Shown: piece after piece, positions 1-64,000 of the stretch
Layout of the letters: each line of letters begins with the position of its first letter
How positions within the stretch are numbered: the stretch's first letter is position 1
Assembly: GCF_900142765.1 (NCBI RefSeq)
Contig: NZ_FRCB01000001.1
Location: 744,001-808,000, forward strand
Length of the DNA stretch: 64,000 nucleotides
From: Roseovarius litoreus
GTDB lineage: Bacteria; Pseudomonadota; Alphaproteobacteria; Rhodobacterales; Rhodobacteraceae
Direction: 5' to 3'
Position numbers and translations under genes: made by a program
Notes under the pieces: generated by a model
Database searches by the model: none
Told to the model about the DNA's origin: nothing
What the model saw: only the letters and a program-made list of their open reading frames with translations

Positions 1-255
1 CGTCCCGGCGGCGTCACGGTCCATTCCACGCTGTTCTCGTGGCGCTATCACCCCTGCCCGATCGATTACTGGCGCTATACCGCTGAAGGGCTGAAATCAT
101 TGTTCGGAGATCTAGACTGCCTGTGTTCCGAGTTCGACGCCACCGAGCGTCGCCGTGACATTCGCGGGCAGGGCGGCAATGCCGTGACCCCCGACGCCTT
201 CGGCGGCTGGCGCGAAAACATCCGCGTCAATTACGCGGGCCAGAAACCGGCCTGA
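1..255 (+). CDS. Class I SAM-dependent methyltransferase, C-terminal fragment
   Basis: Frame 1 is open from the first base to a TGA, giving 84 residues of a protein whose start lies outside the window. The fragment contains the stretch HPCPIDYWRYTAEGLKSLF, which resembles the late part of small class I SAM methyltransferases found near glycan genes (Methyltransf_11/23 type), where an aromatic-rich DYWR-like segment follows the catalytic core. The SAM-binding motif itself is not visible, so the family is inferred from this short tail and the substrate is unknown. A GC-rich non-coding stretch follows. Confidence 0.55.
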   Translation, partial: RPGGVTVHSTLFSWRYHPCPIDYWRYTAEGLKSLFGDLDCLCSEFDATERRRDIRGQGGNAVTPDAFGGWRENIRVNYAGQKPA

Positions 256-311
256 TGCTGCCCTTGTCGTGAGTGCTGAACACGCGCGCACCGCTCCGGC
301 GCGGCACCAAG

Positions 312-339
312 GCCGCAGGCCGCCGCGCATCGCCGGGCC
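312..339 (+). repeat. GC-rich dispersed repeat, copy 1
   Basis: The segment begins GCCGCAGGCC and ends CATCGCCGGGCC. It matches copy 2 (463-489) at every base except one extra C. A run of A followed by GGCACC lies just downstream. This looks like a member of a family of small intergenic GC-rich repeats rather than a gene. Confidence 0.5.
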
Positions 340-462
340 ACCCCAACAAAAAGGCACCCTGTAATCGGAGGCCTTTGTCTTAAGCGGTGTAAATGATCAC
401 TACTGGCTCAGAGCTCGATGATCGGTTGGAGCCCGGTTTGCCCCTTTGCCAGCGCGAATAGC

Positions 463-489
463 GCCGCAGGCGCCGCGCATCGCCGGGCC
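463..489 (+). repeat. GC-rich dispersed repeat, copy 2
   Basis: This second copy, in the same orientation, reads GCCGCAGGCG through CATCGCCGGGCC. It continues into further inverted GC-rich sequence (CCCCCCGGCACGGCG and GCCGGGCGCGCC), so the whole 460-530 region can probably fold. It lies about 150 bases from copy 1. Confidence 0.5.
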
Positions 490-642
490 GCCCCCCGGCA
501 CGGCGATTTGGCAAAGCCGGGCGCGCCGCTCATCGGGTGTCCGGGTTTGGCCGGGATAAAGTGCCCTCGAGCACCCCTAGGATCGCCGCACCGCGGCCCG
601 CCGACACGCACGCTCTTTGCCACAGAACAAAGCCACCCAATC

Positions 643-673
643 AAAAAGGCCCCCGATCAAGGGGGCCTTTTCA
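643..673 (-). terminator. Rho-independent terminator of gltB
   Basis: On the minus strand a GC-rich stem (AAGGCCCCC pairing with GGGGGCCTT around a short loop) is followed by a run of T. It starts about 20 bases after the gltB stop codon and is correctly placed to end the gltD-gltB transcript. Confidence 0.8.
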
Positions 674-690
674 CAATTCACAAACCCGGA

Positions 691-3600
691 TCACTCTGCC
701 GGAACAGCCGTGTCCTCGATCCCCAGCGGATGCTCCAGCTTGTTGAGCATCTCGGTCGGGCAGACCTGCAGGAAGTTGGCCTTTTCCACATCCCAATATT
801 GCAGGATGTCCTTGGCCTTGCGGCTTCCGGTTTCCTCGGCATGGCGGCGCACCAGGGCTTCCAGTTCCGCCATCCAGTGATCCGTGCTCACCGGGCAGGT
901 GACGACCGTTTCCATGTTGATAAGCGTGTTGGCCAGCCCTTCGGGATCATAGAGATACGCCATCCCGCCGGTCATGCCGGCGCCGAAATTGGCCCCGACC
1001 GGCCCAAGGATCACCGCGACACCGCCGGTCATGTATTCACAGCCGTTGCTGCCGCAGCCCTCGACCACCACTTTCGCGCCCGAGTTCCGCACCGCGAACC
1101 GCTCCCCGGCGCGTCCGGCGGCGAAAAGATAGCCGTTCGTCGCCCCGTACAGCACGGTGTTGCCGATGATCGTGTTTTCAGCCGCAACCAGCGGGCTGGC
1201 CATCGGCGGGCGCACCACGATCGTGCCGCCCGACAGGCCCTTGCCCACATAGTCATTGGCATCGCCCGACACTTCCAGCTTCAGACCCGGCGCGGCAAAC
1301 GCCCCAAGGCTCTGCCCCGCGCTGCCCGTCAGCTTGACGGTCAGGTGATCGGGCTGCAGGCTGTTGCGCATCCCGAAATTCCGCACGATATGGCTCGACA
1401 CCCGCGTGCCCACCGTCCGATGCGTGTTCTGCACCGCGTAATGCAGCTGCATCTTCTCGCCGTCGTTCAGGAACCGCGCCGCATCCCGCACGATCTCGGC
1501 ATCCAGCGTATCGGGCACCGGGTTGCGCGGCTTGTTGCGGTCATAGGTGATGTCCTTGGCGCCATCCACGGTGATCAGCATCGGGTTCAGATCCAGATCA
1601 TCCAGATGCGCCGACCCCCGGCTGACCTGCGTCAAGAGATCCGCCCGGCCAATCACCTCATCCAGCGATCTCGCGCCGATGCTCGCCAGCAATTCCCGCA
1701 CTTCCTGCGCATAGAAGGTGATCAGGTTCACCACCTTGTCGGCATTGCCGGTGAACTTGGCGCGCAGGCTCTCGTCCTGCGTACAGACACCGACCGGGCA
1801 GGTGTTCGACTGGCACTGACGCACCATGATACAGCCCATCGCGATCAGGGCGGCGGTGCCGATGCCGTATTCCTCGGCCCCCATCATCGCCGCCATCACG
1901 ATATCCCGGCCCGTGCGCAGCCCGCCATCGGTCCGCAGCGTGATCCGGTCGCGCAGCTTGTTCATGCTCAGAACCTGATGCGCCTCGGTGATGCCCATCT
2001 CCCACGGCAGACCGGCATATTTGATCGACGTCGCGGGGCTGGCCCCCGTGCCGCCATTATGCCCCGAGATCAGGATCACGTCGGCCTTCGCCTTGGCGAC
2101 ACCCGCCGCGATCGTGCCCACACCCGACTGCGCCACCAGCTTCACACAGACCTTCACCTGCGGATTGATCTGCTTGAGGTCATAGATCAGCTGCGCCAGA
2201 TCCTCGATCGAATAGATGTCGTGATGCGGCGGCGGCGAAATCAGCGTCACCCCCGGCGTCGAATGCCGCAGCCTTGCAATCAGCGCGGTGACCTTCATCC
2301 CCGGCAACTGGCCGCCCTCACCGGGCTTGGCGCCCTGGGCCACCTTGATTTCCAGCTCTTCGCACTGGTTGAGGTACTCCGCCGTCACCCCGAACCGGCC
2401 CGACGCCACCTGCTTGATCTTGGCGCTCGGATTGTCGCCATTCGGCTCCGGCACGAAATGCGCGGGATCTTCCCCGCCCTCGCCACTGTCGCTGCGCGCC
2501 CCGATCCGGTTCATCGCCACGTTCAGCGTCTTGTGCGCCTCGGGGCTCAGCGCGCCAAGGCTCATCCCCGGCGTGACAAACCGCTTGCGGATCGCAGTAA
2601 CGCTTTCCACCTGCTCCAGAGGCACAGGCTCGCCCAACGGCTTGATCGCCATCAGATCGCGCAGATGGATCGGCGGGTTCGCCTGCATCGCCTTGGAATA
2701 CTGCTGCCACAGCGCATAGGACGCCTTGTTGCAGGCCATCTGCATCATGTGCATCGTCTGCGCGCCCCAGGCATGGGTCTCGCCCGATTTGCGCATCTTG
2801 TAGAAGCCACCGATCGGCAGCACATCCTTGCCGCCGCGGAACGCCTCGGCGTGGATCGCCTCCAGCTTGGCCTGGATCCCGCTCACACCGATCCCGCTGA
2901 TCCGGCTGGTCAGCCCGGGGAAATACTCGTTGCACATCGCCCGGCTCAGACCCACCGCCTCGAAGTTCAGACCCCCGCGATAGGACGAGATCACCGAGAT
3001 CCCCATCTTCGACATGATCTTGAGAATACCCAGATCGATCGCCTCGCGATACCGCGCCACAGCCTCGGTGAGCGTGCCATCCAGAAGCCCCCGCTCGATC
3101 CGGTCCGCCAGCGTGTCCTCGGCCAGATAGGCGTTGACCACGGTGGCGCCCGCCCCGATCAGCACGGCAAAATAATGCGGGTCGATACATTCCGCCGACC
3201 GCACGTTGAGCGAACAGAAGGTCCGCAACCCCTTGCGCGTGAGATGCGAATGCACCGCACTGGTCGCAAGGATCATCGGCATCCCGACTCGGTTTTCGTT
3301 CAGATGCTGATCGGTCAGCAGGATATGCCCCGATCCGCTGCGCACGGCGTCCTCGGCCTCGGCCCGGATCCGCTCCAGCCCGGCTTGCAGCGCGCCCTTG
3401 CCCGGCTCGAACGAGCAATCGATCTCGGTCACGTCACCATCGAACTCGCGCATCAGCTCGGACCATTGCGCATTGCCGATGAACGGGCTTTCCAGAACCA
3501 GAATCTCGGTCTGCGCGCTGGATTCGTCCAACACGTTCTTCAGGTTCCCGAACCGCGTCTTGAGGCTCATGACCCGGTATTCGCGCAGACTGTCGATCGG

Positions 3601-5223
3601 CGGGTTGGTCACCTGGCTGAAGTTCTGCCGGAAATAATGGCTCAGCGGGCGATACTTGGTCGACAGCACGGCACTTGGCGTGTCGTCGCCCATGCTGGCC
3701 ACGGCCTCTTTCGCGTCCTCGGCCATCGGCGCAAGGATCGTCTCTATCTCTTCCACCGAATAGCCGGCCGCATATTGCCGCTTGCGCAGCTCGCCCCCGG
3801 TGAACAGCGGCTTTTCCGTTACGCTGCCCAGCACATCATCCAGATCCTTGATCTTGCCGACCCATTCGCCGAACGGCTGTGCATGGGCCAGTTTGTCCTT
3901 GATCTCCGTGTCGTGATAGAGCTTGCCCTCAACCATATCGACAGCCAGCAACTGGCCTGGCCCAAGCGCGCCCTTTTCCTTTACCGTGGCCTCGTCGATC
4001 GGAACCATCCCGGTCTCCGAACCCGCGATCACCAGACCATCACCCGTCACCACATACCGCATCGGGCGCAGCCCGTTACGGTCCAGCCCGGCACAGACCC
4101 AGCGCCCATCGGTCATCGCCAAGGCTGCGGGGCCATCCCACGGCTCCATCACCGAGTTGCAGTAGGAATACATGTCGCGCCACGCCTGCGGCAGCTCCTC
4201 GGCCTGCTTCGACCAGCTTTCCGGCACCAGCATCGTCTTGGCCATCGGCGCGTTGCGCCCGGCACGCACCAGCACCTCGAACACCGAATCAAGCGCCGCC
4301 GAATCCGAAGACCCGCCCGGAATGATCGGCTTGATATCCTCGGCCATGTCGCCAAAGGCGCTGCTGGCCATGCGGATCTCATGGCTCTTCATCCAGTTGA
4401 CGTTGCCCTTGAGCGTGTTGATCTCACCGTTATGGGCCAGCATCCGGAACGGCTGCGCCAGCCACCATTGCGGGAAGGTGTTCGTCGAATAGCGCTGGTG
4501 ATAGATCGCGAACGCCGATTTGAAACGCTCATCCTGCAGGTCGGGATAGAACTCCGCCACCTGTTCCGCCAACATCATCCCCTTGTAGATGATGCTCCGG
4601 CACGACAGCGAGGCGATATACATCTCGCCGATACCCTCGGCCGTCGCGGCCTTCTCGATCCGGCGGCGAATCACGTAAAGTTCGCGCTCGAATTCCTCTT
4701 CCTCGATGCCCTTGGCGTTCGAGATCAGGATCTGCTCGATTTCGGGCCGCGTCGCATTGGCCTTTTCGCCAAGGCAGTTCACATCCACCGGCACATGCCG
4801 CCAGCCATAGATGTGATGGCCCATGCGCAGCACTTCGGTTTCCACGATCGTCCGGCAGGTTTCCTGCGCGTTGAAATCGGTGCGCGGCAGGAACACCTGA
4901 CCAACCGCCATCAGCTTGTCTTCGTGCGGCTCATGCCCGGTGCGGCGAATCTGGTCATAGAAGAACGGCACCGGGATCTGCACATGGATACCCGCGCCAT
5001 CGCCGGTCTTGCCATCCGCATCCACCGCACCGCGATGCCAGATCGCCTTGAGCGCATCGATCCCGGCCTGCACGACCTTGCGGCTCGGCTTGCCGTCAAT
5101 CGACACCACCAGACCGACCCCGCACGAGGAATGCTCTTCCTCCTGGCTGTACATGCCGTTCTCGGCCAGCCAGTTGCGCTTGGCCTCTTCTTCGGCCTTC
5201 CAGTTGTGATCCAGCTTCGTCAT
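691..5223 (-). CDS. gltB: Glutamate synthase (NADPH) large subunit
   Basis: The large subunit of ferredoxin-like NADPH-GOGAT converts 2-oxoglutarate and glutamine into two glutamates in the cytoplasm. The 1510-residue length is normal. Visible features are the class II amidotransferase cysteine (SSCGVG, Cys34, exposed by removal of a propeptide), the central and FMN-binding synthase domains (SGHNGGTGASP), the 3Fe-4S cysteines (CIMVRQCQSNTCPVGVC) and the glycine-rich C-terminal beta-helix. I chose the ATG at 5223 because AGGAAGGG lies just upstream; an in-frame ATG seven codons earlier is less well placed. It lies downstream of gltD, with a 163-base gap carrying palindromes. Confidence 0.97.
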   Translation of the reverse strand: MTKLDHNWKAEEEAKRNWLAENGMYSQEEEHSSCGVGLVVSIDGKPSRKVVQAGIDALKAIWHRGAVDADGKTGDGAGIHVQIPVPFFYDQIRRTGHEPHEDKLMAVGQVFLPRTDFNAQETCRTIVETEVLRMGHHIYGWRHVPVDVNCLGEKANATRPEIEQILISNAKGIEEEEFERELYVIRRRIEKAATAEGIGEMYIASLSCRSIIYKGMMLAEQVAEFYPDLQDERFKSAFAIYHQRYSTNTFPQWWLAQPFRMLAHNGEINTLKGNVNWMKSHEIRMASSAFGDMAEDIKPIIPGGSSDSAALDSVFEVLVRAGRNAPMAKTMLVPESWSKQAEELPQAWRDMYSYCNSVMEPWDGPAALAMTDGRWVCAGLDRNGLRPMRYVVTGDGLVIAGSETGMVPIDEATVKEKGALGPGQLLAVDMVEGKLYHDTEIKDKLAHAQPFGEWVGKIKDLDDVLGSVTEKPLFTGGELRKRQYAAGYSVEEIETILAPMAEDAKEAVASMGDDTPSAVLSTKYRPLSHYFRQNFSQVTNPPIDSLREYRVMSLKTRFGNLKNVLDESSAQTEILVLESPFIGNAQWSELMREFDGDVTEIDCSFEPGKGALQAGLERIRAEAEDAVRSGSGHILLTDQHLNENRVGMPMILATSAVHSHLTRKGLRTFCSLNVRSAECIDPHYFAVLIGAGATVVNAYLAEDTLADRIERGLLDGTLTEAVARYREAIDLGILKIMSKMGISVISSYRGGLNFEAVGLSRAMCNEYFPGLTSRISGIGVSGIQAKLEAIHAEAFRGGKDVLPIGGFYKMRKSGETHAWGAQTMHMMQMACNKASYALWQQYSKAMQANPPIHLRDLMAIKPLGEPVPLEQVESVTAIRKRFVTPGMSLGALSPEAHKTLNVAMNRIGARSDSGEGGEDPAHFVPEPNGDNPSAKIKQVASGRFGVTAEYLNQCEELEIKVAQGAKPGEGGQLPGMKVTALIARLRHSTPGVTLISPPPHHDIYSIEDLAQLIYDLKQINPQVKVCVKLVAQSGVGTIAAGVAKAKADVILISGHNGGTGASPATSIKYAGLPWEMGITEAHQVLSMNKLRDRITLRTDGGLRTGRDIVMAAMMGAEEYGIGTAALIAMGCIMVRQCQSNTCPVGVCTQDESLRAKFTGNADKVVNLITFYAQEVRELLASIGARSLDEVIGRADLLTQVSRGSAHLDDLDLNPMLITVDGAKDITYDRNKPRNPVPDTLDAEIVRDAARFLNDGEKMQLHYAVQNTHRTVGTRVSSHIVRNFGMRNSLQPDHLTVKLTGSAGQSLGAFAAPGLKLEVSGDANDYVGKGLSGGTIVVRPPMASPLVAAENTIIGNTVLYGATNGYLFAAGRAGERFAVRNSGAKVVVEGCGSNGCEYMTGGVAVILGPVGANFGAGMTGGMAYLYDPEGLANTLINMETVVTCPVSTDHWMAELEALVRRHAEETGSRKAKDILQYWDVEKANFLQVCPTEMLNKLEHPLGIEDTAVPAE

Positions 5224-5308
5224 TTCCGTTAACCCTTCCTTCATCCGGTGGGTCAGGGCTGCTGCCCTGTATCCTGTCCTGTCATGCGCCAGCGCGCCGT
5301 CAAATCCG

Positions 5309-5320
5309 TTGTGTACACAA
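5309..5320. promoter_or_regulatory. Perfect palindrome TTGTGTACACAA in the gltD-gltB gap
   Basis: A 12-bp perfect inverted repeat followed by ATC lies about 86 bases upstream of the gltB start. The half TGTACACAAATC recurs downstream of argG. It resembles a binding site for a dimeric regulator such as a GntR-type protein, but the factor is unknown. Confidence 0.45.
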
Positions 5321-5355
5321 ATCGGCGAAACGGGCCGTCCTTTGGTACGAAACCG

Positions 5356-5381
5356 GCGTAGGATTCGTACGAACCCTACGC
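5356..5381. promoter_or_regulatory. Near-perfect 26-bp palindrome centred on TTCGTACGAA
   Basis: The arms are GCGTAGG and CCTACGC around TTCGTACGAA, with only one mismatched pair in 26 bases. A further GGTACGAAACC lies just before it at 5344-5354. It sits six bases from the gltD stop codon. The last 20 bases match 19 of 20 with the element after argG. It could be an operator or a transcript-end hairpin. Confidence 0.5.
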
Positions 5382-5386
5382 ATCTC

Positions 5387-6820
5387 TCACTCGGCTGCGA
5401 CCGATTGCGCGGCGTTCAGATGATCCAGAATCGCCGCTGCGGAATCGCGCCCATCGCGGATCGCCCAGACAACCAGCGACGCACCGCGCACGATGTCGCC
5501 CACCGCGAAAACACCCGGCATCGAGGTCTGACCCGTGGTGAAATCGGCCTTGATGGTGCCCCAGCGCGTGACCTCCAATTCCTCCTGATTCCAAAGGGTT
5601 GGCAGCTCTTCCGGCTCAAAGCCCAGCGCCTTGATCACGAGATCTGCAGGCTCGTCATGCTCCGCACCCTCGATCGGTTCGGGGCTCTGGCGTCCGGTTG
5701 CATCCGGTTGGCCCAGCCGCATCTGCTGCACTTTCACCGCTGTAACGGGATCGCCCGCAAAGCCCTTGGGCGCGCTAAGCCACAGAAATTCCACACCTTC
5801 TTCCTCGGCATTCTGCACTTCGCGCTGACTGCCCGGCATGTTTTCGCGGTCCCGCCTGTACAGGCACTTGACCGATGTGGCCCCTTGCCGGATCGCCGTA
5901 CGCACACAATCCATAGCGGTATCACCGCCACCGATCACAACAACTCGTTTGCCTTCGGCATTCAACTCGCCGCTTTCGATCTCCGGCACCTTGTCGCCAA
6001 AGCACAGCCGGTTGCTCGCCGTCAGATAATCCAGCGCCTTCACGATGCCCTTGGCACCTGACCCCGGACCCTGAAGATCACGGCTCTTGTAGACCCCCGT
6101 CGCGATCAGTACCGCGTTGTGTTTGTTACGAATTTCCTCGAACTGGATGTCCTTGCCCACGTCGCAGTTGAGCACGAACTCGACCCCGCCCTGCTCCAGC
6201 TGCTCCATCCGGCGCATGACCACATCCTTCTCCAGCTTGAAGCCGGGGATCCCATAGGTCAGCAACCCGCCACCGCGGTCATAGCGATCATAGACCGTCA
6301 CCTGCACCCCAGCCCTGCGCAGCACATCCGCCGCCGCCAGACCACCGGGGCCAGCGCCGATTATCCCAACGGAATCAGCACGTTCCTGTGCCGGCGCAAT
6401 CGGCTCGACCCAGCCTTCTTCCCAGGCTGTATCGGTAATGTATTTCTCCACGGCGCCGATCGTCACAGTGCCATGCCCCGATTGTTCGATCACGCAATTG
6501 CCTTCGCACAACCGGTCCTGCGGACAGATGCGTCCACAAATCTCGGGAAACGTATTGGTCGCCTGACTGACCTGATAAGCCTCCTGCAACCGCCCCTCCG
6601 CCGTAAGACGCAGCCAGTCGGGGATGTTGTTGTGCAGCGGGCAATGGCTCTGACAATAGGGCACGCCGCACTGGCTGCACCGGCTGGCTTGCTCCTTGGC
6701 CTTCGCATCGGCGTATTCCGCGTAGATTTCATGAAAATCCTCACGACGCGCCTCGGCAGCCCGCTTTTCGGGCATGTCACGTTCGACGGTCACGAATTTC
6801 AGCATCGGTTGCTTGGCCAC
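5387..6820 (-). CDS. gltD: Glutamate synthase (NADPH) small subunit
   Basis: The 477-residue small subunit carries FAD and passes electrons from NADPH to GltB. The N-terminal region holds the two Fe-S cysteine groups (CSQCGVPYCQSHC and CGRICPQDRLCEGNC). An FAD dinucleotide fold GAGPGGLAAADVL follows near residue 155, and an NADPH fold GGGDTAMDC near residue 300. The start is a GTG with GGAG eight bases upstream; the next possible start is the ATG of MLKF five codons in. gltD is the first gene of the pair, the reverse of the common gltB-gltD order. The upstream region 6880-7010 is A+T-rich and probably holds promoters for both directions. Confidence 0.96.
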   Translation of the reverse strand: MAKQPMLKFVTVERDMPEKRAAEARREDFHEIYAEYADAKAKEQASRCSQCGVPYCQSHCPLHNNIPDWLRLTAEGRLQEAYQVSQATNTFPEICGRICPQDRLCEGNCVIEQSGHGTVTIGAVEKYITDTAWEEGWVEPIAPAQERADSVGIIGAGPGGLAAADVLRRAGVQVTVYDRYDRGGGLLTYGIPGFKLEKDVVMRRMEQLEQGGVEFVLNCDVGKDIQFEEIRNKHNAVLIATGVYKSRDLQGPGSGAKGIVKALDYLTASNRLCFGDKVPEIESGELNAEGKRVVVIGGGDTAMDCVRTAIRQGATSVKCLYRRDRENMPGSQREVQNAEEEGVEFLWLSAPKGFAGDPVTAVKVQQMRLGQPDATGRQSPEPIEGAEHDEPADLVIKALGFEPEELPTLWNQEELEVTRWGTIKADFTTGQTSMPGVFAVGDIVRGASLVVWAIRDGRDSAAAILDHLNAAQSVAAE

Positions 6821-7038
6821 GTCAGAAACTCCGGTTTTTCTCGGTCGCGCATGTCTAATCCAAGCCGAGACAAAATAAAAGTCATAACACGTTACCTATT
6901 ATCAAATAATTCTCAACTCCGAGTGCTGCGCCGCGGCAATTTATCAGAAATTTATTTCCGATCCGGACCTAAAAGCCCGCTTTCCTCTGAATCTCAATGG
7001 TTTATAGGTTGTGTCAATTGACCCACGGGAATTGGCCG

Positions 7039-7842
7039 ATGCCATTACTCCACCTGTTTCTTGTCGCCGTGATCCAGGGCCTGACCGAGTTTTTGCCGGT
7101 TTCGTCCTCTGCTCATCTGATTCTGTTGCCGAACCTCGCCGGGCTCGAGGATCAGGGCCAGACCATCGATGTGGCGGTTCATGTGGGCACGCTGGTCGCT
7201 GTGATGATGTATTTCTGGGCCGATATCCGCAGTGCCATCCTTGGCGTGCCTCGGCTGATGACCGGCAAAACCGATACCGAGGGCGCGCGGCTTGCGCTGC
7301 TTCTGGTCGTCGCCTCTGTCCCGGTCGTCGCCTTCGGGCTGGTACTTCACATGACCGGACTGGACGCCGAGATGCGCTCGATCAAGGTGATCGGCTGGGC
7401 GATGCTGCTTTTCGGCCTGCTGCTTTACTGGGCCGATCAGGCCGGTGCGACTCACAAGACCGATCGTGACTGGTGCCTTCAGGATGCGATGGTGATGGGC
7501 GTCTGGCAGGCGGTCGCCCTGATACCCGGAACGTCGCGCGCGGGCATCACGATCACCGGCGCGCGTTTCATGGGTTACAACCGAAGCGACTCGGCCAAGC
7601 TGGCGATGCTGATGTCGATCCCGACAATCGCGGCCAGCGGAGCTCTTCTTGGCTTTGAATCACTCCTGAAGGCCGATACCGCGATTCTGAGCGATGCCCT
7701 CATCGCGGCGGCGCTGTCCTGTGTCGCGGCCCTTCTGGCGCTCAGTCTGATGATGCGGCTTTTGCGCAGCGTCAGCTATACGCCTTATGTGATCTACCGC
7801 ATCGTTCTGGGCATTGTCCTGCTGGTCATCGCCTATACGTGA
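7039..7842 (+). CDS. uppP: Undecaprenyl-diphosphatase (UppP/BacA)
   Basis: This integral membrane enzyme removes a phosphate from undecaprenyl pyrophosphate and so recycles the lipid carrier for peptidoglycan and O-antigen. The 267-residue protein has about eight hydrophobic segments. Both family motifs are present: the first (QGLTEFLPVSSSAH) at residues 11-24 and the second (PGTSRAGITITGARF) near residue 170. The ATG at 7039 puts the first membrane segment at the N-terminus, as in the family; an upstream in-frame ATG would add 14 unrelated residues. The palindrome GTCAATTGAC at 7015-7024 lies just upstream of the start. Confidence 0.95.
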   Translation: MPLLHLFLVAVIQGLTEFLPVSSSAHLILLPNLAGLEDQGQTIDVAVHVGTLVAVMMYFWADIRSAILGVPRLMTGKTDTEGARLALLLVVASVPVVAFGLVLHMTGLDAEMRSIKVIGWAMLLFGLLLYWADQAGATHKTDRDWCLQDAMVMGVWQAVALIPGTSRAGITITGARFMGYNRSDSAKLAMLMSIPTIAASGALLGFESLLKADTAILSDALIAAALSCVAALLALSLMMRLLRSVSYTPYVIYRIVLGIVLLVIAYT

Positions 7843-7866
7843 CCAGCAGAGCGCAGGCTGTCCCGC

Positions 7867-8850
7867 TCAATGCGGGCGCAGGTTCTTCGCGGATTCCTTG
7901 ATCGCGTCATACTGCCCGGCGGGCCGGAACCGCCAAAGGTAATCGGGCAGAACAGCTTCGGTCGCGGTGGGCTTGATCCCCAGATCGGCAAAGCCGCGCG
8001 CGCCCTCGGACACCACGTTATCGACCCGAAGACTGCGCACCTGATCACGGGTGATCTGCGGCGGCACAAGGCCAAGGCTCAACGTTTCGCCGACCTCCAT
8101 CGCGCCGGCCATGATCGCGGCCACGCGAAACGGAATGTTCACGATCAACCGCCGGCGGCGGATCACCCCGAGCATCTCTTCCATCAACGCGCGGAACGTG
8201 TTCACATCCGGACCGCCAAGCTCGTAAATTCCGGGGCTGGCCTTGCCCTCGACGGCCATCGCCGCCGCATGGGCCACATCATCCACATAGACGGGCTGAA
8301 ACCTTGTTTCGGCCCCGACAACCGGAAGAACCGGGCTGAACCGGGTCATGCCCGCAAACCGGTTGAAGAATGCATCTTCCGGCCCAAAAATCACCGAAGG
8401 TCTCAGAATCACGGCATCGGGCATCGCCTGCAGGATCGCTCGCTCGCCCTTGGCCTTGGTCTGGGCGTAAACACTGGCAGAATCGGGATCGGCGCCAATG
8501 GCCGAAATATGCACCATCCGCGCAACACCCTCTTCGGCGGCGATCCGCGCGATGCGGGCCGCGCCCTGATGCTGGACGGCATCAAAGTTGTTGCGCCCCT
8601 TGCGATCGAAGGTGCCCACGCAATTCACCACGGCATCTGCGCCATTCATCACGGCGCGCACGCTGGCGTCGTCACGGATATTGCAGAACACCGGCTCCAC
8701 CTGCCCGACCACGCCATAAGGTTTGACATGCATGGCCTCGTTCGGACGCCGCACCGCAACGCGCACCCGCCAGCCCGCCTTGGCCAGACGCCGCGCGATA
8801 TAGCGGCCAACGAATCCCGATCCGCCATAGATCGTCACGAGTTTCGACAT
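7867..8850 (-). CDS. Complex I NDUFA9-like NAD(P)-binding protein
   Basis: This 327-residue protein is an atypical short-chain dehydrogenase/epimerase-type protein. The N-terminal Rossmann motif is [15 protein letters not shown] (GxxGxxG). Further typical stretches are the VNCVGTF core, the HISAIGAD strand and the [10 protein letters not shown] segment. Close bacterial relatives are named complex I NDUFA9 subunit family proteins, after the mitochondrial accessory subunit. A role in respiration or quinone metabolism is suggested by homology only. It is convergent with uppP and transcribed alone. Family membership is clear; function is uncertain. Confidence 0.8.
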
Positions 8851-8947
8851 CTGAGGAACTCCCGCTTGAATTTGCCATCTTCCTAAAGGTCTGCAGTGTT
8901 TTGAACAAGGGCATATGGGGATTGCCAGCGTTCCATGAAAATCGCCG

Positions 8948-8976
8948 TTGACACGCGATGGTCACGGGTCTAAACG
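8948..8976 (+). promoter_or_regulatory. Putative sigma-70 promoter of tRNA-Leu
   Basis: TTGACA at 8948-8953 is a perfect -35 hexamer. After 17 bases comes TAAACG, a weak -10. The expected start is about ten bases before the mature tRNA, and there is no other gene to drive here. Confidence 0.5.
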
Positions 8977-8993
8977 GCGGCCTCACGACACCT

Positions 8994-9079
8994 GCCCAGG
9001 TGGCGGAATGGTAGACGCGCTAGCTTCAGGTGCTAGTGTCCGTATGGACGTGGAGGTTCGAGTCCTCTCCTGGGCACCA
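8994..9079 (+). tRNA. tRNA-Leu (anticodon CAG)
   Basis: The 86-base sequence folds as a class II tRNA with a long variable arm. The acceptor arms GCCCAGG and CCTGGGC pair, and ACCA follows, so the CCA end is encoded. The anticodon stem CTAGC/GCTAG encloses the loop TTCAGGT, giving anticodon CAG and reading CUG codons. The T-arm contains GGTTCGAGTCC. Confidence 0.96.
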
Positions 9080-9102
9080 TTCCCTCCACGAAGGGAATGA
9101 AC

Positions 9103-9714
9103 ATGGCAACTTATCTCTACAAGAACGATCTTCCTGACGGCCTTGACTTGGGTCCTGTCGTCGCCATCGATTGCGAAACGATGGGCCTCAATCCACATCG
9201 CGACAGGCTGTGCGTCGTGCAGATGTCCGGCGGAGACGGCAACGCCCATCTGGTCCAGATCGACAAGGGTCAGACCGAAGCGCCCAATCTGGCTGCCCTG
9301 CTGGAAAACCCCGATATCCTCAAACTGTTCCATTTCGGCCGGTTCGATATTGCCGCGATGTTCAACGCCTTCGGTGCGCTGGCCGCGCCCGTGTATTGCA
9401 CCAAGATCGCAAGCAAGCTGGTGCGGACCTACACCGATCGCCACGGGCTGAAGAACCTGATGCAGGAACTGCTCGACAAGGATATCTCCAAGCAGCAGCA
9501 ATCGTCGGACTGGGGCGCGCCGAAATTGACCGAAGCACAGTTGGACTATGCCGCGTCAGACGTTCTCTACCTGCACCAGCTGCGCGACGAACTGAACAGG
9601 ATGCTGGCCCGCGAAGGTCGCGTCGAAATGGCCCAGGCCTGTTTCGATTTCCTGCCGACCAGGGCCAAGCTCGATCTGGCAGGCTGGCCCGAAATAGATA
9701 TTTTCGCGCATTAG
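9103..9714 (+). CDS. rnd: Ribonuclease D, short form
   Basis: This is a DEDD-family 3'-5' exoribonuclease involved in tRNA 3'-end maturation. The acidic motifs are visible: AIDCETMGL (Exo I), LFHFGRFDIAAMF (Exo II) and YAASDVLYLHQL (Exo III). At 203 residues it covers only the catalytic domain and lacks the HRDC domains of E. coli RNase D, which is usual for the short alphaproteobacterial form. The start at 9103 follows AAGGGA by six bases; the ATG two codons earlier overlaps that site. It begins 23 bases after a tRNA gene, a fitting neighbour. Confidence 0.92.
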   Translation: MATYLYKNDLPDGLDLGPVVAIDCETMGLNPHRDRLCVVQMSGGDGNAHLVQIDKGQTEAPNLAALLENPDILKLFHFGRFDIAAMFNAFGALAAPVYCTKIASKLVRTYTDRHGLKNLMQELLDKDISKQQQSSDWGAPKLTEAQLDYAASDVLYLHQLRDELNRMLAREGRVEMAQACFDFLPTRAKLDLAGWPEIDIFAH

Positions 9715-9717
9715 ACG

Positions 9718-10332
9718 ATGGCGCGGCAGGGGAACCTCCATTCGCAGCTGGTGGCATGGCTGAAAATCATCCTGCCCCTCGCGGCTTTGGGGTTGCTGTC
9801 GACCCTGTTTCTCTTGTCGCGCTCGATCGACACGAACAATGCGATTCCGTTCAGCAATATCGACATCGAAAAGCGCGCCCGCGAACAGGGGGCCAGCAAC
9901 CCGGCATTTGCCGGCGTAACCGATAGCGGCGATGAGGTTATCGTGAATGCCCGGACCGCATGGCCGGATCTGTCCAATCCCGAACGCATTCTGGCCGAAG
10001 TGGTGGATGCGCAGCTGTTGCTGACCACTGGCGAGGTGATCGACATCACCTCGGACTCCGCCGAGGTGCTCCAGCAGGAGTACATCGCCACCTTGATCGG
10101 CAATGTCGTGGTGACGACCAGCACGGGCTATCGCATGACCACCGAAACACTCGAATCCCGGTTTGACACACTCCATGCCGAGTCCCTGGCGCCGGTCTCG
10201 GGCACAGGCCCACCCGGCAAACTCGACGCCGCGCGCATGCTGCTCACCTCGGACCCGGACACTGGTGATGCACATTTGCTTTTCACTGGCGGAGTCAAAC
10301 TGCTATACCAGCCACAGAATTCTGGGGAATAG
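9718..10332 (+). CDS. lptC: LPS export periplasmic/inner-membrane protein LptC
   Basis: LptC is the bitopic inner-membrane protein that accepts LPS from LptBFG and passes it to LptA. The 204-residue protein has one N-terminal membrane segment (about residues 14-32, LKIILPLAALGLLSTLFLL) and then a periplasmic beta-rich domain typical of the family. It starts three bases after the rnd stop codon and is followed at once by lptA and lptB, which supports the call more strongly than the poorly conserved sequence does. Confidence 0.88.
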   Translation: MARQGNLHSQLVAWLKIILPLAALGLLSTLFLLSRSIDTNNAIPFSNIDIEKRAREQGASNPAFAGVTDSGDEVIVNARTAWPDLSNPERILAEVVDAQLLLTTGEVIDITSDSAEVLQQEYIATLIGNVVVTTSTGYRMTTETLESRFDTLHAESLAPVSGTGPPGKLDAARMLLTSDPDTGDAHLLFTGGVKLLYQPQNSGE

Positions 10333-10337
10333 CACTC

Positions 10338-10841
10338 TTGATCCGTCTTTCGTGCCTCGTTTTTTCGTTGTTGCTGGCCGGACTGCCCTCTGTCGGCCAT
10401 GCGCAATCCGCACAGGTCGCGTTTGGCGACAGCCAGCAGGACAGCAACCTGCCGGTCGAGGTCGTGTCCGAAGTGCTCAACGTCAACGAGAATGACGGAA
10501 CCGCGATTTTCACTGGCAATGTCATCGTCGGTCAGGGTGAGATGCGCCTCTGGGCGCCGCGGGTCGAAGTCATCTACAAGCAGGATCAAAGCGGGATCGA
10601 AAGCCTGCATGCCACCGGCGGCGTCACCCTTGTCAGCGGCGAAGATGCCGCCGAGGCACGCGAGGCCGATTACAACATCGATACCGGCATGATCGAGATG
10701 GAAGGCGAGGTTCTGTTGGTCCAAGGCCCGCAAACCCTGACCTCGGACAAGATGGTGGTCGACACCCGCGCAGGCACCGCCCAGATGACGGGCCGGGTCA
10801 AGACAGTGCTGCAGCCACAACAGCAGCAGCCGCAGGACTGA
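10338..10841 (+). CDS. lptA: LPS transport periplasmic protein LptA
   Basis: LptA forms the periplasmic bridge that carries LPS to the outer membrane. The 167-residue protein has a signal peptide of about 22 residues ending in VGHAQ. An OstA-type beta-jellyroll follows, with the recurring stretches AIFTGNVIVGQG, ATGGVTLVSG and AQMTGRVK. The start codon is TTG, with GGGGA overlapping the end of lptC, so the two genes are translationally linked. A glutamine-rich tail closes the protein. Confidence 0.9.
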   Translation: MIRLSCLVFSLLLAGLPSVGHAQSAQVAFGDSQQDSNLPVEVVSEVLNVNENDGTAIFTGNVIVGQGEMRLWAPRVEVIYKQDQSGIESLHATGGVTLVSGEDAAEAREADYNIDTGMIEMEGEVLLVQGPQTLTSDKMVVDTRAGTAQMTGRVKTVLQPQQQQPQD

Positions 10842-10844
10842 CGC

Positions 10845-11603
10845 TTGCCGAAACCCGACCTTCATATCGCACATGAGAGCAAGGGCCTCGAGGTTCGCAA
10901 CCTTCGCAAAAGCTACAAACGGCGCATGGTGATCCGCGACGTGTCCATGTCCCTCCGTCAGGGCGAGGTCGTGGCGCTGCTCGGTCCGAACGGGTCGGGG
11001 AAAACCACCACCTTCTATGCCATTGCGGGGCTTGTGCAGCCCGAAGGCGGCCACGTTCTGATCGACGGGCAGGAAGTGACGAACCTGCCGATGTATCGGC
11101 GCGCCAAGCTGGGTATCGGCTATCTGCCACAGGAAATGTCGATTTTCCGGGGGCTGTCGGTCGAAGACAACATCCTGGCCATTCTAGACATCTCGGAGGC
11201 GGATCGCCACAAGCGGCGCGAACGGCTCGAGGAACTTCTGTCGGAGTTCTCGATCGAACATTTGCGCCGCGCACCGGCGCTGGCCCTGTCGGGCGGTGAA
11301 CGGCGCCGGGTCGAAATCGCGCGCTGCCTTGCCGCGCATCCGAAATATCTGCTGCTTGATGAACCCTTTGCCGGGGTCGATCCGATCTCGGTCGGCGACA
11401 TCCGGCATCTTGTGGCCGATCTCAAGAAACGCGGCATCGGCGTGCTGATCACGGACCACAATGTGCGCGAAACGCTGGAAATCGTGGACCGCGCATATAT
11501 CCTGCATGACGGCAAGGTTCTGATGTCCGGAACCCCTGAGGAAGTCGTCGAGAACGAGAACGTGCGCCGCGTCTATCTCGGGGACAATTTCCGCATTTCC
11601 TGA
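10845..11603 (+). CDS. lptB: LPS export ABC transporter ATP-binding protein LptB
   Basis: LptB is the cytoplasmic ATPase that powers LPS extraction with LptF and LptG, which lie elsewhere. The 252-residue protein has Walker [10 protein letters not shown] near residue 46, the LptB-type Q-loop [11 protein letters not shown], the signature [13 protein letters not shown], Walker [13 protein letters not shown] and the switch histidine in ITDHNVRET. It starts with TTG three bases after lptA. In many alphaproteobacteria rpoN follows lptB; here the next gene is hpf. Confidence 0.95.
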
Positions 11604-11849
11604 TGCCCCGGCAGCGACCCGCAGATCGGGCCGGGCCTCTCTAATCTCCATTGACAAGTGCCGGCAAAAGCGCCTCAATCAAGGAATGACATCTTGGTTT
11701 TTTGCGCCTTTCCCCTGTCGTTTCCCGCTTCAGCGGGACGGCATCGGACAAGCCAGAGGGATGTCTGTTTCCCGCATCCGGACGTGACAGGCATCGGCGC
11801 TCAAGGGCGCAGGATGGGGTCTCTCGGATTGTCAAATGAAGGAGCTAAG

Positions 11850-12413
11850 ATGCGCTATCAAATCAGTGGCAAGCAAATCGACGTGGGCGAAGCGCTTCAG
11901 ACACACGTCAAGACCGAACTCGGCGAAGCCGTGGCAAAATACGCCGAACGCCCGACCGATGCGCATGTGATATTTTCCAAGAACGCCAGCGAATACGCTT
12001 GCGAAACCATTGTCCACCTCTCGACAGGCCTGACCGCGCAGGCCAAGGCCAATGCGCATGAAATCTACAGCGCATTCGATCAATGCTGCGCAAAGATGGA
12101 AAAACAACTTCGCCGGTACAAGCGCCGCCTCAAGGACCACCACAGGGATCGACCGCAACCGGTTGAACTTTCCGGCGCGTCCTCTTATATCCTCGCCTCG
12201 GAACGGGAAGATGTGGATTCGGAGCCAGACAGCCTCCAGCCGATCATCGTCGCCGAGATGGAGACGCAGATACCGTCCCTGTCCGTCGGTGAAGCGGTGA
12301 TGCAAATGGAGCTGGCAGGCGCACCGGTCCTCGTTTTCCGCAATGAGGGAAGCAAGGGATTGAATGTCGTGTATCGCCGCGAAGACGGCAACATCGGCTG
12401 GATCGACCCTTAA
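11850..12413 (+). CDS. hpf: Ribosome hibernation promoting factor, long form
   Basis: This 187-residue long-form HPF binds idle ribosomes and promotes 100S dimers. The N-terminal S30AE domain (residues 1 to about 105) starts RYQISGKQIDVGEAL. A variable linker leads to the C-terminal dimerisation domain, ending GLNVVYRREDGNIGWIDP. The ATG at 11850 is preceded by AAGGAG; the frame stays open upstream, but there is no better start. A 246-base leader separates it from lptB, leaving room for its own promoter. ptsN follows 50 bases later. Confidence 0.93.
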   Translation: MRYQISGKQIDVGEALQTHVKTELGEAVAKYAERPTDAHVIFSKNASEYACETIVHLSTGLTAQAKANAHEIYSAFDQCCAKMEKQLRRYKRRLKDHHRDRPQPVELSGASSYILASEREDVDSEPDSLQPIIVAEMETQIPSLSVGEAVMQMELAGAPVLVFRNEGSKGLNVVYRREDGNIGWIDP

Positions 12414-12463
12414 GAGACACGAGCATCGGGACGGTACAAGCCAACCCGAATGAGAGCCGATAG

Positions 12464-12928
12464 ATGGATATTCAAATGATCCTCAAGCCCGAGGCGGTCC
12501 GCGTTCTGTCTGCGGTGTCGAGCAAGAAACGCCTCCTGCACGAGCTGGGCGGCATTGCGGAATCCGTGTACAATCTCAATCAGTCATTGGTGGTTGAGGC
12601 GTTGCAGGAACGCGAAAGCCTTGGGCCGACAGGCGTGGGGAACGGCGTTGCCCTGCCCCATGCCCGTCTCGATGATCTTGACGAGGTTGTGGGCGCTCTG
12701 GTGCTGCTGGAAAAGCCGGTTGATTTCGACTCCGTCGATCGTCAGCCGGTCGATCTGGCCTTTGCCCTGTTCGCACCTCGCGATGCCGGCGTCGAGCATC
12801 TCAAGGCGCTCGCTCTAGTGTCCCGCACCCTGCGCGATCCGTCGGTCTGTGCCAAGCTGCGCGCCAATATGGACCCGTCCACGCTCTATACCATCGTGAC
12901 CGAGGCCCAATCGGCACAGGCGGCCTGA
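12464..12928 (+). CDS. ptsN: PTS IIA-like nitrogen regulatory protein
   Basis: The 154-residue EIIA-Ntr protein is a phosphoacceptor of the nitrogen phosphotransferase system and a regulator of metabolism and potassium uptake in relatives. The phosphorylated histidine lies in the conserved stretch GNGVALPHARL. The hpf-ptsN pairing is standard, even though rpoN is absent from this copy of the cluster. The gene is convergent with the sulfotransferase gene, only ten bases away. Confidence 0.93.
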   Translation: MDIQMILKPEAVRVLSAVSSKKRLLHELGGIAESVYNLNQSLVVEALQERESLGPTGVGNGVALPHARLDDLDEVVGALVLLEKPVDFDSVDRQPVDLAFALFAPRDAGVEHLKALALVSRTLRDPSVCAKLRANMDPSTLYTIVTEAQSAQAA

Positions 12929-12938
12929 CGCGCTCGGG

Positions 12939-14372
12939 TTACGTGGCGCTCCACGCCTCGAAGCCGAACATCACGTAATCCCGCTGGTAGATGTCACTCA
13001 CCAGCGCTTCGATCTCGTCGTCATAGATATCCGCCAAGGCAATCGGGCTGTCGGCCGGCGCTTTCTGCGGCCGCTTGGCCGCCGCATATCCAACCTCTCC
13101 TGCCAGCATGGTTAGGTGCTTTGCCATGTCAGCCTCCCGGATCACCATGTCCGGTATCCCGAACTGGGCCATGCCCTGCAGGATCGCCACCTGTGACGCC
13201 CAATGCGCGTCGATCCGGATATTCGTCTGGCTCGACAGATTGGCCCGCAGGAAATTCAGAAACCCTACGAATGCCTCTCGATGGGCACGACGGTCATAGG
13301 ACTCGTCAGGCCCACCGCCGGGAATGGGTACCTTGTAGAAATTGCGCAGCGTCTTGCGGATATCCGCAAAAGCCCCCGGCCCGGTGGACAAAATTCTTTT
13401 GCAGAACGCGTCATGCGCCCGGGCCACCGGATGGCGCAGCACGGTAAAGCTGCGATGCCCGGCATTGCGCCGTTTCCACTGACGCAAGGCTTTCTGGTTC
13501 AGATGCGTGGGCAGCGTATCAGGCGCGACATCATCCAATGCCGCCATCCAGGCACAGACCTCATCCTCGGGCCCCGAGCGCACTGGCATGTAAAGCAAAG
13601 GTGCGTGCGCAGCCGTCACATAGCCCGGCACCGCCGCGCCGCGCCGCGGTTCGAAATTCGGCGTGCGTGACAGGTTGAACAGATCCTGCCCCGACAAAGC
13701 GCGCTCCATCTCGTCGAAATTCGAGACCTTGCTCTCCAACGCACCGGGGTTCTGTTTTTTCAAGGACTCGTCAAGCGCCTCAAGCCGTTCGTCACTGCCA
13801 AGAAACCGCGCCAGGCCATTGAGCACATCAAGGCTTTGAAGGTCCTCATAAGCAAGATAGAACGCCGTCTGCCCGGTCACCTGAAGCCGGTTCAGCAAGA
13901 ACACCTGGAACGACTGAAGATGCGCCACATGCTTGTCGAACTCGGCCACATCGAAGCGCACCTTGCTGTCGCGGCGGCGTTTGACATTGGTCAGTTTCCA
14001 CTGCCCCGTGGCCTGCGCGATCTTCCATGACACATAGCTGTCCACCGGATTCCGGGTCAGCACGATCTTGGCGCAGCGCGGATCGTTCAGGCTGATATCC
14101 AGAACGCGCCGGTCGTGATCGTGAAAGAACCGAAACCCGCCCAGACCTTTGGAGTCCGTCTTGATCGTCTCGATCAGGCGCATGGGATCGGCATCGCGCA
14201 TGGCCTGCGTGACGCCCAGTATCTCGGTCCGGTTGGGATAACCGATGAAATGCGGATTGAACGCCTCTCCGTGGCACTCGAACGCATCGAACGCATTCAG
14301 ATTCGTCTCGAGAAAATTCGAGCCGGTGCGCATTTCCGCGAACACCACGAAGTAATCAAAAGGGCCGGTCAT
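12939..14372 (-). CDS. NodH-like sulfotransferase with two sulfotransferase-like halves
   Basis: This 477-residue protein probably transfers sulfate from PAPS to a glycan. The first half carries a 5'-phosphosulfate loop (AEMRTGSNFLETNL, near residue 12) and a 3'-phosphate site (VLTRNPVDSYVSW, near residue 105), as in nodulation NodH proteins. The second half, from about residue 250, contains FTVLRHPVARAHDAF, the 3'-phosphate motif of family 2 sulfotransferases, but no clear 5' loop. It lies seven bases after the GT14 gene in the same direction and is probably co-transcribed. The substrate is unknown; the cysQ gene in the same cluster fits PAPS chemistry. Confidence 0.75.
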   Translation of the reverse strand: MTGPFDYFVVFAEMRTGSNFLETNLNAFDAFECHGEAFNPHFIGYPNRTEILGVTQAMRDADPMRLIETIKTDSKGLGGFRFFHDHDRRVLDISLNDPRCAKIVLTRNPVDSYVSWKIAQATGQWKLTNVKRRRDSKVRFDVAEFDKHVAHLQSFQVFLLNRLQVTGQTAFYLAYEDLQSLDVLNGLARFLGSDERLEALDESLKKQNPGALESKVSNFDEMERALSGQDLFNLSRTPNFEPRRGAAVPGYVTAAHAPLLYMPVRSGPEDEVCAWMAALDDVAPDTLPTHLNQKALRQWKRRNAGHRSFTVLRHPVARAHDAFCKRILSTGPGAFADIRKTLRNFYKVPIPGGGPDESYDRRAHREAFVGFLNFLRANLSSQTNIRIDAHWASQVAILQGMAQFGIPDMVIREADMAKHLTMLAGEVGYAAAKRPQKAPADSPIALADIYDDEIEALVSDIYQRDYVMFGFEAWSAT

Positions 14373-14378
14373 GCGGGG

Positions 14379-16079
14379 TTATTGCACCAGATAGGGTTTC
14401 GGCTTGTTCTGTTGGGGTTCATGCGGTCCATGCGCCACCGGGAAATCCCCCATCAGATAGGGATGCATCCCCTGGTTCTTGAGGTTCTGCAGGAACTGTC
14501 CGAACCCGTTCAGATCGGCCATCCTCGGCACCTCCGACAGGCCACGCATGTTTTGCTGTCCGATCTCGTCGATGATCGTCTGCAGTGGCTCCATCGGCGC
14601 CTCGATGAATTCCGCCATGGTCCAGATGCGGATGCGTGCCTTGGCCCACGGAGAGCGCAGCACCTCAAGATGTTTGCTTTCGATCTGCTGCAGGCGCGCG
14701 GCCTCCTGCCGGATGTCGCCGAAATTCTGGTTCGACTTGAACAGCGGCACGGCCCATGCCCCGGTGATCACCGAGATCTGCGCGTTGGGATCCTTGGCGA
14801 TATCCCATTCGATGTTCTTGATATGGTCGCGCGGCCCCATCTGGAAGCACTGCCGCTCTCCGCGTGTGTTCCAGATCAAACTGGCGAAAAAGGCGCGCGG
14901 ATTGTAATCGCGCAGCGCCGCGCTGTCGCTCAACGCGCCATTCATCACCGTCTGACCATCGGAAAACTCGGCCCGCTCCGGTGCGAAAAGATGCCCGTGC
15001 ACCCGCGTTCCCGTCGCCCGCGCCAGCCATGGCTCGAAATTCTCGAACAGGTCGGCAAAGCCTTCGAACACCGAATACTGTGCGCAGGTCAGACCATTCT
15101 CGCGGCCCTCCACCGGAAACCGGCTTTGCATGTAAAGTCCGGGGCGTCCGCGCGTGCGCCGATCCACCGCCTTGGCGAAGATGCGGTCGATCTTGCCGGG
15201 GTTCGGCTCGGTCTGTTTCATCGCCGTGGCGCTATCGGTCAGGAAGGCATCGTAAAGCCGGTTGGCGAACGGCCAGATCTTGCGCGCCACAAAGCAATCA
15301 GACCGGCGCAAAAGCTGCAGGTGATCGTCATAGAAGATATGCGGTTTGCCCTGGTAATCGAACTTCGACAGCGTCAGGGACCGGCTTTCGATCTGCAACG
15401 AATACTGCCGCGCCAGCGTCTGGAAATAGCTTTCGTCGGGGATCCAGACATGGCGGAAATACCTGTCATAGATCGGCCTTTCCGGGTCCGAAAGGATCGC
15501 CGACAGGGTCTGCCGGGTCAGACACCACCATTGGCTGCCCATATGCGGCACGATGCCATTCGGGATGCGCCTCTTGAAGCGCAACCTGCGCTGCAGCGCG
15601 ACGTAGCGGTCAAAAAGATACTTGTTCTTGCGCCATGAAAACGGAAACCGCAGTGTGAACCGCTCGTGATCCAGACCCCCGATGGTCCAGGGCACATCCG
15701 CGGTCGTCGCGGATTCGATGAAATCCGTCTGCGGGCGCTCGGCCAGGTAGTCGATCAGCTCCTGCACCGGGCGCAGCGGCAGGCACGAGCCCGACGCCAG
15801 ATAGACATGCCGCACATCCTTGAATTCATCCAGCATGATCTGCGCGGCACTCTGGGTCGCGGCCACCAGCCCCCATGTGCCCCATTCACAGCGATGCCGC
15901 TTGCAGAACCTGACATCCGGAAGATCGGACAGCGATTTGACGAAGGCGTTATAGGTTTTCGCAGGCACGGATTTGTCGGCATGGATCACGATCGGACAGC
16001 CGCTCGCCGCCCAGTGCCGTGCAACCTGCTCGGCACGGTCGAACGCCGTGTGGACCAGCATTATGATACCCACGCTCAC
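14379..16079 (-). CDS. Core-2/I-branching-type (GT14) glycosyltransferase with extra C-terminal domain
   Basis: The N-terminal half of this 566-residue protein matches the beta-1,6-N-acetylglucosaminyltransferase family (GT14): MLVHTAFDRAEQVARHW, an IHADKSVP strand, VYLASGSCLPLRP and the SQWWCLTR/IPDESYF segment. The C-terminal part (about 300-566) is a separate domain that I recognise only loosely as a roseobacter-type domain (possibly DUF5928). It contains the stretches RFPVEGRENGLTCAQ and HLFAPERAEF. The start is GTG with AGGAAGGG upstream. The gene lies between a GT2 gene and the sulfotransferase gene, so a shared surface-glycan role is likely. Confidence 0.75.
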   Translation of the reverse strand: MSVGIIMLVHTAFDRAEQVARHWAASGCPIVIHADKSVPAKTYNAFVKSLSDLPDVRFCKRHRCEWGTWGLVAATQSAAQIMLDEFKDVRHVYLASGSCLPLRPVQELIDYLAERPQTDFIESATTADVPWTIGGLDHERFTLRFPFSWRKNKYLFDRYVALQRRLRFKRRIPNGIVPHMGSQWWCLTRQTLSAILSDPERPIYDRYFRHVWIPDESYFQTLARQYSLQIESRSLTLSKFDYQGKPHIFYDDHLQLLRRSDCFVARKIWPFANRLYDAFLTDSATAMKQTEPNPGKIDRIFAKAVDRRTRGRPGLYMQSRFPVEGRENGLTCAQYSVFEGFADLFENFEPWLARATGTRVHGHLFAPERAEFSDGQTVMNGALSDSAALRDYNPRAFFASLIWNTRGERQCFQMGPRDHIKNIEWDIAKDPNAQISVITGAWAVPLFKSNQNFGDIRQEAARLQQIESKHLEVLRSPWAKARIRIWTMAEFIEAPMEPLQTIIDEIGQQNMRGLSEVPRMADLNGFGQFLQNLKNQGMHPYLMGDFPVAHGPHEPQQNKPKPYLVQ

Positions 16080-16095
16080 CGAGAACCGCCCTTCC

Positions 16096-17106
16096 TCAAG
16101 CCCAGTTCCCCTTGGACATCAGCCCAAGGATCTCCAGTTGCCGCCAGTTTATATACTTTTCCGACCATTTGCACCACAGCTCGGGATTGTCGCGCAAGTT
16201 GTCGTAATACGCCTTGTATTCGATGCTCGCCGCATAATGCTGGTTTCGCGCCAGCTCCTCTTCGGCCTTGGCGGCAAAGGTGTCCAGAAACTTCGCGTGC
16301 AACAGGACGCCGCTGGCCTTTTCACCGCCCAACGTGTCGTATGTCTGGTTCAGCCCACGAGGCAAAAGCATATGGGTCGAGCTGACATAGGCATAGCGCC
16401 TGTCCCATTTGACAAGCGGGATCTTGTTGAGCGCCGGCGCCTTTTTCGGCGTATCCCGGAAAAACACGCGCGCCCTTGGACCACCCTGAATCCACAGGTT
16501 CCCGAAATCGTTATTCTTGGCGATCATGTAATTGCCCGGATCGAACCACGAGGTGATCTCGATCGGATTTTGCCCGGGCCGATACGGCACCGCATCGATC
16601 CGCCCTTTGGGATACATATCCAGCAACATCGCCCCGAATGACCGCAATTGCGACACATCCAGCCAGTCGGTCAGCGCCCTGATCGGCCGCGTATCGCAAA
16701 ACGGGTAGACGAAGAATTCATCGGGATCGACAACAAGCGTCCAGTGACCGTGGCCATATTTGCCCTGCAACCAGTTCAGCCAGTCCACCCCGAACCTCGC
16801 GCGCTTGTAACTGGCCTTGGTGGTCCAGATCGAAACATCCGGCTGATCCGCCAGATATTCCCGCCCGCCATCGTCGCTGTCATTATCGACCATCAGGAAA
16901 TGCGACACGCCCAGATCCCGGTAATATTTCAAGAAATAGGGAAGGCGCACGTATTCATCCCGAAACGTCGAAAACAACAGGATGTCACCCGGTCCGATAC
17001 GATCCGTGCGGTCGGCCACCTGCTTGAGAGAATAGTGACTGCGCCACGCGCGCAGCTTGGCGCGCTTGCGCTTCAGGCGCATGCGATATGATTGCAAGGG
17101 ATTCAA
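16096..17106 (-). CDS. GT2-type glycosyltransferase, copy A of a tandem pair
   Basis: This 336-residue protein is of the Glyco_tranf_2_4 type. Visible stretches are FRDEYVRLPYFLKYYRDLGV, MVDNDSDDGG, the metal-binding DPDEFFVYP and the conserved NLWIQGGPRARVFF and YAYVSSTHMLLPR. It has no membrane segment and is basic at its N-terminus. The start is probably TTG, preceded by GAGGGG and supported by alignment with the paralogue; an ATG eight codons in is the alternative. It is highly similar to the next gene upstream, from which an A+T-rich gap of 127 bases (perhaps a promoter) separates it. Confidence 0.82.
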   Translation of the reverse strand: MNPLQSYRMRLKRKRAKLRAWRSHYSLKQVADRTDRIGPGDILLFSTFRDEYVRLPYFLKYYRDLGVSHFLMVDNDSDDGGREYLADQPDVSIWTTKASYKRARFGVDWLNWLQGKYGHGHWTLVVDPDEFFVYPFCDTRPIRALTDWLDVSQLRSFGAMLLDMYPKGRIDAVPYRPGQNPIEITSWFDPGNYMIAKNNDFGNLWIQGGPRARVFFRDTPKKAPALNKIPLVKWDRRYAYVSSTHMLLPRGLNQTYDTLGGEKASGVLLHAKFLDTFAAKAEEELARNQHYAASIEYKAYYDNLRDNPELWCKWSEKYINWRQLEILGLMSKGNWA

Positions 17107-17233
17107 GCAATGCCCCTCTGCGCGCCGCTATAGACCATAGCACTTGGTATCCACTGCCCGGTTAACACGTTCTTATGTTCAATCGGCACATATTCCCAAA
17201 GATTTACTCTTATTTTCGGATAATTACACAAAG

Positions 17234-18256
17234 TCAAACCCATTCCCCCCGTGACATAAGGCCCAAAGCCTCAAGCTGGCGCCAACTGGTGAAACGGGTC
17301 GATCCCTCGCACCACAGGTCGGGATTGGCGATCAGGCTGTCATAATACGCCTCATAAAGATCGCTGTTTGCGAAATGCTCGCGGCGGGTTTTCTCCTCGG
17401 CGGATTTCTCGACCACGACATTGAGGAACTTGGTGTGCAGCAAGATACCCGACAGTCTTTCGTCGCCATCCTCGCCATAGACCCGGTTGAGCCGTCGCGG
17501 CAAAAGTGAATGGGTCGAACTGACATAGGCATAGCGCCGGTTCCACTTGACCAAGGGCATCTTGCCCATCGTCGGCGCCCGTCTTGGTCGATCTGCAAAA
17601 AACATCCGGGCGCGCGGGCCGCCCTGTATCCACAGATTCTGCAGATCGGGCTTCTTCTGGATCATGTAATTTCCGGCATCGAACCAGCACAGCTCGGTGA
17701 ACGGATCGTCACCGGGCCGATAGGGATGATCCTGCAACCGACCCTTGGGATACATATCCAGCATGAGCGCGCCAAAGGACTGCCTGTCATTGGCATCAAG
17801 CCAGTCCGTCAGCGCCCGCAGCGGCCTTGTGTCGTGATAGGGGTAGATAAAGATCTCGTCGGCATCCAGCGTCAGACACCAATGCCCGTGCGCGTGGCGG
17901 ATCTGCAGCCATGTCAGCCAATCCATCCCGAACCGCGACAGCTTGTAACTATGCGTCGTCGTCCAGAGCGACACGTCGGGTTGCTGCGCCAGAAACTCGG
18001 TGGTGCCGTCATCGCTGGCATTGTCCACCATCAGGAAATGACCGACCCCCAGCTTGCGATGATGCTCAAGAAAATGCGGCAGCCGCACCATCTCGTTGCG
18101 CACGGTCACCGCCCCAAGGATCGCATCCGGCGCGATGCTGGCGGTGCGGTCGGCCACCACGCGCAGCTGATGCCGCTTGCGCCAGGCACGAAACAGCAGC
18201 CGCCGCCGTTTCCAGCGCAGCCGATAGGCGATACCAGCGTGCCTCAACCACTCCAT
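17234..18256 (-). CDS. GT2-type glycosyltransferase, copy B of a tandem pair
   Basis: This 340-residue paralogue of the downstream gene is more than half identical by eye along its whole length. It has the same order of motifs: VRNEMVRLPHFLEHHRKLGV, MVDNASDDGT, DADEIFIYP, NLWIQGGPRARMFF and YAYVSSTHSLLPR. The acceptor and donor sugars are unknown. The differences are spread evenly, as expected from an old duplication. It lies 42 bases downstream of galE on the same strand, tying it to UDP-sugar supply. Confidence 0.82.
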   Translation of the reverse strand: MEWLRHAGIAYRLRWKRRRLLFRAWRKRHQLRVVADRTASIAPDAILGAVTVRNEMVRLPHFLEHHRKLGVGHFLMVDNASDDGTTEFLAQQPDVSLWTTTHSYKLSRFGMDWLTWLQIRHAHGHWCLTLDADEIFIYPYHDTRPLRALTDWLDANDRQSFGALMLDMYPKGRLQDHPYRPGDDPFTELCWFDAGNYMIQKKPDLQNLWIQGGPRARMFFADRPRRAPTMGKMPLVKWNRRYAYVSSTHSLLPRRLNRVYGEDGDERLSGILLHTKFLNVVVEKSAEEKTRREHFANSDLYEAYYDSLIANPDLWCEGSTRFTSWRQLEALGLMSRGEWV

Positions 18257-18298
18257 ACCCGTCCGCCTGTGATCCGCCGACTGACGACAGAATCGGTG

Positions 18299-19282
18299 CT
18301 ATTTCGTGTAATGTCCAGTTTGATACCAGCGCCACGCATCGCCGATCATCCGGTCAAGGCTCGAGCGTTCGGGCGCCCAGCCCAACTCGGTCATCGCACG
18401 GGTCGATCCGGACACAAGCTTGGTGCAGTCCCCCGGTCGCCTCATGCCTTCGATCACCGGGACTGTCTTGCCGGTGATCGCCTCGGCGCGGTCAATCACC
18501 TCACGCACCGAAAATCCGCTTCCGGTGCCAAGGTTGAAGACGCGGCTTTGCCTGTTATCCTGAAGCCATCTCAGCCCGAGAATATGGGCATCCACCAGAT
18601 CCATCACATGCACGTAATCGCGGATGCAGGTGCCGTCCGGCGTGTCATAATCCGTGCCGAAAATCGTGAGCGCATCGCGCCTGCCTGCGATCGCCTCGAG
18701 GATCAGCGGAATCAGATGCGTCTCGGGCTGGTGAAACTCTCCCACTTCGGCCTCGGGATCGGCCCCCGCCACGTTGAAATACCGGAAGATCACGTGGCGC
18801 AGCCCATGCGCCGCCTCGAAATCGCGCAGAATATCCTCGATCGCGCGCTTCGATCCGCCATAGGCGTTAATCGGGTTGCGGTCGCTGGTTTCATCCAGCA
18901 CCACATTGTCCTGGTCGCCATAGGTCGCACAGGTCGACGAGAACACCACCTTCAGACAGCCCGCCTGCACCGCCGCCTCGAACAGGCACAGCGATCCCGC
19001 GACATTGTTGTGCCAGTAGAGCCCCGGTTCCCGCATGCTTTCGCCCACCTGGCTCAGTGCGGCGAAATGCAGGACCGCCTCGGGCCGATAGGCGGCAAAG
19101 ACCTGATCCAGCCGCGCGCGGTCTGTCAGATCGCCCTGCTCGAACGGGCCATAGCGCACCGCCTGTTCCCAACCGGTGCTCAGATTGTCATAGGTGACGG
19201 GCGTGAAGCCCGCCGCCTTGAGCGCCTTGCAGGCATGCGAGCCGATATAACCGGCGCCGCCCGTCACGAGAATATTGCTCAC
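18299..19282 (-). CDS. galE: UDP-glucose 4-epimerase
   Basis: GalE interconverts UDP-glucose and UDP-galactose. The 327-residue protein opens with the NAD-binding ILVTGGAGYIGSHACKAL. It has the catalytic serine in SSTCATYGD and the tyrosine/lysine pair in YGGSKRAIED. The motifs FRYFNVAGADP and RDYVHVMDLVDAH are characteristic. The start is GTG with GGAG upstream. It follows galU by 18 bases, so the two probably form one transcript supplying sugar nucleotides to the neighbouring transferases. Confidence 0.94.
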   Translation of the reverse strand: MSNILVTGGAGYIGSHACKALKAAGFTPVTYDNLSTGWEQAVRYGPFEQGDLTDRARLDQVFAAYRPEAVLHFAALSQVGESMREPGLYWHNNVAGSLCLFEAAVQAGCLKVVFSSTCATYGDQDNVVLDETSDRNPINAYGGSKRAIEDILRDFEAAHGLRHVIFRYFNVAGADPEAEVGEFHQPETHLIPLILEAIAGRRDALTIFGTDYDTPDGTCIRDYVHVMDLVDAHILGLRWLQDNRQSRVFNLGTGSGFSVREVIDRAEAITGKTVPVIEGMRRPGDCTKLVSGSTRAMTELGWAPERSSLDRMIGDAWRWYQTGHYTK

Positions 19283-19300
19283 TGCATCGACTCCGGCGGC

Positions 19301-20194
19301 TTACTGCGCCGCCTTCTCCGCATACAAGATATCGTGCAGAAAGGCCCGCAGGTCATCGCGCAGATCCTCGCGCGCCAGCGCAAAGGAAACGGTCGCCTGC
19401 AGGAAGCCCGATTTCGACCCACAATCGAAGCGATGCCCCTCGAAGCGATAGCCGTATACTTCTTCACCGGCCTCCCGCGCATCCGAAATCGCATCGGTGA
19501 GCTGAATTTCCCCACCCGCGCCTGCACGCTTCTTGTTCAGCATCTTGAGCACGGTCGGCGTCAGGATATACCGCCCGATCACCGCCAGGTTCGACGGCGC
19601 CTCACCCAGCTTGGGCTTCTCGACCATGCCCTTGGTCGACACGATCCGCCCCTTGTCCTCCTTGATATCCAGCATCCCATAGGACGAGGTCTTTTCCTCG
19701 GGCACTTCCATCGCGGCGACAATATTGCCCTGCGTTTCCGCGAAGGCCTCGACCATCTGCGCCAGACACGGCTTTTCCGCCGCGATCACGTCATCCGGCA
19801 GCATCACGGCAAAGGGCTCGTTCCCGATAAGATGCCGCGCGCACCACACCGCATGACCAAGCCCAAGCGGCTTGTGCTGCCTGACATAGGCGATCTGGCC
19901 GCTGTCCATATTGGTGCTTTTGAGAATCTTCAACAGATCCTCCTTGCCCTTCCTGCGCAACTCCTGCTCGAGCTGCGGGGCAAGATCGAAATAATCCTCA
20001 AGCGCGCCCTTGCCGCGCGAGGTAACGAAAATGAAATCCTTGATGCCCGCTTCACGAGCTTCATCGATCGCGTATTGGACAAGGGGACGGTCCACCAAAG
20101 TCATTATTTCCTTCGGTACCGACTTGGTTGCCGGCAAAAATCTCGTCCCCAGACCCGCGACAGGAAAAATGGCTTTTGTTACTTTCTTTCGCAT
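19301..20194 (-). CDS. galU: UTP-glucose-1-phosphate uridylyltransferase
   Basis: GalU makes UDP-glucose from UTP and glucose-1-phosphate. The 297-residue protein starts KAIFPVAGLGTRFLPATKSV, the nucleotide-binding signature, and has PKEIMTLVDRPLVQYAIDEA, VMLPDDVI and GEIQLTDAI as in family members. A good ribosome binding site (GGAG) precedes the ATG. It probably heads the galU-galE-glycosyltransferase run. Confidence 0.95.
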   Translation of the reverse strand: MRKKVTKAIFPVAGLGTRFLPATKSVPKEIMTLVDRPLVQYAIDEAREAGIKDFIFVTSRGKGALEDYFDLAPQLEQELRRKGKEDLLKILKSTNMDSGQIAYVRQHKPLGLGHAVWCARHLIGNEPFAVMLPDDVIAAEKPCLAQMVEAFAETQGNIVAAMEVPEEKTSSYGMLDIKEDKGRIVSTKGMVEKPKLGEAPSNLAVIGRYILTPTVLKMLNKKRAGAGGEIQLTDAISDAREAGEEVYGYRFEGHRFDCGSKSGFLQATVSFALAREDLRDDLRAFLHDILYAEKAAQ

Positions 20195-20319
20195 GTCTGC
20201 TCCTTACCTGCACCAACGCTGGCACAATAAACCAGCCCTGATGTCATTGCACTGATTAAAGGGAGATTATGAAGATTTCTGGACCAGACATTGTCGATGA
20301 CCGCAGAAATACAGCTTTT

Positions 20320-21120
20320 TCACTCCGATCCCATCTCTTTCATCATCCGTTCGATGCGCGGCACATCCTCAGGGTTGTTCAACTCCCAGAACTGTCGCCC
20401 GCGCGCCTCGACCTCGACACAGCGCACCGCGCGCCCGTTTTCCAGGAACCTGAGCTGCTCCAGCCCCTCCAGCCCCTCGAGCGGCCCCTCCGACCAGCCC
20501 GGATAGGCCGATAGCGCCGCCGCGCGATAGGCATAGACCCCGACATGGTGAAACACCGGCGTCGCCTCGGCATCGTCATAGGATTTCGAGGTGTAGGGGA
20601 TCACTTCCTTCGAGAAATAAAGCGCATGGCCACGGCTGTCGAAAACGGCCGTCGTGCCACCCACACGGCCTGCGCGCCGATCTTCCAGAAACCCGTTCAA
20701 CGCGCGCCCGTCACAGCGCAACACCGGCGTCGCCATGCCCGCCTCGGCATCTTTGCTCAAGGCCTCGATCAACGCCTCGACGAACCAATGCGGCGTCAGC
20801 GGCGCATCTCCCTGCAGGTTGACCACGATATCATAGCCGCCGCCAAGCACCTCATGCGCTTCCGCGCAGCGTTCCGTGCCATTGCGACAGGTCTCCGAGG
20901 TCATCGCCACCTCGGCGCCGAACCCTTCGGCGGCCTGTCGGATACGATCATCATCGGTGGCCACCACCACCCGGTGATCGCCACCGACCTTGCACGCCGC
21001 CTCCCAACTGCGCTGGATCAGGCTCTTTTTGGCACCGCTCGCACCGGTCAATTCGACCAGCGGCTTGCCCGGATACCGGCTTGACGCATAGCGCGCCGGA
21101 ATGACGATCAGAACCCGCAT
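20320..21120 (-). CDS. KdsB-like CMP-sugar (CMP-Kdo type) cytidylyltransferase
   Basis: The 266-residue protein belongs to the 3-deoxy-manno-octulosonate cytidylyltransferase family: it starts VIPARYASSRYPGKPL and has ATDDDRI, TSETCRNGTERCAEA and GVYAYR. It departs from the canonical enzyme at three places: a short insertion after PLVEL (TGASGAKKS), QGDAPLTP where KdsB normally has QGDEP, and ELNNPEDV where VDTPEDL is usual. It may be a true CMP-Kdo synthetase or an enzyme for a related acid sugar. The start codon overlaps the cysQ stop, so the two are translationally coupled. Confidence 0.75.
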   Translation of the reverse strand: MRVLIVIPARYASSRYPGKPLVELTGASGAKKSLIQRSWEAACKVGGDHRVVVATDDDRIRQAAEGFGAEVAMTSETCRNGTERCAEAHEVLGGGYDIVVNLQGDAPLTPHWFVEALIEALSKDAEAGMATPVLRCDGRALNGFLEDRRAGRVGGTTAVFDSRGHALYFSKEVIPYTSKSYDDAEATPVFHHVGVYAYRAAALSAYPGWSEGPLEGLEGLEQLRFLENGRAVRCVEVEARGRQFWELNNPEDVPRIERMMKEMGSE

Positions 21121-21917
21121 CAGCCCGCCTTCAACGTGACGCCCGGCGCATACGCGATGAAGAACGGGTTTGCGAACCCGTCCTTGCCATAACGCAAAGG
21201 CTGGTGATCATCGAACCGTACCACCTGACCGCCTGCACCCTGCAGCACGGCTTGGCCTGCGGCGGTATCCCATTCCATCGTGCGACCAAGCCTTGGATAC
21301 AGATCCGCCTCACCCGTCGCCACCAGACAGAACTTGAGCGACGATCCCGCGCTCGTCATGTCCTTGACGCCATATTGACCGATATAATCATCGGTCGCCT
21401 GATCGCGGTGCGATTTACTGGCCACCACCATCAAAGCCGCATTGTCGGGCGTCGACACGGCGATCTCGGTCATCGCACCCGGCATCTGCGGATCGAACGG
21501 CCCGGCCTCCTCGACCGACACACCATCGGCGCGGGTAAAAAACATCCGCTCTTTCGCGGGCGCATAAACCACCCCGCGCACCGGAACACCGTTTTCCACA
21601 TAGGCGATGTTCACGGTGAAATCCCCACGGCGATGGATGAATTCCTTGGTGCCATCCAGCGGATCCACGATCAGAAAGGTCTCGACGCTCTGCCCATGCG
21701 ACGCGGCCTGCTCTTCGGTGACCAGCGCCACATCCGGAAACGCCTTGCGCAGACCCTCCGAAATCAGCGCATCCGCCGCCTCGTCGGCTTCGGTCACCGG
21801 GCTGTCGTCGGACTTCACCTTCACATCGAAATCGTCGGAATTGTAGATTTCCATGATCCGGTCACCCGCTTCCAGCGCCAACCGGCGCATGACCGTAACA
21901 AGCTTGTCGTGATCCAA
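21120..21917 (-). CDS. cysQ: 3'(2'),5'-bisphosphate nucleotidase
   Basis: CysQ hydrolyses PAP, the by-product of PAPS-dependent sulfation, to AMP. The 265-residue protein has the inositol-monophosphatase-family metal motifs TEE (residues about 66-68), DPLDGTKEF (about 84-92) and WDTAAGQAVL. The start is TTG with AGGAG about eight bases upstream. It is the first gene of a two-gene unit with the KdsB-like gene. Its place in a cluster with a sulfotransferase gene suggests a role in relieving PAP inhibition during glycan sulfation, in addition to sulfur assimilation. Confidence 0.92.
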   Translation of the reverse strand: MDHDKLVTVMRRLALEAGDRIMEIYNSDDFDVKVKSDDSPVTEADEAADALISEGLRKAFPDVALVTEEQAASHGQSVETFLIVDPLDGTKEFIHRRGDFTVNIAYVENGVPVRGVVYAPAKERMFFTRADGVSVEEAGPFDPQMPGAMTEIAVSTPDNAALMVVASKSHRDQATDDYIGQYGVKDMTSAGSSLKFCLVATGEADLYPRLGRTMEWDTAAGQAVLQGAGGQVVRFDDHQPLRYGKDGFANPFFIAYAPGVTLKAG

Positions 21918-22054
21918 TGTGATACTCCTGCCTACCTTTTGTACCGCGGTGACACGGCATGTTGATCGAATGCCTCGCGCCCTTTATGGTATGCGGGTAA
22001 CGGGACAGCAAGAAGTCCGTGCCACATTCCGGCAGGCTGACAGGCGACGAGTAG

Positions 22055-22876
22055 ATGTTTCAGAAAGTTTCCCCCAGAAGTAACCTGCAATCGGCCCTCG
22101 CCATTCTGGAGCTGATCTATCACTCCACGGTGCGATCTGTCCGCAAGTCGCATGGCAACGCGTTCTTCGCGATCCTCAACAACATGTTGCAGGCCGTCAT
22201 CTTCGTCATGGCGTTCTACCTCATGTTCTGGATGCTCGGCATCAAGGGCGCGCGCATTCGTGGCGATTTCCTTTTGTACATGATGTCGGGAGTTTTCCTG
22301 TTCCTGACGCATATCAAGGCGCTTGGCGCGGTGGTCGGGGCCGAAGGGCCATCATCACCGATGATGCAGCATGCGCCGATGAACACGGTCATTTCGGTCG
22401 CCTCCGCGGCACTGGGGGCGCTTTACATTCAGGTATTGTCGCTTTTCGTGATCCTGTTCGTGTATCATGTCGCCTTCACCCCTTTCGAGGTGTCGCAGCC
22501 CTTCTCGGCCTTCGGCATGCTGGTTCTGGCGTGGTTCACCGGGGTGGCCATCGGGCTGGTGCTGCTCTCGATCAAGCCTTGGTTCCCGGCTGTGGTCGGA
22601 CTCATCACCATCGTCTATCAGCGCGCCAACATGATCGCGTCGGGCAAGATGTTCGTGGCCAATTCGCTGCCGCCCTTCATGCTCAAGATGTTCGACTGGA
22701 ACCCGCTGTTTCACGCCATCGATCAATGCCGCGGCTTCACCTTCGTCAACTACGTGCCGCGCAATTCATCGCTGGAGTATCCGCTGATCGTCGGGCTGGT
22801 GTTCCTCATGATCGGGCTGATGGGCGAATTCTACACCCGCCAATACGCCTCGCGGAGCTGGGACGCCCGCCGCTGA
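22055..22876 (+). CDS. Polysaccharide export ABC transporter permease (KpsM/Wzm-like)
   Basis: The 273-residue protein is an ABC-2 type membrane subunit with about six hydrophobic segments (for example AVIFVMAFYLMFWML and LVVGLVFLMIGLMGEFY-like regions). It ends with the NPLFHAIDQCRGFTF stretch near its last membrane segment, typical of capsule and O-antigen exporters. No ATPase subunit and no KpsE/KpsD-type partner is encoded nearby. It is transcribed away from cysQ. Export of a Kdo-linked or sulfated polysaccharide is the likely role, inferred from family and context. Confidence 0.82.
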   Translation: MFQKVSPRSNLQSALAILELIYHSTVRSVRKSHGNAFFAILNNMLQAVIFVMAFYLMFWMLGIKGARIRGDFLLYMMSGVFLFLTHIKALGAVVGAEGPSSPMMQHAPMNTVISVASAALGALYIQVLSLFVILFVYHVAFTPFEVSQPFSAFGMLVLAWFTGVAIGLVLLSIKPWFPAVVGLITIVYQRANMIASGKMFVANSLPPFMLKMFDWNPLFHAIDQCRGFTFVNYVPRNSSLEYPLIVGLVFLMIGLMGEFYTRQYASRSWDARR

Positions 22877-22890
22877 GGTCCATCGCGCGG

Positions 22891-23499
22891 TCAATCAACC
22901 ACCCGCAAGGTCAGGTTGATGCGGCCGCCACCCTTCAGCAAGGCGGACGATCCCGGCCTGATCCTGTCGATCCCATGATAGATCAGCCGCGCGTCGCCCC
23001 CCATGACGACAACATCCCCCGATCCCAGCCAGATCGACTCGGTCTTGCCTCCGCGCGTCGTGCCCCCGACCCGGAACAGCGCGTCATCCCCCAAAGAGAC
23101 CGACAGGACCGGCCAACCGAAATCGGCCTCGTCGCGATCCTGGTGCATCCCCATCTTCGCCCCCTCGCGATAGACATTCACCAGACAGCAATCCGGCGCG
23201 CGCCGATCGCTCACCAGATCGCGCCAGATCGCCAGCACGTCCTCGGGGATCGGCGGCCAGGGCTGACCATCCGGATGGCGCGGCACATAGCGGTATCCGC
23301 CCCGGTCCGCATACCAGCCATACTTGCCCGCCGAAGTCATCCTGACCGACATCGGCTTGCCATAGGGCGTCATCGGCGAGAAAAGCGGCGCCTGCCGCAC
23401 CACCTCTCGCAGCGCATCCCTGAGCGCCTCCTGCGCCCCGCCATCAAGCCACCCTTTGTAGATATGCACCCCCCTCAGGGTCAGCGTCGGGTCCGTCAT
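22891..23499 (-). CDS. alkB: Alpha-ketoglutarate-dependent DNA repair dioxygenase AlkB
   Basis: AlkB oxidatively removes methyl groups from 1-methyladenine and 3-methylcytosine using Fe(II) and 2-oxoglutarate. The 202-residue protein has the iron ligands HQD (in MGMHQDRDE) and the distal histidine in LIYHGIDRI. It also has the 2-oxoglutarate arginine in GRINLTLRV and the base-recognition stretch SVRMTSAGKYGWYAD. I place the start at 23499, where GGGAGG precedes ATG. The frame stays open far upstream through the antisense of dnaK, but that part is not coding. Confidence 0.93.
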   Translation of the reverse strand: MTDPTLTLRGVHIYKGWLDGGAQEALRDALREVVRQAPLFSPMTPYGKPMSVRMTSAGKYGWYADRGGYRYVPRHPDGQPWPPIPEDVLAIWRDLVSDRRAPDCCLVNVYREGAKMGMHQDRDEADFGWPVLSVSLGDDALFRVGGTTRGGKTESIWLGSGDVVVMGGDARLIYHGIDRIRPGSSALLKGGGRINLTLRVVD

Positions 23500-23567
23500 G
23501 CATCCTCCCTCATGGGCCTGACATACAGAATTAACGACAATTTCCCGAAATCCATCCCCCCGGGCCG

Positions 23568-23596
23568 CTTGCAGCCCCTGATCGCCCTGCCTATAT
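23568..23596 (+). promoter_or_regulatory. Putative heat-shock (sigma-32) promoter of dnaK
   Basis: CTTGCA at 23568-23573 and CTATAT at 23591-23596, 17 bases apart, resemble the alphaproteobacterial RpoH consensus (CTTG then a C-rich/TATAT -10). It lies about 110 bases before dnaK, a gene known to be under RpoH control in this group. Confidence 0.45.
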
Positions 23597-23709
23597 ACCC
23601 GCAAAGCGTGGACGCACGGCCTCCCGTGGTCCGCCCTGAGATCGGGGGCCCGGTGCCGTAATCGGGTCGGGCGTCCGGAACATCGCCTTATTGAAGAAGG
23701 GATATAAAA

Positions 23710-25626
23710 ATGTCCAAAGTGATCGGTATCGACCTCGGAACCACAAACAGCTGTATCGCCATCATGGATGGCAGCCAGGCCCGTGTCATCGAAAACTCCG
23801 AAGGTGCCCGTACGACACCGTCGATCGTGGCCTTCACGGAAAACGAACGTCTCGTCGGCCAGCCTGCCAAGCGTCAGGCCGTAACCAACCCGGAAAACAC
23901 CATCTTCGGCGTCAAGCGCCTGATCGGTCGCCGTGTGGACGACGTTGATCTGGCCAAGGACAAGAAGAACATGCCGTTCACCGTCGTCGATGGCGGCAAT
24001 GGCGACGCATGGGTTCAGGCGCGCGGCGAGAAATACAGCCCCTCGCAGATTTCCGCCTTCATCCTCGGCAAGATGAAGGAAACCGCCGAATCCTATCTCG
24101 GCGAAGAGGTGACGCAGGCCGTCATCACCGTTCCCGCCTATTTCAACGATGCTCAGCGTCAGGCCACCAAGGACGCCGGCAAGATCGCCGGTCTCGAAGT
24201 GCTGCGAATCATCAACGAGCCGACAGCCGCCGCGCTGGCCTATGGTCTCGACAAGAAAGAAACGCAGACCATCGCCGTCTATGACCTTGGCGGCGGCACC
24301 TTCGACGTCACCATCCTCGAGATCGACGATGGCTTGTTCGAGGTGAAAGCCACCAATGGTGACACCTTCCTCGGCGGTGAAGACTTCGACATGCGGATCG
24401 TCAACTACCTCGCCGACGAGTTCAAGAAAGAGCATGGCGTCGACCTGACCAAGGACAAGATGGCTCTGCAGCGCCTCAAGGAAGCCGCCGAGAAAGCCAA
24501 GATCGAACTGTCCAGCAGCTCGCAGACCGAAATCAACCAGCCCTTCATCTCGATGGGCTCGGACGGTCAGCCGCTTCACATGGTCATGAAACTGACCCGT
24601 GCCAAGCTCGAAAGCCTGGTGGGCGATCTCATCAAGGCCTCGATGAAGCCCTGCGCCGCGGCCCTCAAGGATGCCGGCATCTCCGCCAGCGAAATCGACG
24701 AGGTCGTTCTCGTCGGCGGCATGACCCGTATGCCCAAGGTCGTCGAGGAAGTGACCAAGTTCTTCGGCAAGGAACCCCACAAGGGCGTCAACCCCGACGA
24801 AGTCGTCGCCATGGGTGCCGCCATTCAGGCCGGCGTGCTTCAGGGTGACGTCAAGGATGTGGTCCTGCTCGACGTGACGCCGCTGTCGCTCGGCATCGAA
24901 ACGCTCGGCGGTGTCTTCACCCGCCTGATCGACCGCAACACCACGATCCCGACCAACAAGTCGCAGATCTTCTCGACCGCCGAGGACAACCAGAGCGCCG
25001 TGACGATCCGTGTCTTCCAGGGCGAACGTGAAATGGCGGCCGACAACAAGCTGCTCGGTCAGTTCAACCTCGAAAACATTCCGCCCGCACCGCGCGGCAT
25101 GCCCCAGATCGAGGTGACATTCGACATCGACGCCAACGGCATCGTCTCTGTTTCCGCCAAGGACAAGGGCACCAACAAGGAACAGAAGATCACGATCCAG
25201 GCGTCGGGCGGCCTCAGCGACGAAGACATCGAGAAGATGGTCAAGGAAGCCGAAGAAAACGCCGAGTCCGACAAGGCCCGCCGCGAGCTGATCGAATCGA
25301 AGAACCAGGCCGAAAGCCTGATTCATTCGACCGAGAAATCGCTCGAGGAACATGGCGACAAGGTGGATCCAACCACTGTCGAAGCCATCGAACTGGCAAT
25401 CGCCGCTCTCAAGGACGACCTCGAGAAAGACGATATCGGGGCCGACAAGATCAAGTCCGGCATTCAGAACGTGACCGAAGCGGCCATGAAACTGGGCGAG
25501 GCGATCTACAAGGCGCAATCCGAGGAAAACGATGGCGAGCCGTCGCCTGCGGATCGTGCCCGGTCGGACGACGATGATATCGTCGATGCCGACTTCGAGG
25601 ACCTCGACGACAACAAGCGTTCGTAA
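23710..25626 (+). CDS. dnaK: Chaperone protein DnaK (Hsp70)
   Basis: The 638-residue ATP-dependent chaperone starts [14 protein letters not shown] and shows the Hsp70 signatures [29 protein letters not shown] and [12 protein letters not shown]. The substrate-binding domain follows ([19 protein letters not shown]), then an acidic tail ending [18 protein letters not shown] lies just before the ATG. dnaJ follows 77 bases downstream in the same direction. Confidence 0.98.
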
Positions 25627-25703
25627 CGCGCCTGACGGGACCAATGGGGCCGGTCCGACCTTTGGGCCGGCCCCGTGCAGTTCCATGACCAAGGAGATCC
25701 CCG

Positions 25704-26864
25704 ATGGCCAAACGCGACTATTATGAAGTGCTGGGTATATCGCGGGGTGCGTCTGCGGACGAGATCAAAAAGGCCTATCGCACCAAGGCCAAGGAACTTC
25801 ATCCCGACCGCAACAAGGACAACCCCAACGCCGAAACCCAGTTCAAGGAAGCCGGCGAAGCCTATGACGTCCTGAAAGATCCCGACAAGAAAGCCGCCTA
25901 TGATCGCTTCGGTCATGCCGCCTTCGATGGTGGCATGGGCGGCGGCGGTGGCCCTCGGCCCGGGGGCGGTTTTGGCGGTGCGGGGCAGGGCGATTTCGCC
26001 TCGGCCTTTTCCGACGTGTTCGACGATCTGTTCGGCGATTTCATGGGCGGTCGGGGCAGTGGCGGACGCCAGCGCGCGGCGCGTGGCGCCGATCTGCGCT
26101 ACAACCTGCGCGTCACCCTCGAAGACGCCTACAAGGGCATGCAGAAAACCATCAACGTGCCCACCTCCGTGGCCTGCGGCGAATGTAACGGCACCGGCGC
26201 CGAAGGCGGCTCCGAGCCGACGACCTGCCCCACCTGTTCCGGCATGGGCAAGGTTCGCGCCCAACAGGGCTTCTTCACCGTTGAACGGACCTGTCCCACC
26301 TGTTCGGGCCTCGGCCAGATCATCAAGAACCCGTGCAACGCCTGTCACGGGCAGGGCCGCGTCGACAAGGATCGCGCTCTCAACGTCAACATCCCCGCCG
26401 GCGTTGAAACCGGCACCCGCATTCGCCTCGCCGGCGAGGGCGAAGCCGGGATGCGCGGTGGCCCTCCGGGCGACCTCTACATCTTCATCGAGGTGGCCAA
26501 GCACGACATTTTCGAGCGCGAGGAAACCAATCTCTTCTGCCGCGTGCCCGTGTCGATGACCGCCGCCGCCCTTGGCGGCGATATCGAGGTGCCCACCATC
26601 GACGGCGGGCGCTCGCGCGTGAAGATCCCGGCCGGGTCGCAATCCGGGCGTCAGATGCGTTTGCGCAACAAGGGGATGCCTGCGCTGCGCGGCGGGGCAA
26701 CCGGCGACATGTTCATCGAACTGGCCGTGGAAACACCGGTCAACCTGACGTCCCGCCAGAAAGAGCTTCTGCGCGAATTCGAGGCGCTGTCCGAGGACAA
26801 CAACCCCGAAAGCAAAAGCTTCTTCTCGTCGGTGAAAAGCTTCTGGGATTCGATGAAGTCCTGA
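25704..26864 (+). CDS. dnaJ: Chaperone protein DnaJ (Hsp40)
   Basis: The 386-residue co-chaperone has the J-domain with HPD ([10 protein letters not shown]) at residues about 30-36, a Gly/Phe-rich linker and four zinc-binding CxxCxGxG-type repeats ([32 protein letters not shown]). The C-terminal substrate domain follows. AAGGAG precedes the start. It stimulates the ATPase of the adjacent DnaK and ends at a strong terminator. Confidence 0.98.
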
Positions 26865-26889
26865 CGCGAAGCCCACCGATCCTGCTCCG

Positions 26890-26920
26890 GGGCGCGCCGC
26901 ATTGGCGCGCCCTTTTTCTT
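26890..26920 (+). terminator. Rho-independent terminator of dnaJ
   Basis: A nine-pair stem (GGGCGCGCC with GGCGCGCCC) around the loop GCATT is followed by TTTTTCTTT. It starts 25 bases after the dnaJ stop codon. Confidence 0.85.
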
Positions 26921-26965
26921 TGCCCGGTTACTTTACCTGACAGCAAAGGGTTAATGCCCATCGGC

Positions 26966-27007
26966 ACCGACGTGATACCGACGCAATACCGACGTGATAC
27001 CGATGCG
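26966..27007 (+). repeat. Array of four 11-bp repeats upstream of radC
   Basis: Copies read ACCGACGTGAT, ACCGACGCAAT, ACCGACGTGAT and a partial ACCGATGCG, with no spacers, so the motif recurs about once per helical turn. The array lies between the dnaJ terminator and radC, ending 53 bases before the radC start. A matching four-copy array lies at 41539-41580. It is presumably a protein-binding site. Confidence 0.75.
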
Positions 27008-27022
27008 CTTTTCGGGCCGCTG

Positions 27023-27038
27023 TTAACGCTTTTCTAAC
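27023..27038 (+). promoter_or_regulatory. Candidate CtrA-type site before radC
   Basis: TTAA, seven bases, then CTAAC matches the CtrA consensus TTAA-N7-TTAAC at all but one position. It ends 22 bases before the radC start. Competence genes including radC belong to CtrA-dependent regulons in Rhodobacterales, so the placement is plausible. A single near-match of this size can arise by chance. Confidence 0.35.
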
Positions 27039-27060
27039 CCTCGCGCGCCACTCTCCGGAT

Positions 27061-27825
27061 ATGTCCGATCCGCATGCCTTTTCCGATCTGCCGCTGCCGC
27101 TTTTCGCGGCAGACACATCGCCTCCCGCCACCCTCCCCCCCGGCGGGCGCCTGCCCTCCTATATCCGCGACCATCGCAAACGCCTGCGCGACAGGTTCCT
27201 GTCGGGCGGTGCTGCCGCGATGCCGGATTACGAGCTTCTGGAACTGGTGCTGTTTCGGGCCATCCCGCGCCGGGATGTCAAACCTCTGGCCCGTCAACTC
27301 CTTGATAGATTTGGTGATTTTAACGCCGTCATCTCTGCCTCCGCCGCCCTACTGGGCGAAGTGCCGGGCATCGGCGACGCCGTGATCTGCGAGCTCAAGA
27401 TCATCGAGGCTGCGGCCCACCGCCTGTCTCGTGCACGCATCCTGCAACGGCACGTCATCTCGTCCTGGGACGCGCTTCTGGACTATTGCCACACCACCAT
27501 GGCCCACCGTGAAACCGAACAATTCCGCGTCTTCTATCTCGATCGCAAGAACATCCTCATCGCCGATGAGGCGCAGGCCAACGGCACCGTCGATCACGTC
27601 CCCGTCTACCCGCGCGAAGTGGTCAAGCGCGCCCTGCACCTCAATGCCAGTGCCTTGATTCTAGTGCATAATCACCCATCAGGTGACCCCACCCCATCCG
27701 ACTCCGACATCCACATGACCCAGCAGATTCAGACCGCTGCCCAAGCCTTGGGGCTGACCTTGCACGACCATCTCATCATCGGCAAATCCTGCGAGATCAG
27801 CTTTCGCGCCCAAGGCTATCTCTAG
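27061..27825 (+). CDS. radC: RadC family JAMM/MPN-domain protein
   Basis: The 254-residue protein combines an N-terminal helix-hairpin-helix-like part (EVPGIGDAVICELK) with a C-terminal JAB/MPN domain. The metal-binding motif HNHPSGDPTPSDSD contains the HxH...SxxD residues. Its biochemical role is unsettled despite the DNA-repair name. In Rhodobacterales radC is grouped with competence genes. The ATG lies just after CTCTCCGGAT. Its last four bases overlap the end of the convergent OmpA-type gene. Confidence 0.92.
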   Translation: MSDPHAFSDLPLPLFAADTSPPATLPPGGRLPSYIRDHRKRLRDRFLSGGAAAMPDYELLELVLFRAIPRRDVKPLARQLLDRFGDFNAVISASAALLGEVPGIGDAVICELKIIEAAAHRLSRARILQRHVISSWDALLDYCHTTMAHRETEQFRVFYLDRKNILIADEAQANGTVDHVPVYPREVVKRALHLNASALILVHNHPSGDPTPSDSDIHMTQQIQTAAQALGLTLHDHLIIGKSCEISFRAQGYL

Positions 27826-29381
27826 CGCACCCAGACCTCCACGCGCCGGTTCACCTGCCGCCCCCATTCACTGTCATCGCAGGCCATCGGCATCGCCTCA
27901 CCAAAGGCTTCCGTCTCAATCGTGATCCGCGATAGATTGGCCGTCTCCGCCGCCGCGATCACCGCCGTCTTCACCGCCTCCGCGCGCTGCTCGGCAATCC
28001 GCCTGTTGCCCGCCGCCGGACCTTCACCATCGCTAAACCCCACGAAAACAAGCCTGCGCGCGTCATAAAGCCCGATCTCCAACGCCCGGGCAAGCTGCTG
28101 CACATTCGACCGCGACTGCGCATCCAGCCGCGCCGACCCGGCCTCGAAACGGAATGTCGTCGTCAACCGTCTGAGCGGCGAGAGCAGCGCCACCATGCGC
28201 TGCAGTTCCTCCAGCCCCACCTCGCTGCCCGCTTGTGTGATGGCATTGGCGAACCGGTCACCTTGGGCATTTATCTCGATTTCCTCCGGCGCCTGATCCA
28301 CGAATCCCGCCCGCCGCACCACAAGCTGCGCCGACGGATCGCGCAGATACGTCAGAAACTCCCTGACCAGCTTGGGAAACCGCCGCGCCGGCATATACAG
28401 GAACAGCGGCGCGGTCAGTGGATAATCCTCGGTCTTGACGGCCCGCCGCGTCGCCCTGAGCGTGAAGCCGCATGTGCCCCTCAAGGCCAAGGTCCATATA
28501 TTCCCGGTCTCCGAGCGGCTGGTCACACCCAACCCGAAAGGATCACCCGCCACCGCCTCGATCAGGGCCTGACCATCGGCATGGCGTATCGCGCCCTCGA
28601 CCAGCGCCCCGCCCCGCGCCGCCAGCAAGCGATCCTGCGTCGCCTGTCCGATGCCAGATTTTTCAGTGACGACATGCACCGTTATCGGCGCATCGGGGCC
28701 TCCGATATCCGACCAGTTTGTGATTTCACCCGCCAGAACACCAGCCAGTTGCGGAGTGGTTATCGCCTGCAGGGGATTGCTCGGGGCGACGATAGGCACC
28801 AGCGCATCCAGCGCCACGATCATACTGCGGCCGCGCGCGTTCAAATCCCCAAGGCCCAGCTCTTCGGCGCGCCTCACCTCGTCGTCGCGGACCTCGCGCA
28901 TGGACATGACGATATCGGTCGCATCGACCAGCAGATCGGCAAAACCCTCATCGCTGGTCGACAGATGCAGAGTGAACTCACCCACCAGGGCACCGCTTTG
29001 CGCATTGGTTAGACCATAGACATATTGCCCATCCGCAAGGTTGGTTCGGCTCAGCTCGTACTCATACCGGATCGCGAAAGCCTCGAGCAACGCAGGGATC
29101 AGGACACGCCCGATAACGGGAGCACCAGACAGGGTGACGCGCGCCACGAAATCCTCGAGATTTGGACATCCCGGACCCTCGCACAGCACCCCCGAGCCAT
29201 CGACCGTCAATTCACCGAAAATAGTATCGACCCGGTAGAACTCACCATCAAACCCGAGAAGATTTCCGGAGATTTCCACATCTCCGTCGCGCGACGTGAG
29301 TGTCACATCCTGAGCATTCACCGACAGGCCCGGACCGACCGCAAAAAGTGCGGCGAGGATCGCCGCACGTACTCGTCTCAT
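27822..29381 (-). CDS. Secreted phosphate-binding-protein/OmpA fusion
   Basis: This 519-residue protein has a signal peptide ending near SVNAQ. The middle (about 90-340) resembles PstS-type phosphate-binding proteins: LAGVLAGEITNWSDIG followed by VVTEKSGIGQATQDRLLA. The C-terminal domain (about 390-519) is OmpA-like, with FVGFSDGEG, the stretch NRRIAEQRAEAV and a final GRQVNRRVEVWVR that would grip peptidoglycan. A ligand-binding module tethered to the cell wall is the simplest reading. No Pst permease or ATPase is nearby. It is followed at 29406 by another secreted protein on the same strand. Confidence 0.8.
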   Translation of the reverse strand: MRRVRAAILAALFAVGPGLSVNAQDVTLTSRDGDVEISGNLLGFDGEFYRVDTIFGELTVDGSGVLCEGPGCPNLEDFVARVTLSGAPVIGRVLIPALLEAFAIRYEYELSRTNLADGQYVYGLTNAQSGALVGEFTLHLSTSDEGFADLLVDATDIVMSMREVRDDEVRRAEELGLGDLNARGRSMIVALDALVPIVAPSNPLQAITTPQLAGVLAGEITNWSDIGGPDAPITVHVVTEKSGIGQATQDRLLAARGGALVEGAIRHADGQALIEAVAGDPFGLGVTSRSETGNIWTLALRGTCGFTLRATRRAVKTEDYPLTAPLFLYMPARRFPKLVREFLTYLRDPSAQLVVRRAGFVDQAPEEIEINAQGDRFANAITQAGSEVGLEELQRMVALLSPLRRLTTTFRFEAGSARLDAQSRSNVQQLARALEIGLYDARRLVFVGFSDGEGPAAGNRRIAEQRAEAVKTAVIAAAETANLSRITIETEAFGEAMPMACDDSEWGRQVNRRVEVWVR

Positions 29382-29405
29382 GGATTGGCCCTCGATTGCT
29401 GCGAT

Positions 29406-30467
29406 TTAGTTCCGCGCGATCTTCAGGTCATTGACGATGTTTTTCAACACCAGAAAGTCTCCCGTGGCGTCGCATTGCGGCATTGCAAGCGAAATCTCCT
29501 GTATGGATGGCGTCTCTCCCTGCCGGATCGTGATCGTCTGCGCGTCGATATCCCGGCCACAGGTTTGCGCCGTCACCTCGGCTTCGACACTCAGGGTCAC
29601 CTCGCCCGGACGGATCGCGATGCCCGACGGAAACGTATAGATCTCCGCCATGCGCCCGTTCCCGGCGTCCTGTGTGCCAAGCCGCGTGATAAACCCGCCT
29701 TCCCCGGCGGCCGCAACCGACATATCCCGTGCCGCATCGGCCCAGACATGCCCGTCATCGCCATAGCTTGCGCCATATTCCCGCGCATGGATCTGCAAAC
29801 CGCTATGGCCGCTCCATTGCACCACGACACGGTCATAATAGGACACCGAGGTCACATCGACATTCACCAGCGCACCTTCTCCATTGCCGAACGCAGCGAT
29901 ATACAGCGCGTTTTCCGCAAGGGCCGGCACCGTCATGTTCCATCGGCCCTCAGCATCGGTGACCCCGGTGAACATCATGCCCTGATGATGCAGCGTGAAG
30001 CTTTCATTGGGCAGGCAAGCGGCATCCAGCGCAAGGTCCACCATCGCCGCAGCCGCGACAGCCCCGGTCAGCGTCAATTCGCAATCGAAGGACGGAGGGG
30101 CCTGTTCGACAGGAAGATCAAGGACCGGGGTCTGCTCGAGACTTGCGTTTACGAAAGCGGAAGCGTCAAGCGACCTGTCCGGCAGCGGCATGGGCTGCGG
30201 CGCCGCGGGCGGCATCTCGGGCAATGCCGATGTCAGCGTCACATCCGATAGATCAAGCGGCGGCTCGGGGTTCTCGGCGGCCTGGGCCGCTCCGGTCACG
30301 ACCAGCGGCGTCGCGGGCCCTGTGGCCGCGACGCTTGCCTTGGGTGTCGCTGCGGCGCCCGTCTGCGATGGCTCTGGCGTCTCCGCCACACTCTGCATGA
30401 TGAACCCTGTCGTCAGGGCACATGCAAATGTGCCGCCTGCCATCAGGTACCGTCTTAACTTCGACAT
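29406..30467 (-). CDS. Secreted or membrane-anchored protein of unknown function
   Basis: I do not recognise this 353-residue protein. It has a basic start and a hydrophobic segment (about residues 9-27, an uncleaved anchor or a signal peptide), then a long Ala/Pro/Thr-rich linker to about residue 130. A compact C-terminal part includes CELTLTGAV, DAACLPNESFTLHHQG and four cysteines in all. The layout suggests a periplasmic domain on a flexible stalk. It ends 25 bases upstream of the PstS/OmpA fusion gene and is probably co-transcribed with it. Confidence 0.7.
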   Translation of the reverse strand: MSKLRRYLMAGGTFACALTTGFIMQSVAETPEPSQTGAAATPKASVAATGPATPLVVTGAAQAAENPEPPLDLSDVTLTSALPEMPPAAPQPMPLPDRSLDASAFVNASLEQTPVLDLPVEQAPPSFDCELTLTGAVAAAAMVDLALDAACLPNESFTLHHQGMMFTGVTDAEGRWNMTVPALAENALYIAAFGNGEGALVNVDVTSVSYYDRVVVQWSGHSGLQIHAREYGASYGDDGHVWADAARDMSVAAAGEGGFITRLGTQDAGNGRMAEIYTFPSGIAIRPGEVTLSVEAEVTAQTCGRDIDAQTITIRQGETPSIQEISLAMPQCDATGDFLVLKNIVNDLKIARN

Positions 30468-30562
30468 GATCCGTGCCTCGCACCTACACTACGAAGTCAG
30501 GAATATTCCGGAAAAACGGCGTCCCTATGGCGCTGTCAAGGAGTCATTCGGGCCAGACCGGG

Positions 30563-33265
30563 TCAGGCAAGCCGCCCGTGGCAATGCTTGAACTTCTTGC
30601 CAGACCCACAAGGACACAGCTGGTTGCGGCCCGGATTGCCCCAGGTGGTGGGGTCGTTTTCATCAAAGCCGGGCGCTGCATCCTCGGCCGCGACCATACC
30701 CTGATCCGCCGTTGGCGCCGCAGCCGCCTCCATCGCGGCGCGCTGCCTGAGAAGCTCATCCATCATGGATTTCTGCTCTTCTTCGGTCATCGGCCGGATC
30801 TGCGACAGTTTTTGCGTCACATCCTGACGCAGACTGTTCAGCATGGTCTCGAAGAGTTGGAACGCCTCGTTCTTGTATTCGTTCAGCGGATCGCGCTGCG
30901 CATAGCCCCGGAAGCCCACGACGCTCCGCAAATGCTCCAGCGTCAGAAGATGCTCACGCCACTTGGTGTCGATGGCCTGCAGCAGGATCTGCTTTTCGAT
31001 CGACCGCATCGTGTCAGGGCCGAAGGCGGCCGCTTTCTGCGCCATCATCTCGTCCGCGGCCTTTTCAAGGCGTTCCGCGATGTCCTCGTCGTCAACGCCC
31101 TCTTCATCGGCCCATGCAACGACCGGCAGGTCCATGTTCAACTGATCCTTCACAGCGGCATGAAGACCCTCGGTATCCCACTGATCGGCATAGGTCTTGG
31201 GCGGCATGTAGGTGTCGACCAGATCGTCGATCACCTCGCTGCGCATGTCCTGCACGATCTCCGAAAGGTCCTCGGCCTTCATGATGTCCAGCCGCTGCTT
31301 GAAGATCACCTTGCGCTGCTCGTTCATCACATCGTCGAACTTGAGCAATTGCTTGCGGATGTCGAAGTTGCGCCCTTCGACCTTGGCTTGCGCGCGCTCC
31401 AGCGATTTGTTGACCCACGGGTGCACGATCGCCTCGCCTTCCTTCATGCCAAGCGTCGACAGCACCTTTTCCAGCCGCTCAGATCCGAAAATACGCATCA
31501 GATCGTCTTCAAGGCTCAGGAAAAACGCCGAACGCCCCGGATCGCCCTGCCGCCCCGACCTGCCGCGCAGCTGGTTGTCGATCCGGCGGCTTTCGTGCCG
31601 TTCGGTGGCCAGAACGAACAGACCGCCCGCGTCGATCACGGCCTTTTCGTCATCGGCGTGTTCGGCCTCGATGCGGGCGCGCAGCTCTTCGGGGTCGGCT
31701 TCGGGATTGGCGGCAATCGCCTCCATCACCTTGAACTCGACATTCCCGCCCAGTTTGATGTCGGTACCGCGGCCCGCCATGTTGGTGGCGATGGTCACGG
31801 CGCCCAGCTTGCCGGCATCGGCGACGATCTGTGCCTCCTGCTCATGCTGGCGCGCGTTGAGCACGTTGTGAGTGATCCCGGCAGAGGTCAGCAACCGGCT
31901 GAGCATTTCCGACTTCTCGATCGAGGTGGTCCCCACAAGAATCGGCTGGCCCTTCTCATGGGCTTCGCGGATCGTCTCGACGATCGCATCGAACTTTTCC
32001 TGCGCCGTGCGGTAAACGGCGTCATCCTCGTCGATACGGGCGATCGGCTTGTTGGTCGGCACTTCGACCACGCCCAACCCATAGATCTCGGCGAATTCCT
32101 CGGCCTCGGTGGCGGCGGTGCCGGTCATTCCCGACAGCTTTTCATACAGGCGGAAATAATTCTGGAAGGTGACACTGGCGAGCGTGACGTTCTCAGGCTG
32201 GATCTTGCAGCCTTCCTTGGCCTCGATCGCCTGATGGAGCCCGTCCGACAAACGCCGGCCCGCCATCATCCGTCCGGTGAATTCGTCGATCAGTACAACC
32301 TCGCCATCGCGAACGATGTAATCCTTGTCCTTCAGGAAAAGCTTGTGCGCGCGCAGACCCTGATTGACGTGATGCACGATAGTCGTGCTCTCCGGATCAT
32401 AAAGCGACTGCCCCTGATCCAGAAGACCGCGGTCGTGCAGAACCTCTTCCAGATATTCGTTACCCTCGTCGGTGAAGGTCACGTTGCGGGTTTTTTCATC
32501 GATCTTGTAGTGCTCTTCGTTCAGCAGCGGGATCAGCTCATTGATGCTGACATAAAGCTCGCTGCGATCCTGTGCCGGACCGGAAATGATAAGCGGCGTG
32601 CGCGCCTCGTCGATCAGGATACTGTCCACCTCGTCCACGATGGCGAAATAATGATCCTTCTGATTCATCTCCTCGAGCGAGGATTTCATGTTGTCGCGCA
32701 GATAATCGAACCCAAGCTCGTTGTTGGTGGCATAGGTCACGTCCGACGCATAGGCCTGCTTTTTCTCGGACTCGGGCTGCTGCGGGTAAACCACGCCTGT
32801 GGTCATGCCCAACGCGGCATAGACCTTGCCCATCCATTCGGCATCGCGCTTGGCCAGATAGTCGTTGACCGTGACGATATGCACACCCTTGCCCGCCAGC
32901 GCGTTCAGGTAGCCGGGAAAGGTCGACACCAGCGTCTTGCCCTCGCCGGTCTTCATCTCGCTGATATTGCCCTGATGCAGGAAGATGCCCCCCATCAACT
33001 GCACATCGAAGGCGCGCAATCCAAGCGCCCTTTTCGCCGCCTCCCGACAGTTCGCAAAGGCTTCGGGCAGAAGGGCGTCAAGGCTTTCACCCTCTGCGAG
33101 TCGCTTCTTGAATTCCTGGGTCTTTTCGATAAGCCCCGCGTCACTCAACGCTTCGTACTCAGGTTCCAGCGCGTTGATCTTCTCGACCAGCGGGCGTGTC
33201 GCCTTGATCTTGCGGTCATTCGGGGTGCCGAAGATCTTCTTGGCGACAGTTCCAATACCCAGCAT
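30563..33265 (-). CDS. secA: Protein translocase subunit SecA
   Basis: SecA is the ATPase that drives preproteins through SecYEG. At 900 residues it is full length. Visible are Walker [10 protein letters not shown], the DEAD-type VDEVDSI, the helicase motifs [11 protein letters not shown] and [11 protein letters not shown], and a C-terminal zinc-binding tail ([17 protein letters not shown]) that also binds SecB. I chose the ATG at 33265, giving the family N-terminus [13 protein letters not shown]; an in-frame start 14 codons earlier is less likely. It is divergent from a periplasmic PPIase gene, a common roseobacter arrangement. Confidence 0.97.
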
Positions 33266-33451
33266 ATCCAATCCGTTCCGGTGTTTGCACTTGTCAGTGA
33301 GAGGCAATTGCTTGCCCCGCCTTCCGCACCACCCTAGAAAGGCACAGAATGGCGGTGTCTTGGTCCAAAGCCGATGTAAGGGGCCGCCGTTAGAGTGTCA
33401 ACGTCGCGCAGGCGCGCGTCACCCAACGCAGCACTGCAAAGGAAAGACTTC

Positions 33452-34309
33452 ATGACCTTCCGTACCAAGCTTTTCCCGGCCCTCGCGATTGTCGCAGCGG
33501 TCGGTTTCGCACAAGCCCCGGCAGCTCAGGACAGCCCGGATATCGATACCGTTCTGGCCACTGTGAACGGCACGGATATCACCTTGGGCCACATGATCGC
33601 GCTGCGCGCCAGCCTGCCGGCACAATATGGCCAGCTGCCGCCGGAAATCCTGTTCAACGGCATTCTCGACCAGCTGATTCAGCAAACCCTTCTCATGCAA
33701 AGCTTCGAGGGCGAAGTCTCCAAGCGCAGCGCCCTCGTGCTTGAAAACGAACGCCGCGCGATCCTCGCCACCGAGGTTATCGAAAAAGTGATGCAAGGCG
33801 CTCTGACCGACGCCGACGTTCAAGCCGCCTACGAAGAGCGCTATGCCAACGCCGGACAAGAGACCGAATACAAGGCCGCACATATCCTTGTCGAAACCGA
33901 GGAAACAGCTCGCGACCTGATCGCCCAGCTGGACGGCGGCGCCGATTTCGCCACTCTTGCCCGCGAAAATTCGACCGGCCCCTCTGGTCCCAATGGCGGC
34001 GATCTGGGCTGGTTCGGCCCCGGTGTCATGGTCGAGTCGTTCTTCAACGCCGTGGCAAGCCTCGAGCCGGGACAGGTCTCCGAGCCGGTGCAGACCCAAT
34101 TCGGATGGCATGTCATCAAGCTGAATGAAACCCGGCTTACCGAAACACCCCCGCTGGAAGAGGTCCGCGCCGAAATCGAAGAAACCCTTCGGCAGGAAAA
34201 ATTCGACGACCATGTCGACACCCTGACCGGCCAAGCCACGATCGAACGTAGCGATGCATCGGGTATCGCGCCGGAAACGATCAACAATCTCGATCTTCTG
34301 GAGAACTGA
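33452..34309 (+). CDS. Periplasmic peptidylprolyl isomerase (PpiC/parvulin type)
   Basis: This 285-residue foldase has a signal peptide (about 28 residues, ending near PAAQD), an N-terminal SurA-like helical part and a parvulin domain at about 140-235. The parvulin domain starts YKAAHILVETEE and includes GGDLGWFGPGVMV and FGWHVIKLNE. It would help fold exported proteins in the periplasm, which suits its position opposite secA. The ATG at 33452 follows AAGGAAAG; longer upstream starts lack a binding site. argJ begins three bases after its stop codon. Confidence 0.9.
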   Translation: MTFRTKLFPALAIVAAVGFAQAPAAQDSPDIDTVLATVNGTDITLGHMIALRASLPAQYGQLPPEILFNGILDQLIQQTLLMQSFEGEVSKRSALVLENERRAILATEVIEKVMQGALTDADVQAAYEERYANAGQETEYKAAHILVETEETARDLIAQLDGGADFATLARENSTGPSGPNGGDLGWFGPGVMVESFFNAVASLEPGQVSEPVQTQFGWHVIKLNETRLTETPPLEEVRAEIEETLRQEKFDDHVDTLTGQATIERSDASGIAPETINNLDLLEN

Positions 34310-34312
34310 CAA

Positions 34313-35542
34313 ATGGGCGCAAAGCCTCCGCTGTCCCCGCTTGCTCCTGCCTCTTTTCCCGATCTTCCGCATATCGCCGGGGTGCGCTTTGCAACCGCTC
34401 AAGCCGGGGTGCGCTACAAGGGCCGCGAAGACGTGATGCTGGCCGTTCTGGCCCCCGGCACGGCCATGGCCGGGGCCTTCACGCGCTCCGCGACGCGGTC
34501 TTCTGCGGTGCTTGATTGCCAGCGGAAAATTGGGCAGCACAGCAGCGCCGGGGCTGCGATCCTCGTCAATTCGGGCAACGCAAACGCCTTTACCGGGCGC
34601 CATGGCGATGCATCGGTCAAGGCGGTGACCGATGCCGCTGCAAAGGCTCTGAACCTGCCCGAAACGCGGATTTTCACATCGTCCACCGGTGTCATCGGCG
34701 AGCCGTTACCGCATGACCGCATCACCGCCAAACTCGATGAGCTGTCCGCCAACTTGGCCCCCGACGCGATCGACGCCGCCGCGCGCGCCATCATGACCAC
34801 CGACACCTTCGCCAAGGGTTCTGGCACCACCATCACGATCGACGGGCAAAACGTGCATATCGCCGGTATCGCCAAGGGATCGGGCATGATCGCGCCGGAC
34901 ATGGCGACCATGCTGGTCTATATCTTCACTGATGCGGTGATCGACCAGCCGGTTTTGCAATCCATGGTCACCGCGCTGAACCGCACCACCTTCAACTGCA
35001 TCACCGTCGACAGCGACACATCGACCTCCGATACGCTTCTGGTGGCGGCCACCGGCGCGTCCGGCATCCGGGTCACCGACGAAAGCATCGGCTTCATGGC
35101 CGGTCTGCGCCAGGTCATGCTCGATCTCGCCCATCAGGTCGTGCGCGACGGCGAAGGCGCCACGAAATTCGTCGAAGTGTCGGTGACCGGCGCCGCCAGC
35201 GACGCCGACGCTCACACGCACGCCATGGCCATCGCCAATTCGCCGCTGGTCAAGACGGCCATCGCCGGCGAAGATCCCAATTGGGGGCGGATTGTCATGG
35301 CCATCGGCAAATCCGGCGCGCGGGCCGACCGGGACACGCTGTCCATCTGGTTCGGGCATATCCGCGTGGCGCGCGATGGCTGGGTCGATCCCGATTACGA
35401 CGAGGCGGACGCGGCCCTTTACATGAAACAGCAAGAGCTCGTGATCCATGTCGATCTCGGTCTTGGCGGCGGCACGGCGGTTGTCTGGACCTGCGATCTG
35501 ACCCATGGCTATATCGACATCAACGCCGATTACCGCTCATGA
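34313..35542 (+). CDS. argJ: Bifunctional glutamate N-acetyltransferase/amino-acid acetyltransferase
   Basis: ArgJ recycles the acetyl group from N-acetylornithine to glutamate in arginine synthesis. It is made as a precursor that cuts itself at a conserved Ala-Thr bond, here in KGSGMIAPDMATML with Thr199 as the new N-terminal nucleophile. The 409-residue length and the motifs SGNANAFTG and STGVIGEPLP are typical. It runs into mutT, whose ATG overlaps its stop codon. The argG gene of the same pathway is also in the window. Confidence 0.96.
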   Translation: MGAKPPLSPLAPASFPDLPHIAGVRFATAQAGVRYKGREDVMLAVLAPGTAMAGAFTRSATRSSAVLDCQRKIGQHSSAGAAILVNSGNANAFTGRHGDASVKAVTDAAAKALNLPETRIFTSSTGVIGEPLPHDRITAKLDELSANLAPDAIDAAARAIMTTDTFAKGSGTTITIDGQNVHIAGIAKGSGMIAPDMATMLVYIFTDAVIDQPVLQSMVTALNRTTFNCITVDSDTSTSDTLLVAATGASGIRVTDESIGFMAGLRQVMLDLAHQVVRDGEGATKFVEVSVTGAASDADAHTHAMAIANSPLVKTAIAGEDPNWGRIVMAIGKSGARADRDTLSIWFGHIRVARDGWVDPDYDEADAALYMKQQELVIHVDLGLGGGTAVVWTCDLTHGYIDINADYRS

Positions 35543-35937
35543 AGACCTTGCTTGTTTCTGCCGTGGCACTGATCGACGTTGATGGCCGCATTCTTCTCAC
35601 ACAACGTCCCGAGGGCAAGTCCATGGCTGGCCTGTGGGAGTTTCCGGGCGGCAAGGTCGAGCCGGGCGAAACGCCCGAACATGCGCTGATCCGCGAGCTT
35701 GAAGAGGAATTGGGCATCAACACCTGGCAAAGCTGTCTCGCGCCGCTGACCTTTGCCAGCCACAGCTATGACGATTTCCACTTGCTGATGCCGCTCTTCG
35801 CCTGTCGCAAATGGGACGGAACACCGCAGGGGCGTGAGGGGCAGACCCTGAAATGGGTCAAACCGAATGCCCTGCGCGACTATCCCATGCCGCCGGCGGA
35901 CATTCCCCTGATCCCGATCCTGCGCGACTGGCTGTAA
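35539..35937 (+). CDS. mutT: 8-oxo-dGTP diphosphatase (MutT)
   Basis: The 132-residue Nudix hydrolase cleans oxidised nucleotides from the pool. The Nudix box is GGKVEPGETPEHALIRELEEEL with every catalytic residue present (written in pieces: GGKVEPGE, then RELEEELG). Preceding WEFPGG and the C-terminal LKWVKPNAL are typical of MutT. Its start overlaps the argJ stop (ATGA), so translation is coupled. Confidence 0.92.
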   Translation: MKTLLVSAVALIDVDGRILLTQRPEGKSMAGLWEFPGGKVEPGETPEHALIRELEEELGINTWQSCLAPLTFASHSYDDFHLLMPLFACRKWDGTPQGREGQTLKWVKPNALRDYPMPPADIPLIPILRDWL

Positions 35938-35954
35938 GACCGTCCTGCAAAACG

Positions 35955-35985
35955 CGAAAAGGGGCCGCCCTTGGGCAGCCCCTGT
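35955..35985 (-). terminator. Terminator of the rimP-nusA-ylxR-infB operon
   Basis: On the minus strand GGGGCTGCCC pairs with GGGCGGCCCC around a two-base loop and is followed by TTTT. It begins about 25 bases after the infB stop codon and lies opposite the end of mutT. Confidence 0.75.
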
Positions 35986-36007
35986 CAAACTCGCGTTGAT
36001 ATCAGGA

Positions 36008-38497
36008 TCAATCCAGCGTGCGTTCGACCTCTTCGCGCTCGAAGATCTCGATCACGTCGCCCGGACGCACATCTTCGTAGTTCTCGAACGCCATGCCGCA
36101 TTCCTGACCCGATTGAACCTCCGAGACTTCATCCTTGAAGCGCTTGAGCGTCTTCAACGTGCCTTCGTGGATCACCACGTCGTCGCGCAGCAGGCGCACC
36201 CCGGCAGACCGGCGTGCGATACCCTCGGTAACCAGACAGCCGGCAACCTTGCCGACGCCCGACACCTTGAACACTTCCTTGATCTGCGCATAACCGATGA
36301 AGTTCTCGCGGACCTCGGCACCCAGCAGACCGCTGGCCGCCGCTTTCACATCGTCCACCAGATCGTAGATCACGCTGTAATAGCGGATTTCCACGCCTTT
36401 CTGGTTGGCGCTGTTACGGGCCGGCGCATTGGCGCGGACGTTGAAGCCCAGAACCGGTGCGCCTGACGCTTCGGCAAGGCCGATGTCCGATTCCGTGATG
36501 GCGCCGACGCCCGAATGCAGAACGCGCACGCGCACCTCTTCGTTGCCGATCTTCTCCATCGCCTGAACGATCGCCTCGGCAGAACCCTGCACGTCGGCCT
36601 TGACCAGAATCGGCAGTTCCTTGACGTTCTCGTCTTCCTTGGCCTTTGCCAGAAGCTGCTCCAGCGATGTGCCGGCACCAGCCGCCGCGCGCTTTTCCTT
36701 GGCCGCTTTCTCGCGATACTCGGCGATTTCACGCGCCTGCGCTTCAGTCTCGACCACGTTCAGAACGTCGCCCGCTTCCGGCGTGCCATTCAGGCCCAGA
36801 ACCTCGACGGGAACCGACGGGCCTGCAATCTGCACCCGCTCACCACGGTCGTTGATCAGCGCGCGCACCTTGCCCCACTGTTCGCCGACGACAAAGATAT
36901 CGCCCTGCTTCAGCGTGCCTTTCTGCACAAGCACCGTCGCCACCGGGCCACGGCCCACATCAAGCTGCGCTTCGATCACCGCACCTTCGGCAACCCGATT
37001 CGGGTTGGCCGTCAGTTCGAGGATCTCGGACTGCAGCGCAATCGCCTCGAGCAGCTCTTCAAGCCCCTTGCCGGTCTTGGCCGAGACTTCGATATCCTGC
37101 ACGTCACCGGACATCGCCTCGACGACGACTTCGTGCTGCAACAGATCGGTGCGCACCTTGTCGGGGTTCGCATCGGGCTTGTCACACTTGTTGATCGCAA
37201 CGATGATCGGCACCTGCGCCGCCTTGGCGTGGTTGATCGCCTCGATGGTCTGCGGCATCACCGCATCATCAGCGGCCACCACCAGAACCACGATATCCGT
37301 CACCTGCGCACCACGGGCGCGCATGCTGGTGAAGGCCGCGTGACCGGGCGTATCGAGGAATGTCAGCAACGCACCCGAGTCGGTCTCGACCTGATAGGCG
37401 CCGATATGCTGGGTGATTCCCCCGGCTTCGCCCGACACCACCTTGGCATCGCGGATCGCATCCAGAAGCGATGTCTTGCCGTGGTCCACATGGCCCATCA
37501 CGGTAATGACCGGCGGTCTCGGCTGCAGATCTTCGGGCTTGTCCTCGACCTGATCGATCACGTCTTCAACGTCCGAGTCACTGACCCGCACGACGCGATG
37601 TCCGAACTCCTCGATGATCAGCTCGGCGGTATCGGCGTCGATCGTCTGGTTCTGCGTGACCATCATGCCGTTGCTCATCAGCGCCTTGATGATGTCGCCG
37701 ACGCGCTCGGCCATGCGGTTGGCCAACTCCGAGACAACGATCGTCTCGGGCAGCTGCACGTCGCGCACAACCTTTTCGCGCTCCTGCATACCGCCCATGG
37801 CCTTCTGGCGGGCGCGTTCCTGCTTGCGCTTCATCGCGGCCAGAGATTTCTGGCGACCGCCTTCGCCACCGGCCAATGCCTGATTGAGCGTCAGCTTGCC
37901 AGCGCGGCGCCCACCGTCATCGCGGACCTTGCCACGGCCACGCTCCTGATCCCGGTCCGTATTGACCTTTTCCTGCTTGCGCGGCGGTTGTTTGGCGGGT
38001 GCGCGTGTGGCCGCATCCTCGCCTGGCGGCGGCGGAGGCGGTGCCGCGGCAGCCTGCTCGGCTGCGAGGCGCTTGCGCTCTTCCTCATCGGCCTTGGCGC
38101 GGGCGCGCTCTTCGGCCTCGCGCTGTTCGCGCTCTTTGGCCTCGGCTTCTTCACGACGGCGCTGGCGCTCTTCCTCGCGTTCTTTTTCCTCGGCCTCACG
38201 GCGCGCGGCATCCTCGACTTCGCGGGCCTGTGCGGCCTGCAAGGCGCGCATGCGGCGCTCCATCTCGGAATCGGAAATACCGGCAGGGCGCTTGGACGCA
38301 TCGCCAGAGGACGACTGCGGTCTCGATCCCGCAGCACCGCCCGCCGCAGGCCCACCCGGCTTGGGTTTGACCACGCGCTTGCGCTTTGTTTCCACGACGA
38401 CGTTCTTGGTCCGTCCATGGCTGAAGCTCTGCTTCACATTCCCCGAACGGGGACCGCCACGCACACCCAAAGTCTTTTTCTCGTCGTTGTCGCTCAT
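36008..38497 (-). CDS. infB: Translation initiation factor IF-2
   Basis: IF-2 is the GTPase that brings initiator tRNA to the ribosome. The 829-residue protein has a long charged N-terminal region (Glu/Arg/Ala-rich, coiled-coil-like, to about residue 250). The G domain follows with [17 protein letters not shown] and NKCDKP, then the C-terminal domains ending in [19 protein letters not shown]. The ATG at 38497 overlaps the stop of the ylxR-type gene (ATGA), with AAAGGAAG upstream. It is the last gene of the operon before a terminator. Confidence 0.97.
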
Positions 38498-39126
38498 CTG
38501 GTTCCACTTCCTTTCCGGCGGCTCTGTCCGCCGTTCGAGACGCGCAGGCCCTTCAACCTTGCCGCCTCCTCTACAACACGTTGGGCCAAACCGCCAGCAC
38601 CCAGTACGGCGTGCACAGCCGTTTGTCGCCCGAAAGCCTGACCCAGTTCCGCCGCGGTCAACCACCCGATAAAGCGGCCACCATGGGGGGTGCTCAATTT
38701 CGATTTGCCCCGTTCCGATCCGTCGCTGGCCTGCAGCAAGACGGTGGCCTCCTCCTTGGAAAGCCAGTCCTTGACCTTTTCATAGCCCGTGACCGCATCG
38801 CCGCCCTTCCGGGCAAGGCTGATCAGGTTCACGACTCGGCGCACCAACTGATCCTCGATCAAGTCGGGCAGGTTCTCGGGCACGGTGACGGCCTGACGCG
38901 CCGCCTTGGCAAACAGCTTTTTACGGACCGCCGTCTCGATCGCGTCGCGATCGGCGGACACCCAGATGCCGCGCCCGGGAAGCTTACCTGCGATATCCGG
39001 GGCAAGCTGCCCATCAGGGCCAACCACGAAGCGGATCAAGCCCTGCGCCGGGCTCACTTCACCCGTGGCAATGCACTTGCGTTCGGGACCTTCGCTCCGG
39101 TCCTTGGGTTGCCCACCGCGCCCCAT
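38494..39126 (-). CDS. YlxR-family RNA-binding protein with L7Ae-like domain
   Basis: The 210-residue protein has an N-terminal YlxR domain ([24 protein letters not shown]) that binds RNA. The C-terminal half resembles ribosomal L7Ae/L30e ([33 protein letters not shown]). This fused form sits between nusA and infB in many alphaproteobacteria. A role in transcription-translation coupling or ribosome assembly is inferred. The ATG at 39126 has GGAGG before it; the codon just upstream is a TTG. Confidence 0.88.
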
Positions 39127-39149
39127 CAATGCCTCCGAGGCCTGACGGA

Positions 39150-40772
39150 TCAGGCCTCGGCCTCCTGATCTTCGCTCTCGTCGCCGTCGATCTCTTCGAG
39201 ATCCGGCTCAAGCTCTGTCGGATCGACCCAGCCCAGCATGACCCTTGCCGTCATGACCATGTTCTGTGCTTCCTCAAGCGAGACGTCGAACGGTTCCAGT
39301 ACGCCCTCGTCCTTGACACGCTGCCCATCCACCGTCGTCCAGCCGCCAGCCAGCTCCCAGTCGGCGCAGGTGGCGAAATCCTCGAGTGTCTTCACACCAT
39401 CTTCCGCCAGCGCAACGATCATCTGGGGTGTCAGACCCTCGAATTCAATGAGGCTGTCCTCGGCGCCAAGCTCGCGGGCCTTCTCCATCGCCGCGCGCGC
39501 CTGCGCATCCAGCACGTCGCGGGCGCGGGCCTGAAGCTCGTTGGCGGTGTCCTGATCCACCCCGTCGATCACCAGAAGCTCGTCGATCTCGACATAGGCG
39601 ACTTCCTCGAGATTGGTGAAGCCCTCGGAGACCAGAAGCTGGGCGAAGAACTCGTCCAGATCCAGCGTGTCCATGAACAGCTTCGTGCGCTCCTCGAATT
39701 CCTTCTGGCGGCGCTCCGAATCCTCGGCCTCGGTCATGATGTCGATGTCCAGACCGGTCAACTGGCTGGCAAGGCGCACGTTCTGACCACGGCGACCGAT
39801 CGCCAGGCTCAACTGCTCTTCGGGAACGACAACCTCGATACGCTCGGCTTCCTCGTCAAGAACCACCTTGCTCACCTCGGCGGGCTGCAACGCGTTCACA
39901 AGGAAAGTCGGCTGATCTTCGTTCCACGGGATGATGTCGATCTTTTCGCCCTGAAGCTCGTTCACGACGGCCTGCACACGGCTGCCACGCATACCCACAC
40001 ATGCGCCGACCGGGTCGATCGAATTGTCATAAGAGATGACCGCGATCTTCGCCCGGCTGCCGGGGTCGCGTGCGACGGCCTTGATCTCGATGATGCCATC
40101 GTAGATTTCCGGCACTTCCATCTTGAACAGCTCGGCCATGAATTCCGGCGCGGTCCGGCTCAGGAAAATCTGCGGACCGCGGGCTTCGCGGCGCACATCC
40201 TTGATATAGGCGCGCACACGGTCGCCGGGGCGATAGCTTTCGCGGCCGATTTTTTCGTTGCGGCGCAGGATCGCCTCGCCACGGCCGACATCGACGATGA
40301 CATTGCCGTATTCCTCGCGCTTGACGACACCGTTGATGATGGTGCCCGCGCGATCCTTGAATTCCTCGTACTGACGATCGCGCTCGGCTTCGCGGACCTT
40401 CTGAAGGATCACCTGCTTGGCCGACTGCGCCGCGATGCGGCCCAGATCGACGGGCGGGATCTCTTCGATGAACTCATCGCCGATCTTTGGATCTTCCAGG
40501 TACTGCTTGGCCTGATCGACGGTCATTTCAGCCTGATAATTCTCAAGCTCGTCATCCGCCACCACGGTGCGCACGCGGGTGAAATTCGCCTTGCCGGTCT
40601 TGCGGTCGATCGACACCCGGATATCCATCTCGGCGCCGTAACGGCTCTTGGCCGCCCGTGCGAGGCTTTCTTCCATCGCCTCGACCACAAGGCCGGGATC
40701 GATCATCTTCTCGCGGGCCACGGCCTCGGCGGTTTGCAGCAGCTCAAGCTGGTTTGCAGAGGTAATTGCCAT
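39150..40772 (-). CDS. nusA: Transcription termination/antitermination protein NusA
   Basis: NusA binds RNA polymerase and modulates pausing, termination and antitermination. The 540-residue protein has the N-terminal polymerase-binding domain, an S1 domain (about 130-200), KH domains ([34 protein letters not shown]) and a C-terminal helix-hairpin-helix region. It ends in a very acidic tail ([17 protein letters not shown]). It is second in the operon, two bases after rimP. Confidence 0.97.
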
Positions 40773-40774
40773 CT

Positions 40775-41347
40775 TCAGTCCTCCTCAGACCCTTCGGTCT
40801 CGATCTCGTCAAACGCGTCTTCATTCAATGTGCCAGCGGCCTTTCGGGCCTTCAGCATTTCCTTGATCAGCTCGTCGGTCAGCACCAGCTTCGCGTCGCT
40901 CAGCCAGTCGAATTTCAACCCGACCGTGCCTTCCTCGATATTGATCAAAACCTCGTCATCCTCGACACCGGCCAGCACGCCCTTGAAGCGCTTGCGCCCG
41001 TCGATCAGCTCCGAAGTCTCGATCTTGGCCTCGTATCCCTCGAAGTCCTCGAAGTCCTTCAGCCGTGTCAGAGGCCGGTCGATTCCCGGGCTGGACACTT
41101 CCAGCGTATAGGCGTCCATGATCGGATCTTCGACATCCAGAACCGCGCTCACCGCATTCGAGATCTTGGCGCAATCATCCACCTCGATCCCGCCCTCGGG
41201 CTTCTCGGCCATGATCTGCAGCAGATGTGTCTTGCCGCCCATCAAGCGAATACGCACCAGCTCGAACCCCAGGTCCTCGATGACCGGGGTGATGATCTCC
41301 GCCAATCGGCGGTCGATCGCGGCTTTTGCAATCAGGTCGTTCGTCAT
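40775..41347 (-). CDS. rimP: Ribosome maturation factor RimP
   Basis: RimP assists assembly of the 30S subunit. The 190-residue protein shows [11 protein letters not shown], a [14 protein letters not shown] helix, and [14 protein letters not shown], the family hallmark. An acidic C-terminal tail ends [10 protein letters not shown]. The ATG at 41347 has AGGA upstream, and only about 15 bases separate it from a terminator-like hairpin in the leader. Confidence 0.95.
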
Positions 41348-41361
41348 GGATCCTGTCAGCA

Positions 41362-41385
41362 CAAAAAAACGGGCGCGCGGCCCGT
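41362..41385 (-). terminator. Terminator-like hairpin in the rimP leader
   Basis: Minus-strand ACGGGC pairs with GCCCGT around a five-base loop and is followed by seven T. It lies between the likely rimP promoter and the rimP start codon, with the T-run ending about 14 bases before the ATG. A complete intrinsic terminator in this position suggests attenuation of the operon; a rimP leader attenuator is known from enterobacteria, though this sequence need not be related. Confidence 0.65.
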
Positions 41386-41441
41386 CACATATCTCCGGTG
41401 GAGCCTGCCGGTTTGGACCCGGAGGCGCCGCTGTTGAGGTG

Positions 41442-41470
41442 CATATACGCCTCATGTGCCGAGTCTGCAA
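41442..41470 (-). promoter_or_regulatory. Putative sigma-70 promoter of the rimP operon
   Basis: Minus-strand TTGCAG (41470-41465) and TATATG (41447-41442) are separated by exactly 17 bases. Transcription would start near 41435, giving a leader of about 88 bases that contains the inverted repeat CTCCGG...CCGGAG and then the terminator hairpin. Confidence 0.5.
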
Positions 41471-41538
41471 GAGAAAGCGGAACTTTCCTGCGACCGCTCT
41501 CGTAACCCTTTGCCCGAGCTCCCCGATCGGTGCGCGGC

Positions 41539-41580
41539 ACCGACGCAATACCGACGTTATACCGATGTAATACCGACACG
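41539..41580 (+). repeat. Array of four 11-bp repeats upstream of the rimP operon
   Basis: Copies read ACCGACGCAAT, ACCGACGTTAT, ACCGATGTAAT and a partial ACCGACACG, head to tail. The motif and copy number match the array before radC, and both have CGGC just before the first copy and a GTTAAC some 20-30 bases after the last. Relative to rimP transcription the array is inverted compared with its orientation at radC. It lies about 70 bases upstream of the -35 box. Confidence 0.75.
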
Positions 41581-41603
41581 CATTTTGCGCCGGTCCGACG
41601 CCG

Positions 41604-42578
41604 TTAACCCTCTCGTGCCAGCCGCGTCATCACCTTGACCAACTCCGCGCTGATCCCCGGCTCAGAGAGGGCATGACCCGCCACGGGGATCATCCGCAAA
41701 CTGGCATTCTGCCAACGCTCCGCCAGCGTATGCGCAGCGGCAGGCGGACAGATCATGTCATAGCGCCCTTGCACGATCGTGCCGGGAATATGGGATATTT
41801 TGCCAATCTGATCAATGATTTGACCATCATACTCCAGAAAGCCGCCATTGATGAAATAGTGGTTTTCCAGTCTGGCAAAGGCCCGCGCGTAATCCGGCGG
41901 GCTATCACCTCCCGCCCCATTGGACTGCACCGTCGCCAACGCATTTTCCCAGGCAGACCAGGCCTTGGCAAAGCGGATCTCCTGCGGCCGATCTCCGGAA
42001 AACAGGCGTCGGTTATAGGCCGCGATCATGTCGCCGCGCTCATCCTCCGGCACAAGCTCTTGAAATCTCGCCCAAGTTTCCGGCCAGAACCGCCCGGCAC
42101 CCCCGCCATAGAACCAGTCAAGCTCGGCCTGCGTCATGGTGAAAACACCCCGCAAGACCAGATGCCTTGCCCGATCCGGATGGGTCTGAGCATAGATCAG
42201 GGCAAGCGTGGCGCCCCAACTGCCTCCGAAAACGATCCAGTCATCTATCATTAACGCTTCGCGAATACGCTCGATATCGGCCACAAGGTGCCACGTCGTA
42301 TTTGCCTCAACACTGGCATGTGGGCGTGATCTGCCGCACCCGCGCTGGTCGAACAGGATGATTCGGTAAATATTCGGATCGAAATACCGCCGCATCGCCG
42401 GGCTGCATCCGCCTCCCGGCCCGCCATGCAACACCACAACGGGCAGCCCATCGGGTTGGCCCGACTGTTCCACGTATATCTCATGCCCATCGCCCACATC
42501 CATCATGCGCCGGTCGAACGGTTCGATCGGCGGATGCAGGTACTGAACTGCGCTCTTTTGATCCGAGAATTTATCCAT
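41604..42578 (-). CDS. pip: Proline iminopeptidase
   Basis: This alpha/beta-hydrolase (peptidase family S33) removes N-terminal proline. The 324-residue protein has the oxyanion motif [18 protein letters not shown], the nucleophile serine in [27 protein letters not shown] and a C-terminal histidine in [10 protein letters not shown]. It is divergent from ubiG with a 48-base gap that must hold both promoters (CCTCTATATAGG-like sequence at about 42583-42597). Confidence 0.93.
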
Positions 42579-42626
42579 GACGTCCTATATAGAGGGATAA
42601 TTCCAAAAGAGCATATGGAGAGCAGA

Positions 42627-43373
42627 ATGCAAGCCGCTCGAAGCACGATCGACCCAGCCGAAGTCGCCAAATTCGAGGCGATGGCCGCCGAATGGTGGGA
42701 TCCAAACGGCAAATTCAAACCGTTGCACATGCTCAATCCCTGCCGTCTGGACTACATCACATCCCAGATCGCCACCGAGTTCGATCGCGATCTGGGAACC
42801 GATAAGCCCTTCTCGGGCTTGCGTATTCTGGATATCGGCTGCGGCGGTGGCTTGCTGTCCGAGCCGATGGCGCGCCTTGGTGCCGACGTGGTTGGCGCCG
42901 ATGCCGCCGAGCGCAACATTCCCGTGGCCCAGGTGCATGCTGAACAATCCGGCCTGACGATCGATTATCGCCACACCAGCGCCGAAGCCCTTGCCGCCGC
43001 AGGCGAGCAGTTCGATGCCGTGCTGAACATGGAAGTGGTCGAACATGTCGCCGATCCGCTGTCTTACCTGAACGCCTGTCAGCAGCTTCTCAAGCCCGGC
43101 GGATTGCACATCTGCTCGACCATCAATCGCAACGCCAAAAGCTTCGCCATGGCCATCGTCGGCGCTGAATACGTGATGCGCTGGCTGCCGAAGGGCACGC
43201 ATGAATGGAAGAAGTTCATTACGCCGGACGAGCTTTATGCCCTTCTGAAACAGGCCGGCCTGACCCCGGTGGATCGCAAGGGCTTCGTGTTCAACCCGAT
43301 TACCTGGAGCTGGTCGCTGTCGTCCCGCGACCTCAGCGTCAACTACGTCACCGCCAGCACCAAACCGGACTGA
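42627..43373 (+). CDS. ubiG: Ubiquinone biosynthesis O-methyltransferase UbiG
   Basis: UbiG performs both O-methylations of ubiquinone synthesis using SAM. The 248-residue protein has the motif I sequence [16 protein letters not shown] near residue 65, [24 protein letters not shown] and the family-specific [17 protein letters not shown] chose the ATG at 42627, which has GGAG six bases upstream; an in-frame ATG four codons earlier lacks a site. Confidence 0.95.
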
Positions 43374-43376
43374 CGG

Positions 43377-43823
43377 TCAGTCGCTTTCCAGCTTTGCGCG
43401 CAATTCCCGCAGAACGGGCAGCGTGGCGCGCACCTTGGCCTCGCCCAACTCGCCGACCATTTCGGTGATCATCGGGGTGATCGCGGCGATCGCCGCCTCG
43501 CGGGCCTGTCGGCCGGCGGGGCTGATCGACACCATCTTGCGGCGGGCATCATCCCAGTCTGGCCGAATATGCACGTATCCAGCCCACTCCAGTTTGTTCA
43601 GAGTGTTCGTCATGGCGCCGCGAGTGACGTGAAAACTCTTGGCCAATTGTGCCGGACTACGCTCATCGGAAATACGCGCCAGATGGTTCAGAACCGAGAA
43701 ATGGCTGATCTCCATTCCCTTCGGCAAAACACGGCTGAGCCTGTTTCGAATCAGCTGGTCGTTGGTCAGGATCTCGCTGAACAGCGCCACGGCCAGGGAA
43801 TTATTGCTGCTGCCATCAGTCAT
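43377..43823 (-). CDS. MarR-family transcriptional regulator
   Basis: The 148-residue winged-helix protein fits the MarR family: a long N-terminal helix, the recognition region RSPAQLAKSFHVTRGAMTNTLNKLEWAGYV and the wing RPDWDDARRKMVSISPAGR (here split by family position). The ATG overlaps the stop of the upstream nitrilase-family gene (TGATG), so the two are coupled. The ligand is unknown. Its position in a grxC-hydrolase-marR unit hints at a stress response. Confidence 0.85.
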   Translation of the reverse strand: MTDGSSNNSLAVALFSEILTNDQLIRNRLSRVLPKGMEISHFSVLNHLARISDERSPAQLAKSFHVTRGAMTNTLNKLEWAGYVHIRPDWDDARRKMVSISPAGRQAREAAIAAITPMITEMVGELGEAKVRATLPVLRELRAKLESD

Positions 43824-44653
43824 CAAGGTCCATCGAACTCGGTTGTCGCATCAAGCGAAGGGATGCGCTGTCGCGCCTTTGTAACCTCGGAAAGATCCAG
43901 ATCGACATATACGATACCCGGCTCGGTTCCACCATCTGCCAGAATGTCTCCCCATGGTCCAACCGCAAGCGAATGGCCATAGGTCTCGCGCCGCTTGGCC
44001 GACACGGACCCATGCTGGCCGGTTTGCGCAGGTGCCAGCACGTAACAGCCCGTCTCGATCGCTCGGGCACGCAGCAGCGTTTCCCAATGGGCTGCACCGG
44101 TCACCGGCGAAAACGCGGAAGGCACGGTCAGGATCTGGGCGCCGCTGCGCGCGAGCTGCCGAAACAGATGCGGGAAGCGGATATCGTAGCAGACAGTCAT
44201 CCCGATCCCTCCGATCGGCGTTCGGGCGAGAACGCTTGTCGTGCCGGGCCTGTACCCTGCGGATTCGCGATAGGTTTCGGTCTCGGACACTTGCACATCG
44301 AACATGTGAATCTTGTCATAGCGTGCCACGATCCGTCCTTCCGGCGACACCAGAAAGGACCGGTTGGCAAAACGCCCATCCGCATCCTCGGTCTTGAGGG
44401 CAAGCGATCCGATCAAAAGCCAGATGCCCAAATCCCGCGCCTGCGCCTGCAAGCCTGCCAGGGTCGGGTCCGTCATCTCGGGATGCAGAACCTCTTGCTG
44501 GCGGGTGCGGTCCGCCGAGACACAATTGGTGACTTCCGGCGTCAGAACGAAATCGGCCCCTGCGCCGGCGGCCTCAGCCACCAGAGAGTGCGTGACAGCC
44601 AGATTTTCATCCGGATCGTCACTGCTATTAAGCTGTATGAGTGCTGCCTTCAT
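43823..44653 (-). CDS. Nitrilase-superfamily carbon-nitrogen hydrolase (Nit1/NIT2-like)
   Basis: This 276-residue amidase has the Glu-Lys-Cys triad: Glu in FVLTPEVTN, Lys in RYDKIHMFDV and Cys in MTVCYDIRFP. The last motif, with HLFRQLARSGAQILTVPSAF after it, is typical of the Nit1/NIT2 branch. In other organisms that branch hydrolyses deaminated glutathione or omega-amides. The adjacent glutaredoxin gene, overlapping by four bases, fits a glutathione-related role, but this is inference. Confidence 0.87.
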   Translation of the reverse strand: MKAALIQLNSSDDPDENLAVTHSLVAEAAGAGADFVLTPEVTNCVSADRTRQQEVLHPEMTDPTLAGLQAQARDLGIWLLIGSLALKTEDADGRFANRSFLVSPEGRIVARYDKIHMFDVQVSETETYRESAGYRPGTTSVLARTPIGGIGMTVCYDIRFPHLFRQLARSGAQILTVPSAFSPVTGAAHWETLLRARAIETGCYVLAPAQTGQHGSVSAKRRETYGHSLAVGPWGDILADGGTEPGIVYVDLDLSEVTKARQRIPSLDATTEFDGP

Positions 44654-44907
44654 GCCGACAGCAGGGCATCCAGCTTACCGGCCCGTTCAAGTGCATAAAG
44701 CTCGTCGCAGCCGCCGACATGGATGTCACCGATGAAGATCTGCGGTACGGTCTTCTTGCCTCCGGCCCGCTGGATCATTTCCGGCTTGCGAGCGGGCTCC
44801 ACCAGCACATCCACTTCGGTGAAGTTGGCGCCCTTCTGTTTCAAAAGGCGCTTGGCGGCGTGGCAGAACCCACAAAGCGGCGAGGTATAGATTTCCACGG
44901 GTTGCAT
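44650..44907 (-). CDS. grxC: Glutaredoxin 3 (GrxC type)
   Basis: The 85-residue protein is a small dithiol glutaredoxin reducing protein disulfides with glutathione. The active site is CGFC (in YTSPLCGFCHAAKRLL) in place of the more usual CPYC, a variant seen in alphaproteobacteria. The glutathione-binding TVPQIFIGDIHVGGCDEL is intact. It overlaps the start of the nitrilase-family gene. Confidence 0.93.
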   Translation of the reverse strand: MQPVEIYTSPLCGFCHAAKRLLKQKGANFTEVDVLVEPARKPEMIQRAGGKKTVPQIFIGDIHVGGCDELYALERAGKLDALLSA

Positions 44908-44940
44908 GGTCTCGGGTCTCCTGAACGTGTTTCCGGGAAC

Positions 44941-45672
44941 TTATGCATCCTTTGACACGCGCGCCAGTACCAGAACGCGCACATCCGTCGCGCCACCCGC
45001 CAGACAGATTTGCGCCAAGGCCGACAAGGTCGCACCAGACGTCATGACATCATCCACCAGAAGTATCGTCCGATCCTTCAGATGATGCGCCCGTCCGGGA
45101 TGCGCCCGAAACACGTCGCAAACCGTGGCATGTCTTTGGTCGTAGCCCAAACCGTCAAGAACCGGCGTGCGCGCATGTCTGACCAGAAGATCCGGACAGC
45201 ACTCGAGCCCGAGCTGGTGCGCGATGGCCCGCGCCAGCACCGCCGACTGATTGAACCTCCGGCGGAGCATCCGCGTCCAGTGCAACGGCACAGGCGCCAA
45301 AATCATGCCCTCGCAGGTCATCGGTTGTGCCGCACGGGCCATCCATCGCGCGGCAGGGCGAACGATGTCGTGGCGATCAGCATGTTTCAGTCCAAGCACT
45401 AGCTTGCGGCCATTGTCGCGGTAAAGAACGGCTGCGCGCCCCATGCTCCATGGTTTTGCGTAGCGCAGGCAATCATCGCAGTATTCCGGCGTATCGTTGT
45501 TTTCGCCCGGCAAAGGGACGCCGCATGTTTCACAGCACAGGCCAAAAATGAACGGAGTGTCGCGCCAGCACGGCCCGCAGAGGGCGAAATCAATTTCCAC
45601 CCCCTCTCCACAGACGATACAACGCGCCGGATAGACAAGCCTTAAGGCTGTTTGAAAAGCTCTCCCGCTCAC
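44941..45672 (-). CDS. comF: ComF family protein (double zinc ribbon and phosphoribosyltransferase-like)
   Basis: The 243-residue protein has an N-terminal zinc ribbon (CIVCGEGVEIDFALCGPC, then CCETCGVPLP and CDDC) and a C-terminal phosphoribosyltransferase fold with VLLVDDVMTSGATL-type signature (TILLVDDVMTSGATL). ComF supports natural transformation and, in Rhodobacter, uptake of gene transfer agent DNA. I chose a GTG start at 45672, which avoids overlap with the divergent gene; the frame is open further up. grxC follows 33 bases later. Confidence 0.87.
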   Translation of the reverse strand: MSGRAFQTALRLVYPARCIVCGEGVEIDFALCGPCWRDTPFIFGLCCETCGVPLPGENNDTPEYCDDCLRYAKPWSMGRAAVLYRDNGRKLVLGLKHADRHDIVRPAARWMARAAQPMTCEGMILAPVPLHWTRMLRRRFNQSAVLARAIAHQLGLECCPDLLVRHARTPVLDGLGYDQRHATVCDVFRAHPGRAHHLKDRTILLVDDVMTSGATLSALAQICLAGGATDVRVLVLARVSKDA

Positions 45673-45690
45673 TCTATTTCCCAAGGCATG

Positions 45691-46500
45691 ATGACCCAAC
45701 TGACCGATCGCAAAGCTCTGATCCGGAACCGCGAAAGAAGCCGGGCAAATCCGGCCCTTTTCCTGCACGAAGCGGCAGCGGACGAGATCAATGATCGCCT
45801 GAGCATGGTTAACAGATCATTTACCGATAAGGTGGTCGTCTCCGGTTTCCCTGATTTCTGGGCAACGCAAATTCCTGGCGCAGTCTGCATCGGTGATGAT
45901 GACACTCTCGACCTTGAGACGGAGCGTTACGATCTGCTTGTTCATGCCATGTGCCTGCATTGGGCAAATGATCCGGTCGGTCAGCTGATACAGGCCCGAC
46001 GCGCATTGAAGCCCGACGGGCTGTTTCTGGGCATATTCTTTGGCGGCGCCACATTGAACGAGCTGCGCAGCGCCTTGGCGCAGGCTGAATCCGATGTGAC
46101 AGGGGGCTTGTCGCCCAGGGTAACCCCAATGGCCGAAATCCGGGATTTGGGCGCCTTGCTGCAGCGGGCCGGATTTGCGCTACCTGTCGCGGATACTGTA
46201 AAGTTGACCGCAACCTATGCATCACCCCTTCACTTGATGCGCGATCTTCGTGCGATGGGCGAAACAAGTGCCCTTGCCGGAAGACCGCGCCACATGATGC
46301 GGCGCGATGTCCTCTTTCGGGCATCAACCCTTTATGTTGAAAGCTTCGGGTCCGATAACCGGGTTCCTGCAACATTTGAGTTGATGGTCCTTACGGGTTG
46401 GGCACCGCATGAGAGTCAGCCACAACCGCTACGCCCCGGATCAGCGTCGGCGCGACTTGCCGATGCTCTTGCGACAAAAGAAAAACCGCTCAAAGATTGA
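45691..46500 (+). CDS. BioC/NDUFAF5-like methyltransferase-fold protein
   Basis: This 269-residue protein aligns with BioC- and NDUFAF5-type proteins: an N-terminal stretch RKALIRNRERSRANPALFLH, ERYDLLVHAMCLHWANDP, RRALKPDGLFLGIFFGG and LMRDLRAMGETSAL. The usual glycine-rich SAM loop is missing; its place is taken by VVVSGFPDFWATQIPGA. NDUFAF5 hydroxylates a complex I arginine, so catalysis may not be methyl transfer. Two adjacent ATGs are possible starts (45688, 45691), with AAGG just upstream. It is divergent from comF. Confidence 0.8.
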   Translation: MTQLTDRKALIRNRERSRANPALFLHEAAADEINDRLSMVNRSFTDKVVVSGFPDFWATQIPGAVCIGDDDTLDLETERYDLLVHAMCLHWANDPVGQLIQARRALKPDGLFLGIFFGGATLNELRSALAQAESDVTGGLSPRVTPMAEIRDLGALLQRAGFALPVADTVKLTATYASPLHLMRDLRAMGETSALAGRPRHMMRRDVLFRASTLYVESFGSDNRVPATFELMVLTGWAPHESQPQPLRPGSASARLADALATKEKPLKD

Positions 46501-46557
46501 CGATTGCCTCCAAGTCGTTATTTCCACGGCTAACCTGACGCAAAGAGGGACTGGATA

Positions 46558-47619
46558 ATGCTTGACGCAAGCACCACCGCCACCCGACCAACCCATGCAC
46601 CCGCCGATCATCCGGCGATACCGAAATACAAGACCGGTATTCTGCTGGCGAATCTGGGAACACCCGATCACTACAGCTACTGGCCGATGCGCCGGTACCT
46701 GAACGAGTTTCTGTCGGACAGGCGTGTGATTGATTACAGCCCGTGGAAATGGCAGCCTCTTCTGCAATTGATCATCCTCACCAAACGCCCCTTCACAAGC
46801 GGCGAGGCCTACAAGTCGATCTGGAACGAGGAAAAGGGCGAAAGCCCCCTGATGACCATCACCCGAGATCAGACCACCAAGATGGCCAAGGTTCTCGAAG
46901 ATCGCTACGGGGATCAGGTGATGGTTGATTTCTGTATGCGCTATGGAAACCCGTCCACCAAGTCCAAGGTGCGCGAAATGGTCAAGGCGGGATGCACGCG
47001 CATCCTTTTCTTCCCGCTTTATCCGCATTACGCGGGCGCCACTTCGGGCACAGCGAATGATCAGTTCTTCCGCGCCTTGATGGAGGAACCGTGGCAGCCG
47101 ACCGCACGTACAGTGGAGCCGTATTACCAGAATCCCCATTACATCGAGGCGCTCGCGCAATCGGTGGAAAAAGCCTATGCGAAAATCGAGGACCGGCCTG
47201 ACATCCTCGTTGTGTCGTATCACGGTATGCCCAAGCGTTACCTGATGCAGGGTGATCCGTATCACTGCCAATGTCAGAAGACGACGCGCCTTCTCAAGGA
47301 ACGTCTTGGCTGGGATGATTCCGAGATCACCACGACGTTCCAATCCGTATTTGGACCCGAGGAGTGGCTGAAACCCTACACGGTCGACCATGTGGCCGAA
47401 CTGGCGAAACAGGGTAAAAAGAAGATCGCTGTCGCAGCACCCGCGTTCTCGGCGGATTGCATCGAAACACTCGAAGAGATCAACGAAGAGATCAAGGAAA
47501 GCTTCGAAGAGGCGGGCGGAGAGCAGTTTACCTACATTCCCTGCCTCAACGACGATGACGCACATATCAACGCGCTCGCCTCGATCGTCAGCGACAACCT
47601 CAAAGGCTGGCTGGACTAA
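46558..47619 (+). CDS. hemH: Ferrochelatase
   Basis: HemH inserts iron into protoporphyrin IX as the last step of haem synthesis. The 353-residue protein has TGILLANLGTPD at the start, the catalytic histidine in VVSYHGMPKRYL and the conserved glutamate region AAPAFSADCIETLEEINEE. Two cysteines (DPYHCQCQKTTRLL) lie after the active site. GAGGG precedes the ATG. The transcript ends at a terminator shared with the facing gene. Confidence 0.95.
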   Translation: MLDASTTATRPTHAPADHPAIPKYKTGILLANLGTPDHYSYWPMRRYLNEFLSDRRVIDYSPWKWQPLLQLIILTKRPFTSGEAYKSIWNEEKGESPLMTITRDQTTKMAKVLEDRYGDQVMVDFCMRYGNPSTKSKVREMVKAGCTRILFFPLYPHYAGATSGTANDQFFRALMEEPWQPTARTVEPYYQNPHYIEALAQSVEKAYAKIEDRPDILVVSYHGMPKRYLMQGDPYHCQCQKTTRLLKERLGWDDSEITTTFQSVFGPEEWLKPYTVDHVAELAKQGKKKIAVAAPAFSADCIETLEEINEEIKESFEEAGGEQFTYIPCLNDDDAHINALASIVSDNLKGWLD

Positions 47620-47731
47620 CGCGTTTCGCGAAATGCAGTGCTCCGTTCAATCGTTGCACACGTTCCGCGTTCAGCTGATGCATCAGGTCAAAGGCGAAGC
47701 GCTTTAAGCCAGAAGAAGCCCCGGCACAAAT

Positions 47732-47764
47732 AAAAAGGCAGTGGAAAACCACTGCCTTTTCTTT
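47732..47764. terminator. Bidirectional terminator between hemH and the 62-aa gene
   Basis: A 12-base stem (AAGGCAGTGG with CCACTGCCTT) around AAAA is flanked by A-runs on one side and T-runs on the other, so it works for hemH on the plus strand and for the small gene on the minus strand. Confidence 0.85.
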
Positions 47765-47784
47765 TGGTCTCTAAGTCGTGAGAC

Positions 47785-47973
47785 TTAGTCCATTGCAACT
47801 GCAGCTGCGATGATCGCCAGAACAACCAGCGGGATCACAACGCCAGCAGCCGAAGAGCTTGCTGCGGTTTCTTCAACAACAACGGGCGCTTCCATGACCG
47901 GCTCTTCCATCGTGCCAGCGGAAACGGTCGAAGCAGCGGCGGCGAACGCAGCGGCGAGAGCGAGTTTTTTCAT
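47785..47973 (-). CDS. Small 62-aa secreted or membrane peptide of unknown function
   Basis: The protein has a signal-peptide-like N-terminus (about 19 residues, ending VSAG), an acidic Glu/Val/Pro-rich middle (MEEPVMEAPVVVEE) and a hydrophobic C-terminus (GVVIPLVVLAIIAAAVAMD), so it is probably a tiny membrane protein. Expression evidence is good for such a short frame: a strong GGAGG site, its own leader with a perfect hairpin, an upstream palindrome and a dedicated terminator. I do not know its function. Confidence 0.75.
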   Translation of the reverse strand: MKKLALAAAFAAAASTVSAGTMEEPVMEAPVVVEETAASSSAAGVVIPLVVLAIIAAAVAMD

Positions 47974-47996
47974 GTTATCCTCCAGAAATTAGCTTG

Positions 47997-48013
47997 ATGC
48001 TGCTTTGCAGCAT
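47997..48013 (-). other. Perfect leader hairpin upstream of the 62-aa gene
   Basis: ATGCTGC and GCAGCAT pair perfectly around a three-base loop in the leader of the small gene, 24 bases before its start codon. There is no T-run, so it is more likely an mRNA-stability or translation element than a terminator. Confidence 0.45.
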
Positions 48014-48047
48014 AAAGCACCCAAGACTTACCTCGTATATATTTGTT

Positions 48048-48068
48048 AATCAGCAAAAATAGCTGATT
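48048..48068. promoter_or_regulatory. Perfect 7-7-7 inverted repeat upstream of the 62-aa gene
   Basis: AATCAGC and GCTGATT flank a seven-base A+T spacer. A TATATA at 48036-48041 would be the -10 of a minus-strand promoter, which puts this repeat over the expected -35 position. That is the layout of an activator or repressor site. The factor is unknown. Confidence 0.45.
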
Positions 48069-48114
48069 GCAAATGCAACCTTCGACAAACGATCCACACA
48101 ATGTCTGTTTTTCG

Positions 48115-48717
48115 TCAAATTAGCAACACTTGTGTACCAACCTTCGCCATCTGAAACAATTCCGCTATGTGCTCATTGTAAAGGCCGATGCAACCGTTTG
48201 ATGAACGGCGGCCGATCTTGCGCGTATCATGGGTTCCGTGAATGCGATAATATGTCCAGCTCAGGTACAAGGCATGGGTTCCGAGCGGGTTATCGGGACC
48301 AGGCGGAACAAAGGCCGGCCAGTCCGGATTGCGCTTCAGCATCGACGGCGTCGGCCGCCAGCTTGGCCCCTCGACTTTTTGCGTCACCCTTGTGCGACCC
48401 CGACGCGTCAAGTCTTCGGACAGGGGAACACTGGATGGATAAAGTTTGTAGGTTTGCCCGTCCTCAGACCAGTAATGCAGCGCCCTGGAGGAGATATCGA
48501 CAAGGATCGCGCCGTTATTCAGGTTTGAGAAATAGGGCTGCCAATCCAGAGACCGAAAGCTCGAGATATTACGCCGGACAATTTCGGTCACCTCTTCTTC
48601 TATCTCGACAGTGCCGGAACTATCCATGCTCTGAGCGAAAGCAGGCGCACCGACCAGAGCCGCACTCCCCGCCAGAAACGAGCGACGATTGAGTGTATTC
48701 TTGAATTTAAAAGCCAT
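48115..48717 (-). CDS. L,D-transpeptidase with Tat-type signal
   Basis: The 200-residue enzyme has a twin-arginine signal (NRRSFLAGSAALVGAPAFAQ) and a YkuD catalytic domain. The catalytic motif is in two stretches: RIHGTHD and RRSSNGCIGL, with Cys as nucleophile. It would form 3-3 peptidoglycan cross-links or attach proteins to the wall. I chose the ATG at 48717, with GGAG seven bases upstream; a longer frame begins nine codons earlier. It is divergent from the CAP-domain gene. Confidence 0.88.
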   Translation of the reverse strand: MAFKFKNTLNRRSFLAGSAALVGAPAFAQSMDSSGTVEIEEEVTEIVRRNISSFRSLDWQPYFSNLNNGAILVDISSRALHYWSEDGQTYKLYPSSVPLSEDLTRRGRTRVTQKVEGPSWRPTPSMLKRNPDWPAFVPPGPDNPLGTHALYLSWTYYRIHGTHDTRKIGRRSSNGCIGLYNEHIAELFQMAKVGTQVLLI

Positions 48718-48886
48718 GTCCGAACTCCGGCTTGGGTCAATCACATATCATCATAATATATGGCGCGAATGCCGCAGTCGCAATTCAAAGAACCGTCATT
48801 CGGCAACTCAAAGCCCATGCGGGTTTGAATCGTATCCAAAGGCGATATACGACGTTGGCATCGAATCTTGTACAAGGGTGCGCAAA

Positions 48887-49402
48887 ATGGCTCGAATTCT
48901 GGCATTGCTGTTGTCAGCTCTCTTGGCTTTGTCCGCTTGCGCCGCACCGCCAGCGCCCCCACAGCTGGGGGCAGATGGAAAACCGCTGCCGAGAGTGTAT
49001 CGCATAGGGCCGGGCGACACCGCGCGCATCCAGTATCGAATACTTGATTCCGTCAACTCCCTGCGAGAAGCCGCTGGCCGGCCGCCTGTGCAACTCAATG
49101 CGCAGCTGAACGCCGCCGCTGCAACGCATTCGCGCGACATGTCGGTTCAGAATCGCCCCTGGCATTTCGGGTCTGACGGGTCTTCCCCGATCGATCGCGT
49201 CCGTCGTGTCGGCTACAACGGCGGACTGGTCGGAGAGAACATCTCCGAGACCTATGAAACCGAACTCGAGACGCTGGCGGCTTGGATGCAAGAACCCACA
49301 ACCCGAGACGTGATCCTGTCGCCAGACGCGCGCAACATGGGCTTTTCCTGGCTACAGGAAGATAACGGCAAGATCTGGTGGACTTTGGTAATGGGTGACT
49401 AA
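48887..49402 (+). CDS. CAP/SCP-domain lipoprotein
   Basis: The 171-residue protein has a lipobox (LLALSAC) after a short hydrophobic signal, so it is probably anchored in a membrane. The CAP domain carries the usual residues: LNAAAATHSRDMS, PWHFGSDG, VGENIS and WWTLVMG. Bacterial CAP proteins are associated with the cell wall, though their chemistry is unclear. AAGGG lies upstream of the chosen ATG. It lies between two L,D-transpeptidase genes and converges on the second. Confidence 0.85.
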   Translation: MARILALLLSALLALSACAAPPAPPQLGADGKPLPRVYRIGPGDTARIQYRILDSVNSLREAAGRPPVQLNAQLNAAAATHSRDMSVQNRPWHFGSDGSSPIDRVRRVGYNGGLVGENISETYETELETLAAWMQEPTTRDVILSPDARNMGFSWLQEDNGKIWWTLVMGD

Positions 49403-49411
49403 GCCACCTCG

Positions 49412-49909
49412 TCACGGATTTATCGTGATCGGCGTTCCGTCTTTCACCATCGCGTAAATGATTTCCATTTCCTTGTCGGTCACAGCGATACAGCCTTCGG
49501 TCCAGTCCGGCCTGTGCCGCCGGACAGTTTGCGGCGCCCCATGGATGAAGATATCGCCCCCGGGACTCATCCCCATGCTTGCAGCGCGGGCCACATCCAT
49601 TTCATTCGGATAGGAAATCCCGATCGAAAGGTGAAAGCTGCTGTTGGGGTTACGCCTGTCGATGAAGTAATCGCCCTCGGGCGTCTTGCCATCGCCCTCG
49701 ACTTGCTTGTGACCTTCCGGGGCAAATCCAAGATGAATATCGAATGAGCGAAGAACGCGACCGTGATGCAAAAGGTGCATTTCACGCTCGCCCTTGTTGA
49801 CGATGATACGGGTCACCTCCGGCCCATTGTAGGTCCGGAATTTCGAACCGCTGCACGCTGTCAGCGCCACCAACAACAAAGCGCCAACCAGACCTCTGAT
49901 CACCCGCAT
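49412..49909 (-). CDS. L,D-transpeptidase lipoprotein
   Basis: The 165-residue protein has a lipobox (ALTACSG) and a YkuD domain with IFIHGAPQTV and DWTEGCIAVTDKEM holding the His and Cys of the active site. It is smaller than the Tat-type enzyme nearby and differs in its attachment, so the two could act at different places in the envelope. It is convergent with the CAP-domain lipoprotein gene. Confidence 0.88.
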   Translation of the reverse strand: MRVIRGLVGALLLVALTACSGSKFRTYNGPEVTRIIVNKGEREMHLLHHGRVLRSFDIHLGFAPEGHKQVEGDGKTPEGDYFIDRRNPNSSFHLSIGISYPNEMDVARAASMGMSPGGDIFIHGAPQTVRRHRPDWTEGCIAVTDKEMEIIYAMVKDGTPITINP

Positions 49910-49989
49910 CGCACATCACCTGTATAAACTGCTCTGAAGCAGTTTTAACTGGTTCGTTCGAGTTTTAAAGATCTGTTTGGAGGCGCCGC

Positions 49990-51231
49990 TCAGCTGTGCC
50001 GAAACTCTGCGACAAGCTCCACATGCGACGACCAGCGGAATTGATCGATAACGCGGATGCTTTCAAGCCGATATCCGTGATCTGCAAGTTGTCTGGCATC
50101 CTTGGCGAAGGTCACCGGATTGCAGGACACATAGGCAATCACCGGAACGGATGACGCGCAGATCTGAGCGGTCTGCGCAGACGCGCCGGCCCGCGGCGGA
50201 TCGAGCACCACCGCATCGAATGGCGCAAGCTCATCCGGCAACAAGGGCCTGCGGAACAGATCGCGCGTTTCATGCGTCACAGCCTTGAGGCCGGGTGTTC
50301 TACGCCACCCGGCATCAAGGGCGGACATCATCGCGGCATCGCCTTCGACCGCATGCACCGCCATGTCGCGTGCCAACGGAAGCGCAAATGTGCCGCATCC
50401 CGCGAAAAGATCCGCAACCCGGCGCGCAGCGCCGACTATTCGGCGCACATCCGCGCGCAAAGCATCCTCACCCTCCTGAGTGGCTTGCAGGAACGCCCCG
50501 GGCGGCGGAGTAACGACGACATCGCCAAACCTTTGTTCGGGCGGCGCACGCGTTACCACAACCTCGTCATCGAAAGACAGGCGGGCAAGGTCATGACGCT
50601 CGGCAAGAGCCGCCAAGTCCAGCCGCATGGGGCCATCAAGAGCTTTGCCATTCGAGACGGCGATATCGAGACCGTTGCGAGACATCGTTGCCGCAACGGC
50701 AAGGGTCTGCTTGCGGCTTGCACCAATTGTTGCAAGCTCCTCGGCTACGGGTAAGGCTTTCATCAAATCCGGGTGGAACAAACGGCACTCCGGGATTTCG
50801 ACCATCACATCCGATCCGCGCGCATAAAGACCAGCCATGGCCCCTTTCTTGGTGCGTCGCGCCGCCAATGTGGCCCGCCTGCGAGATTGCGGGGGCGATA
50901 CGGAAATGGGAAGGAATTCAGCCGTCAGATTGTTGGCGGCCAGTGCCGATCTGACGACATCCTGCTTCCAGGACGCCAGAAAGACATCCGAGGCGTGCTG
51001 AAGCTGACACCCGCCACAGGACCGAAAATGTCGGCATGGTGGGGTCACCCGATCGGATGACGGCTCGATAATACGAATATCGGTCAGAACCTTATCCGCA
51101 GTCCTGGCCTCGATCACCTCACCAGGCAGCGTACGTGGGGCAAAGAATGGCCCTTCGACAATTCCATCACCATGGTGCCCCAGACGGGTGACCGAAAACC
51201 GGCGCAGCGGTGATTGATGATCGTCCGTCAC
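49990..51231 (-). CDS. TrmA/RlmD-family 23S rRNA (uracil-5-)-methyltransferase
   Basis: The 413-residue protein methylates uracil in RNA with SAM. Features are an N-terminal TRAM-like part, a 4Fe-4S cluster (CRHFRSCGGCQLQH, residues about 66-79), a SAM site VADLFAGCGTFALPLA and the catalytic stretch VLDPPRAGA and VSCNP. Which uracil is modified cannot be told from sequence. The GTG start overlaps the cca stop by four bases. Confidence 0.9.
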   Translation of the reverse strand: MTDDHQSPLRRFSVTRLGHHGDGIVEGPFFAPRTLPGEVIEARTADKVLTDIRIIEPSSDRVTPPCRHFRSCGGCQLQHASDVFLASWKQDVVRSALAANNLTAEFLPISVSPPQSRRRATLAARRTKKGAMAGLYARGSDVMVEIPECRLFHPDLMKALPVAEELATIGASRKQTLAVAATMSRNGLDIAVSNGKALDGPMRLDLAALAERHDLARLSFDDEVVVTRAPPEQRFGDVVVTPPPGAFLQATQEGEDALRADVRRIVGAARRVADLFAGCGTFALPLARDMAVHAVEGDAAMMSALDAGWRRTPGLKAVTHETRDLFRRPLLPDELAPFDAVVLDPPRAGASAQTAQICASSVPVIAYVSCNPVTFAKDARQLADHGYRLESIRVIDQFRWSSHVELVAEFRHS

Positions 51232-52373
51232 AGAAGATCCTCCCGACCAAGCGAAAAACCCGACTCGATCCAGCGCTGCTCCAACTCGGACAGGCGCCGA
51301 CCAAGAGCAGGCCCGCTATATTCCGGCATGAGATCATGCGGGGTTACGGGGAATTTCGCATGCGATGCCTGCTCCACGATCTGCCGGACGGCCGAGTCGA
51401 ACGGCGACTCGAGCAAGGCGTGTCGCAGAACGACGATGTCCAGTCCCGGATCAATGCCGTAACGATATCCCAGTTCCATAGGCGGCTTGGTCAGCGCGGC
51501 CTCGGCCAACAGAAGATCAAGCCGCTTTGACTGCGCCTTGCTCAAACGCAAACGCGAAGCCACCATGTCACCCCCAAGCGATGCAAGACGACGCATCGGC
51601 TCTGGCTCCAGTCCCGCGATCTGCTCTAGATGAACCAGCGGCGCCAGCGCGCGATCATCGCTTCCGGGCAGAACCGCGGCCAGAACACCACAAGCGCGCA
51701 TGGCCGCGACCGAAGGGGCGGGATCCGGCGCGGTCAGAAGCTTGACGATCTCCGAACCGATCCGTTCCCGTGAAAGGCCCGCAAGGCCATCAACATGCTC
51801 GGACACGGCCGCAAGACCATCAGCATCAAGACCCATATCGGGATCGCCATACCAGGCATGAAATCGGAAGAACCGCAGAATGCGGAGGTAATCCTCGCGG
51901 ATGCGCTGGTTCGGATCGTCGATGAACCGCACGCGCCTTGCCTTGAGATCCGACAGCCCACCAAGCGGATCGACAAGCATGCCATCGGGTCGGGCATAAA
52001 GAGCATTCATAGTGAAATCGCGGCGCCGGGCATCCTGCATGACATCATCGGAATACGCGACAACGGCATGGCGCCCATATGTTTCAACATCTTCGCGGAA
52101 GGTCGTTACCTCATGTGGAATGTGATCGGACACGACCGTAACGGTCCCATGATCCAGCCCTGTCGGAACCGGCTTCAGCCCGGCCGCCTCGGCCAGGCGG
52201 ATCACCGTTTCGGGATGGGCATCCGTTGCGATATCGATATCCGACACAGGCCTGTCCAGCAACGAATTGCGCACGCAGCCCCCGACGAACAGCGCCTGAT
52301 GCCCGGCGTCCTCGATCATCCGACAGACCGCTTGAGTCGCTGGTCGATCTATCCAGTCTCCGCCAATCTTCAT
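51228..52373 (-). CDS. cca: CCA tRNA nucleotidyltransferase
   Basis: The 381-residue class II enzyme adds or repairs the CCA end of tRNA. The signature LFVGGCVRNSLLDRPVSDID and IATDA carries the catalytic acids, followed by RRRDFTMNALY and the REDYLRILRFFRFHA helix. Alphaproteobacterial enzymes of this type share a fold with poly(A) polymerase. It overlaps the Nudix gene upstream and the methyltransferase gene downstream, all on the minus strand. Confidence 0.94.
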   Translation of the reverse strand: MKIGGDWIDRPATQAVCRMIEDAGHQALFVGGCVRNSLLDRPVSDIDIATDAHPETVIRLAEAAGLKPVPTGLDHGTVTVVSDHIPHEVTTFREDVETYGRHAVVAYSDDVMQDARRRDFTMNALYARPDGMLVDPLGGLSDLKARRVRFIDDPNQRIREDYLRILRFFRFHAWYGDPDMGLDADGLAAVSEHVDGLAGLSRERIGSEIVKLLTAPDPAPSVAAMRACGVLAAVLPGSDDRALAPLVHLEQIAGLEPEPMRRLASLGGDMVASRLRLSKAQSKRLDLLLAEAALTKPPMELGYRYGIDPGLDIVVLRHALLESPFDSAVRQIVEQASHAKFPVTPHDLMPEYSGPALGRRLSELEQRWIESGFSLGREDLL

Positions 52374-52975
52374 GCTTTTTCCGCTGCGTCAGCCATGGCC
52401 CTTAAGATACGCGCGGTTGCCCCCCATATGTAATAGGGACCGAAGGGAACTATGTAGTATTTCCGCCATGTCCCACGCCACCGACGCGCCTGAATGCTGT
52501 ATTGTGCGGGATTAATGACATGCGACAGGGGAACATCGAAAATCTCGGCGACTTCTCCGGTTTCGGGTCGCGGATCGAATGGCGCCATAATCCTCGCCAC
52601 GACAGGTGTTACATGGAAGCCGGTAACCGTTTCGTGGGCAGGCAAGCATCCCAAGACTTCGACATTCGAAGGATCGAGACCGATCTCTTCATGCGCCTCG
52701 CGTAGGGCCGCTGCAGTGATATCGGGATCTGCTTCATCCTGCTTGCCGCCGGGAAAGGCAATCTGACCGGGGTGATGTCTGAGGGCCGAGGACCTCTTGG
52801 TCAGGAAAAGCCGCGCCTCCGAACCGCCGCAAAAGATCGGGACAAGCACACCTGCAGGGCGCAGTTTGCGGCCTTCCGGTAATGCGATATCTGCATTCAG
52901 ATCATAATCCGACGAGGCGATCCCCGTGTTGCCGAGGGCCGCATAAACAGGGTCGAGTGGATCACGCATCGCCAT
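52370..52975 (-). CDS. Nudix hydrolase, CoA pyrophosphatase type
   Basis: The 201-residue protein has a Nudix box (GGKQDEADPD and REAHEEIGL) preceded by the NUDT7/8-type stretch LTKRSSALRHHPGQIAFP, which points to CoA or related diphosphates. The start is uncertain: ATG at 52975 or 52969, both overlapping the end of hslO, with no clear binding site, suggesting translational coupling. It overlaps the start of cca (ATGA). Confidence 0.87.
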   Translation of the reverse strand: MAMRDPLDPVYAALGNTGIASSDYDLNADIALPEGRKLRPAGVLVPIFCGGSEARLFLTKRSSALRHHPGQIAFPGGKQDEADPDITAAALREAHEEIGLDPSNVEVLGCLPAHETVTGFHVTPVVARIMAPFDPRPETGEVAEIFDVPLSHVINPAQYSIQARRWRGTWRKYYIVPFGPYYIWGATARILRAMADAAEKA

Positions 52976-53957
52976 CGGGTGGATTTTGCGCATCGAACCC
53001 CAAAGTCTTCGGGTCCAGCCGATAATGCGCACCACAAAACTGGCAATCGGCGGTCACGATGCCTTCTTCGGTTGTCATTTTCTCGATATCCTTGGCGGAA
53101 TAGATCGACAGGCTGTTGCGCACCCGATCTTCGGAACATGTGCAGCCGAACCGCACCGGCTGCATGTCGAAGACGCGCGGCACTTCCTCGTGAAACAGCC
53201 GAACAAGCAAATCCGTCGGAGCAACCGAGGGGCCGATCATTTCCAGATCATCGACCGTATCCAGCAACATATTGACCCGGTTCCAGTTTTCTTCGTCATC
53301 GCCGTCCAGAATGTCGGCGGGCAGCAACAAGCCTTCTTCTCCCGAACCGCCGCCCTCTGCATATGGTGATGCTGCGGGCATGTGCTGCAACATGATACCA
53401 CCGGCACGCCAGTGTTCGGCCCCACCTTTTTCAGTCGACTTGCCGAAAGTCAGTGCAAAGCGCGTGGGCAATTGTTCGGACTGGGCGAAATAGGCTTCGG
53501 CACTGGCACTGAGGCCGTTACCGGAAATCGGAGTGATTCCCTGATAAGGTTCCGATCCTGGACCCTGATCCATCAGAACCGCGAAATAACCCTCGCCAAC
53601 CTGGGAAAACGGATCATCCCCTGAAATGCGGTCACGATCGAAACTGGCATAGGCCCTGATGCGCGCGGCATCGCCCTCGGCAGCAGGCGCGTAGTAATCC
53701 GTAGCGATCATCCGGACCGGACCATTGGTCTGGATCTGCAGCGACAGCTTCCAGCGCAGTTTTATCGTTTGGCCGATCAGCGCCGTGAGAAGCGCCATTT
53801 CCGCGACAAGGGCCTCCACGGCATTGGGATAATCGTGCTGCTTGAGGATGCCATCCAACACGCCGTCCAGCCGGGCGACGCGCCCACGTATGTCCGCATT
53901 GTCCAATTGGAACGGCAGGATTGTATCATCCCACGCGATTTTCTGTCCGAGTGTCAT
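52962..53957 (-). CDS. hslO: Redox-regulated chaperone Hsp33
   Basis: Hsp33 is activated by oxidation, when its zinc is lost and disulfides form. The 331-residue protein carries the four zinc cysteines near the C-terminus as GCTCSED and DCQFCGAHY (CxC and CxxC). The N-terminal domain has TLGQKIAWDDTILPF and GQTIKLRWKLSLQIQ. I chose the ATG at 53957, with AAGGA upstream; the open frame extends back 63 codons without features. It heads a four-gene overlapping run with the Nudix, cca and methyltransferase genes. Confidence 0.95.
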   Translation of the reverse strand: MTLGQKIAWDDTILPFQLDNADIRGRVARLDGVLDGILKQHDYPNAVEALVAEMALLTALIGQTIKLRWKLSLQIQTNGPVRMIATDYYAPAAEGDAARIRAYASFDRDRISGDDPFSQVGEGYFAVLMDQGPGSEPYQGITPISGNGLSASAEAYFAQSEQLPTRFALTFGKSTEKGGAEHWRAGGIMLQHMPAASPYAEGGGSGEEGLLLPADILDGDDEENWNRVNMLLDTVDDLEMIGPSVAPTDLLVRLFHEEVPRVFDMQPVRFGCTCSEDRVRNSLSIYSAKDIEKMTTEEGIVTADCQFCGAHYRLDPKTLGFDAQNPPDGDA

Positions 53958-54090
53958 GGAGTTTCCTTGTTCGCCAGAGATCGGCATACCGCGTCTATAT
54001 AGGCGTCGCAACACACTGGCCAAGAGATTGCCCATGATGGTCCGGCATGGACTGACACCAAATGCAGGCAGGCCATGGGTTGTCACACGC

Positions 54091-55359
54091 TCAGGGATGC
54101 GGGTTGAATTCCAGAAGTATGGCCGAAACATCGTCGGCAAAATCATCCGAACCCGAAAACGTGGATAGGTTCCATGTCAGAGCCTCAAGACAGGCGGGGC
54201 CATGAATGTCGCGCAGCTCGGACAGAATGCCGGAAAGACCCTCGTTGTCCAGCAATTGACCCTTGATGTCCGCGCATTCGACAATGCCATCCGAATGGAT
54301 CAGCAGCCTTTCACCGGGGCCGAGGTCAAAAGAAACCTGCTCGAACGTCGCAGCAGGTAAAAGCCCGACAGGAAGGCCGCCATGTCCCGCCCATTCGATT
54401 GTTCCATCACGGCGCTGAATGGCTGGATGAGGATGCCCCGCCTGCGCCAGATCAACCTTGCCACAGCTCAGATCCACATCCGCCAGGATCATGGTGAAAT
54501 ACAGTTCGGTATCCATTTCATCGAGAATCAGTTTGTTCAGGGCGGCAATGGTTTCTGCGGGCGGTCGCATATCGAACCGACCGGCGTCCACCTCGTATAG
54601 GGCGAGGTTCTGCTCGGGCGCGAAAGCCGAGAGATACCCCGCCAGCCGCGCGGTCATCAGCGCCGAGCTGATGCCATGTCCGGACACATCGATGGCATAA
54701 AGGCCAATCCTGTTTTCACCGACCGGGAACATACCCACAAGGTCGCCGCCGACATGCCCGCTCGACCGCAGCAAAAGCGACACCTGCGCCACGCCGAAAT
54801 CGCGGAAGCGGTCATGGACAAGCGACTGCTGAAGTTTCCGCGCTTCGACAAGATCACTGTTGAGGGACTCGTAGAGAACCTGCAGTTCTTGCAGCGTGCT
54901 GGCGATCAGTCGGTTCTTTTCCGTCAATTCCCGTTCCATCCGCAAAATGCGATCACCGGCAGCAATCCGGGCGCGCAATTCCGAGGAATTCACCGGTTTT
55001 GTCAGAAAGTCGTCGGCGCCCGCATCCAGCCCACAGGCGATATCCTCTTTCCCGCTTTTCGATGTGAGAAGGATGAAATACCCGTAGTTTTCACGAGGCA
55101 TGTCCCGGAACATCCGGCAGAAATCCAGACCGTTCATGCCCGGCATCACCCAGTCGCTGATCACCAGATCGGGGGGAGTGGATGTGCAGATGGCCATTGC
55201 GGCAGCCCCATCATGAGCCTCCAACACGTCGAAGCCCCACCGGCTCAGCGCGGCGCTGACGATCCGGCGCTGAGCCGGGCTATCATCGACGACCAACACG
55301 CGGCGGATCGCCTGCGGCTGCGAACCGATGTGAAAAGCAACTTGTTCAGGACTTCCCAA
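54091..55359 (-). CDS. Response regulator with PP2C (SpoIIE-type) phosphatase domain
   Basis: The 422-residue protein has a receiver domain (RRVLVVDDSPAQRR, phospho-Asp in LVISDWVMPG at residue 69, Lys in DFLTKPV) and a coiled linker. A PP2C phosphatase domain follows (GGDLVGMFPVG, AIDVSGHGISSALM, LLIHSDGIVEC). This is the RsbU-like layout that controls partner-switching anti-sigma systems; Rhodobacter RbaY is of this kind. I prefer a TTG start preceded by AAAAGGG; a GTG nine codons earlier is the alternative. A lone Hpt gene is divergent. Confidence 0.88.
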   Translation of the reverse strand: MGSPEQVAFHIGSQPQAIRRVLVVDDSPAQRRIVSAALSRWGFDVLEAHDGAAAMAICTSTPPDLVISDWVMPGMNGLDFCRMFRDMPRENYGYFILLTSKSGKEDIACGLDAGADDFLTKPVNSSELRARIAAGDRILRMERELTEKNRLIASTLQELQVLYESLNSDLVEARKLQQSLVHDRFRDFGVAQVSLLLRSSGHVGGDLVGMFPVGENRIGLYAIDVSGHGISSALMTARLAGYLSAFAPEQNLALYEVDAGRFDMRPPAETIAALNKLILDEMDTELYFTMILADVDLSCGKVDLAQAGHPHPAIQRRDGTIEWAGHGGLPVGLLPAATFEQVSFDLGPGERLLIHSDGIVECADIKGQLLDNEGLSGILSELRDIHGPACLEALTWNLSTFSGSDDFADDVSAILLEFNPHP

Positions 55360-55507
55360 TGACGACACCCTTTTCCATAAGGGCACGGTTTAGGGCCGGT
55401 CACTTAAATCTTGGTGAAAGATTGGATTTGATCTTTTCGACCGCCACGCTTGAGATTTGCTTAGGGTTTTTGACCGAACATCGCCCGGTCGCAACCAGAG
55501 GCCTGAT

Positions 55508-55840
55508 ATGATCGACTGGAACCGGGTGAAAATTCTTCGGACGGAACTTGGCGCTGAAAACTTCGCGGATGTCGTCGGTCTGTTCCTGGATGAAATGGAA
55601 ACCGAATTGCCCAAACTCCCACATGCGGACACGCAGTCTGAATTGGTGGATTTGCTGCATTTCCTGAAAGGTGGCGCCCTGAACCTTGGCTTTGCGGAAT
55701 TTTCGGAGTTGTGCCGGGACGGCGAAACCAAAGCCACGGGACATGGGCCTCAGGACGTGAATATCAGGCAGATCGTCGCGTCCTATCACCAGTCACGGGC
55801 GTGTTTCGTCGATGGGCTGGACAAGATCGACACCGATTAG
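55508..55840 (+). CDS. Hpt domain protein (histidine phosphotransferase)
   Basis: The 110-residue protein is a single Hpt helical bundle with the phosphorylatable histidine in LLHFLKGGALNLGF (His51). It would carry phosphate from a hybrid kinase to a receiver domain. The divergent REC-PP2C gene, 148 bases away, is the obvious candidate receiver. No kinase gene is nearby. Its last four bases overlap the end of ilvA on the other strand. Confidence 0.87.
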   Translation: MIDWNRVKILRTELGAENFADVVGLFLDEMETELPKLPHADTQSELVDLLHFLKGGALNLGFAEFSELCRDGETKATGHGPQDVNIRQIVASYHQSRACFVDGLDKIDTD

Positions 55841-57075
55841 ATCAGGAATTCGGCAAGCACTTCGTCATTGGTGATGTCGCGATAATCGAAACCGGCGGCA
55901 TCGAGTTTGCGAAGAATATGGACAAAGTTTTCCGGATTTCTGGTTTCGATGCCAATCAGGACCGAACCGAAATTTCGGGCCGATTTCTTCAGGTATTCGA
56001 AACGGGCGATATCGTCATCCGGCCCGAGAATCGTCAGGAAATCCTTCAGCGCTCCGGGCCGTTGCGGCATGCGAAGGATAAAATATTTTTTTACACCGGA
56101 ATAGCGCTGCGCGCGTTCCTTGACCTCCGGCAGGCGTTCGAAATCGAAATTCCCGCCCGAGGTGACACAAACGACGGTCTTGCCGCGAATCTCATCTGCC
56201 ATGTCCTTGAGGGCATCCACGGCCAGAGCGCCGGCCGGTTCCAGCACGATGCCTTCGATATTGAGCATTTCCAGCATGGTGGTGCACAGCCGGTCTTCGT
56301 TGATGGTGCGGATGTCAGCGGGATCGACGTCGCGCAGCCGCGCGAACGTCCGCTCGCCGATCTGGGCCACGGCGGCACCGTCGGCAAAATTATCGACATG
56401 TTTCAGGCGCGTGGGGTGACCGTGTTGCATGGCCGCCATCAGACAGGCACCGCCCTCTGGCTCGACCAGGATCAGGCGGGTCCGGTCGCCGAGATAGCTG
56501 CGCACCCCGGCGGACAACCCACCGCCACCGACGGGCATGATGATGATGTCGGGCATGGTTTCGGCCTGGGCCTCGATCTCGACCCCGACAGAGGCCTGAC
56601 CGCCGATAACATCCTCGTCATCGAAGGGCGAAAGGAAATGCCCTTTGATTTCAGCGCAATAGGCTTGAGCCGCGGCAAGCGTATCGTCGAAATAATCCCC
56701 CGTCAGCCGGATCGATACGGCATCGCCGCCGAATTTCTCGGTCTTGCCGATCTTCTGCTGTGGGGTGGTCACCGGCATGAAGATCACACCCTTCACCCCG
56801 AAGTGGCGGCACATGAAGGCGACGCCCTGCGCGTGATTGCCGGCGCTGGCGCAGACGAATTGCCGTGTATCGGGGCTGTCGGCCAGAACCTTGCGCATGG
56901 CGTTGAATGCACCGCGCAGTTTGTAGGACCGCACCGGTGACAGATCCTCGCGCTTCAGGAGGATCTCGGCATGATACCTTTCGGACAGGTGATCGTTGCG
57001 CTGCAGCGGCGTGGGTTCGAACACGTCGCGCATGGCGGCTTCGGCGTCTCGGGCAAGGGTGCGGAAATCGGTCAT
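55837..57075 (-). CDS. ilvA: Threonine ammonia-lyase
   Basis: IlvA converts threonine to 2-oxobutanoate using PLP, the first step to isoleucine. The 412-residue protein has the PLP lysine in SYKLRGAFNAMR (Lys52), SAGNHAQGVAF and the glycine loop PVGGGGLSAGV. A single C-terminal ACT-like regulatory domain (RMPQRPGALKDFLTIL onward) is shorter than in E. coli. The ATG at 57075 follows AAGGGAC; longer frames are not supported. Confidence 0.94.
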   Translation of the reverse strand: MTDFRTLARDAEAAMRDVFEPTPLQRNDHLSERYHAEILLKREDLSPVRSYKLRGAFNAMRKVLADSPDTRQFVCASAGNHAQGVAFMCRHFGVKGVIFMPVTTPQQKIGKTEKFGGDAVSIRLTGDYFDDTLAAAQAYCAEIKGHFLSPFDDEDVIGGQASVGVEIEAQAETMPDIIIMPVGGGGLSAGVRSYLGDRTRLILVEPEGGACLMAAMQHGHPTRLKHVDNFADGAAVAQIGERTFARLRDVDPADIRTINEDRLCTTMLEMLNIEGIVLEPAGALAVDALKDMADEIRGKTVVCVTSGGNFDFERLPEVKERAQRYSGVKKYFILRMPQRPGALKDFLTILGPDDDIARFEYLKKSARNFGSVLIGIETRNPENFVHILRKLDAAGFDYRDITNDEVLAEFLI

Positions 57076-57216
57076 GTCCCTTGATTGGCTGAATGTTTCC
57101 GTGCTGGCAAGGGCGCGGGACAAAGCATACTCAAGAATACCGAAGCGGGGGGCATCTTGCCCCGCGCCACAAAACCGGATAATCGCCGGGCGCATGTCTG
57201 ACATAAGGGGAAACTG

Positions 57217-58443
57217 ATGTCCGCGCCCAAAAAAGTCGTGCTGGCCTATTCCGGCGGCCTCGATACTTCGATCATCCTGAAATGGCTGCAGACCGAATAT
57301 GGCTGCGAGGTGGTGACCTTTACCGCCGATCTGGGCCAGGGCGAAGAGCTGGACCCCGCACGTCAGAAAGCGGAAATGCTTGGAATCAAACCGGAAAATA
57401 TCTTCATCGAAGATGTTCGGGAAGAATTTGTGCGCGATTTCGTCTTTCCGATGTTCCGCGCCAACGCGGTCTACGAAGGGCAATACCTTTTGGGGACCTC
57501 GATCGCGCGGCCGTTGATCTCGAAGCGGTTGGTGGAGATCGCGGAGGAGACCGGGGCGGATGCGGTGGCGCATGGCGCAACGGGCAAGGGCAACGATCAG
57601 GTGCGGTTCGAACTTGCGGCCTATGCGTTAAACCCGGACATCAAGGTGATCGCGCCGTGGCGGGAATGGGATTTGACCAGCCGCACGAAACTGCTTGATT
57701 TTGCGGAACAAAATCAGATTCCCATCGCCAAGGACAAACGCGGCGAAGCCCCGTTTTCGGTGGATGCGAACCTGTTGCACACGTCGTCCGAGGGGAAGGT
57801 GCTGGAGGATCCGGCGGTGGATGCGCCGAATTACGTGTATCAACGGACCGTTAACCCGGAGGACGCCCCGAACGAGCCGGAATTCATCGAGATCGGCTTT
57901 GAAAAGGGCGACGCGGTCAGCGTGAACGGTGAGGCACTCAGCCCTGCCAACCTATTGACAAAGCTGAATGAATTGGGCGGCAAGCACGGGATTGGCCGGC
58001 TCGATCTGGTGGAAGGGCGGTTCGTGGGCATGAAAAGCCGGGGCATCTATGAGACGCCCGGCGGCACGATCCTGCTGGAGGCGCATCGGGGAATCGAGCA
58101 GATCACGCTGGATCGGGGGGCTGCGCATCTGAAGGATGAGCTGATGCCGCGCTATGCCGAGCTGATCTATAACGGGTTCTGGTACAGCCCGGAACGCGAG
58201 ATGTTGCAGGCGCTGATCGACCAATCACAACATCATGTGACAGGAACGGTGCGGCTGAAGCTGTACAAGGGATTGGCGCGGACGGTTGGGCGGTGGTCGG
58301 ATCACAGCCTGTATTCCGAAGCGCATGTGACCTTCGAGGATGATGCAGGGGCCTATGATCAGAAGGACGCGGCGGGGTTCATCCAGTTGAACGCCCTGCG
58401 GCTCAAACTGCTGGCCGCACGGGACCGCCGGTTGAAAGGCTGA
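57217..58443 (+). CDS. argG: Argininosuccinate synthase
   Basis: ArgG condenses citrulline and aspartate with ATP in arginine synthesis. The 408-residue protein has the ATP pyrophosphatase motif [15 protein letters not shown] at residues 7-21, [28 protein letters not shown] and WSPERE-like late motifs (FWYSPEREM). AAGGGG precedes the ATG. The stop codon abuts the CGTACG palindromic element. Confidence 0.97.
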
Positions 58444-58444
58444 G

Positions 58445-58465
58445 TTTCGTACGATTCGTACGAAA
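58445..58465. promoter_or_regulatory. 21-bp palindrome with two CGTACG cores after argG
   Basis: The element starts TTTCGTACGA and ends CGTACGAAA, with one central mismatch. Together with the following CCTACGC it repeats the 20 bases found in the gltD-gltB gap (19 of 20 identical, 58453-58472). It begins two bases after the argG stop codon, so it could act on the argG transcript or on a regulator. Confidence 0.5.
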
Positions 58466-58505
58466 CCTACGCGCATTCAGGACCAAACGAGGGTCGCGAT
58501 CTGGA

Positions 58506-58530
58506 ATTTGTGTCCATCCTGTACACAAAT
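58506..58530. promoter_or_regulatory. ATTTGTGT / ACACAAAT inverted repeat after argG
   Basis: Two eight-base arms, ATTTGTGT and ACACAAAT, are separated by nine bases. The right arm with its GT (TGTACACAAATC) matches the palindrome in the gltD-gltB gap. The downstream sulfotransferase-like gene ends just to the right. Confidence 0.45.
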
Positions 58531-58532
58531 CA

Positions 58533-59246
58533 TCAGATCGCGACGGCGCGAAGCCGGTCATAAGCCGGCATCGCAGCCCGCGCCAGGGCAGCACGCGGAC
58601 CGTCGAGATCGGGAATGTCCCCCTCGGGTCCGGCGAAGCCTGTGGAGGCGTGAACCGACCCATACCAATGCGAGGCCCAGACCCCATCGGAGGGATGACC
58701 GCCCGCAGGCCATGACAGCATGGCGGGATCCCATTCAAGACCGATGGCGGCACAAAGCTGCTGCAGCTTGCCCGCCGGATCGCGGCGGATATCGGCGGAG
58801 TCGATCACCACGGGCGCAACGCCCGCTGCGGTCAAGGTTTCGTAAAGCTCTTGCTGTTGGATGAACCCGATATCGGCAAGAGAGGGATCATCGTATTTGG
58901 CAGAGAAACTGGCGGCCACACGGGCAGGGTGGCGAATGAGAAACACGTTGGTCACATCGGCGATCCAGTCGCGGGGAATGCCGGGGATCATGTGCTGGGA
59001 CATGTGCTTTTGGTAGAGATGCAGCCGGCCATCCGGGATCGGGCCAAGCAGGTGATCCACGACACAGGCGGGATCGGTGGGCTGGGAGGCGATGATCGCA
59101 TCGCGCATCGGATGATCGAGCCCGGTCAGCGTAAGATAGGCGGCATAGAAGGGTTCGTCCATCACCGCGAAATCACGGCGCGCGCCGAAGGCATACATCA
59201 GCGCAGTCGACAGGTTGCGGGGGCCGGACCACATGGCAAGACGCAT
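58533..59246 (-). CDS. Sulfotransferase-like protein
   Basis: The 237-residue protein begins RLAMWSGPRNLSTALMYAFG, a P-loop-like 5'-phosphosulfate stretch, and contains NVFLIRHPARVAASFSAKY, the 3'-phosphate type motif. It therefore has a sulfotransferase fold, though the substrate is unknown. It lies 27 bases after the aminotransferase gene on the same strand, an arrangement I associate with roseobacters. A role linked to amino-acid metabolism is possible but unproven. The ATG at 59246 has AAGGA upstream. Confidence 0.7.
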   Translation of the reverse strand: MRLAMWSGPRNLSTALMYAFGARRDFAVMDEPFYAAYLTLTGLDHPMRDAIIASQPTDPACVVDHLLGPIPDGRLHLYQKHMSQHMIPGIPRDWIADVTNVFLIRHPARVAASFSAKYDDPSLADIGFIQQQELYETLTAAGVAPVVIDSADIRRDPAGKLQQLCAAIGLEWDPAMLSWPAGGHPSDGVWASHWYGSVHASTGFAGPEGDIPDLDGPRAALARAAMPAYDRLRAVAI

Positions 59247-59273
59247 CGGGAGAGTTCCTTGGGCCAAGGCCAA

Positions 59274-60182
59274 TCAGGCCGTTTCGAGGTGAATCAGAGC
59301 CTTGTAGAGCTGTTGAATGCGGGTTGTGACGGGGCCGGGTGCCGCATCACCGATGGCACGCCCGTCGATTTCGGAAACCGGGGTCTGCGCGCCGAATGTG
59401 CCGGTGAGAAACGCCTCGTCGGCGCCATAGGTATCGACCAGCGAGAAGTTACGCTCGAACACGGGGATATCGTTGGCGCGGCACAGATCGATCACCTTTT
59501 GCCGGGTGATCCCGTTCATGCAGTAATCCCCGGTGCTGGTCCAGACCTGCCCCTTGCGCACGATGAAGAAGTTGCAGGCGTTGGTGGTGTTCACGAAGCC
59601 ATGGATATCGAGCATCAGCGCCTCGTCGGCGCCGGCTTTTTCGGCGGCAATGCAGGCAAGTATGCAATTGAGCTTGGAATGGGAGTTCAGCTTGGGATCC
59701 TGCGTCATGGGAAGGCCGCGAATGTGCGGCACGGTCGCCAGACGGATGGGGCGGGCGATCTTGGGCCTGGAATGCTCCATGATGATGGCCATTGTCGGCC
59801 CCTGACGGCTGAGCGAGGGGTGCTGGAACGGGCGGGTTTTCACACCGCGCGTCACCATCAGGCGCGCATGGGCGTCAGAGTGCATGTCATTGGCCTTTTG
59901 TGTGTCTAACACGGCCTGAAACACCTGTTCCCGGGTCATGCCGATATCGAGATCAATGGCTTTGGCGGCCTCGAACAGGCGGTCGAGATGTTCATCGGCA
60001 AAAGCCCATGTGCCGTTATAAAGGCGCAGACCTTCCCAGACGCCGTCACCCAGCATGAAGCCGCTGTCATAGACACTGACGGTGGCGGCCTGTTTCGGGA
60101 CGATGCGCCCGTTGAGCCAGATGAGAATATCCTCGTTGCGGGCGTCTTCTTCGGCTTGGTGCGTGGTCTGGTGATCGGTCAT
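59274..60182 (-). CDS. Class IV aminotransferase (branched-chain or D-amino acid type)
   Basis: The 302-residue PLP enzyme has the fold-type IV features: WLNGRIVPKQAATVSVYDSGF, GDGVWEGLRLYNG, the PLP lysine in LNSHSKLNCILA, and DEALMLDIHGFVNTTNACNFF. Class IV includes branched-chain aminotransferase, D-alanine aminotransferase and aminodeoxychorismate lyase, and sequence alone does not decide. A branched-chain type is the most likely. The ATG at 60182 begins MTDHQTTHQ. It probably leads a two-gene transcript with the sulfotransferase-like gene. Confidence 0.85.
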   Translation of the reverse strand: MTDHQTTHQAEEDARNEDILIWLNGRIVPKQAATVSVYDSGFMLGDGVWEGLRLYNGTWAFADEHLDRLFEAAKAIDLDIGMTREQVFQAVLDTQKANDMHSDAHARLMVTRGVKTRPFQHPSLSRQGPTMAIIMEHSRPKIARPIRLATVPHIRGLPMTQDPKLNSHSKLNCILACIAAEKAGADEALMLDIHGFVNTTNACNFFIVRKGQVWTSTGDYCMNGITRQKVIDLCRANDIPVFERNFSLVDTYGADEAFLTGTFGAQTPVSEIDGRAIGDAAPGPVTTRIQQLYKALIHLETA

Positions 60183-60363
60183 GGGGGCCTTTTGAGTGTT
60201 ACAGCCGACCTGCGGCTTTTGTTTCAAAGGCAGGCTAAAGAGGCGGAAAAATGGTTCAAGCTGTAAATTCGGATCAACTGGATGTGACATCACGCGGGGG
60301 TGAATTGGCCGTGTGCGGGGTCATGGGCCAAGGTGGGCCTGTTCAAATGAGGAGGGTATCCCG

Positions 60364-61026
60364 ATGGGGTTACGTCGCAGAACCATAAAAGCCGGTGCGC
60401 TGGCGATCCTGATCGCGGTTGGCATCGGTGTCGAGGTCAATCAGGCCAAGGCGGCCGGGACCGAGACATTGACTGTCGCGGGCGGCTGTTTCTGGTGTGT
60501 CGAGGCCGATTTCGAGAAGGTCGAGGGCGTCAAGGAGGTGGTGTCGGGCTATACCGGCGGCACGGTGAAGAACCCCACCTACAAGCAAGTCGTGGGTGGT
60601 GGCACCGGGCATTACGAAGCGGTCGAGATCATGTACGATCCGGCGAAAGTGTCGGCGCGAGAGCTCTATGACCTGTTTTTCCGCTCCGTCGATCCGACCG
60701 ATGCGGGCGGGCAGTTCTGCGATCGGGGAGACAGCTATCGCACGGCGATTTTCGTCTCTGATCCGGCGGAAAAGGCTGCAGCGAACGCAGCGAAGGCCGA
60801 GGCCGAAAAGGCGCTTGGGCAGCAGATCGTGACCCCGATCCTCGAGGCCGGACCGTTTTACGAGGCCGAGGCATATCACCAGGATTACTACAAGGGCGAC
60901 AAGTTGATCCTGACGCGGTTCGGACCGAAATCACAGGCTGCGGCCTATGAACGGTATCGCACGGCCTGCGGACGGGACGCCCGGGTGAAGGCGTTGTGGG
61001 GGCAGGCCGCGCCGTTTGTGAACTGA
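60364..61026 (+). CDS. msrA: Periplasmic peptide methionine sulfoxide reductase MsrA
   Basis: MsrA repairs oxidised methionine. The 220-residue protein has a hydrophobic signal (about residues 9-31) before the catalytic domain, so it acts outside the cytoplasm. The active-site motif GGCFWCVE has the nucleophile Cys42. GGTGHYEAVEI and EAYHQDYY are typical, and a C-terminal cysteine (RTACGR) is a likely resolving residue. AGGAGGG precedes the ATG. Confidence 0.93.
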   Translation: MGLRRRTIKAGALAILIAVGIGVEVNQAKAAGTETLTVAGGCFWCVEADFEKVEGVKEVVSGYTGGTVKNPTYKQVVGGGTGHYEAVEIMYDPAKVSARELYDLFFRSVDPTDAGGQFCDRGDSYRTAIFVSDPAEKAAANAAKAEAEKALGQQIVTPILEAGPFYEAEAYHQDYYKGDKLILTRFGPKSQAAAYERYRTACGRDARVKALWGQAAPFVN

Positions 61027-61033
61027 ACCGGGA

Positions 61034-63289
61034 TTACCCCACCTTGCAGGCCGACAGCACCGCCATGTTGAGAATGTCGCTGGCGGTGGCATTGGTCGAA
61101 CAGATCTGAATCGATTTGTCGAGACCGGCGAGGATCGGGCCGATCACCGTGGCGCCGGCCATTTCCTGCATAAGCTTGACCGAGATCGAGGCCGAATGCC
61201 GGGCCGGAACCACGAGGATGTTGGCCGGGCCGGTCAGGCGCTGGAAGGGATAGGCGTCTTGCGCGCGGGGATTGAGGGCGACATCGACGGTCATTTCGCC
61301 TTCGAATTCGAAATCCACGCCGCGACGGGCCAGCACATCGGGAGCAAGGTGCATTTTCTCGGCCCGTTCCGAGCGCGGATAGCCGAAGGTCGAGAAGCTG
61401 ACGAAGGCGACGCGCGGCTCAAGCCCCAGATGGCGGGCGACGCCGGCGGCACGGGTGGCGATATTGGCGAGATCCTCTTCGTTGGGCCATTCATGCACCA
61501 ACGTGTCGGAAATCAGAACGATGCGCCCCTTGTGCAGAAGCGCCGTGACACCGGCGACGCCATGCGCGGTATCGGCGTCGAACACATGGTTGATGCGTTC
61601 GAGCACATGGGCGGATTTGCGGGTGGCGCCGGTCACCAGACCGTCGCCATGGCCATGGGCCAGCATCAGCGCCGAGAATACGTGACGATCCCGGGCGGCC
61701 ATGCGGTGAATGTCCTGCCGGTCATGGCCCTTGCGCTGCAGGCGGGCATAGAGAAACTCTTTGTATTCATCGAGACGGTCGCTTTTGGCGGCGTTGGTGA
61801 CTTCGATCTCGCGGACGGCGTCGCCGAGGCCAGCCGCCTCGAGCTTGGCTTTCACGTCATCGTCACGGCCCACGACGATCGCCTTGCCGAGACCCGAGCG
61901 CTGATATTGCACGGCCGCCCGCAGCACGCGGGGATCGTCGCCTTCGGCAAAGATCATGCGGGCCTGGGCGTTGCGGGCGCGGGCGTTGATCGAGCGCAGG
62001 ATCGAGGCGGTGGGATCCATGCGGGCGGCGAGCGACTGTTCATAGGCGTCCATGTCGACAATGGGACGGCGGGCGGCACCGGTGCGCATGCAGGCCTTGG
62101 CCACGGCGGGCGGCACGGTATGGATCAGGCGCGGATCGAAGGGGGTGGGGATGATGTAATCGCGCCCGAAGGTGAGCTTGCGGCCATAGGCCATCGCAAC
62201 CTCGTCGGGGACATCGGCGCGCGCCAGTTCGGCCAGGGCTTCGGCACAGGCGATCTTCATCTCGTCGTTGATGGCGCGGGCATGCACATCAAGCGCGCCA
62301 CGGAAGAGATAGGGAAAGCCAAGCACGTTGTTGACCTGGTTGGGATAATCCGACCGGCCGGTGGCGACGATGGCATCGACGCGGACCTCATGCGCCTCTT
62401 CGGGCGTGATTTCGGGATCGGGGTTGGCCATGGCGAAGATCACCGGGTTGTCGGCCATCGAGGCGACCATGTCTTGGGTCACGGCGCCCTTCACCGACAC
62501 GCCGATGAAGACGTCGGCGCCTTTCATGGCCTCTTCGAGCGTGCGCAGATCGGTTTTGACGGCATGGGCCGATTTCCACTGGTTCATGCCGTCGGTGCGG
62601 CCCTGATAGATCACGCCCTTGGTATCGCAGGCGATGCAGTTTTCGGGGCGCGCGCCCATGGATTTCAGCAATTCGATGCAAGCGATGCCCGCAGCGCCGG
62701 CACCGTTGAGAACGATGCGGCAGTCTTCGAGCTTCTTGCCCGAGATATGCAGCGCGTTGATGAGACCGGCGGCACAGATCACGGCGGTGCCGTGCTGATC
62801 ATCGTGAAAGACGGGGATGTCCATCTGTTCCTTGAGCGTCTGCTCGATGATGAAACATTCGGGCGCCTTGATATCCTCGAGATTGATGCCCCCGAAGGTC
62901 GGCCCCATGAGGCGCACGGCCTTGATGAATTCCTCGGGGTCTTCGGTATCGAGCTCGATGTCGATGGAGTTCACGTCAGCGAAACGCTTGAAGAGAACGG
63001 CCTTGCCCTCCATCACCGGTTTGGAGCCGAGCGCGCCAAGATTGCCAAGACCCAGAACCGCGGTGCCGTTGGAGATCACCGCCACCAGATTGCCTTTGTT
63101 GGTGTAGTCATAGGCGAGTTCCGGGTTGGCGGCGATTTCCTCGCAGGGCACCGCCACGCCGGGGGAATAGGCCAGCGACAGATCCCGCTGTGTGGTCATC
63201 GGCACGGTGGCCTGAATCTCGAACTTGCCGGGGGTGGGTTCGAGATGAAAGGCAAGCGCCTCTTCGCGGGTGTATCTGGGTCTGGACAT
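61034..63289 (-). CDS. maeB: NADP-dependent malic enzyme, MaeB type
   Basis: The 751-residue enzyme oxidatively decarboxylates malate to pyruvate. The N-terminal malic domain has LAYSPGVAVPCEEI, TNKGNLVAVISNGTAVLGLG and VFHDDQHGTAV. The C-terminal part (about 430-751) is a phosphotransacetylase-like domain (FAEGDDPRVLRAAVQY, LMLAHGHGDGLVTGAT) that regulates the enzyme in relatives. I chose the ATG at 63289, with AAGG upstream, giving MSRPRYTREEALAFH; longer frames are not supported. Confidence 0.95.
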   Translation of the reverse strand: MSRPRYTREEALAFHLEPTPGKFEIQATVPMTTQRDLSLAYSPGVAVPCEEIAANPELAYDYTNKGNLVAVISNGTAVLGLGNLGALGSKPVMEGKAVLFKRFADVNSIDIELDTEDPEEFIKAVRLMGPTFGGINLEDIKAPECFIIEQTLKEQMDIPVFHDDQHGTAVICAAGLINALHISGKKLEDCRIVLNGAGAAGIACIELLKSMGARPENCIACDTKGVIYQGRTDGMNQWKSAHAVKTDLRTLEEAMKGADVFIGVSVKGAVTQDMVASMADNPVIFAMANPDPEITPEEAHEVRVDAIVATGRSDYPNQVNNVLGFPYLFRGALDVHARAINDEMKIACAEALAELARADVPDEVAMAYGRKLTFGRDYIIPTPFDPRLIHTVPPAVAKACMRTGAARRPIVDMDAYEQSLAARMDPTASILRSINARARNAQARMIFAEGDDPRVLRAAVQYQRSGLGKAIVVGRDDDVKAKLEAAGLGDAVREIEVTNAAKSDRLDEYKEFLYARLQRKGHDRQDIHRMAARDRHVFSALMLAHGHGDGLVTGATRKSAHVLERINHVFDADTAHGVAGVTALLHKGRIVLISDTLVHEWPNEEDLANIATRAAGVARHLGLEPRVAFVSFSTFGYPRSERAEKMHLAPDVLARRGVDFEFEGEMTVDVALNPRAQDAYPFQRLTGPANILVVPARHSASISVKLMQEMAGATVIGPILAGLDKSIQICSTNATASDILNMAVLSACKVG

Positions 63290-63426
63290 GGTACGGCCTT
63301 GCACTGTTTGAGTGATTTGCATCGTCATAGCGGGGGTTTGCCACGGTCTCAACTGCAACTCGTTTTCGGGTTTCCGGCGGCTTGCGGGCTTTGTAAGGTT
63401 CGGGCCAACCAAGCCGGGGGGCGCAC

Positions 63427-64000
63427 GTGACGACCGAGACATCCGCCGTAACGCCGATGATGGCGCAATACCTTGAGATCAAGGCAGAATATCCGGGGGC
63501 GCTGCTGTTCTACCGGATGGGCGATTTCTATGAGTTGTTCTTTGACGATGCGGTGGCCGCCGCAGAGGCGTTGGATATCGCGCTGACCAAGCGCGGCAAG
63601 CATCTGGGCGAGGATATCGCCATGTGCGGGGTGCCGGTGCATTCGGCCGAGAATTACCTGCTGACGCTGATCCGCAAGGGATTTCGGGTGGCGGTTTGCG
63701 AGCAGCTCGAGAGCCCGGAAGAGGCCAAGAAACGCGGCTCGAAATCAGTGGTCAAGCGCGGGGTCGTGCGGCTGGTGACACCGGGCACCCTGACGGAAGA
63801 AAGCCTGCTGGAGGCACGTCGGCACAATTATCTGGCCAGTTTCGCGCGGGTGCGCGGCGACGGCGCGCTGGCCTGGGTCGATATTTCCACGGGCAGCTTC
63901 CACGTGATGCCGCTGACCGAGGTGCGGCTTGGCCCGGAGTTGGCGCGGCTGGCCCCCTCAGAGGTGGTTCTGGCCGATGGGGATCAGGCGGATTTGGGTG
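63427..64000 (+). CDS. mutS: DNA mismatch repair protein MutS, N-terminal fragment
   Basis: The first 191 residues of MutS are present and the gene continues past the window edge. They show [23 protein letters not shown] and [11 protein letters not shown], the mismatch-recognition domain with its Phe-x-Glu, then [12 protein letters not shown] and [15 protein letters not shown]. The start is GTG with a G-rich run (GGGGGGC) upstream. It is divergent from maeB with 137 bases between. Confidence 0.95.

Follow-up and report, generated by a model that had tools for sequence, protein, structure and literature searches.

Direct repeats of ~11 bp that lie on one helical face and are read by one protein are the hallmark of ParR/parC and other iteron arrays, each found at a single plasmid locus. 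Among the Alphaproteobacteria, GANTC sites belong to the CcrM system and TTAA-containing sites to that of CtrA; we know of no 11 bp array in either regulon. To our knowledge, few polar landmarks of bacterial chromosomes have been described, and these (KOPS, Chi and the Tus/Ter sites) are short single motifs.

In one account, whose strain list includes Paracoccus denitrificans and C. sphaeroides (formerly Rhodobacter sphaeroides), the polarity of KOPS (FtsK-orienting polar sequences) is reported to switch at dif in most of the replicons examined (PMC13342612). REPs are described as palindromic (PMC2817692). The array described here lies between dnaJ and radC in a 64,000 bp stretch of the Roseovarius litoreus genome (contig NZ_FRCB01000001.1, positions 744,001 to 808,000), the whole of which is referred to as the window. 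It resembles KOPS in being polar along the ori-ter axis, but KOPS is a single 8 bp motif, GGGNAGGG, the array unit is ACCGACGNNAT, and both are present in array-bearing genomes. Like REPs and BIMEs, it is dispersed, intergenic, present in tens of copies and patchy among genomes; unlike them, it has no predicted pairing, is polar, and in its full form has fixed helical spacing. With the ParR/parC iterons it shares direct repeats of ~11 bp on one helical face, which one protein may likewise read, but the element occurs at 54 chromosomal places and was not found on RepC-bearing contigs. The GANTC and GTTAACC blocks of its full forms recall CcrM and CtrA sites, but here they are secondary blocks at a fixed distance from an 11 bp array.

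Among the papers listed by full-text searches of open PMC, none was recognised, from titles and the starts of abstracts, as describing the array, consistent with the original prediction, in which no described site with this sequence was known, and six array strings had no occurrence in the same full text. We infer protein binding and a function for what appears to be a previously undescribed polar site of the main chromosome.

Results

Two arrays in the window

The array upstream of radC consists of three perfect 11 bp units and a degenerate fourth (26966-27009), much as first described, and was assigned a period of 11 and 3.5 copies by Tandem Repeats Finder. The dnaJ stop (26864) lies to its left and the radC start (27061) to its right. 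The second intergenic site of the original prediction was recovered at 41539-41582, 14,573 bp away on the same strand, between genes that by eye are rimP-like and proline iminopeptidase-like; in genome G031, a site is likewise found between the orthologues of these two genes. The features, in window coordinates, are as follows.

26952..27024 (C1:770952-771024), + strand: radC element, match to positions 29-101 of model R1, E = 4.9e-14
26966..26976, + strand: array unit 1 at radC, ACCGACGTGAT
26977..26987, + strand: array unit 2 at radC, ACCGACGCAAT
26988..26998, + strand: array unit 3 at radC, ACCGACGTGAT
26999..27009, + strand: array unit 4 at radC, degenerate, then TTT, ACCGATGCGCT
27022..27038, + strand: box before radC, GTTAACGCTTTTCTAAC
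41520..41609, + strand: second element, match to positions 24-114 of model R1, E = 1.9e-14
41539..41582, + strand: second array, ACCGACGCAAT ACCGACGTTAT ACCGATGTAAT ACCGACACGCA

Both elements represent array-core forms that lack the GANTC block described below, the second containing GTTAACC with its TTAA at +65. A two-unit pattern allowing three mismatches matched six times in the window against 0.15 expected, and a three-unit pattern four times against none across 200 dinucleotide shuffles; in the 3.93 Mb genome, the two-unit pattern with at most two mismatches matched 120 times and its reversed control 0 times. The claims that the repeats are not random and that their units lie one helical turn apart are both borne out; the cooperative binding of a single protein that was also proposed may apply. 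Separately, window positions 22619-22769 (- strand) match the Rfam family RF02645 Cis2_sRNA (Ruegeria cis2 sRNA) with 99.5 bits.

A composite element

The number of units is nearly fixed: among 51 R. litoreus arrays, 35 have four and 13 have five, so that 48 have four or five, and on this ground a variable-number tandem repeat was rejected. These 51 arrays leave out one that departs from the regular expression used (L041) and two sites on contigs C8 and C9. Unit 1 ends in GCGAT in 28/51, unit 2 in GTTAT in 17/51 or GTGAT in 14/51, and unit 3 in GTGAT in 22/51 or GCGAT in 12/51. Unit 2 varies between genomes, with AAAAT in 12 of 20 arrays of G016 and ACC-based forms lacking GAC in G006.

Full forms are composites of ~126 bp in which the array is the core and is accompanied, at fixed distances, by GTTAACC blocks and a GANTC. 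Across 174 elements, TTAA to the left of the array was found at -28 to -26 in 45 and at -38/-37 in 10, and to the right at +53/54 in 21 and at +65/66 in 50, such that the alternative positions differ by about one helical turn. On the right, 63/174 elements have GATTCG or GAGTCG, most often at +72 to +75 (51 elements), and 13/174 have its reverse complement; no 85 bp left flank contains the motif itself. Similarly, 57 of 163 elements have a GANTC starting between +68 and +79, a stretch in which each of six control patterns was found in 1-5 of the 163; within a window placed upstream, GANTC itself was found in five. All four bases were observed at its N (T in 44, A in 7, G in 5 and C in 1 of the 57). 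The composite is incomplete in most elements: 106/163 have no GANTC at the fixed place, and the TTAA counts above amount to 45 at the main left position and 71 on the right among 174 elements.

No base pairs were predicted by RNAalifold across 57 elements, and no Rfam match at gathering score was found at arrays from 10 sources, on which grounds a structured RNA or terminator was rejected; a REP was likewise rejected, there being neither a palindrome nor predicted pairs. From its sequence pattern, the composite could be the imprint left by a protein complex bound along a single helical face.

Copies across the genome

Model R1, of 126 positions, was built from 57 elements, 20 of them from R. 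litoreus, six of 63 elements having been removed by hand ahead of alignment A1. It matched at least 54 sites in R. litoreus at E <= 6.1e-9, 20 of which helped to build it and so match by construction, with the next match reaching only E = 0.005. By hand count, 29 of the 54 match nearly end to end and 25 in part, both window arrays being among the latter. Site counts are lower bounds, as at most 97 or 150 candidates were scored per genome.

No predicted gene contains any of the 51 arrays read, with overlaps of 2-32 bp at a gene end in three cases. The suggestion of a dispersed family is upheld. Their neighbouring genes are co-directional at 35, convergent at 11 and divergent at four, with one array near a contig end. 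A scan of contigs returned at least 108 stretches, from Roseovarius, Salinihabitans, Silicimonas, Pseudooceanicola, Boseongicola, Shimia, Sedimentitalea and other genera among the matches listed, and the one match looked up taxonomically was from the Rhodobacterales; among the matches listed, two of 111 arrays are inside predicted genes. The string TTAACCNNGATTCGC is found at sites in 6/6 R. litoreus and 20/21 G016 places, and once across 16 site-less genomes.

Individual copies are partly conserved and partly turned over: 28 of 32 locus pairs with related nearest genes retain side and orientation (a raw count, set against no null), compared with an array at 3/30 radC loci and 6/30 loci of an acetyltransferase gene. 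The latter six, as judged by eye, include that of R. litoreus and three with a variant form; arrays with altered units 1 and 2 were found at this same locus in G006, G012 and G034 (L279, L299, L306 and L298). Spacers between the blocks appear by eye unrelated among copies, so that no young copy is evident besides one tandem duplication, at positions 1988-2310 of locus L066, where two near-identical elements lie 281 bp apart. In locus L046 (~1970-2015), a second short tandem repeat, ACCGACCTTCGC, abuts the array between genes that by eye are mraY-like and murD-like.

Distribution among genomes and replicons

Among 36 genomes of the same group, R. litoreus included, 12 have 25-92 sites at E <= 0.001, eight have 1-10 and 16 have none (all lower bounds), indicating that the element is dispensable. 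Of 24 genomes from other families, one had a match, a single one to the pattern with one mismatch.

Contigs bearing the plasmid replication protein RepC are present in four of five genomes examined and are free of sites in all four (C11 of R. litoreus, C2-C4 of G016, C2-C5 of G034 and C2 of G031). The sites are on C1 in 92/92 cases in G016, 52/52 in G034 and 34/34 in G031, compared with an expectation off C1, from rounded genome sizes, of ~11 in G016 and ~6 in G034, and too few to tell in G031. R. litoreus sites are found on C1-C6, C8-C10 and C12, and G007, which has no RepC, carries 57 on C1 and 13 on C2. A 38 nt query had no matches in 72,556 plasmid records, irrespective of genus, or in 50,697 phage records, and a full element gave only short plasmid matches with E >= 0.4. 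In viral contigs, 13 stretches matched the two-unit pattern, one having four units beside a gene that by eye resembles a host ribosomal one.

Spacing is weakly regular over all R. litoreus contigs (CV 0.73 vs 0.91, p 0.04), with 10 gaps below 20 kb against 12.9 expected (p 0.19). Strong regularity, as indicated by C1 alone (p 0.00035), was rejected in view of the all-contig value and because short gaps are not rare. The same CV test gave 0/20,000 simulations in G034, 0.007 in G007, 0.33 in G016 and 0.98 in G031. The sole spacing feature common to these four genomes is a deficit of gaps below 15 kb (observed/expected 1/9.1 in G034, 7/20.6 in G016, 6/14.6 in G007 and 0/4.6 in G031).

Orientation toward the origin

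Read as ACCGACG, the arrays mostly point toward the replication origin. Five genomes each have two exact copies of parS 1.9 kb apart, which were identified by a consensus and are taken by us as marking the origin region, and those of R. litoreus (C1:816738 and 818628) adjoin ParA-, RsmG- and MnmG-like genes (by eye). A sharp change-point in GC skew at window ~55500 (C1:799500) is ~17 kb from this pair, and the origin is probably nearby. The nearest sites on both sides of parS face it in 5/5 genomes, and 185 of 250 arrays point toward it (binomial p 1.6e-14 if independent), including 62/82 within 500 kb and 15/19 within 100 kb. This count used C1 alone for R. litoreus and G007 (15 and 57 sites), and in the four genomes besides R. 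litoreus C1 was taken to be circular, its terminus lying across from parS. When orientations were split into two arcs chosen from the data, the agreement was 43/52 in G034, 69/92 in G016, 42/57 in G007 (weak) and 26/34 in G031 (not significant), with p <0.001, 0.003, 0.03 and 0.36 from 1000 permutations. This polarity, the larger composite and the absence from RepC-bearing contigs are properties beyond those originally predicted.

Local skew and KOPS

Orientation tracks the local GC skew better than it does the chromosome arm (185/250), 48 of 51 R. litoreus arrays being on the locally C-rich strand. Likewise, 97 of 106 contig-scan arrays among the matches listed have C-rich surroundings in array orientation (loci of at least 3 kb, three units required, 46 R. 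litoreus arrays included). In the R. litoreus loci, 112 genes share the direction of the array and 108 oppose it, and skew is negative in both groups (-0.043 and -0.114), so the polarity is not one of gene direction. In G016, 12 of 16 arrays picked for opposing the regional trend sit in locally reversed skew, in some cases slight, while 4/4 typical arrays have the expected skew.

Between 400 and 845 kb of R. litoreus C1, four-fold sites show a skew that switches from one domain of ~45-100 kb to the next, whichever strand the genes are on, and 8/9 array sites there follow the domain. Changes of sign or strength over tens of kb, independent of gene strand, are also evident in pieces of G016, G007 and G031. 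The domain border at 710-714 kb lies within gene order that R. litoreus has in common with G021 and G031, and four-fold-site identity between R. litoreus and G031 is near saturation (0.39, compared with 0.29 if independent), the order of R. litoreus, G021 and G031 having been judged from this identity alone; a simple recent inversion is therefore no explanation, and the reading of domain borders as recent inversions is unsupported at this one. The collinear, array-less G003 shares the near-origin skew flip, which is weak in the array-less G013 and absent in G021; on the strength of G003, the idea that arrays cause all skew domains was rejected for this flip. Flipped arrays in related loci were also rejected as proof of reselection, as there are four departing pairs, one non-adjacent and one with a skew of ~0.

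Of 152 KOPS in pieces of R. litoreus, G007, G034 and G031, 104 point ori to ter, the split being 66:31 in stretches of expected skew and 38:17 in those of opposite skew; in G031 alone the ratio is 6:11, against the overall trend. In an array-less genome (G003 C2:1000001-1200000), GGGNAGGG is split 45 to 5 by strand. As the arrays track local skew while KOPS track the arm, array polarity may not be read against the present direction of replication.

The radC locus

The original prediction raised the possibility of a site conserved at radC, or of a regulon. Only 3/30 radC loci carry an upstream array (3/8 among those of genomes with at least 25 sites), and no functional theme was seen by eye among array neighbours; neither idea is supported, and a radC or competence regulon was rejected on both counts. 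A TTAA-N-TAA box, which we take to be CtrA-like, precedes radC in 20/30 loci (L081-L110). Since it does so whether or not an array is present, the box at 27022..27038 is probably part of the radC promoter rather than of the element. With some fifty intergenic, mostly origin-facing copies on the main chromosome, the array looks like a landmark for chromosome handling rather than a radC switch.

Discussion

Our preferred reading, to which we assign a probability of roughly 0.45, is that the array forms the core of a polar protein-DNA site dispersed over the main chromosome in many roseobacters, where it would act as a landmark. Four or five 11 bp units on one face of the helix, with GTTAACC and GANTC, are a candidate footprint of a multi-subunit complex. 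The site may be a polar landmark for a machine moving along the origin-terminus axis, such as an SMC loop extruder, the replisome or a translocase, and the GANTC may tie it to the timing of replication. By analogy with the polar boundaries formed by CTCF, a more elaborate version can be envisaged, though it is distinctly unlikely: proteins arrayed along both chromosome arms would act on a moving SMC or replication machine from a single side, stopping or loading it, hemimethylation of GANTC would provide a switch after passage of the fork, and the fast-changing unit 2 would reflect coevolution with the protein.

The main rival is an old element inserted with a lagging-strand preference, that is, a non-autonomous mobile or repeat family of REP- or MITE-like type inserting between genes, for which the blocks would be transposase sites and the polarity a record of insertion. 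The patchy presence among 36 genomes and the turnover at radC and the acetyltransferase gene are as expected of such a family, as is the way in which polarity goes with local skew, the arrays keeping even to skew that is locally reversed. It is nonetheless unlikely, because the lack of predicted RNA pairing implies that there are no hairpin ends, the element is absent from the examined RepC contigs and its 38 nt query from the plasmid records, and the seemingly unrelated spacers offer no young copy beyond the one tandem duplication. Close pairs are also rarer than expected in G034, G016, G007 and G031, but not so in R. litoreus.

That the units are phased half-sites for a transcription factor controlling adjacent genes, as a regulon, is improbable. 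Units one helical turn apart would suit such a role, and at some loci, for example radC, the array precedes a gene start; however, convergent neighbours outnumber divergent ones both in R. litoreus (11 vs 4) and among the contig-scan loci listed (25 vs 13), the neighbours by eye lack a theme, and orientation follows skew rather than gene direction.

It is quite improbable that array orientation and local skew share a cause other than forks from oriC, for instance a locally different direction of replication or a long-range process that begins at the arrays. The skew domains at 400-845 kb of R. litoreus C1, present in the genes of both strands and followed by 8/9 sites, would fit such a cause, as would KOPS staying ori to ter through the same region and a 710-714 kb border inside shared gene order. 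Against this, the near-origin flip in G003 shows arrays to be unneeded there, part of the pattern can be put down to old inversions whose skew relaxes slowly, and we know of no second origin.

An FtsK-orienting (KOPS-like) or Chi-like site, which the polarity along the replication axis and chromosomal location might suggest, is highly improbable, for the motif differs, GGGNAGGG itself exists separately and runs mostly from ori to ter, with the 45 to 5 split in the 200 kb G003 piece, and 25-92 sites of 44-126 bp would be too few and too long for either.

Conclusions

If the array is indeed the core of a polar protein-DNA site, a large, phased and mostly origin-facing site in a marine group may give access to how some bacteria mark the direction of their chromosome arms. 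Furthermore, as the arrays track local skew whereas KOPS track the arm, comparing the two could provide a test of what GC skew and polarity record.
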